Shown one piece after another: positions 1 to 26,347 of a DNA stretch of 26,347 bases (the stretch's first letter is position 1; the number at the start of each line of letters is the position of its first letter). The notes beneath the pieces are model-generated. The model was not told the DNA's origin, made no database searches, and saw nothing but the letters and a program-made list of their open reading frames with translations. The position numbers and the translations under genes were made by a program. The DNA comes from a virus: IMG/VR virus record IMGVR_UViG_3300010885_023234, positions 1 through 26,347 of that record, one strand, 5' to 3'.

Positions 1-236
1 ACCATTGACGGATCAACCTGATTGCCTGCTAGCTTTTCGTTCTCTGTCTCTAAACTCTTAACCTTCTCCATCGCCACATCGTAAGTTTTAGCCTTATGCA
101 GCACACCAGAAACGTTGTTGGTCATATCAGCGGCTTCTAAGCCCAAGTAAACCAACCACAACGAGCCACAAGCCGCACTGGCCAGCATTGCCCCGACTGG
201 GCGGGGTTTCTTTGCAATTTTCTCTGTACTGCTCAT
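1..236 (-). CDS. membrane-anchored coiled-coil protein, 3' end outside window
   Basis: The protein starts MSSTEKIAKKPRPVGAML and about 78 codons are visible before the window ends. A basic N-terminus is followed by one hydrophobic segment (about residues 15-34, with AACGSLWLVYLGL). After that comes a hydrophilic, heptad-like stretch (VAMEKVKSLETENEKLAG) that looks like a coiled coil. An N-in inner-membrane protein with a periplasmic coil is the simplest reading, the general shape of an inner-membrane spanin, but the identity is not established. The start is supported by GGGGG in the upstream gene 6 nt before ATG and by a 4-nt ATGA overlap with that gene's stop, which suggests translational coupling. 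Confidence 0.75.
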   Translation of the reverse strand, partial: MSSTEKIAKKPRPVGAMLASAACGSLWLVYLGLEAADMTNNVSGVLHKAKTYDVAMEKVKSLETENEKLAGNQVDPSM

Positions 237-394
237 TTTGCCCCCTTTGGTTGTTTGCAATCAACCATTATGAATATGTCGTCTGCGGTATTTGAATGGA
301 TCGTCGTTTGCGTACAAACAAGCTGTATGGTTTCAGCCTTAGCTTGTCCGAATAGCACAACGACAATCAGGAAAATTGCTGCCAGTTTGTACAT
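233..394 (-). CDS. small exported protein with signal peptide (53 aa)
   Basis: The first 20 residues are a textbook signal peptide: MYKLAAIFLIVVVLFGQAKA, with a hydrophobic core and an AKA cleavage site. The predicted mature part is only 33 residues and holds two cysteines (C27, C46) that could form a disulfide in the periplasm. There is no lipobox, so it is not an obvious Rz1-type lipoprotein. An in-frame extension to 481 exists, but AAAGGA sits 8 nt before the ATG at 394, and this ATG follows the upstream gene's stop by one base (TAAcATG), so the short form is preferred. The stop overlaps the next start. Function unknown; a lysis or superinfection role is possible from context only. Confidence 0.7.
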   Translation of the reverse strand: MYKLAAIFLIVVVLFGQAKAETIQLVCTQTTIHSNTADDIFIMVDCKQPKGAK

Positions 395-395
395 G

Positions 396-641
396 TTACA
401 AGTCCTTTCCAGTGTTTGAGGCATACATAGAACGAAGCAACCAGCGTAATGCGCACAAGGCTTGTGTGCCCTTCTCGCCATGCTTCTCTAGCTCAGAATC
501 TAAGATTGATAGATTGATCTGTGCAACGGCTAACGGAATACGCTCATTGTGCATTCGGCTGATTGAGTCGATCAGGGTTTTAATCTGATCGTCTTTAAAA
601 ACTTGTGACAAGCGTTTGCGGATAACTGTTTCGGTACTCAT
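396..641 (-). CDS. hypothetical protein (81 aa), soluble
   Basis: This is a short, mostly helical, charged protein beginning MSTETVIRKRLSQVFKDDQ. It has no membrane segment, unlike most of its neighbours. AAAGGGA precedes the ATG by 9 nt. Its stop lies one base before the start of the signal-peptide gene and its start lies 3 nt after the previous stop, so it is clearly part of the leftward operon. I recognise no family. The middle carries an LxxAQINLSILDSELEKHG helix that could mediate oligomerisation, but that is only an impression. Confidence 0.7.
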   Translation of the reverse strand: MSTETVIRKRLSQVFKDDQIKTLIDSISRMHNERIPLAVAQINLSILDSELEKHGEKGTQALCALRWLLRSMYASNTGKDL

Positions 642-644
642 ATT

Positions 645-866
645 CTATTTCCCTTTCACAGGTTGATAAGCTGATACATACGGGTGACTTGTTAGCACTC
701 CAACGGCCGCACCACCAAGAAAAGCATTCGTGTTTGCTGTAACTTTGCTACAATCAATCGGTGTAGTCACTAGCGCATAAACCAAAACCGAAAAAAGTGA
801 CAAAATCCAAAAGCAAAAAATAAACAACACAAATTCGCTTAAATTGTATTTTATCCAGTCAAGCAT
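645..866 (-). CDS. small membrane protein, holin-like topology (73 aa)
   Basis: The sequence begins MLDWIKYNLSEFVLFIFCFW and has a strong membrane helix at about residues 12-36. A weaker hydrophobic, glycine-rich segment follows at about 50-66 (NAFLGGAAVGVLTS), and the tail is basic. Two membrane passes in a 70-residue protein would fit a small holin, but no family signature is visible. A TTG at 884 would add six residues. The ATG at 866 is preferred because GGGGG lies 10 nt upstream and the ATG follows the previous gene's TAA by two bases. Confidence 0.68.
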   Translation of the reverse strand: MLDWIKYNLSEFVLFIFCFWILSLFSVLVYALVTTPIDCSKVTANTNAFLGGAAVGVLTSHPYVSAYQPVKGK

Positions 867-868
867 AG

Positions 869-1066
869 TTAGTGCCCCCACCAAGTTTTGTGTTTACAAC
901 ATGAATATTTTTGCTTGATAAACTCCAGATAGTCTCGGTATTCTTCGAGCTGCTCCCTACAAGAGTCAAGGTGGAATCTGATAACATCCGACTCCACACG
1001 ATCACGAATGTGTTTTGAATCTTTAATCATGCTGTTTAGTTTTTTTAATTTTTCTTCATAGGTCAT
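869..1066 (-). CDS. hypothetical coiled-coil protein (65 aa)
   Basis: This is a small, highly charged and almost entirely helical protein (MTYEEKLKKLNSMIKDSKH...), ending in a Cys/His-rich tail with CCKHK that might bind metal. The start is fixed by an excellent GGAGGT 5 nt upstream and by an ATGA overlap with the 29-aa gene before it. Codon pairing with both neighbours suggests co-translation. No family recognised. Confidence 0.72.
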   Translation of the reverse strand: MTYEEKLKKLNSMIKDSKHIRDRVESDVIRFHLDSCREQLEEYRDYLEFIKQKYSCCKHKTWWGH

Positions 1067-1152
1067 ACCATACCTCCAGCGATTGCGAAAAAAGCTACGA
1101 TACCAGCAACAACAAACATCGCATCAAAGATCAAGCTTGTTTTTTGTAACAT
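1063..1152 (-). CDS. 29-aa single-pass membrane micropeptide
   Basis: This short frame encodes MLQKTSLIFDAMFVVAGIVA followed by FFAIAGGMV, nearly all one membrane helix after a short polar start. Three features argue that it is real. GGGAG lies 9 nt before the ATG. A copy of the conserved TTAA-N10-TAT promoter-like element lies 28 nt upstream (1180-1197). The stop codon overlaps the ATG of the next gene (ATGA) and the gene carries that gene's GGAGGT site. Its job is unknown; phage micropeptides of this kind often act on the host membrane or as antiholins. Confidence 0.62.
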   Translation of the reverse strand: MLQKTSLIFDAMFVVAGIVAFFAIAGGMV

Positions 1153-1179
1153 GTTTTGTACTCCCTTTACTTTATTATG

Positions 1180-1197
1180 ATAGCAACAACTAGTTAA
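1180..1197 (-). promoter_or_regulatory. conserved TTAA-N10-TAT element (copy 1), promoter-like
   Basis: Reading leftward this is TTAAC, ten bases, TATCAT, preceded at the -10-like box by TG (TGCTATCAT). It is the only conserved block in the gap before the 29-aa gene, and it lies 28 nt from that start codon. The same spacing occurs in six other leftward gaps. Confidence 0.5.
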
Positions 1198-1210
1198 AAT
1201 CTAGTTACGA

Positions 1211-1438
1211 TCATGGTTTCTTTTGACTATTACAAAAGTCAAAAATCTCTTTTACTTTTTCTTCCGCTTTATATCCTAAAGTTTTATTCATTTCCTTCAC
1301 GCATTCGATTATAGGGTTTTTTGGTTCCGTTGGTTTATTTTCCATGGCTCCGTAAAAAAGGCACAAGAGCACAATGCTGTTAATCAACGTGGACACAACC
1401 AAGATCCACGAAAGCACGCATCCGGTTGCTTCACTCAT
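1211..1438 (-). CDS. single-pass membrane protein (75 aa)
   Basis: The N-terminus MSEATGCVLSWILVVSTLIN continues into a long hydrophobic helix (about residues 7-31), followed by a charged 40-residue tail that is lysine-rich and contains two cysteines. This is the shape of a bitopic inner-membrane protein. A longer frame from a TTG at 1465 exists, but GAGGG lies 10 nt before the ATG at 1438, so the short start is chosen. It overlaps the 52-aa gene by 8 nt. Function unknown; it belongs to the membrane-protein-rich end of the leftward operon. Confidence 0.68.
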   Translation of the reverse strand: MSEATGCVLSWILVVSTLINSIVLLCLFYGAMENKPTEPKNPIIECVKEMNKTLGYKAEEKVKEIFDFCNSQKKP

Positions 1439-1589
1439 TATCTTTACCCTCATTGATTGCTGCAAACATGGCCATAATCTGCGCTTGTATCTCCTGAGGC
1501 GTAGCTTTTAGCTCCTGCGCCTCAATGGTCTTAACGGCCTTCCATTTAGCTTTAATCCGCGTCTCTAGGTCATTTGGTTGATTGCTCAT
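1431..1589 (-). CDS. hypothetical 52-aa protein
   Basis: A small soluble, helical protein starting MSNQPNDLETRIKAKWKAVK and ending INEGKDNE. GAGAGGG lies just upstream of the ATG, and the end of the gene supplies the ribosome-binding site for the overlapping membrane-protein gene. It fills an otherwise unexplained 160-nt gap in a fully packed operon, which supports it as a true gene. No family recognised. Confidence 0.6.
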   Translation of the reverse strand: MSNQPNDLETRIKAKWKAVKTIEAQELKATPQEIQAQIMAMFAAINEGKDNE

Positions 1590-1601
1590 TGTCTTACCCT
1601 C

Positions 1602-2108
1602 TCAATAATAGGTTGTGTCATTTTCGTAGTACTCGCCCGTTTCAGGCAATCCGCCTATTTGGTTGTCGATCGTGTCGATCAACCCGGCGATCGTGTCAAG
1701 CACATTACACAAGAATGACATTTCGGAATCAGGGTCATTCATCTGCATCACCTTGGCCAATTCTGGCAATGTCTCCACATACTCATTGTAATAGTCGTTT
1801 GCCTTTAGGTTTACCGATGCTAGTGCATCCTGTATCGCTGTAAGCTTGGTTGCGTCCACGTTAGTGCCCTCCGATTGTGTCAATGATTGTTCAGGTTGAT
1901 TGTGCGGTTGAGTGATTGCCAGCGGTGCATTGTGCGGTGTATCCGCTGGCAAAGGTGGATTAAACACGAAATAGCCGCTATCGTGGTGCAAAGCTATACG
2001 ATCCTGCCCGATTGTATCTAGCAGGCTCTGGTGATGCCTTATCGGCGTGCTACGGGGTAACAGTCTCTCAACTGTATGCCCGTGGTATTCGGATAATGAT
2101 TTTATCAT
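1602..2108 (-). CDS. hypothetical acidic protein (168 aa)
   Basis: The N-terminal third is basic and histidine-rich. A polar linker rich in Pro, Gln, Thr and Asn follows at about residues 52-83, then an acidic helical C-terminal half containing SFLCNVLDTIAGLIDTI and ending in a tyrosine-rich tail. GGAGAA lies 7 nt before the ATG, and the start overlaps the previous stop (ATGA). The two-part layout with a flexible linker suggests an adaptor, perhaps binding a host protein, but I do not recognise it and assign no function. Confidence 0.7.
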   Translation of the reverse strand: MIKSLSEYHGHTVERLLPRSTPIRHHQSLLDTIGQDRIALHHDSGYFVFNPPLPADTPHNAPLAITQPHNQPEQSLTQSEGTNVDATKLTAIQDALASVNLKANDYYNEYVETLPELAKVMQMNDPDSEMSFLCNVLDTIAGLIDTIDNQIGGLPETGEYYENDTTYY

Positions 2109-2383
2109 TGCGCATTCTCCAATGATTTTCTAATTCGTTTTTGCATCCTGTTTGTGAAACGTGATACTAACCAAGAGCACCGTTCAGAATCGTAATTTTC
2201 TATAAAATGCAAATATAATTTTTTAGCGGCATTGTATTTATCATCCACTAAATAAAATATTTCAAAATAATAAAAATCTTTTTTTTCTCTGTTATTTTCT
2301 TCAACAGCTTTATTAAAATTAATATAACCTTTTTCTAATTTTGTAATTGCATCTTTTAAGTTTTGTATTAGTTCTTGCGACAT
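2105..2383 (-). CDS. hypothetical charged helical protein (92 aa)
   Basis: A lysine- and glutamate-rich, probably all-helical protein (MSQELIQNLKDAITKLEKGY...), with aromatic residues clustered in the middle (DFYYFEIFYLVDDKY) and a basic C-terminus. Its DNA is much more AT-rich than the genes around it, which hints at separate acquisition. A start at 2395 is possible, but GGGGG lies 6 nt before the ATG at 2383 and the promoter-like element (2415-2432) fits either start. No family recognised. Confidence 0.68.
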   Translation of the reverse strand: MSQELIQNLKDAITKLEKGYINFNKAVEENNREKKDFYYFEIFYLVDDKYNAAKKLYLHFIENYDSERCSWLVSRFTNRMQKRIRKSLENAQ

Positions 2384-2414
2384 TGTAGCCCCCATGTTTG
2401 TGTATATTTTTACG

Positions 2415-2432
2415 ATAGCAGCGAAAAGTTAA
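2415..2432 (-). promoter_or_regulatory. conserved TTAA-N10-TAT element (copy 2), promoter-like
   Basis: Leftward sequence TTAAC, ten bases, TATCGT, with TGC directly before TAT. It lies 32 nt upstream of the 92-aa gene start, in the only gap between that gene and the 59-aa gene. Confidence 0.5.
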
Positions 2433-2439
2433 AGAACGA

Positions 2440-2619
2440 TTAACGGGCTTTGCGAACGGTGAATCCCTTGCGCTTGAGCGTCAGCAGCACGCTCTCTAAG
2501 GTATCCGATTCTTGCATCAGGCTGATAACCTCCCAAAGCGCACGCTCGCCGTTAGCATTGAGCGCTTTGAATGTAAGGCGTCCGTTTTGTGTGCTGTAAG
2601 TTAGATCAAACTGGCGCAT
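2440..2619 (-). CDS. hypothetical 59-aa protein
   Basis: The protein runs from MRQFDLTYSTQNGRLTFKAL to a basic end, LKRKGFTVRKAR. It looks like a small alpha/beta protein with a beta hairpin at the start, a helix in the middle (ERALWEVISLMQESDTLESV) and a final basic strand; nucleic-acid binding is conceivable. AGGTGA lies 6 nt before this ATG, and the ATG follows the previous stop by one base (TAAcATG). An ATG at 2640 would add seven residues but lacks a site. Confidence 0.68.
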   Translation of the reverse strand: MRQFDLTYSTQNGRLTFKALNANGERALWEVISLMQESDTLESVLLTLKRKGFTVRKAR

Positions 2620-2620
2620 G

Positions 2621-2935
2621 TTATTCACCTGCCCATTCATAACCGAATTCTCTAATCATTTTCTTTAAAGCGGTATCAATATGGTTGTTGTTGATACCCG
2701 TATCAGGTGCGCCATTGAGGCCGCCATAAATACGATCTAACCATGGATTAACCTTGTCGGCAGGGATTACCCATAAGCATGCATCCCAACGCGTGCGCAT
2801 AGGCGAAAAACCTTTTTCTTGGCATTCTGCTATGAATTGCGCAAAAGACTTGCGCCCAAAATATGTATGCTGTTCTTGCCATGCCTCAACGCAAAGATTT
2901 TTTAATTCTTGATAATCCGCATTGCTGATTTTCAT
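2621..2935 (-). CDS. hypothetical 104-aa protein
   Basis: A soluble protein beginning MKISNADYQELKNLCVEAWQ, with aromatic-rich segments (HTYFGRKSFAQFIAECQEKG, RWDACLWVIPADKVNPWLDR). AGGGG lies 7 nt before the ATG, inside the repeated boundary cassette that also carries a hairpin and a promoter-like element. No known domain recognised. It is the first of a pair with the 59-aa gene downstream. Confidence 0.7.
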   Translation of the reverse strand: MKISNADYQELKNLCVEAWQEQHTYFGRKSFAQFIAECQEKGFSPMRTRWDACLWVIPADKVNPWLDRIYGGLNGAPDTGINNNHIDTALKKMIREFGYEWAGE

Positions 2936-2955
2936 TTTGTGCCCCTGATTGTTTT

Positions 2956-2975
2956 GGGCAGCTTGATTGCTGCCC
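2956..2975 (-). other. leader hairpin A
   Basis: A 7-bp perfect stem (GGGCAGC/GCTGCCC) with loop AATCAA, read leftward. It lies between promoter-like element copy 3 and the RBS of the 104-aa gene. No U-tract follows, so it is not a standard terminator; a 5' mRNA-stabilising or processing hairpin fits better. Confidence 0.6.
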
Positions 2976-2985
2976 TATTTGTAGG

Positions 2986-3003
2986 ATAGTGGGTAAAGGT
3001 TAA
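2986..3003 (-). promoter_or_regulatory. conserved TTAA-N10-TAT element (copy 3), promoter-like
   Basis: Leftward TTAAC, ten bases, TATCCT, continuing ACAAATAGGG. The TAA of the preceding gene's stop codon is part of the TTAAC box. It lies 51 nt from the start of the 104-aa gene, with hairpin A in between. Confidence 0.55.
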
Positions 3004-3215
3004 TTTTCCGTATACGCTGCAAAATACGCGGCTACGATTTTTTCCTGAATACCTATTTCGCCCTCAAACTCGCAACGTAATGCATTTTCGCATTCCGATG
3101 CAAACTCAAGAGCATCGCCGCCGGTAATGTCTGCACGTTTATCATCAAAAAAAATCGAAACGCTGTATTCGTTGTGAAAATCAACGGTATATTCACCGAA
3201 TTTTGTTTTAGCCAT
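3000..3215 (-). CDS. hypothetical 71-aa protein with C-terminal AAYTEN
   Basis: A small acidic protein that seems to open with beta strands (MAKTKFGEYTVDFHNEYSVS) and end with a helix. Its last six residues, AAYTEN, are identical to the end of the unrelated clamp-like protein just upstream, because the DNA of the gene boundary is duplicated. AGGGGG lies 6 nt before the ATG. No family recognised. Confidence 0.7.
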   Translation of the reverse strand: MAKTKFGEYTVDFHNEYSVSIFFDDKRADITGGDALEFASECENALRCEFEGEIGIQEKIVAAYFAAYTEN

Positions 3216-3236
3216 TTTGTGCCCCCTGATTGTTTA

Positions 3237-3256
3237 GGGCAGCTTGATTACTGCCC
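3237..3256 (-). other. leader hairpin B
   Basis: A 6-bp stem GGGCAG/CTGCCC with an 8-nt loop containing AATCAA, read leftward, at the same place relative to promoter-like element and RBS as hairpin A. Confidence 0.6.
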
Positions 3257-3266
3257 TATTTGTAGA

Positions 3267-3284
3267 ATACGCGGTAAAAGTTAA
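3267..3284 (-). promoter_or_regulatory. conserved TTAA-N10-TAT element (copy 4), promoter-like
   Basis: Leftward TTAAC, ten bases, TATTCT, continuing ACAAATAGGG as in copy 3. The stop codon of the clamp-like gene lies inside the TTAAC box. It lies 52 nt from the start of the 71-aa gene. Confidence 0.55.
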
Positions 3285-4021
3285 TTTTCCGTATACGCTG
3301 CGCCAGTATTTAGATTGACGCAAACGCGGCTGTCTTTTTCGCTTATTTCGCCGACCCAAGGCTTACGCAACGGCGATAACAAAAGCGTGTGACTCACGTT
3401 GTTTTTGACTGGCGAACGGTAAACGGCATTGTTGTTAAATCCCGTGCTGCGAAAAGATAGGGTTTCGCTATCATCGCCTAAAAGATCAAGAATCCGCACG
3501 ATCCGCTTGCGTTCTGTGGAATACGCATACGTTAATTCGTTGTCCTCCGGGAATATGTCCGATTTCATGATTAAGCGCCAATAATCGGGATAAGTGCAAT
3601 CATACGCCTTATAATTCGCTTCATGAATGACGACGTGCTGGCGTTTTGCGGCATGCCACGCTTTTGTTTGCTCGGTAATTGGAATGCACGCATTAGCGCC
3701 GAAAAGCTCTAATTCTTGCGTTTCGTCATTAAAGCATATCGAGTAGCCGCCTTTTGCCTTCATGGCCTTTAAAGCGGCCTTTATGAAGCCATCAGGGGCA
3801 ACGAACGTAACGCCATCAGGATTGTGCAAGGTTGTGTTTGTAAAACAAATATGTGCGAGTAAATGGCCATCGGTAGCAGTTACCAAAACTTGATTGTCTG
3901 CGCAGCTATCCGAAATCTGAAAACATACACCTTTCAGATAAAATCGCGACTCGCTTTTACTCATTGCCAGCGATACGGCGGTTAATTGCTTTTTGTTAAT
4001 TTCAACGTAGTGAAGTGTCAT
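3281..4021 (-). CDS. compact DnaN-like sliding clamp (DNA polymerase processivity factor)
   Basis: The 246-residue protein shows several landmarks of the bacterial beta clamp in the right order. SRFYLKGV at 25-32 matches the TRPxLxGV region. ATDGHLLA at 49-56 matches the ATDGHRLA signature. YPDYWRLI at 144-151 matches the FPDYxRVIP segment. LLLSPLR at 213-219 resembles the final VMPMR strand. At about two thirds of the usual 366 residues, it may be a shortened or fused three-domain clamp. In the family, the ring tethers polymerase to DNA, so a replication role is inferred. The longer frame to 4066 is rejected because the AGGGGG site, hairpin and promoter-like element all point to the ATG at 4021. 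It ends in AAYTEN. The assignment rests on motifs only. Confidence 0.62.
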   Translation of the reverse strand: MTLHYVEINKKQLTAVSLAMSKSESRFYLKGVCFQISDSCADNQVLVTATDGHLLAHICFTNTTLHNPDGVTFVAPDGFIKAALKAMKAKGGYSICFNDETQELELFGANACIPITEQTKAWHAAKRQHVVIHEANYKAYDCTYPDYWRLIMKSDIFPEDNELTYAYSTERKRIVRILDLLGDDSETLSFRSTGFNNNAVYRSPVKNNVSHTLLLSPLRKPWVGEISEKDSRVCVNLNTGAAYTEN

Positions 4022-4042
4022 TTTGTGCCCCCTGATTGTTGC

Positions 4043-4064
4043 GGGAAGGCTTGATCGCCTCCCC
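4043..4064 (-). other. leader hairpin C
   Basis: An 8-bp stem with one mismatch (GGGGAGGC/GCCTTCCC, read leftward) and loop GATCAA. It sits in the same position as hairpins A and B but has different stem bases, so the pairing is kept while the sequence is not. Confidence 0.55.
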
Positions 4065-4075
4065 ATGATTTTAGA

Positions 4076-4093
4076 ATACGCGGTAAAGGTTAA
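4076..4093 (-). promoter_or_regulatory. conserved TTAA-N10-TAT element (copy 5), promoter-like
   Basis: Leftward TTAAC, ten bases, TATTCT, 55 nt before the clamp-like gene. It lies 9 nt past the ArdC-like gene's stop. The boundary is homologous to copies 3 and 4, but here the codon matching tyrosine of AAYTEN reads TAA. Confidence 0.55.
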
Positions 4094-4101
4094 TTTAGTG
4101 T

Positions 4102-4446
4102 TTACGCTGCGTCGGCGTTATCGACGGTTAGATCAATCTTGAAGTAAAATTGCTCTGGTAATCCGTCAATCTGTGACACGTTAAAAACACGATAGCTTTT
4201 ATGGTGTTTGTCGGTGTAAACGTTGCCTTGTTTATCGGTTTTTTCGGCAATGCCGTAGTATCCGATTAAGTGGCCTTTTTCGCCTTTACGCACTTGGCCG
4301 CCTAATTCTTGCGCTTGTTTGTATGTCATGAATACGGGCGTCGTTTCATGCATCCGCCCGCGAAACATGCCGATTAGAGCGAATACCAAATTTTCTTGAT
4401 TCTTGCCTTGGTAGGCTTTGAAGTCTTTGTTAACGGCGATTGTCAT
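4102..4446 (-). CDS. stand-alone ArdC N-terminal (antirestriction-type ssDNA-binding) domain protein
   Basis: The 114-residue sequence fits the ArdC N-terminal domain (ArdcN, DUF1738). It has YQGKNQENL at 12-20, TYKQAQELGGQVRKGEKG at 41-58 and RVFNVSQIDGLP at 86-97; these are the conserved core of the family. In plasmid ArdC proteins this domain binds single-stranded DNA and protects incoming DNA from type I restriction, and it is followed by a zinc-peptidase-like domain. Here only the N-terminal domain exists. A role in shielding injected or replicating phage DNA is inferred. GGGAG lies 8 nt before the ATG, and its own promoter-like element is 36 nt upstream. The gene lies next to the clamp-like gene. 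Confidence 0.75.
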   Translation of the reverse strand: MTIAVNKDFKAYQGKNQENLVFALIGMFRGRMHETTPVFMTYKQAQELGGQVRKGEKGHLIGYYGIAEKTDKQGNVYTDKHHKSYRVFNVSQIDGLPEQFYFKIDLTVDNADAA

Positions 4447-4473
4447 TTTTCATTTCTCCCTTTGTTGATGTTA

Positions 4474-4494
4474 GGCTGATTATAGCAATCAGCC
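4474..4494 (-). other. leader hairpin D overlapping the promoter-like element
   Basis: An 8-bp perfect stem (GGCTGATT/AATCAGCC) with a 5-nt loop, read leftward. Unlike hairpins A-C, it overlaps the TAT box of copy 6, so it may act on DNA (operator) rather than in the transcript. Confidence 0.5.
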
Positions 4495-4499
4495 TTTAA
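4482..4499 (-). promoter_or_regulatory. conserved TTAA-N10-TAT element (copy 6), promoter-like
   Basis: Leftward TTAAA, ten bases, TATAAT, with TGC directly before TAT: a perfect sigma-70 extended -10 (TGCTATAAT). It lies 36 nt from the ArdC-like gene start. No TTGACA-like box lies at the normal distance. Confidence 0.58.
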
Positions 4500-4506
4500 T
4501 TTTCCG

Positions 4507-4677
4507 TTACCGCTTATTGAGTTTGATTGTGATAATGTTTTTTCCTAATTTCGATTTGCCTTCGACGTATTTCCATGCGTGCGCTTCTTCGACCGTCATT
4601 CCGAAGTGCGCTTTAAACCAGTCTTTTTTTTGCGCGACTGGTTTTTTCACGAAAAGGTTTTTGATAAAGTTGATCAT
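4507..4677 (-). CDS. hypothetical basic 56-aa protein
   Basis: A small lysine-rich protein starting MINFIKNLFVKKPVAQKKDW and ending ITIKLNKR. A possible helix contains WFKAHFGMTVEEAHAWKYVE. Its size and charge would suit a nucleic-acid or host-protein binder. The open frame extends to 4842, but GGGAG lies 8 nt before the ATG at 4677 and the conserved promoter-like element lies inside the longer frame, so the short form is chosen. No family recognised. Confidence 0.65.
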   Translation of the reverse strand: MINFIKNLFVKKPVAQKKDWFKAHFGMTVEEAHAWKYVEGKSKLGKNIITIKLNKR

Positions 4678-4716
4678 GTCGTTAGCTCCCTTTGTGTGTG
4701 TCTCTATGATTGTAGA

Positions 4717-4734
4717 ATAGCAGCCAATTCCTAA
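4717..4734 (-). promoter_or_regulatory. conserved TTAA-N10-TAT element (copy 7, diverged), promoter-like
   Basis: Leftward TTAGG, ten bases, TATTCT, with TGC before TAT and ACAATCATAG after it. The first box is degenerate, but the spacing and downstream bases match the other copies. It lies 40 nt before the 56-aa gene. Confidence 0.5.
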
Positions 4735-4753
4735 CGAAGGGTAAACGGGTAAT

Positions 4754-5422
4754 TCAAATTTTCTCGAATTGATCGTAGCCCAGCAAAAATCCTTCCGTGA
4801 TAATCCACCGATTAACGGCGTTTTTAGCCTCGAACGCATCACGAAACATGCCGATAGCTCTACGTTCTCCCGTAGTGCTAGAATAGGCGAATGCAGGAAC
4901 TCTCAGGCCGTATTTGTAGCGACCACGAACGACTTGCTCTGCATCGTCTCGTGTAGGATAAACGCCTAATTGCGTTGCTCTAATGCCAATATGGCGAATG
5001 ACTTTGAATAAATGCTTGTCCGCCTTGATCGTCAATGTTTCGCCCGTTTTTTCGTATTCTTCGATAGCTGCATCACGCGCTTTTTGCGTTTCGTGATAAC
5101 CTAGGCTTGTTGATCGACCGTTCACCATTACGCGCGCTTGATACTGCCTGCGCCGACTTAAAGGCTTGTCGCTTAGGTTATCCAAATACTCCGCTTCCCA
5201 ACGACGTTTTTTATGGATTTTCTCAGGCATTGTGTCGAATGCGCATGCCCAGATTGCACGGCGTAAAGGTATCAATTCGCCCGATGCAAGGGCGACTTTT
5301 AATTGCGTTCCCCTTTTAATCGTTCGTGCCATTGTGCCGTCAAGATTCGCTAGGAATCCATCGGGCGACAATTTGTAAACTTCTCGCACCTTAGCAATGT
5401 CGACGGGTTTAGCCTCAAACAT
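4754..5422 (-). CDS. AP2-like DNA-binding protein, HNH-endonuclease relative without a visible HNH core
   Basis: The 222-residue protein has three parts. Residues about 10-66 (VREVYKLSPDGFL, then LRRAIWACAFDTMPE) resemble the N-terminal region of phage HNH/AP2 endonucleases. Residues about 92-127 fit an AP2 DNA-binding domain (YQARVMVNGRSTSLGYHETQ, with the RDAAIEEYE helix). A second, weaker AP2-like unit lies at about 172-207 (RRAIGMFRDAFEAKNAVNRW). No H-N-H catalytic triad is visible between them, so cleavage is doubtful and a regulatory or structural DNA-binding role is more likely. It is the first gene of the leftward block, behind a sigma-70-like promoter. AAAGG lies 7 nt before the ATG. 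Confidence 0.65.
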   Translation of the reverse strand: MFEAKPVDIAKVREVYKLSPDGFLANLDGTMARTIKRGTQLKVALASGELIPLRRAIWACAFDTMPEKIHKKRRWEAEYLDNLSDKPLSRRRQYQARVMVNGRSTSLGYHETQKARDAAIEEYEKTGETLTIKADKHLFKVIRHIGIRATQLGVYPTRDDAEQVVRGRYKYGLRVPAFAYSSTTGERRAIGMFRDAFEAKNAVNRWIITEGFLLGYDQFEKI

Positions 5423-5475
5423 CCGATTGCCTTTCGTTAAAGGTTTTTTTCGACGGGTTGATTCGCCGTAAGAGA

Positions 5476-5504
5476 ACCGTAAAGGCTGAACTAGGAATTG
5501 TCAA
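5476..5504 (-). promoter_or_regulatory. candidate sigma-70 promoter for the leftward block
   Basis: A perfect -35 TTGACA (5499-5504, read leftward), a 17-bp spacer and TACGGT as -10 (5476-5481) lie about 55 nt upstream of the first leftward gene. This gap has no TTAA-N10-TAT element, so host polymerase would start here. The -10 box is weak. Confidence 0.5.
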
Positions 5505-5507
5505 GCT
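5495..5507. repeat. 13-bp inverted repeat, left arm
   Basis: GAATTGTCAAGCT here is the exact reverse complement of AGCTTGACAATTC at 5834-5846. Both contain TTGACA, facing left here and right in the other arm. They bracket 326 bp of AT-rich DNA. Confidence 0.8.
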
Positions 5508-5746
5508 GAAAAAAAGGGATTCTTATAGATATTTTTTTTTCCTCTCTTTTTATGTATGTAAGAAAAATCTTATTAATGAGGTAAATAGCTTGAGAAAAGG
5601 TTTAAATTAAAATTTTGATTAATTAATGGATGGTTGAAAAAAGAAACAGAATTAAAATCGTAATGCACAATTTGCTTGTCGAAATCTAACACCGCGGAAA
5701 AACATTTTTTTATAGGGTTTTTCAAAAAACATAAAAAAGCCATAAT

Positions 5747-5768
5747 TTGCCTTAATTTTGCCTTAATT
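5747..5768. repeat. tandem 11-bp repeat (TTGCCTTAATT x2)
   Basis: Two exact adjacent copies of TTGCCTTAATT. The second copy overlaps the left arm of the 17-bp inverted repeat. They are iteron-like in form. Confidence 0.75.
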
Positions 5769-5781
5769 GCATACAATTTTA
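5765..5781. repeat. 17-bp inverted repeat, left arm
   Basis: AATTGCATACAATTTTA is the exact reverse complement of 6183-6199. Next to it, CTCCC extends to a GGGAGGTAAAAT block (read leftward) that recurs on the plus strand at 6088-6099. Confidence 0.8.
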
Positions 5782-5833
5782 CCTCCCAGCTATAAACACG
5801 CATTCGTCAACAATTCGTAAGAATATGCATCAA

Positions 5834-5846
5834 AGCTTGACAATTC
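5834..5846. repeat. 13-bp inverted repeat, right arm
   Basis: Exact reverse complement of 5495-5507. Its TTGACA faces rightward, but no good -10 box lies 16-18 bp downstream. Confidence 0.8.
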
Positions 5847-6026
5847 TAAATTTAGGTTTTTTTCACAGTGTCTCATGGAATTAACGAAAAGTCAAAATTA
5901 TCTTTATGGTTAACAAAACGTTAATGCGGGATAGCCAGTCGAAAAACACTCGAACGAATCACCCCGAACGTCCGATAATCATTATTATGTTAAATTGACA
6001 TTCCGAACGAATCAAAATCTATGCGC

Positions 6027-6071
6027 CGTCACCTAACATTGTAACACAAAATAGTTAAAATTTCGTTAACA
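6027..6071 (+). repeat. 45-bp direct repeat, copy 1
   Basis: 43 of 45 bases match copy 2 at 6128-6172; both differences are transitions. The core GTTAA-N7-TTAAC (6054-6070) is a small dyad, and the copy contains TTTCGTTAA, a 9-mer that also occurs at 5432-5440, at 6162-6170 and inverted at 5881-5889. Confidence 0.85.
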
Positions 6072-6127
6072 GACCACCGCTTATTTTGGGAGGTAAAATA
6101 ATTCCAGAATACCCGATGTCCACACGT

Positions 6128-6172
6128 CGTCACTTAACATCGTAACACAAAATAGTTAAAATTTCGTTAACA
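6128..6172 (+). repeat. 45-bp direct repeat, copy 2
   Basis: Starts 101 bp after copy 1 with two transitions. It contains the same GTTAA-N7-TTAAC dyad (6155-6171). Neither copy encodes protein. Confidence 0.85.
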
Positions 6173-6182
6173 CAATATTAGA

Positions 6183-6199
6183 TAAAATTGTATGCAATT
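6183..6199. repeat. 17-bp inverted repeat, right arm
   Basis: TAAAATTGTATGCAATT, exact reverse complement of 5765-5781, 401 bp away. The two arms bracket the 45-bp direct repeats. Confidence 0.8.
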
Positions 6200-6325
6200 C
6201 TAGGTTGTAATGATTGATATAATTTTATTAAAATTTTAATTGATAAAGTTTGATTAAAATTTTAAAATTTAAAACACCCCGGGTAGGGCCGGTCAGGCCC
6301 GCTGCGGCTACGGTAGTCATCATAG

Positions 6326-6349
6326 AAAATTTTTTTTAAAATTTTTTTT
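6326..6349. repeat. tandem 12-bp A/T tract
   Basis: AAAATTTTTTTT occurs twice in a row. Phased A-tracts of this kind bend DNA; they lie between the GC-rich island and the tandem operator-like units. Confidence 0.7.
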
Positions 6350-6371
6350 CAACCATACCCTTTTCAACCAA

Positions 6372-6402
6372 TTCAGTTGTACGATAAAATCGTACAACTG
6401 AA
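6372..6402. promoter_or_regulatory. operator-like dyad 1
   Basis: A perfect 14-bp inverted repeat (TTCAGTTGTACGAT/ATCGTACAACTGAA) around AAA. No T-run follows on either strand, so a protein-binding operator is more likely than a terminator. Confidence 0.6.
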
Positions 6403-6424
6403 AACCATGCCCTTTTCAACCAAT

Positions 6425-6453
6425 TCAACCGTACGAAAAAATCGTACAGTTGA
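6425..6453. promoter_or_regulatory. operator-like dyad 2
   Basis: A 12-bp inverted repeat with one mismatch (TCAACCGTACGA/TCGTACAGTTGA) around AAAAA. It shares the GTACGA half-site with dyad 1, and its right arm overlaps the candidate -35 box of the terS promoter. Confidence 0.58.
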
Positions 6454-6477
6454 TTCTCCCCGTCGAAATGTTACATT
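6450..6477 (+). promoter_or_regulatory. candidate rightward late promoter
   Basis: TTGATT (6450-6455), 16 bp, TACATT (6472-6477). Four of six bases match the consensus in each box. Transcription would start within a few bases of the terS ATG, giving a nearly leaderless message, consistent with the absence of a Shine-Dalgarno site there. Confidence 0.35.
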
Positions 6478-6483
6478 GTAATC

Positions 6484-6927
6484 ATGGCAGCAGATAACGC
6501 ACCACTCGCTCACTTTAATTATGAAATCGCGTTTGAGACTATTCTCGAACGGATGATGGAGAAAGTTTCATTCATCAATGCTGTTCGCGAAGACCATCGA
6601 AACATTAATCCCGGTTCGATGATGCACTGGATCCTTGCCAACCCTGAACGAAAAGCTAGATACTACCAAGCACTCGAAACCCGAGCGGAGCTTCTTTCGG
6701 AAGAAATCATTTCCATCGCTGATGGTGTTGATACGATGGAGGACATTGATCGCTCTAAGTTTCGTTGTGCCGAGTACCGCAAACAAATGGCAAACTGGAA
6801 CCGCAAACGCTTTGGCGATGTCAAACAGATCGACGTGACCCAGTCTATCTCGATTAGTGCAGCCATCGAAGAAGCAGACCGTCGTGTCTCCTCTCTTTAC
6901 CTCGACAACGTAACGGATGTAACCTGA
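6484..6927 (+). CDS. terS: terminase small subunit
   Basis: The 147-residue protein has the form of Sf6/P22-class small terminases, which recognise the packaging site and pass DNA to the large subunit. The N-terminal helices (about 15-60) include INPGSMMHWILANPERKARY, a helix-turn-helix-like DNA-binding segment. The conserved YYQALETRAELLSEEIISIA helix follows at about 60-79, then a helix with ANWNRKRFGDVKQ. It sits directly before terL, sharing TGATG. No Shine-Dalgarno sequence precedes the ATG. The next in-frame ATGs (MMEK) also lack one and would remove the conserved N-terminus. Confidence 0.85.
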   Translation: MAADNAPLAHFNYEIAFETILERMMEKVSFINAVREDHRNINPGSMMHWILANPERKARYYQALETRAELLSEEIISIADGVDTMEDIDRSKFRCAEYRKQMANWNRKRFGDVKQIDVTQSISISAAIEEADRRVSSLYLDNVTDVT

Positions 6928-8462
6928 TGGCCAGTGCCGAAGAAGAACAACGCCTCATGGCGGCGCTTATGTCGGCAAAGGTACGAGACGACCTCGAAGC
7001 ATTCGTTATGTTTGTTTTCCCTTGGGGGAAGAAGGGCACACCACTTGAGTTCTTTACAGGGCCTAAACAGTGGCAGCGGGACATCCTGCGTCGTGTAACC
7101 GAAGCTGTTCGTCTCAACAAGGCGGCCCTCCATCGAGACCTCTACGACGTCATGAAGCACGCCGTGTGCTCTGGTCGTGGTATTGGTAAGTCTTCACTCG
7201 TCGCATGGTTGATCCTGTGGATGATGACCACTCGCATTGGCTCGTCTACCATCGTATCCGCTAACAGCGAAGCCCAGTTGAAGTCGTACACATGGGGTGA
7301 GTTGGTCAAATGGACGACGCTGGCCATACACTCGCACTGGTTTGATGTATCATCGTTGAAGATCGCACCTGCTCAATGGCTGGCCACCATTGTTGAGCGT
7401 GACCTAGGGATTGGTACGCGGCAGTGGTATGCCGAGGGGAAGCTCTGGTCGGAAGAGAACCCTAACTCGTACGCAGGTGCTCACAACATGATCGGCACCA
7501 TGTTGCTGTTCGATGAAGCCAGCGGTATTCCCTCGGTCATTTGGGAAACAGCTCGTGGGTTCTTAACGGACCCTACGCCTGATCGCTATCAGTTCGCGTT
7601 CTCCAACGGTCGTAACTCGGAGGGATACTTCTACGACATCTTCAAGGGCAAGAAGCAGGGATGGACCTACCAGCACATCGACGCACGGCTCGTAGAGCAC
7701 ACTGACAAGAAGGTCTACGAGGAGATCATAGCCGACAACGGCGAAGACAGCGATGAGGCACGGATCGAGGTTTACGGCCAGTTTCCACGCATCGACGATG
7801 TTCACTTTATCCCCGAGGAACTCATTGACGCAGCGATTGCTAGACCCAAGCACAATGATCCCGATGCAGTCGTCGTGATCGGTGTTGACCCTGCTGCTGG
7901 CGGTCGTGACCATGCTGCCATTGCTGTTCGCAAAGGGCGGGACGTGATCGACTTAAAACGGTTCAAGACGGATGACCTGATGGAGGTCGTTGGCGAAGTG
8001 ATTACGATGATTAGGAAGCATAATCCTAACCTGACGGTGATTGACGAAGGGGGTTGCGGCAAAGGCGTGATTGATCGGGTCAAGGAGCAGGGCTACAAAG
8101 CTAGAGGAGTCAACTTCGGCTGGTCGTCATCTAACAAGGCTGTATGGGCTAACAAACGGGTCGAGATGTGGGACAACATGAAGGACTGGTTGAAGGACGC
8201 ACACCTGCCAAAGAACAAGCAGTTGAAGGATGAGCTGTTGTCCGCTCGTGAAGACAAGAAGGGATCGCTGGGGCAGATGAAGCTGATGATGAAGGAGGAC
8301 ACTCGGACAAGAACAGTCCCCTCGCCTGACATGGCCGATGCATTGGCAACCACGTTTGCATACGATGTGTTCGTTCCAATGGAGAATAAAAATAGTCGTA
8401 GGATTTTTCAAGAAAGTGACTATTATGGCGAAATAGCTTCTCAATCATGGATGGCGTTCTAA
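6927..8462 (+). CDS. terL: terminase large subunit (packaging ATPase-nuclease)
   Basis: The 511-residue protein drives DNA into the procapsid with ATP and cuts it to length. The ATPase has Walker A SGRGIGKSS at 82-90 and Walker B MLLFDEA at 192-198, with the catalytic Glu after Asp196. The C-terminal RNase H-like nuclease shows VIGVDPAAGGRDH at 317-329 (Asp321), VIDEGG at 371-376 (Asp373) and PDMADA at 467-472 (Asp468/Asp471). All key acidic residues are present, so both activities should be intact. Length is normal for P22 gp2-type enzymes. The start overlaps the terS stop (TGATG). Confidence 0.95.
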   Translation: MASAEEEQRLMAALMSAKVRDDLEAFVMFVFPWGKKGTPLEFFTGPKQWQRDILRRVTEAVRLNKAALHRDLYDVMKHAVCSGRGIGKSSLVAWLILWMMTTRIGSSTIVSANSEAQLKSYTWGELVKWTTLAIHSHWFDVSSLKIAPAQWLATIVERDLGIGTRQWYAEGKLWSEENPNSYAGAHNMIGTMLLFDEASGIPSVIWETARGFLTDPTPDRYQFAFSNGRNSEGYFYDIFKGKKQGWTYQHIDARLVEHTDKKVYEEIIADNGEDSDEARIEVYGQFPRIDDVHFIPEELIDAAIARPKHNDPDAVVVIGVDPAAGGRDHAAIAVRKGRDVIDLKRFKTDDLMEVVGEVITMIRKHNPNLTVIDEGGCGKGVIDRVKEQGYKARGVNFGWSSSNKAVWANKRVEMWDNMKDWLKDAHLPKNKQLKDELLSAREDKKGSLGQMKLMMKEDTRTRTVPSPDMADALATTFAYDVFVPMENKNSRRIFQESDYYGEIASQSWMAF

Positions 8463-8710
8463 TGGGTAAAATGCCGATGACTCCTCCCGGTAAACCAACC
8501 AAAGCCAAGGTTGCCAAAGTGATGACCAAGGCTCCAGTGAACATGCTTGCTGGTGGCCCTGCACCCGGTTCGTCAACCATTCCGGGTAAACGCGGTAAAA
8601 AAGCTAAACCGTCGTCAACGCCTAAGATGGCGACCATGAAGATGAAGAAGCCTAAAGTAGGATCGAAGTTGACCTTGTTTAATCAAGACAAGGATATGGA
8701 CGGTCAATGA
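8462..8710 (+). CDS. basic Lys/Pro/Met-rich protein between terminase and portal (82 aa)
   Basis: The protein is low in complexity and strongly basic, with about 17 lysines in 82 residues (MGKMPMTPPGKPTKAKVAKV at the start, PKMATMKMKKPKVGSK near the end), and is probably disordered. It could bind DNA or the acidic motor proteins during packaging, but that is inference. The chosen ATG overlaps the terL stop (TAATG), with GGATGG about 8 nt upstream; an in-frame ATG at 8447 would add five residues. The stop overlaps the portal start (ATGA). No family recognised. Confidence 0.65.
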   Translation: MGKMPMTPPGKPTKAKVAKVMTKAPVNMLAGGPAPGSSTIPGKRGKKAKPSSTPKMATMKMKKPKVGSKLTLFNQDKDMDGQ

Positions 8711-10917
8711 TCGAGTTACCCGATGCGGTAAAGCCAAAAGACTCCGATAGCGACATGAACGACGAAGACAATCGTCTCGTCCTCATGCGCAAACGGTTCA
8801 CGGCTGCTGTGTCGGCTCACTCGCATAACCGCAACGTACAGCTGACTGACCTCAAGTTTATGGCTGGTTCGCCAGACAATAACTATCAATGGCCAGAGTA
8901 CGCTGTTCGTACGCGCGGGGCTAATGGAACGACGTTCAATCGGCCGATGTTGACCATCAACAAGTTACCGCAACACGTCAAGCAGGTGACGAACGATCAA
9001 CGGCAAAACAGACCGTCGGTAAAGGTCGTCCCTGTTGACGATAAAGGCGACGTAGAGCTTGCCAAGGTGTTCAACGGTATCATCCGTTACATCGAGCACC
9101 GTTCGTCTGCTGACGTCGCTTACGACTCGGCATGCGAGAACCAGTTGGTGATTGGTGAAGGGTATATTCGTATTCGCACCGAGTATGCCGACGAAGCGTC
9201 GTTTGACCAAGAGATCAAGATTGATCGTGTTCGCAACTCATTCTCTGTCTACATGGATCCGAACATTGACGACCCGACTGGCTTAGATGCTCGTTGGTGC
9301 TTCATCAGTTCGTCCATCCCTCGCGATGAGTTCAAGAAGCGTTATCCTGACCAAGAAGATTATTTCTATTTTAGTCAATCGGGGATCAATGACCCTGATC
9401 GCATGTACTGGGGAGATCAGGAGCAGGTCCGCATTGCCGAGTATTTCTATATCGAGGAGAAGCCCGACACGTTGTGCGACTATGGCAACGGGCAGGTGTT
9501 TCTAAAAAGCTCGGATGAAGCTAAGCAGGCCGCACAACAGTTCGGTAAACCCGTTCGTGAGCGGAGAACCATCAATCGTAAGATCAAGTGGTGTTTAACC
9601 AACGGCTACAAGATCCTTGAAGAGACCGAATGGGCAGGGAAGTATATCCCCGTCGTACGGGTCGTTGGTAACGAGTTTGAGATCGACGGTAAGGTGCATG
9701 TGTCTGGGTTGGTGCGCAACTCAAAAGACGCACAGCGCATGTATAACTATTGGGCGTCTCAGGAAGCGGAGATGTTGGCGCTGGCACCGAAAGCACCGTT
9801 TATCGGGTATTCGGGTCAGTTTGATGCATTTCGTCATAAATGGGAAACAGCGAACACGAACAACTGGCCGTATTTGGAGGTCTCTGCTGACGCAAAAGAC
9901 GGCACTGGGGCCACATTGCCGTTACCGCAGCGATCAGCACCACCGCAGGCGCAGATAGGCTTGATTGAGGCTAAAAAGGGCGCTGCTGAGGACATGAAGA
10001 ACACCACGGGGCAGTATAATGCCTCGTTGGGGATGACCAGCAACGAACGGTCGGGTAAAGCGATCCTTGCTCGTCAAAAAGAAGGGGACACGGGCACGTT
10101 TCACTATGTCGATAACTTTGCTCGTGCCATTCGTGCGGTTGGTAAACAGTTGGTTGATCTCATTCCGAAGATTTACGACACCAATCGGGTGATGCGGATC
10201 ATCGGGGAGGACGGGGAGACCGATTTAGCGGAGATTGACCCGACGCAACAGCAAGGTGTGACCCCAGTTCAAGACCCCAACAACCCTGAGATCGTCATCA
10301 AGAAGATTTACAACCTCACAGTTGGCCAGTTTGATCTGATTGTAACGACTGGACCGGGTTATGCGACCAAACGGCAGGAAGCGTTGGAGTCAATGGCTCA
10401 ATTGCTGCAAGGTAATCCGCAGTTGTGGATGATCGCAGGCGATCTGTTTGTCAAAAACATGGATTGGCCCGGTGCATCGGACATGGCGGAGCGCCTTAAA
10501 CGCTCAATGGACCCGAAATTGTTGCAAGGGGATGATAAAAGCCCTGAGTTTCAAGCTGCACAGCAACAGATTGAGCAAATGGGTCAACAGATGCAGCAAA
10601 TGCAACAGATGTTGCAAGGGTTTGGTAAGTCATTGGAGGTCGAAAAGCTTAAGATCCAAGCATATGATGCAGAAACCAAGCGCATTTCTGCCATTGCTGG
10701 TGGGTTTGACGAACAACAAGTTAAAGCATTGGCGTTGGAGACCATGAAGGAAGTCTTGCAAATGGGCGATTTGTCGATACAATCGCAAATGCAACAGGGT
10801 ATGCCTCAAGGACAACCAACTGACCCAAGTCAACAGGGTATGCCTCAAGGACAACCAGCTGATCCAAGTCAACCAATGCCTCAGCAACCAAGTGGCCCAA
10901 TGGAGGGTAGTCAATGA
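8707..10917 (+). CDS. portal protein, P22 gp1-like
   Basis: The 736-residue protein is close in length to P22 gp1 (725) and has its typical N-terminal layout: a charged start, then DLKFMAGSPDNNYQWPEYAV and RPMLTINKLPQHVKQVTNDQ followed by RPSVKVVPVDD (about residues 45-115). A dodecamer forms the DNA gate at one capsid vertex and docks the terminase. The segment ASLGMTSNERSGKAI (about 438-452) matches the conserved core. The C-terminus is a Gln/Met-rich coiled coil (from about 620), like the P22 barrel. It ends in a low-complexity tail carrying two 13-residue repeats. Confidence 0.93.
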   Translation: MIELPDAVKPKDSDSDMNDEDNRLVLMRKRFTAAVSAHSHNRNVQLTDLKFMAGSPDNNYQWPEYAVRTRGANGTTFNRPMLTINKLPQHVKQVTNDQRQNRPSVKVVPVDDKGDVELAKVFNGIIRYIEHRSSADVAYDSACENQLVIGEGYIRIRTEYADEASFDQEIKIDRVRNSFSVYMDPNIDDPTGLDARWCFISSSIPRDEFKKRYPDQEDYFYFSQSGINDPDRMYWGDQEQVRIAEYFYIEEKPDTLCDYGNGQVFLKSSDEAKQAAQQFGKPVRERRTINRKIKWCLTNGYKILEETEWAGKYIPVVRVVGNEFEIDGKVHVSGLVRNSKDAQRMYNYWASQEAEMLALAPKAPFIGYSGQFDAFRHKWETANTNNWPYLEVSADAKDGTGATLPLPQRSAPPQAQIGLIEAKKGAAEDMKNTTGQYNASLGMTSNERSGKAILARQKEGDTGTFHYVDNFARAIRAVGKQLVDLIPKIYDTNRVMRIIGEDGETDLAEIDPTQQQGVTPVQDPNNPEIVIKKIYNLTVGQFDLIVTTGPGYATKRQEALESMAQLLQGNPQLWMIAGDLFVKNMDWPGASDMAERLKRSMDPKLLQGDDKSPEFQAAQQQIEQMGQQMQQMQQMLQGFGKSLEVEKLKIQAYDAETKRISAIAGGFDEQQVKALALETMKEVLQMGDLSIQSQMQQGMPQGQPTDPSQQGMPQGQPADPSQPMPQQPSGPMEGSQ
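10792..10869 (+). repeat. two tandem 39-bp repeats in the portal C-terminus
   Basis: Two nearly identical 39-bp units (10792-10830, 10831-10869) encode QQGMPQGQP(T/A)DPS. They give a flexible Pro/Gln tail and could change copy number by slippage without shifting frame. Confidence 0.85.
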
Positions 10918-11252
10918 GCTTTGAAGTTAGTGTTTTTGAAAAACCAGTTAATGGTTATTCTCAAAGCACGAACGGGACGTATAATTTTCCGCAAACAACC
11001 CGCGGGTTGTTTGACTGGCCCGGTGGTCAAGGAACGTTTGTTGTTGTTGGAACCATCGGCGCATCAACAACAGTTGCTCTTCAAATGTTAGGACCAGATG
11101 GTTCGACTTGGTTTAACGTTGGTGTGGATACGACTAAAACAGCATCGGGAGCTGGCAATTTTGCGTTACCACCTTGCCAACTTAGAGTTCAAATTAACAT
11201 TGGTGCTCCATCTTCTAATATTCATGCTTCGGTAGGAAGAGTATTATTGTAA
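10914..11252 (+). CDS. small beta-rich virion-associated protein (112 aa)
   Basis: The sequence is rich in Gly, Thr, Ser and Val with alternating hydrophobic residues (TFVVVGTIGASTTVALQMLG, GPDGSTWFNVG), the look of a small beta-sandwich. The start overlaps the portal stop (ATGA) and the stop overlaps the next start (TAATG), so it belongs to the virion operon. A decoration or neck-associated role is plausible from position, but there is no family signature I can name. Confidence 0.7.
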   Translation: MSFEVSVFEKPVNGYSQSTNGTYNFPQTTRGLFDWPGGQGTFVVVGTIGASTTVALQMLGPDGSTWFNVGVDTTKTASGAGNFALPPCQLRVQINIGAPSSNIHASVGRVLL

Positions 11253-12169
11253 TGTTTCCTTATAACACATTGATAACAGAAGGTGTAACTGGAGAAATTT
11301 GCCAGACACCACAAGGTGCACAAACCTACATCGAATCACTTCCGTATAAACCAGTTATTATAAATTCACATAAACGTGTGCTTGCAAACGCACGACAAGC
11401 ATCGATGATAACTTTAAGTGAAGGTTGGGAAATACCTTATAACCAAGATAACCGATATTGGGACCCTACAAATTTATCAAGTCTACCCTCGTACGACACT
11501 TCTGATGGCGTTAGAATGAGTTCTTGGTATAACCAAGCCAACTTAAATCTTAATTTAAATGGTCTTGCAAACATAACACCCGGTCAAGCTTTAGATTATC
11601 CAAGAATTACAGGAACTGGAATTTTTCCTTGTTTTCAAGTTAATAATTTTGAACACAGTAATAATTATGATTTAGATTTTACTTGGATTGCTTTAATGAG
11701 ATTTTCCCAAGGGGGAGAATCTGTAGATTTTACAAATTGGAGAACTAATAGTTCTAATTTATTAATAGACGGTCGAGTGGGGTACGGCACTGATGATTTT
11801 GCTTTAGGATTAGGTTCTTCAAATCTTTGGATTGGTATGGGGAACAATGGGTCTTATGATACTTTTGTATATTTAGGCACAGATGTTGTTAATTCTTTAT
11901 ACGAAGAACCGATGTTAATTATTTTCCGTCGGTCAGCAACATCTGTTACTGGTAGTGGTTATGTAAATTTTAGAATAAATAGACAACAAGATTTAAATGG
12001 AGAAGATTTTACTTCTAATAGTTTTTCAAATATTCCATCAATCAAAATGTCATTTACTAATGAAGCAAGTTATATATCAGAATTATATGTTTTTAATGAT
12101 TATTTAGACGATGATACTGTGTACGGAATTGAAAATTATTTTCAAGCGTTTTATGATTTAAATATTTAA
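11252..12169 (+). CDS. LamG/concanavalin-like beta-jellyroll protein (305 aa)
   Basis: The C-terminal two thirds fit a LamG-type lectin fold. There are beta-strand segments such as DLDFTWIALMRF and EEPMLIIFRRS, then the family's usual ending, ISELYVFNDYLDDDTVYGIE followed by NYFQAFYDL. Such domains bind glycans or act as capsid or fibre adhesins. The gene's DNA is clearly more AT-rich than the portal and coat genes, and it interrupts the P22 portal-scaffold order, so it looks like a late-acquired accessory gene. It may display a host- or surface-binding domain on the capsid. The function is inferred from fold appearance only. Confidence 0.6.
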   Translation: MFPYNTLITEGVTGEICQTPQGAQTYIESLPYKPVIINSHKRVLANARQASMITLSEGWEIPYNQDNRYWDPTNLSSLPSYDTSDGVRMSSWYNQANLNLNLNGLANITPGQALDYPRITGTGIFPCFQVNNFEHSNNYDLDFTWIALMRFSQGGESVDFTNWRTNSSNLLIDGRVGYGTDDFALGLGSSNLWIGMGNNGSYDTFVYLGTDVVNSLYEEPMLIIFRRSATSVTGSGYVNFRINRQQDLNGEDFTSNSFSNIPSIKMSFTNEASYISELYVFNDYLDDDTVYGIENYFQAFYDLNI

Positions 12170-12212
12170 AAACATATTGAAGTGTTTTTAAAAATGTGTT
12201 AATTGTCCCTTA

Positions 12213-12229
12213 CCGGTGAGGCTCATCGG
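12213..12229 (+). other. hairpin in scaffold leader
   Basis: CCGGTGA/TCATCGG forms a 7-bp stem with one G-U pair and loop GGC, 25 nt before the scaffold ATG. No T-run follows. It could tune scaffold translation. Confidence 0.4.
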
Positions 12230-12254
12230 GTGAATCCAACGATTCGGGAAGTAA

Positions 12255-12980
12255 ATGAGCACTGAAGATCAAGAATTTCAAGAAGTAGCGACTGAAGAGC
12301 AAGAAGCGGGTACGCCTACCGAAGATAAGGCGGAGGAGATCTTACAATTAACCCAACGGCAAGTTGACGAGATCTTAGAGAAACGCCTCAGTCGTGAGCG
12401 CAGAAAGTTCGCCCGTGAACGTGAAGAACTGGCAAGGGCACAACAGCAAAATTACTCCCTCGAAGAACCTCAACCAGATCAATTTAAAGACAATCAGTCT
12501 TATCTTGAAGCAGTTGTCGAATTTCGAGCTAATCTAAGAGCAGAACAAAAAGTTTTTGCGAAAACTTTACAATCTAAAAAAGACGAAGCCGCAGAGAAAT
12601 ACGAAGATTATTACGAGGTTGTCAATAGGGAAGATCTGAGTTTTACGGCGTCAATGGTTGAAGCAGCTCTTGATTCGCCTATTTTTGCAGATTTGACCTA
12701 TTACCTTGCAAATAATCCAGATGTTGCTCTTAGAATCTCTAAAATGGCACCGATTAAACAAGCTCGCGAAATGGCGTTGCTTGAGGAAAAGGTGAAAAGA
12801 GAACTAAAAAATGAAACTAAATCCGAAAGAGCTAAAGTGACTTCATCCAAAGCACCACCTCCTATCAAACCAGTCAAAGGCGGAGATTCGCGTATTATTG
12901 ACGTTGATAACCCTGATGATGACGTTTCGATGGAAGATTGGATGCAAGCGTGGAAGAAGAAAGTTGCTTCAAGGCTTTGA
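12255..12980 (+). CDS. capsid scaffolding protein
   Basis: The 241-residue protein lies immediately before the coat gene and has the composition of P22-type scaffolds. It has an acidic disordered start, a long charged helical body (QRQVDEILEKRLSRERRKFA), a Pro/Lys linker, and a short C-terminal helix with SMEDWMQAWKKKVASRL. In P22 (gp8, 303 aa) the basic C-terminal helix binds coat protein and directs procapsid assembly; the scaffold then leaves before packaging. GGGAAG lies 5 nt before the ATG. The non-coding gap before it (12170-12254) holds only the small hairpin. Confidence 0.88.
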   Translation: MSTEDQEFQEVATEEQEAGTPTEDKAEEILQLTQRQVDEILEKRLSRERRKFAREREELARAQQQNYSLEEPQPDQFKDNQSYLEAVVEFRANLRAEQKVFAKTLQSKKDEAAEKYEDYYEVVNREDLSFTASMVEAALDSPIFADLTYYLANNPDVALRISKMAPIKQAREMALLEEKVKRELKNETKSERAKVTSSKAPPPIKPVKGGDSRIIDVDNPDDDVSMEDWMQAWKKKVASRL

Positions 12981-13006
12981 CGGTTCACCCGCTTTAAGGA
13001 GCCATC

Positions 13007-14218
13007 ATGTCGAATACGTTACTTACTAACTCCATTCTGACGAAAAAACCTCTTGCATTGCTGAGCAACAACTATGTGGCTTTGCGTGCGGTTAATCGTC
13101 AGTACGATTCACAATTCGCTAACACTGGCGGTAAGATCGGCGATACGGTGAGCGTCCGTCTGCCAGAGCGTGTTCAAACTTCCCGTGGTGCTGCGTTGCA
13201 AGTTCGTGACGTTGAGCAACGCTTTGTACCAGTAACCGTAAGTGAACAATACCAAGCGTCGGTCAACTTCGCCAGCGCCGAACTTGCGTTGAAGATGGAC
13301 GACTTTGAGGAGCGCATTCTTGCCCCTCGTATGGAGCAGCTGGCGTCTGATATGGACGTGCAGGTGTTGAGCAACTACTGGCGTATCCCGACGACCGTAG
13401 GGACTCCCGGTACCAGCCCCAACACGACGAACGTGCTGTTGCAGGCAATGGAGCGTTTCCGTCAAGAGGGTTATGGCAACACGCCAAAAATCACTTTGTT
13501 GTTGAACCCAAACGCCAACACAACGCTAGTTCCAGCGCTGCAAGGTTTGTTTAACCCCGTCGATAAAATCACCAAACAATTTAACTCGGGTCTGGTTGCT
13601 GAAAACATTCTTGGTTTCAAAGAAATCTCGGTAACTGCTTCTCTGCCAAACCATACGAATGGTACTTGGCCGGGCGGTATTACGGTCAGTTCTGCGGTTA
13701 CGACCGAGGGTACGAACCAGATTACTTTGGCGTTTTCCGGTACCGCAACGTTTAACCGTGGTGACGTATTTACGATTGCTGGTGTAAACTCGGTCAACCC
13801 GCTTACTCGTCTAAACACGGGTGTGCTGCGTCAGTTTGCTGTGCAGTCAACGGTGACTGGTACTTCTACCGCTACCGTAACGGTGTTTCCAGAGTTTACT
13901 TCAATTGGACAAACTTATTCAACTGTTACTGCTTTGCCCTCTGGTTCAGCGTCGGTTGTTATGCAAGGTTCTTCGGGCCTTACTTACATGCAGTCGTTAG
14001 CACTTCATGAGGATGCTTTGTATTTTGTCAGCGTTGACCTTGCTCTCCCGACTAACGTTGAGTTTGCGAAACGTGAAAATTACAAAGGTATTAGCATGCG
14101 CGTCGTGAAGAACTACGATATTAACAACGATACTCACCCGCTTCGTTTTGACATCCTTGCGGGTGATGGTGGTCTACGACCTCTCGGTGGCGTTCGTATC
14201 TGGGGCGCACAAGCTTAA
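13007..14218 (+). CDS. major capsid (coat) protein, P22 gp5-like
   Basis: The 403-residue protein (P22 gp5 has 430) shows the P22 coat pattern. The N-arm region carries KIGDTVSVRLPERVQ, followed by FASAELALKMDDFEERILAP (about residues 87-106). An inserted I-domain-like stretch follows at about 220-320, with GDVFTIAGVNSVNPLTR. The C-terminal HK97-fold part ends ILAGDGGLRPLGGVRIWGA. It forms the icosahedral shell with scaffold help. A perfect AGGAG precedes the ATG by 6 nt, as expected for the most expressed gene. Codon use is GC-richer than in the LamG-like gene. Confidence 0.94.
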   Translation: MSNTLLTNSILTKKPLALLSNNYVALRAVNRQYDSQFANTGGKIGDTVSVRLPERVQTSRGAALQVRDVEQRFVPVTVSEQYQASVNFASAELALKMDDFEERILAPRMEQLASDMDVQVLSNYWRIPTTVGTPGTSPNTTNVLLQAMERFRQEGYGNTPKITLLLNPNANTTLVPALQGLFNPVDKITKQFNSGLVAENILGFKEISVTASLPNHTNGTWPGGITVSSAVTTEGTNQITLAFSGTATFNRGDVFTIAGVNSVNPLTRLNTGVLRQFAVQSTVTGTSTATVTVFPEFTSIGQTYSTVTALPSGSASVVMQGSSGLTYMQSLALHEDALYFVSVDLALPTNVEFAKRENYKGISMRVVKNYDINNDTHPLRFDILAGDGGLRPLGGVRIWGAQA

Positions 14219-14242
14219 TCTTAACTTACAAAGGATAAAAAC

Positions 14243-14644
14243 ATGGCTTACGGCGTATATGGTCAAGGGTTACAGCTTAATGACGGTAATCAAAACACAC
14301 CTGTCATTTTGACTCAAGGTGTACCAAGAACCGCATTTGGTACTGCAACTCTTACGGTTCCTCAAATTTCTTACCGTATCTTGGTAGGAAACCCAAGCAC
14401 AACTGCTGCTACCTACACGACACCAACCGCAGCGTCTTTGGACACTTCTTTTCCAAATGCTCAAGTTAATAGTTCTTTTGATGTGTCAATCATTAACATT
14501 GGTACTTCAACTGGTACTGTAACTGTTGCTGGTGGATCTGGTGTAACTTTAGTTGGGGATGGGGGAATTACTGCTCCCGGTTCCGCCAGTTTTCGTTTTC
14601 GTAAAACTGGTAACGCAGCTTGGTCGGTATATCGTATTGGATAA
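14243..14644 (+). CDS. small beta-rich protein after coat, candidate decoration protein (133 aa)
   Basis: The sequence is rich in Thr, Gly, Val and Ala with clear beta-strand alternation (SFDVSIINIGTSTGTVTVAG) and a short C-terminal FRKTGNAAWSVYRIG. It lies 24 nt after the coat gene with its own AAAGGA site. That is a usual place for capsid decoration or head-fibre proteins, so that role is suggested. I recognise no named family. Confidence 0.7.
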   Translation: MAYGVYGQGLQLNDGNQNTPVILTQGVPRTAFGTATLTVPQISYRILVGNPSTTAATYTTPTAASLDTSFPNAQVNSSFDVSIINIGTSTGTVTVAGGSGVTLVGDGGITAPGSASFRFRKTGNAAWSVYRIG

Positions 14645-14649
14645 TCAAG

Positions 14650-14678
14650 ACAGTCGGTGGCATAATGTCACCGACTGT
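14650..14678 (+). other. strong intergenic hairpin
   Basis: ACAGTCGGTG/CACCGACTGT forms a perfect 10-bp stem with a 9-nt loop, just after the 133-aa gene and before the 61-aa gene. There is no following T-run. It may be an mRNA-processing or 3'-protecting element that lowers expression of downstream genes relative to coat. Confidence 0.65.
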
Positions 14679-14694
14679 TCCAAAGGGGGAAATT

Positions 14695-14880
14695 ATGCAC
14701 TATTATCTTAAACACCCAATTCACGGCACTAAGACTGCCTCTCTTGTTTCTGAAGTTGAACAAGACATGGAAGTCGGCTGGGAAGAGTTCGATCCTACCG
14801 AAGTGGTTGTTCCTGACGAACCCGTCGTGGAAGAGACACCAGTTAAGACCAAGAAAGAAAAACCTTCCTTTATGGAGTGA
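14695..14880 (+). CDS. small acidic protein (61 aa)
   Basis: The protein starts MHYYLKHPIHGTKTASLVSE, continues with an acidic Pro/Val/Glu segment (DPTEVVVPDEPVVEETPVKT) and ends in a basic KKEKPSFME. AAAGGGGG lies 7 nt before the ATG. An upstream in-frame extension to 14620 would cross the strong hairpin and the preceding stop, so it is not used. It lies 6 nt before the gp4-like gene. No family recognised. Confidence 0.68.
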   Translation: MHYYLKHPIHGTKTASLVSEVEQDMEVGWEEFDPTEVVVPDEPVVEETPVKTKKEKPSFME

Positions 14881-14886
14881 CGTCTA

Positions 14887-15591
14887 GTGGCAACTGTCCA
14901 AGAACTGATCGACGGTGCGATGCGGTTGGCGGGCGTTGTCGCAGACGGTGAAACGATCACGGCTAAAGAAGCACAAGATGCTTTGTCGGCCATGAACCAA
15001 ATGATCGAAGCATGGGCTTTAGAAGGCATCCTGCTGTACGATCTTGACATCCAAGTATTTACATGGCCAGCAAACACCGATCAGGTGACTGTGGGGCCTA
15101 CTGGTACGCTTGTAGGTTATAGACCTTTGGAAGTTAGCAAAGCGTCGTTCTTCCGTGACACGACGAAGAGCATTCGATATACCCCCCGCATCGTAGGTGA
15201 GAAAGAGTTTTACTCAGTAGCCTACCCGAACGTATCTTCTACGTTCCCCGAGATGATGTATGTTAATTACTCGTATCCAAACGCTGAAATCAGCATTTTT
15301 CCAAAACTTACGTTGTCAAAAGAGTTCAATCTTTTCTCCCGTCGTGAATTGACACAACCTGCAAACTTGACGACCGTGTTGTCTTTTCCACAAGGTTATG
15401 CACAAGCGTTCAGGTTCAACCTAGCTACGGTTCTTGCGCCTGAGTTTGGTGTACCAGTATCCAACGACATTCTACGGATCGCTGTTGACACAAAGGAAAA
15501 AATCCGTCGATTGAATCAATCAAGCAATGAGCTATTAAACCCTATTGGTGGAACGATCCGCTATAACATTTACACGGACAGCTATCAATGA
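14887..15591 (+). CDS. head completion / tail accessory protein, P22 gp4-like
   Basis: The N-terminal MATVQELIDGAMRLAGVVAD, then ITAKEAQDALSAMNQMIEAW, is the typical opening of P22 gp4 (tail accessory factor) relatives. In P22, twelve copies attach below the portal and extend the neck after packaging. At 234 residues it is longer than P22 gp4 (166), with extra beta-rich sequence in the C-terminal half. The start is GTG, with GGAG 9 nt upstream. It overlaps the gp10-like gene by 4 nt (ATGA), matching the P22 4-10 gene order. Confidence 0.85.
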   Translation: MATVQELIDGAMRLAGVVADGETITAKEAQDALSAMNQMIEAWALEGILLYDLDIQVFTWPANTDQVTVGPTGTLVGYRPLEVSKASFFRDTTKSIRYTPRIVGEKEFYSVAYPNVSSTFPEMMYVNYSYPNAEISIFPKLTLSKEFNLFSRRELTQPANLTTVLSFPQGYAQAFRFNLATVLAPEFGVPVSNDILRIAVDTKEKIRRLNQSSNELLNPIGGTIRYNIYTDSYQ

Positions 15592-17039
15592 AGACTCCTA
15601 TTCTCGGCGGGTCGTACGTTGCGGTTAGTACGAATGCTGCGTGCAATCGCATGGTTAATTTGTATCCAGAGCTCAACGCTGAGGGTGGTAAAGAAGCTGG
15701 GTTTTTGCGGAAATGCCCGGGTTTAAAACTTCTCGCCACTGTTGGTGATGGACCTATTCGTGGGATGTATGTCTTTAAAGGTTTGATTTTTGTTGTCTCT
15801 GGGCTTGAGCTCTACGCCATGGGTAACGATTACATCCCTGTAAAAATCGCAGACGTCACAGGGACATCTACAGTCGTAATGGCAGACAACGGCGGTCAGT
15901 TGTTCATAGCGTGTGATCCTGATGCATTTGTTTATGATTTTAGTTTAAATGTAACTTTCAATCTTGGGGTTTACGACGCTGATTTCCAAGGTGCTAGGGC
16001 AGTTGGTTATCTTGATGGGTATTTCACATACATCGAACCAAATACTCAAAAGTTATGGGTGACTTCTATCCTAGACGGTACGGAAATTGATCCTCTAGAT
16101 TTTTCCAGTGTGGAAGGATCTCCCGACAATCTCGTATCATTGTTAATCAACCATCGAGAAGTATGGTTGTTCGGTACGGACAGCGTTGAGGTTTGGTATA
16201 ACGCGGGTACTGCTGATTTTCCTTTACAGAGAATCCAAGGTGCGTTTATTGAGGTTGGTTGTGCGGCTACCGCATCACCATCTAAGCTCGACGGAAGTAT
16301 CTTTTGGTTAGGTACAGACCAACGCGGGTCGTATAGTGTTTACCGAAGCAATGGTTACACATCGCAGCGCGTAAGCACTCACGCTGTAGAATGGCAGATT
16401 AATAACTACCCTCGTGTTGACGACGCGGTTGCGTTCTCTTATCGCCAAGACGGGCATGAATTTTACTTTTTGTCTTTCCCCACTGCGGACATAACTTGGG
16501 TTTACGATGTTATAACTCAGACTTGGCACGAAAGAGGGTATTATGAAACTTCTACGGGTTTGTTTGAGCGTCATCGTGCCAACTCCCATGTGTTTTACGA
16601 TAATCGAAACATCGTAGGTGATTACGAAAACAACAAAGTATATCAAGTGGATGGTGACACTTACGACGACAATGGGAATCCTATCCGGTGGCTTCGTTCT
16701 TGGAGAGCTTTGGCGCCGGGGACAGATGATCTTAAAGGACAACAACATTATGCGTTGCGCATTGATTGTGAGTCTGGTGTAGGTATTAGTTTAGGACAAG
16801 GTGTTGATCCTCAAATCATGCTCCGCTGGTCAGACGATGGTGGGCATACTTGGTCAGACGAACGTTGGGCAAGCATGGGTAAAATTGGGGAGCATTATGG
16901 TAAAGTTATTTTCCGTCGGTTAGGGCAGACGAAGAAACTTCGTGACCGAGTATATGAAATTTCTGGGACTGATCCTGTAAAAGTGATTATCAATGGCGCA
17001 TCAATCGAGGGTGTAGCTCTCGCAAATAGGAAGTTTTAA
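15588..17039 (+). CDS. packaged-DNA stabilisation protein, P22 gp10-like
   Basis: The 483-residue protein (P22 gp10 has 472) lies directly after the gp4-like gene. Residues 20-50 (NRMVNLYPELNAEGG, then FLRKCPGLKLLATVGDGPIR) are characteristic of the family, followed by a beta-propeller-like series of strands with repeated loops such as WLGTDQRGSYSVYRSNGY. In P22 it forms the second neck ring that plugs the packaged head and attaches the tail. The stop overlaps the next start (TAATG). Confidence 0.87.
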   Translation: MKTPILGGSYVAVSTNAACNRMVNLYPELNAEGGKEAGFLRKCPGLKLLATVGDGPIRGMYVFKGLIFVVSGLELYAMGNDYIPVKIADVTGTSTVVMADNGGQLFIACDPDAFVYDFSLNVTFNLGVYDADFQGARAVGYLDGYFTYIEPNTQKLWVTSILDGTEIDPLDFSSVEGSPDNLVSLLINHREVWLFGTDSVEVWYNAGTADFPLQRIQGAFIEVGCAATASPSKLDGSIFWLGTDQRGSYSVYRSNGYTSQRVSTHAVEWQINNYPRVDDAVAFSYRQDGHEFYFLSFPTADITWVYDVITQTWHERGYYETSTGLFERHRANSHVFYDNRNIVGDYENNKVYQVDGDTYDDNGNPIRWLRSWRALAPGTDDLKGQQHYALRIDCESGVGISLGQGVDPQIMLRWSDDGGHTWSDERWASMGKIGEHYGKVIFRRLGQTKKLRDRVYEISGTDPVKVIINGASIEGVALANRKF

Positions 17040-18283
17040 TGGTTAATACGTCTATCATTCCAGCTGCAAGGGTTCCGGTATTAGACGATAAAGGGCTAGT
17101 AACTCGTGAATGGTATCGTTTTTTCTCAGGTATTTCCTCCCTTACTAGCTCTGGATTTAACGATGTAAGTTTGCTTGATTTACAGGTAGAACCTAAGTCA
17201 ATAAACGAAGAGTTTTATTCATTTTCTGTAAAAAACACGTCGGATATATCAAATTTGACCGCCATTGTTGATGGACTTTCGGGGTCAACAGGTAATGGTT
17301 TATATGAACTAGAACCTAAAGCGGTGAACGAAGATTTTTATTCATTTTCCAACAAAACTTCATTAAGTATAACAACAATTAATAATAATGTAACTGCTCT
17401 TACTAACACTGTTAATGGTCTTACTAACTATAACGTTCGTAATTATTTAATTAATGGGGCTTTTGATATTTGGCAACGTGCCACGACAACCACCTACACT
17501 GGCGCATCCTCCTCGGTCTATCTGGCCGATCGTTGGATTTTCAACTTTACGTCTGCTGGTGCTGGAAAATATGTTCTACAGAGGTACGATGCAAAGAGTG
17601 ACCCATCTAGCGGTTATAGTCGGTACGCGATAACCGTAGCACTTACTTCAGCAACAGCTGCCTCTTTCGAGCAACGCATTGAAGATGCACTTACTTTACA
17701 AAGTAAGTACGTCATGGCGTCAATTTATTTTGCTGGGGCTTGTACGTTTAATATCGAATTAACACAAAACTTTGGGACAGGTGGTTCTCCGTCTTCACCA
17801 GTTGTCCTGACAAGTGCGACGCTTACCTCCCCGTCGTCAGCTTGGGCTAGATATGCGGTTCTTTTTCAACTCGGAACCGTTACCTCAAAAATTTTTGGTA
17901 CAAACGGTGACAGCTATCTGTCATTTAAGGTTAATATTCTTTCTGGTTTTACTAACACTTATTGGCTAAGCGACTGTCAATTAGAACGCTCATTTGCTGG
18001 TGCTACTTCCCCCTCAACATTTTCTCGAAGATTGATCGGGGAAGAATTGCTCTTGTGTCAAAGGTATTATACCGAGGTGTCAGTGACTCCTACGACATTG
18101 TCTACTTACGCTTACACGAGCTTACCGACAACAATGCGTGCTGCGCCAACGTTATCCGTTAAAGCTGGTTCTTTGAATGGCGCAACGTTTGGAGGAGCAC
18201 CGTACGGTTTTTCCTCTATTCGTCAACAAACAGCGTCAGCAGGTGCATCAGATGCGCTTATTTCCTGCGATGCTGAGTTGTAA
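17039..18283 (+). CDS. tail fibre protein 1
   Basis: The 414-residue protein begins with a virion-binding N-terminus, including VLDDKGLVTREWYRFFSGIS (about 14-33). A repeated segment with EPK(S/A)(I/V)NE(E/D)FYSFS follows at 51-63 and 92-104, then a coiled-coil stretch rich in Asn and Thr. The C-terminal receptor-binding module starts at about 135 with YLINGAFDIWQR and YLADRW, and closes with EELLLCQRYY and SCDAEL. The same module ends the next gene, so the two fibres are related in their host-recognition part. It occupies the P22 gp26/gp14 region of the operon. Confidence 0.78.
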   Translation: MVNTSIIPAARVPVLDDKGLVTREWYRFFSGISSLTSSGFNDVSLLDLQVEPKSINEEFYSFSVKNTSDISNLTAIVDGLSGSTGNGLYELEPKAVNEDFYSFSNKTSLSITTINNNVTALTNTVNGLTNYNVRNYLINGAFDIWQRATTTTYTGASSSVYLADRWIFNFTSAGAGKYVLQRYDAKSDPSSGYSRYAITVALTSATAASFEQRIEDALTLQSKYVMASIYFAGACTFNIELTQNFGTGGSPSSPVVLTSATLTSPSSAWARYAVLFQLGTVTSKIFGTNGDSYLSFKVNILSGFTNTYWLSDCQLERSFAGATSPSTFSRRLIGEELLLCQRYYTEVSVTPTTLSTYAYTSLPTTMRAAPTLSVKAGSLNGATFGGAPYGFSSIRQQTASAGASDALISCDAEL

Positions 18284-18326
18284 TTTTTATCATTGGAGCT
18301 TGTTTGGTTTTATGATAGGGTGAATC

Positions 18327-19838
18327 ATGGCTAATTATGCTCCGTACCCAGTCCTTCGGTTCTACGATGACAACAATAACCCACTCGTAGGTGGTAAATT
18401 ATACGTCTATTTAGCTGGTACGACTACACCAACTCCTACTTACCAAGATGTAGCTGGGACTACACCTAACAGTAACCCTGTCATATTGGATTCACGGGGT
18501 GAGGCATTAGTTTATTTAGCTACTAATATCTCCTATAAGTTTGTTTTAAAAACTTCCGCAGATGTCACAATCAGAACCACTGACAACATTACAGCTATCG
18601 CCCAACCGACAGTCGCAGGTAATGCGATGCTTGGCGCTGCTAACGCCGCAGCGCAAAGAACTCTTCTTGGATTAAGCGCGACTGCCCCTTCGGCAGTAGG
18701 AAACTCAATGTTGATTGCGGCTACAGCCGCCACTCAACGCACCAACATTGGACTAAGCGCTACTGCCCCGTCGACAGCAGGTAACAACATATTAACTGCT
18801 GTCGACGTACCTGCTCAACGTGTACTACTCGGAGTAAACACGCTTACTGGGCGTAATCGGATCATTAATGGTGCGATGGAAGTTTGGCAACGTGGAACTT
18901 CGGTTTCTCCGGGTACTGGGTCAAATGGAAGATATACAGCAGACCGCTTTTTTGTTGCCCATGGTGGTGTTTCAGGTATAACAATTTCCCAGTCAGGGAC
19001 AATAGGTAAATACTATTTGAAAATCCAAAGAAACGCATCAAACACTAGTACCGCATCATTTGATATGCGTCAAGTAATAGAAAGTTTGAATTGCGCTGAT
19101 TTAGCTGGTAAGCAAGCAACTATAAGTTTTACCGCATACGTTGGTGCAAATTACGCTGGTGGTGACGTTTTTATCCAATACGGATCCTCGGCAGTTACTG
19201 ACGATGCAGTAACAGGTGGAGGATTGAGTTTTACAACCGCCGCTACCATAACTCCGACAACCACCCCTACGGTTTATACTGCTACTTTTACTGCACCTGC
19301 AAACATGGTGACTCTTGCCTTGAGAATTACCAATTCGACATATACTGGGACTGCTGGTGCCGATGATTCTTTTTACATCACGAATGTTCAATTAGAAGAA
19401 GGCAACGTAGCAAACGCATTTGAATATCGTCCATTCGGACAAGAGTTACTTCTTTGTTTACGATATTATAAATCGTATAACATGCCTATCAACCCAATTG
19501 GTGTATTGCCCACACACTTCATTGCAATTGGGATGGTAACATCTGCAACCACTCTAAGATTTACTGCAAATCTTAGAGTTCCTATGAGAGTAACCCCTGT
19601 GCTAGGTGTACCCGGTATTTATACTCTTAATGCTCAAACTTCTACTTACGGGAGCGTTACGTTCAATTCTGGCACAGATACTATAAGTACGTTCAGTTCT
19701 CCGTCCGATAATACGGAAACTTGTACTTTTACCATTACTTCGTCTGGTGCAGCTTATACCCCCGGACACATCTTACTTCTTTATTTTAAAGGAGATTCTT
19801 CCTTTGCTACATCTTTAACGTTTGATGCGGAGTTGTAA
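18327..19838 (+). CDS. tail fibre protein 2
   Basis: The first 90 residues form a common phage-fibre attachment domain (PVLRFYDDNNNPLVGGKLYV, then PVILDSRGEA and YKFVLKTSADV). Three approximate repeats follow at about 97-170, with the unit QRTxLGLSATAPS. From about 177, the C-terminal module IINGAMEVWQR and YTADRFFV, ending FGQELLLCLRYY and TFDAEL, is paralogous to fibre 1. The separate attachment domain suggests it binds the tail differently from fibre 1. The gap before it (18284-18326) holds a short TATCAT/ATGATA dyad. Confidence 0.8.
   Translation: MANYAPYPVLRFYDDNNNPLVGGKLYVYLAGTTTPTPTYQDVAGTTPNSNPVILDSRGEALVYLATNISYKFVLKTSADVTIRTTDNITAIAQPTVAGNAMLGAANAAAQRTLLGLSATAPSAVGNSMLIAATAATQRTNIGLSATAPSTAGNNILTAVDVPAQRVLLGVNTLTGRNRIINGAMEVWQRGTSVSPGTGSNGRYTADRFFVAHGGVSGITISQSGTIGKYYLKIQRNASNTSTASFDMRQVIESLNCADLAGKQATISFTAYVGANYAGGDVFIQYGSSAVTDDAVTGGGLSFTTAATITPTTTPTVYTATFTAPANMVTLALRITNSTYTGTAGADDSFYITNVQLEEGNVANAFEYRPFGQELLLCLRYYKSYNMPINPIGVLPTHFIAIGMVTSATTLRFTANLRVPMRVTPVLGVPGIYTLNAQTSTYGSVTFNSGTDTISTFSSPSDNTETCTFTITSSGAAYTPGHILLLYFKGDSSFATSLTFDAEL
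19551..19579 (+). other. perfect hairpin inside tail fibre 2
   Basis: ACTCTAAGATTT/AAATCTTAGAGT, a 12-bp perfect stem with a 5-nt loop, lies in the coding sequence just after the shared CLRYY segment. Confidence 0.6.
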
Positions 19839-19840
19839 CC

Positions 19841-20176
19841 ATGGCAGTAACACCTAAAGTTCTTATTCCATCCAAGATCCTTGAGAACACACAAACGACG
19901 CAGTACACGGCAACCAGCGTCACGACAATCATCGACAAGTTTACCGTCACCAATTACAGCGGGTCGACAGTCACTGTGTCAGTGAACCTTGTGACGTTGG
20001 CTGACACTGCTGGAAACCAAAACCTTATTGCGAAACTGGTATCTATTGCAGCAGGTGCGACCTATAACTTCCCTGAGATCGTTGGACATACGCTTTCACC
20101 GGGAGGTTTTATCTCCGCGATTGCCAACACACCAACAGCTGTTACAATCAGGGCGTCTGGTAGAGAGGTGAGCTGA
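19841..20176 (+). CDS. small beta-rich virion protein (111 aa)
   Basis: Strand-rich sequence (TTIIDKFTVTNYSGSTVTVS, GHTLSPGGFISAIANT) typical of small beta-sandwich phage proteins. It lies two bases after the fibre 2 stop, and its own stop overlaps the cupin start (TGATG). Its position suggests a fibre- or tail-associated part. It has the same general look as the 112-aa protein after the portal, but I see no clear sequence match between them. Family unknown. Confidence 0.7.
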   Translation: MAVTPKVLIPSKILENTQTTQYTATSVTTIIDKFTVTNYSGSTVTVSVNLVTLADTAGNQNLIAKLVSIAAGATYNFPEIVGHTLSPGGFISAIANTPTAVTIRASGREVS

Positions 20177-20583
20177 TGGTTGCAATCGAGAAGATCGAGC
20201 ATTTAGAAGATGAAATAGCTGTTCTTCCTCCGCTTGATCTTGCCGTCTCACATCATTTTGCGGATGGTGTGTATGCTCGCTGTATGTATATTCCCGCTGG
20301 GGTAATGAGCACTGGTAAAATACACAAGACCGAGCACCTTATTGCGTGCATCAAGGGTAGTGGAGTCCTAGTTACTCAGAATGGACGTTTTGATTTTGAA
20401 GCTGGTACGGTGATAACTGTACCACCAAATACGAAAAAAGCATTTTTTGCCAAAGAAGATTCAATTTTAATGAATGTTCACCATAATCCTGATAACATGC
20501 ACGAAGTGGATGACCTCGTTCAAACTTTGGTTTACCCAGCTGACTATCGAAGCAACCAATTAACGACGGAGACTGAACAATGA
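20176..20583 (+). CDS. cupin-fold protein (135 aa)
   Basis: The protein reads as a single small cupin barrel. HKTEHLIACIKGSGVLVTQN at 50-69 is a motif-1-like stretch with His50 and His54 as possible metal ligands. GTVITVPPNTKKAFF at 77-91 is a motif-2-like turn, and His102/His103 could complete a site. The HxH spacing of classic metal cupins is altered, so enzyme activity is uncertain. Cupins often bind sugars or metals. In a virion operon next to fibres and ejection proteins it might be a structural or glycan-related part. Start and stop overlap both neighbours. Confidence 0.62.
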   Translation: MVAIEKIEHLEDEIAVLPPLDLAVSHHFADGVYARCMYIPAGVMSTGKIHKTEHLIACIKGSGVLVTQNGRFDFEAGTVITVPPNTKKAFFAKEDSILMNVHHNPDNMHEVDDLVQTLVYPADYRSNQLTTETEQ

Positions 20584-21899
20584 GTTTTGCAGTAACCGCC
20601 GCAGTCGCAGTTGGAGCAATCGCTGTTGGGTCAGTTGCTCAATCCGTCATTGGTGCCCAAGCAGCTCGTAACGCCTCTAAAGCACAGCAAAAAGGTGCTC
20701 AGCAGGCAATCTACAACGAAGAAGATGCTTTTAAGGATTACCAGACTCGTGCAGATGCCGCTCGTGACCAAAGTACGAACCTGTTCAACCAGTCGCGTGA
20801 CCAAGGGTTAAACCTTCAACAGAACGCTCTTAACACATCGCAATCCGCTCTTCTCGATGCTCGCAACAACAGCGTCGCCGCTCAACAGAATGCATTAAAT
20901 GATACCCGAGGGGTACTAAGCAACGTTCGGGATCAGAACATCGCAGCTCAACAGCAAGCATTTAATAACATCCAAGGAAACTTAACCGATACCCGCAACC
21001 AAAACAATGCCACACAAGCAAACGTCTACAACACCAACGCCGCTATTCAACAGCCATTTTATCAGACGGGGGTCGATGCCAACGCCAAAATGGCCAGTTA
21101 TCTTGGGTTGGGTGGTAATTCAGCCGATCCTAACTATGGAAAATTCACGCAAGGGTTTACCAACAACGATTTCCAGCAAGATCCGGGTTATGGTTTTCGT
21201 TTTCAAGAAGGATTGAAAGCATTAGAGCGAAGCGCTGCTGCCAAGGGAAACCTACTCGGCGGTGCTCAGGTCAAAGCCAGTCAACGTTACGGACAAGATT
21301 TTGCATCAAACGAGTACCAGAATGCTTACAATCGGTTTAACCAAGATCGCCAGTTTACCGCTGGTCAGCTATCAGGTGCAATTAACAACGGTATGAATGC
21401 TGGTAATCAAATTGCTGGCTATGGTACAAATTACGCCAACGCTACCAACGCAAATAATCAAAATTATAGTACTGGGATGACCAATGCTAACAACAATTTA
21501 GCAAATAGTGTTGGAAGTGCTTATCAAAACTATGGTACTGGTATGACTAACGCTAATCAGAACTATGCAAGTAGCGCTATGAACGCCTATCAGAATTATG
21601 GCACTGGTTTGACTAACGCTAACACGAACTACGCAAACAACGCTACGAACCTTTATCGAGACACAGCCAACAATCAATCGAACATGTTGAACACTTATGC
21701 TCAGAACTATGGTGGTCAACGTTCCAACAGTGCTTCCAACATTTCAAACATCATCCTTGCTGGAGCAAAAGCAAAAGCTCAGGGTTATATTGGGCAAGGA
21801 AATGCATATAATGCTGGAATTGGTAATATCATGGGTGCTGCTGGTCAATTTCTTGGTAGTAGTCAAGGATCAGCTGGTGCTAACAAACTTTTAGGTTAA
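20580..21899 (+). CDS. ejection (internal virion) protein 1, P22 gp7-position, DNA-transfer-protein-like
   Basis: The 439-residue protein opens with a hydrophobic Ala/Val segment (about 3-30), then Gln/Ala/Asn-rich helical repeats. The conserved block DPGYGFRFQEGLKALERSAA, then KGNLLGGAQVKASQRYGQDF at about 204-243, is common in phage proteins annotated as DNA transfer proteins. The C-terminal third carries 22-residue repeats (YGTGMTNANxNYA). Such proteins leave the virion during infection and help form the channel through the cell envelope. First of three ejection genes, in P22 7-20-16 order. Confidence 0.75.
   Translation: MSFAVTAAVAVGAIAVGSVAQSVIGAQAARNASKAQQKGAQQAIYNEEDAFKDYQTRADAARDQSTNLFNQSRDQGLNLQQNALNTSQSALLDARNNSVAAQQNALNDTRGVLSNVRDQNIAAQQQAFNNIQGNLTDTRNQNNATQANVYNTNAAIQQPFYQTGVDANAKMASYLGLGGNSADPNYGKFTQGFTNNDFQQDPGYGFRFQEGLKALERSAAAKGNLLGGAQVKASQRYGQDFASNEYQNAYNRFNQDRQFTAGQLSGAINNGMNAGNQIAGYGTNYANATNANNQNYSTGMTNANNNLANSVGSAYQNYGTGMTNANQNYASSAMNAYQNYGTGLTNANTNYANNATNLYRDTANNQSNMLNTYAQNYGGQRSNSASNISNIILAGAKAKAQGYIGQGNAYNAGIGNIMGAAGQFLGSSQGSAGANKLLG
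21465..21662 (+). repeat. 66-bp coding repeats in ejection protein 1
   Basis: Three units starting at 21465, 21531 and 21597, exactly 66 bp (22 codons) apart, encode Y(G/S)TG(M/L)TNAN. A further partial unit lies upstream. Confidence 0.75.
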
Positions 21900-21909
21900 G
21901 AGGGTAATC

Positions 21910-23202
21910 ATGGCTGTCGATGCGAACATCTTAAATAGCGGTCTTGACCAAATCAAATACAATGAAATTCCTGATATTAGTGCTATATCAGGACGTTTTG
22001 CAGCTGCTGACCAAGCACGTTCACAGACCGCTCGTAATAACATTTTGGCTCAAGGAGATCAGCTTGAATATAACAACAAAGTGGGTGCTCAAAATGTACT
22101 CGCTAATCCAGATCTTCAAGGACAAGATTTAATTAAAGCTGCTGCTCCTTTTGGTGAAACTGGGATGAAGATGGCGAGTGCCAGATTTGGCACTCAGACA
22201 GACTTTAGCAAGATGACATCCGAAAATATGGATGCTGCATCTAAAATACTTCCGACTATTGTAAATCAAGCATCTCTTGATAAGGCAATCGAATGGTCAA
22301 TGAAAACTTTTGGGGAATCACACCTTCCAAAAATATATGACGAAGCTGGTAAACAACAAATACAACAAATGGGGATTGGTCTAGCTAAAATACAAGAGCA
22401 AACTCTAGCGTTGATGAAAAATCAGCAAGAGGTTGCGTATAAAAATGCAGATTTGGGTATTAAAGCTCAAAATGCAGACTCACTTGCTAAAAATGCTGAA
22501 GCTAATGTAACAAGATCTACTAAAATTGGACCAGCATTAGCAGCTCAAGTGAAACTTGAATCTAATGCTAATGATGAAGTAGAGCAGTTTGCTAAAGCTT
22601 ACCCAGACCACGTTGCAGAGTTACAGAATTTAAACAACTCAATTTCTGCTTTGGATAAACAACCAAATCAGGGTGGGCCTATCACAGGTGGTCTAGCCGA
22701 AGAGCGTGTTAAGCTTCTTAATGCTGTAAGTTCTGTCTATGAGCTAACACCTGAACAAAAACAGACATTAAGTACGACTCAAAATTTACAACAAGCCCTT
22801 AAAGATATTGTTAATGTCGCAGCAATAACGACACCAGTTAAGGGAAAGGCGGGTTTAACCGACGCCGATCTTCAGTTTGTCAAAGATGTTAAAGGTGGAG
22901 TGTTACCATTAACGGTAGAGAATTTGAAAAAAGTATTAAGAATAGGAGCGAATAGTAAAACCCAGATTGAAAATAACGCCATCATAAAAGCTCGTATGGT
23001 CAAACGCGGAGGAAACCTTAGAGGTGCCTATACAGATGAATATGCAAATAAACCACTTAGATCTATGATTTCTTACGATGGACTTACTTTAATATCGCCA
23101 GACGGCCGAAAACACACATTTAAAAAACCAGAGCAAGCCAAAGCAGCGTACGAAGATCTTAATAGAGGGTTAGAGCAGGAGGCGAAGGATGGCAGTTACT
23201 AA
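21910..23202 (+). CDS. ejection (internal virion) protein 2, P22 gp20-position
   Basis: The 430-residue protein is mostly helical, Gln/Ala/Asn-rich and without a signal peptide (MAVDANILNSGLDQIKYNEI at the start). A long coiled-coil-like centre runs from about 100 to 300, and a more globular C-terminus contains GLTLISPDGRKHTFKKPEQ. It is assigned by position between the gp7-like and gp16-like genes and by composition; no catalytic motif is visible. GAGGG precedes the ATG. It overlaps the transglycosylase gene by 14 nt. Confidence 0.68.
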   Translation: MAVDANILNSGLDQIKYNEIPDISAISGRFAAADQARSQTARNNILAQGDQLEYNNKVGAQNVLANPDLQGQDLIKAAAPFGETGMKMASARFGTQTDFSKMTSENMDAASKILPTIVNQASLDKAIEWSMKTFGESHLPKIYDEAGKQQIQQMGIGLAKIQEQTLALMKNQQEVAYKNADLGIKAQNADSLAKNAEANVTRSTKIGPALAAQVKLESNANDEVEQFAKAYPDHVAELQNLNNSISALDKQPNQGGPITGGLAEERVKLLNAVSSVYELTPEQKQTLSTTQNLQQALKDIVNVAAITTPVKGKAGLTDADLQFVKDVKGGVLPLTVENLKKVLRIGANSKTQIENNAIIKARMVKRGGNLRGAYTDEYANKPLRSMISYDGLTLISPDGRKHTFKKPEQAKAAYEDLNRGLEQEAKDGSY

Positions 23203-26200
23203 GTTTAATGACCCGAATGTCTTAGCCGCTATTAGTTCTGCTGAGGATGAATTTGATATTCCATCCGGGTTAATGCAGTCGATTGTCGTAAACGGAGAGC
23301 GTAGTAACTCGAATCAGGTGTCGCCAGCTGGAGCACGCACCGTATTCCAAGTTATACCTGCTACACGCAATGCATTAAAACAAAAATATGGTGTTGATGC
23401 TTACAGTCCTGATCTCAAAGAACAAGCACGAGCAGGTGCTCTTCTTATTAAAGAAGGCCTTGATCGCAACAAACAAGACCCTGCTGCCGCTGTAGCAGAG
23501 TATCACGGTGGTACAAACCCCCGTAACCATGGTCCGATAACCAATGCGTACACTGACCGTGTCATGGGCGGTTTCAAAGGTGAACAGATGGCAGCAGCTG
23601 ACAAACCAAAAGATCTTTTTTCTGACATTATTGCCAAACATGGTGGTAACGGTGCAACGAGCAACACATCAACTCCTGACATTAGCCCTCAGACTCAAGA
23701 TGAACCTTCTGGTGATAAACCCAAAGATCTTTTTTCTGACATCGTTGCAAAACATGGTGGTACTGGAAGTTCTCAAACAACCACTCCTACGCCTTCCCCA
23801 TCACAACCTCAAGCCACGCCTGAGCAGAAGCAAGATCCTAGTTTCCTTGAGAACGTAGGAACTGGTCTTTCAAACGTAATACCAAGTGGTGCCAAATTTA
23901 TAGGTGACACAATTCAGAGTGTGGGTCAAATCATCCAACATCCTGTTGATACCGCAAAGGCAGCGTACGTCGCTGCTGGTAAACTTGGTGATTATGTCGG
24001 TATACCAGCTGGCGAGGATGATCCAACCAACTACACAAATTCACCCTTTGTTCAAGATGTGACTGCTGCTGCTAATGACCCAAAGGGTACGATTGAGGCT
24101 GCTGGCCGTAGTTTGCGTGATGATCCAGTTAGAACCGTCGCAACAGCTGCTCAGTATTTATCTCCTTTGAAAGGGGTTACTGCTGCTGGGGCACTAGGTG
24201 CCACCGCTCGTGGTATTGGTAAAGTGGCAGGTGCCGCTGACCTAGTGACCAATCAAGCTGTCATGTATCCGATTGAAAAGATTGGTAGTGGGGCAGTATC
24301 TGCTATCAAAGCAGGCGCAAAGATGGCGTTTGTCCCGGGACAAGGTCGTGGATATATCAACGAACTGGGCGATACTGCTAAGGCAGCTCAGGTATCAAAT
24401 GCACTGAAATCTGAAGCTCAATCGAACGTCCCCGGTTATCAACGAACTGTAGAGGATATAGCACCAGAGCTGGCACCATTCCAACGTAAAACCATCCCGT
24501 CGCAAAAAAGACTTGAGTTTGACCAACGTAACGATACGGCTTTGACCAGTAACGTTGATCGAGGGGTTGAACCATCTCAGGCACTAAAAGACAAACGTTT
24601 TGCTGAAACCAATCCGTTATATCAACAGGCTGATAATGCAACCGTTGATGTTTCCAACAAAGATCTTTACATCAATTCTCAGCAATTCCCTGATGTTTAC
24701 GGTAAGTCAAAAACAGACATAAACAACGGTCGTCGATCTTTAGCAAAAGGACAAGAACCACTTCCGTCTACGTTTGGTGGGACGAAAGAAGCAGATGCTT
24801 TGCTGGCGCAGCAAGGTAGCGATCTTGCACAAGCTCAAGCCAAGCTGGATAGAGCAACAGAGCGTTTACAAGCAGGCAACCTGACGCCTGAGCAACGTGC
24901 TGTTATCGAAGCTGATGTCAACCTAAACAAAAACGTCGTAGATAAACTGCAAGCTGACATTGACAAACGTCAGCAGGTTTTAGCTAAAAGTCAAACCGCA
25001 GACTTAAACCCTGACGAAATCAAACGTCAAGCTGCTATTGCTAAGATCGAGCAAGAACGCAAAAAAGCTGAGGCTCTTGCCGCATCGCAAAAACCAGAAC
25101 TTACTAACAACAAACTTGCGACTTCTGTTGACGTAAATCAAGCCAAGTCGGCGTTGATCCAAGATCGACTTAGTAAATCAAAAGGTAAGAACCAGCTAAC
25201 TGACGACTATCTGCGGGCACAACTAGGGGATCTTAGTGCTGATTCAGCAGCTAAGACTGGCGCAATTGCTGACTCGAACACTGCCAATAAACTTGGTGTT
25301 CCTGATGCTAAAGCAAAAGTGAATGCTTTAGCATCAGCCGACAAAGCGTCGAAAATCCAAGGGTTTGAAGAGAACAGTGTCGTTAAAGGTACGAATAAAG
25401 ATCGTCTTGCCTCTCGTATTCAATCTGATACGGATCGACTTGCATTGATGAAGGCACAGATTGCCGAGAAGGAAGCCAAGCTAAACTCTGGTATGTCTGC
25501 TGCTGACAAGGCTGCTGCTGATGCCGAGATTGTTGGTAATCAGACCAAAGTGAAGGAACTGCAAGACAAAATCGATCAAACTCTTGGCCTACCTACCCTA
25601 GACGATGTAACTAAGATGAAGGGTAACGAGATTGACCAACACATTAAAAATCTTAACACTAAGATATATGGAAGCAAACAGATTGGTGGTGAGGTTGCCC
25701 TAGACCGCAGTGGTGGAGAGTTTAAAGCCTTGACCAAACATCTCCGCCGAGTGGAGGCATGGCGGGATAAAGTACTTCCAACTTTTAAACAAGCGGAAGA
25801 GATTTTTGCAAAATATTCCAAAGATATTAACCGTTCAGCAGTTATGGAGAAGTTTAAAGAAAAACTTGCACCACTGCTAGATGGTGATTCGGTCAATGCT
25901 AGATCTTTTGCAACTGCTCTTGATAACCCAAGCAAAATCATTGATGAGGTGTTAGAAGCTAGCTACAACAACAAAAAGATTTCAGGTGAGCGTCGCTTAG
26001 ACAGCATTATCACACCAGAAGACAAACAGAGACTCACTGACATTCTTGATGAGTTAAACCGTCGAAATAGAGCAGATAGATACGCTGGAACTAAGGCAAG
26101 TTTACCAGAAGGAAAATTACCAGCTGGTAACGTGACCACTACCGCCTCTGATCGCGCTACCGTAGAAGTTGGTAACAAGGCCTTAGCAGCTGTAAAAAAT

Positions 26201-26347
26201 TATTTTACCAGCGAGTATCTCAAGAAGGCTGGGTTTGACTTGCAAGACCCCATCAAGTTCGCCGAACAGCTCGACAAAGCGCTACCAGCCTATCGAGCTG
26301 TTAATACAGGCGAAAATGTGTTAAGGGGGACAGGTAAAGTTATTTCA
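23189..26347 (+). CDS. giant ejection protein with N-terminal lytic transglycosylase domain, 3' end outside window
   Basis: The frame is open for 1053 codons to the window edge. Residues about 10-120 form an SLT-type lytic transglycosylase. The catalytic Glu is probably Glu37 in NGERSNSN, followed by VSPAGARTVFQVIPATR at 44-60 and AVAEYHGG, the usual late motif. It would cut peptidoglycan locally during DNA entry. A linker carries two copies of DKPKDLFSDI(I/V)AKHGG (from 138 and 176). A hydrophobic Ala/Gly region (about 325-375) and a long coiled-coil body follow. Position and size fit P22 gp16. AGCAGGAGGCGAAGG precedes the ATG. Confidence 0.85.
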   Translation, partial: MAVTKFNDPNVLAAISSAEDEFDIPSGLMQSIVVNGERSNSNQVSPAGARTVFQVIPATRNALKQKYGVDAYSPDLKEQARAGALLIKEGLDRNKQDPAAAVAEYHGGTNPRNHGPITNAYTDRVMGGFKGEQMAAADKPKDLFSDIIAKHGGNGATSNTSTPDISPQTQDEPSGDKPKDLFSDIVAKHGGTGSSQTTTPTPSPSQPQATPEQKQDPSFLENVGTGLSNVIPSGAKFIGDTIQSVGQIIQHPVDTAKAAYVAAGKLGDYVGIPAGEDDPTNYTNSPFVQDVTAAANDPKGTIEAAGRSLRDDPVRTVATAAQYLSPLKGVTAAGALGATARGIGKVAGAADLVTNQAVMYPIEKIGSGAVSAIKAGAKMAFVPGQGRGYINELGDTAKAAQVSNALKSEAQSNVPGYQRTVEDIAPELAPFQRKTIPSQKRLEFDQRNDTALTSNVDRGVEPSQALKDKRFAETNPLYQQADNATVDVSNKDLYINSQQFPDVYGKSKTDINNGRRSLAKGQEPLPSTFGGTKEADALLAQQGSDLAQAQAKLDRATERLQAGNLTPEQRAVIEADVNLNKNVVDKLQADIDKRQQVLAKSQTADLNPDEIKRQAAIAKIEQERKKAEALAASQKPELTNNKLATSVDVNQAKSALIQDRLSKSKGKNQLTDDYLRAQLGDLSADSAAKTGAIADSNTANKLGVPDAKAKVNALASADKASKIQGFEENSVVKGTNKDRLASRIQSDTDRLALMKAQIAEKEAKLNSGMSAADKAAADAEIVGNQTKVKELQDKIDQTLGLPTLDDVTKMKGNEIDQHIKNLNTKIYGSKQIGGEVALDRSGGEFKALTKHLRRVEAWRDKVLPTFKQAEEIFAKYSKDINRSAVMEKFKEKLAPLLDGDSVNARSFATALDNPSKIIDEVLEASYNNKKISGERRLDSIITPEDKQRLTDILDELNRRNRADRYAGTKASLPEGKLPAGNVTTTASDRATVEVGNKALAAVKNYFTSEYLKKAGFDLQDPIKFAEQLDKALPAYRAVNTGENVLRGTGKVIS
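25302..25337 (+). other. perfect hairpin inside the giant ejection gene
   Basis: CTGATGCTAAAGCA/TGCTTTAGCATCAG, a 14-bp perfect stem with an 8-nt loop, lies in the coiled-coil coding region (encoding PDAKAKVNALASA). Confidence 0.65.

Follow-up and report, generated by a model that had tools for sequence, protein, structure and literature searches.

Putative CtrA-activated promoters in the intergenic gaps of a gene-shuffling block of metagenome-derived phages

The analyzed stretch of viral DNA (IMG/VR record IMGVR_UViG_3300010885_023234, positions 1 to 26,347; hereafter the window) contains a leftward gene block, whose first gene (gene 1) is preceded by a canonical promoter, and a non-coding gap of about 1 kb that separates divergent gene blocks. 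A compact element recurs in this region, in some cases next to a hairpin in the 5' leader:

1171..1210, minus strand: element (-40..-1), GTAAC-N6-TTAAC-N10-TATCAT with TGn
2406..2445, minus strand: element, TTAAT-N6-TTAAC-N10-TATCGT with TGn; perfect TTAA-N7-TTAA
2956..2975, minus strand: 5' leader hairpin GGGCAG..CTGCCC, starting at about +1/+2; -15.2 kcal/mol
2977..3016, minus strand: element, TATAC-N6-TTAAC-N10-TATCCT
3236..3257, minus strand: 5' leader hairpin; -14.1 kcal/mol
3258..3297, minus strand: element, TATAC-N6-TTAAC-N10-TATTCT
4043..4064, minus strand: 5' leader hairpin with a different stem, GGGGAGGC..GCCTTCCC; -16.6 kcal/mol
4067..4106, minus strand: element, TAAAC-N6-TTAAC-N10-TATTCT
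4473..4512, minus strand: element, GTAAC-N6-TTAAA-N10-TATAAT with TGn; weakest box 2, best -10
4708..4747, minus strand: element, TTTAC-N6-TTAGG-N10-TATTCT with TGn; orthologous in G001 and G003
4754..5422, minus strand: gene 1, 222 aa, HNH-like N-terminus and three AP2-like repeats
5423..6483, no strand: non-coding gap of about 1 kb between divergent gene blocks, TWAAC-rich
5476..5504, minus strand: canonical sigma-70 promoter TTGACA-17-TACGGT ahead of gene 1 (for contrast)
6038..6069, minus strand: element P0b in the divergent gap, perfect TTAAC-N6-TTAAC-N10-TACAAT with TGn
6139..6170, minus strand: element P0a, perfect TTAAC-N6-TTAAC-N10-TACGAT with TGn; kept in 4/4 phages

The element at 1171..1210 lies 5' of a gene for a 29-aa membrane protein and of the small-gene/cell-wall-hydrolase end of the block.

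The unit shared by the leftward-block gaps and the divergent gap is TWAAC-N6-TTAAC-N10-TAnnnT, that is, TTAA-N7-TTAA at the -35 position together with a sigma-70-type -10. A preliminary description of this DNA had placed a two-box element on the minus strand at seven sites (from 1180-1197 to 4717-4734), and all seven were confirmed by a check of the sequence; direct inspection also bore out a second box of the form TATNNT in 7/7 gap copies and a TGC before TAT in four of them. The spacing given there, TTAA-N10-TATNNT, has zero matches in the block and should read TTAA-N11 (equivalent to TTAAC-N10-TATNNT), and the first box, said to be the same throughout, is so in most copies, those at 4717-4734 and 4482-4499 having TTAGG and TTAAA. 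Overlooked at that stage were an upstream half-site, TWAAC, located exactly 11 bp 5' of the TTAAC box, and two further perfect copies in the divergent gap (6139-6170 and 6038-6069), so that the window holds nine copies, seven in gaps and two at 6038-6170. All nine match TTAA-N7-TTAA at at least 6/8 positions, three of them at 8/8; in several copies the half-sites are imperfect (TATA, GTAA or TTAG). As had been proposed, every leftward gap of at least 44 bp contains one copy (7/7), and the remaining junctions of the block, which overlap or measure at most 12 bp, contain none. A downstream TAMAAT, which would give two overlapping -10 candidates, was considered and rejected, because T-12, A-11 and T-7 are invariant and TATnnT thus fits better. 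Fewer than half of the 20 gap elements of the window and its relatives have TGn before the -10; of the P0 elements in the divergent gaps, 5/5 do.

The three relatives compared (G001, G002 and G003) contain 5, 4 and 7 copies, and in all four phages every copy points leftward and lies inside the leftward block or in the ~1-kb divergent gap. Of the gaps, the element occupies 4/4 in G001, 3/4 in G002 and 6/6 in G003; in the one gap of G002 that lacks it, a canonical TTGACA-17-TAAGAT promoter takes its place. Outside this clade, the strict two-spacing pattern found none in 19 relatives (347,652 bases). The exact N6/N10 spacing gave 14 matches over the four genomes and each of 55 other combinations at most three; all 14 strict matches were leftward and in the block or gap. 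Having been trained on gap copies, a position matrix did not pick up either P0 copy, and these were found only by the spaced-box pattern. A pair of TWAAC boxes exactly 11 bp apart scored 50/60 versus a null maximum of 39 in 20,000 shuffles, the contexts being partly non-independent. The copies at 2986, 3267 and 4076 belong to duplicated cassettes, and the seven gap copies therefore amount to about five independent cases; in a discovery-adjusted test on five non-homologous gaps, 4/5 shared TTAA-N11-TAnnnT, which 2/20,000 shuffles equaled. Between diverged phages, conservation extends from -40 to about +1 and the flanks diverge: the 40-bp block at 2406..2445 is near-identical in G002 within diverged flanks, and the diverged counterpart of the 1171..1210 element (G002 32916-32955) retains 15/16 core positions (Fisher p=0.0013). 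In a first pattern scan of viral contigs, each of the other matches was a lone copy, the one examined being intragenic; a second found two unrelated contigs (L155 and L210) with two promoter copies each. The second scan is weak support, since about as many stretches matched with a control spacing of N9 (85 vs 89) and the higher intergenic share of distinct stretches (48/70 vs 19/46 for the control) is partly due to stop codons contained in the pattern itself.

The invariant -10 positions, the conservation from -40 to about +1 and the canonical promoter swapped in within one relative support well the reading of the elements as promoters. No TTGACA lies at the right distance, as had been noted: the best -35 matches score 1-4/6 at 15-19 bp, not above chance. 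The preliminary description had suggested a T7-like single-subunit RNA polymerase, and a compact element repeated in every gap would suit such an enzyme or a phage sigma factor. However, PF00940 had no match in the window and the three relatives (of which one is essentially complete), nor had PF04542 and PF08281 for sigma factor genes, whereas the positive controls (T7 for the polymerase) were detected, and the element is restricted to one block. The absence of such genes from the essentially complete relative largely refutes this explanation, which we regard as extremely improbable. The other suggestion, a TTAAC-binding factor acting in place of a -35, comes close to the explanation that we favor, but for the phage origin given to the factor, host CtrA being the better candidate; no MotA or AsiA was recognized in these phages.

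The motif of CtrA in Alphaproteobacteria is TTAA-N7-TTAA (PMC9437464), described as TAA-N7-TTAAC in Sinorhizobium meliloti (PMC3616915); most CtrA-activated promoters have a single site at -35, and the upstream halves are degenerate in fliL and fliQ (PMC11264516). In our elements the box overlaps the -35 and is correctly spaced to the -10, as expected of a CtrA-box promoter. The two-spacing architecture gave 57 matches in 27 of 96 alphaproteobacterial genomes (10 with the -10 shifted by 3 bp), versus 10 matches in 8 of 94 gammaproteobacterial genomes, fewer than a reversed-pattern control. With a stricter form, the matches were mostly intergenic outside alphaproteobacteria as well, and the architecture is therefore not unique to CtrA. 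The sequences directly show the architecture with its conservation, specificity and taxonomic enrichment, and the elements are probably promoters that the CtrA of a presumed alphaproteobacterial host would bind and activate (rough probability 0.68). The 'phage-specific early system' proposed earlier is not supported, as the boxes match the host CtrA box and the architecture is enriched in alphaproteobacterial chromosomes.

Direct repeats of 11 bp are also bound by other OmpR-family regulators. A regulator of the PmrA/QseB or PhoP type, in a gamma- or betaproteobacterial host, would agree with the nearest cultured relative of stated host class, which is listed under Gammaproteobacteria, and with the portal relatives whose hosts are named, most of which are phages of Gamma- or Betaproteobacteria; the hexamer-N5-hexamer geometry, moreover, equals that of the PhoP box (PMC3335776). 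Yet the TTAAC half-site and TTAA-N7-TTAA belong to CtrA, the architecture is not enriched in the 94 gammaproteobacterial genomes, and a PhoP half-site would be reversed, a change that at this position abolished phoP and rstA promoter activity (PMC3335776); we consider such a regulator unlikely. A search of bacterial genomes for a host link found no terminase relatives, and GANTC depletion did not separate these phages from their relatives. Because of the CtrA-box promoters, an alphaproteobacterial host is predicted for these metagenome-derived phages.

The boxes might instead be operators through which CtrA or another repressor holds the promoters off until the cell cycle permits, as CtrA represses DELTA_120 of phage vB_BsubS-Delta (PMC9437464). 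However, the box occupies the -35, the activating position, and no -35 hexamer is present at usable spacing, so that the promoters look activator-dependent, which makes repression very unlikely.

A phage-made activator, most likely gene 1, was our first working model, demoted after the CtrA comparison: this degenerate relative of HNH-AP2 homing endonucleases, expressed from a canonical promoter, would bind the TWAAC repeats at -35 of middle-type promoters, as MotA does. The same logic governs T4 middle promoters (PMC2988021), in 4/4 phages a TTGACA-17 promoter is followed by gene 1 as the first leftward gene, and members of the gene 1 family turned up in no phages but the four with the element (4/21). 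Its AP2-like fold is indicated by Pfam AP2 (E=0.16), by AlphaFold2 repeats (pLDDT 82) and by a Z of 4.9 over 43 residues with the TEM1 AP2 domain; BFVD matches are phage HNH proteins, and the phage HNH-AP2 box HRLAWLL (PMC2248197) reads LRRAIWAC. But this fold match is weak (12.8-14 bits against Pfam AP2, below the gathering score of 33.3, and no significant match in a Foldseek search of PDB folds), the co-occurrence with the element is confounded by kinship, and a phage-private activator leaves the CtrA-box identity and host-chromosome enrichment unexplained. Such an activator is thus a rather doubtful alternative. It is similarly unlikely that gene 1, having lost the HNH residues and retained the AP2-like repeats, is a phage activator that reads CtrA-type boxes or competes with the host for them; if so, it would let the phage run its own CtrA-like promoter network.

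Under activation by host CtrA, we infer the host, the binding, activation rather than repression, and the timing as follows. Host RNA polymerase would use each element, in which the CtrA box, with its degenerate upstream half, takes the place of the -35 hexamer 10 bp 5' of a sigma-70-type -10 of the form TAnnnT, frequently with a TGn extension. The CtrA of the host, which is a response regulator of the OmpR family, would in its phosphorylated form bind both half-sites as a dimer arranged head to tail and recruit the polymerase. Ordinary TTGACA promoters precede gene 1 and the leftward replication operon, which would therefore be CtrA-independent. At each gap, CtrA would drive renewed transcription of the exchangeable small genes and, in part of this phage group, of the stretch toward the cell-wall hydrolase. 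Takeover genes, and perhaps lysis genes, would then fire when the host cell cycle permits.

CtrA sites in the gaps of alphaproteobacterial phages are known from gel shift and reporter tests (Mascolo 2022, PMC9437464), and use of CtrA is thus a known phage strategy; what is most likely new here is the phage group and the layout, with a copy in each gap of a block that shuffles its genes. Those LPEG phages (phiCbK-like, vB_BsubS-Delta and Cp1R7A-A1; PMC9437464) likewise have TTAA-N7-TTAA in a ~1-kb divergent gap and in intergenic promoter regions, with small genes of unknown function downstream, and our CtrA-type sites, judged by the positions of strict matches, are similarly intergenic and concentrated in one region. 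In contrast, the present phages are a P22-portal podovirus group from metagenomes, one putative CtrA box lies at -35 of every gap in the block, and many upstream half-sites are degenerate. T4 middle promoters (MotA/AsiA; PMC2988021) also retain a -10, about half of them with TGn, and have an activator box for the -35, but the MotA box is single, centered at -30 and 12 bp from the -10, whereas here an 11-bp direct repeat lies 10 bp from it. If our reading is correct, host cell-cycle control through CtrA extends to an uncultivated P22-like podovirus group, and the promoters predict to which class the host of a metagenome-only phage belongs. The proposed 'lytic deferment' would become a promoter-by-promoter map, because gene 1 and replication have ordinary promoters and the exchangeable block CtrA-type ones; in the window and G002, the latter would also serve the stretch toward the cell-wall hydrolase.

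The 5' hairpin is present in 11/20 gap copies of the window and its relatives, and near-identical cassettes differ in gene content. Promoter, hairpin and ribosome site may form a repeated cassette at which relatives swap genes, which suggests regulatory cassettes doubling as recombination sites. T4-like phages reportedly have repeated promoter and stem-loop cassettes between small genes, where gene swaps occur; their promoters are said to be strong sigma-70 early promoters and their stem-loops terminators. The present cassettes would resemble these in being repeated, intergenic and places where relatives swap genes, but differ in that a CtrA-type box replaces the -35 and that the hairpin begins at about +1, lacks a sense-direction T run and is missing from about half of the copies. 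The T4-like cassettes are named PeSLs, for promoter early stem-loop (Arbiol 2010 and Comeau 2014, cited in PMC4503421).

The repeated element was found on the minus strand at all seven places proposed in the preliminary description, with a second box fitting TATNNT at each. Its spacing had to be revised, as TTAA-N10-TATNNT has no match in the leftward block and TTAA-N11 (that is, TTAAC-N10) matches instead. Every leftward gap of at least 44 bp holds one copy (7/7), and none lies between genes that overlap or are at most 12 bp apart. Because three copies (2986, 3267 and 4076) belong to duplicated cassettes, the shuffle test was restricted to five non-homologous gaps; TTAA-N11-TAnnnT is common to four of them, and 2 of 20,000 discovery-adjusted shuffles did as well. 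The information profile of 13 upstream contexts comprises CGTWAAC at -40 to -34, TTAAC at -27 to -23 (TTAGG in the 4717 copy, TTAAA in the 4482 copy), T at -19, C at -16 and TATnnT at -12 to -7. The two TWAAC boxes, exactly 11 bp apart, score 50/60 versus a null maximum of 39 (20,000 shuffles), odds that are overstated because the contexts are not fully independent. The best matches to a -35 hexamer upstream of the copies were at chance level.

Three related IMG/VR phages carry the element: G001 (38.9 kb, essentially complete since its ends overlap), G002 (40.9 kb) and G003 (33.3 kb). A matrix scan of the window and these relatives confined it to the leftward block, with seven copies in the window and 4, 3 and 6 in G001, G002 and G003 (scores 17-45; background no higher than 12.7), and detected none in the loci of 19 more distant relatives. 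The strict pattern TWAAY-N6-TTAAS-N10-TAnnnT has 14 matches over the four genomes, against 0-3 for each of 55 alternative spacing combinations; the 19 relatives, searched over 347,652 bases, contain none. In the diverged pair 2406-2445/G002 31454-31493, identity extends from -40 to about +1 and drops off on either side; in the pair 1171-1210/G002 32916-32955, 15/16 core positions are kept and 20/41 others. All block gaps of the four phages are occupied except one in G002, where TTGACA-17-TAAGAT stands in the element's place, an exchange that is good evidence for the element being a promoter.

The strict-pattern search also placed the element in the ~1-kb gap between the divergent gene blocks in all four phages. 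It is doubled in the window, where it reads TTAACGAAATTTTAAC-N10-TAC(G/A)AT with TGn, the most perfect form of all copies. Canonical promoters precede gene 1, the first leftward gene, and the leftward replication operon of G001.

Promoter features of the window divergent gap
6139-6170, element, strict-pattern match
6038-6069, element, strict-pattern match
5476-5504, canonical promoter of gene 1, TTGACA-17-TACGGT

A ~105-bp imperfect inverted repeat (38642-38746) adjoins the element in the G001 divergent gap and is a possible replication origin. Separately, phage DSL-LC05 (L095) carries several copies of a palindromic AACCCAGTGGGT-type operator (3553-3712 and 4079-4292) around a canonical leftward promoter, TTGACA-16-TAGAAT, in a block that also holds a gene annotated 'repressor protein C'.

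CtrA, a member of the OmpR family, is the master regulator of Alphaproteobacteria, and its consensus box is TTAA-N7-TTAA (PMC9437464); in S. meliloti the box is TAA-N7-TTAAC (PMC3616915). The nine window copies each agree with TTAA-N7-TTAA at 6 to 8 of 8 positions. Most CtrA-activated promoters have a single site at -35, and the upstream half-site can be degenerate, fliL and fliQ being examples (PMC11264516). In an independent test, the complete architecture gave 57 matches in 96 alphaproteobacterial genomes, spread over 27 of them and with nine from the genome chosen as centre; shifting the -10 by 3 bp gave 10 in these genomes. The 94 gammaproteobacterial genomes gave 10 matches in 8, below the reversed-pattern control there. 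Gel shifts and reporter assays by Mascolo et al. established that phage promoters are bound, and either activated or repressed, by CtrA, whose sites were found grouped in the gaps that separate divergent blocks (PMC9437464), a grouping that the present elements share. Among cultured relatives with a stated host class, the nearest is listed under Gammaproteobacteria, and a host search via the terminase recovered no relative among bacterial genomes. Outside the Alphaproteobacteria, too, matches to a stricter form of the pattern in bacterial genomes lie mostly between genes, so other OmpR-family regulators can use similar repeats.

The single-subunit RNA polymerase previously suggested as reader was not found in the window or relatives, nor was any sigma-70-family domain, in searches whose controls worked. 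We retain as an alternative a phage activator, with gene 1 as candidate: it occurs only in the four element-bearing phages and resembles an HNH-AP2 protein (motif description in PMC2248197), although its AP2 match is below the Pfam cut-off. Gene 1 (4754-5422), kept in 4/4 phages, combines a degenerate HNH-like N-terminus with three AP2-like repeats, and is apparently a homing-endonuclease relative lacking the HNH residues. The promoter family is real and well conserved, and is most likely driven by host CtrA. This would be a known kind of phage regulation, met here in a new phage group and with a new, cassette-like layout. Two unrelated viral contigs, L155 (2664 and 5658) and L210 (241-272 and 1291-1322, minus strand), each bear two TTAAC-N6-TTAAC-N10-TATNCT copies just upstream of start codons, which may be further CtrA-type phage promoters.

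The 1171-1210 copy and its G002 counterpart head the stretch leading to a cell-wall hydrolase (PF07486 in G001, G002 and G003), and CtrA-gated lysis is therefore a direct, testable prediction rather than a result. Of the 20 gap copies, 11 have a hairpin that starts around +1 to +3, its structure being maintained across at least four different stem sequences. The cassette is constant and the neighbouring genes vary among the four phages: behind the 66-aa gene, the copy has a different gene after it in each of the four, and the copy behind the ArdC-like gene precedes different genes in the window and G003. Such element/hairpin units would resemble the PeSL cassettes of T4-like phages.

Within the window, the 114-aa protein at 4102-4446 consists of an ArdC N-terminal domain (PF08401) and nothing else, and is likely an anti-restriction factor. 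At 3281-4021, in a mobile gene block, lies a protein that matches the DNA polymerase III beta clamp in its central domain (PF02767) and in no other. In the virion block, a 439-aa protein (20580-21899) contains internal tandem repeats (21457-21673) that are present in the relatives too.
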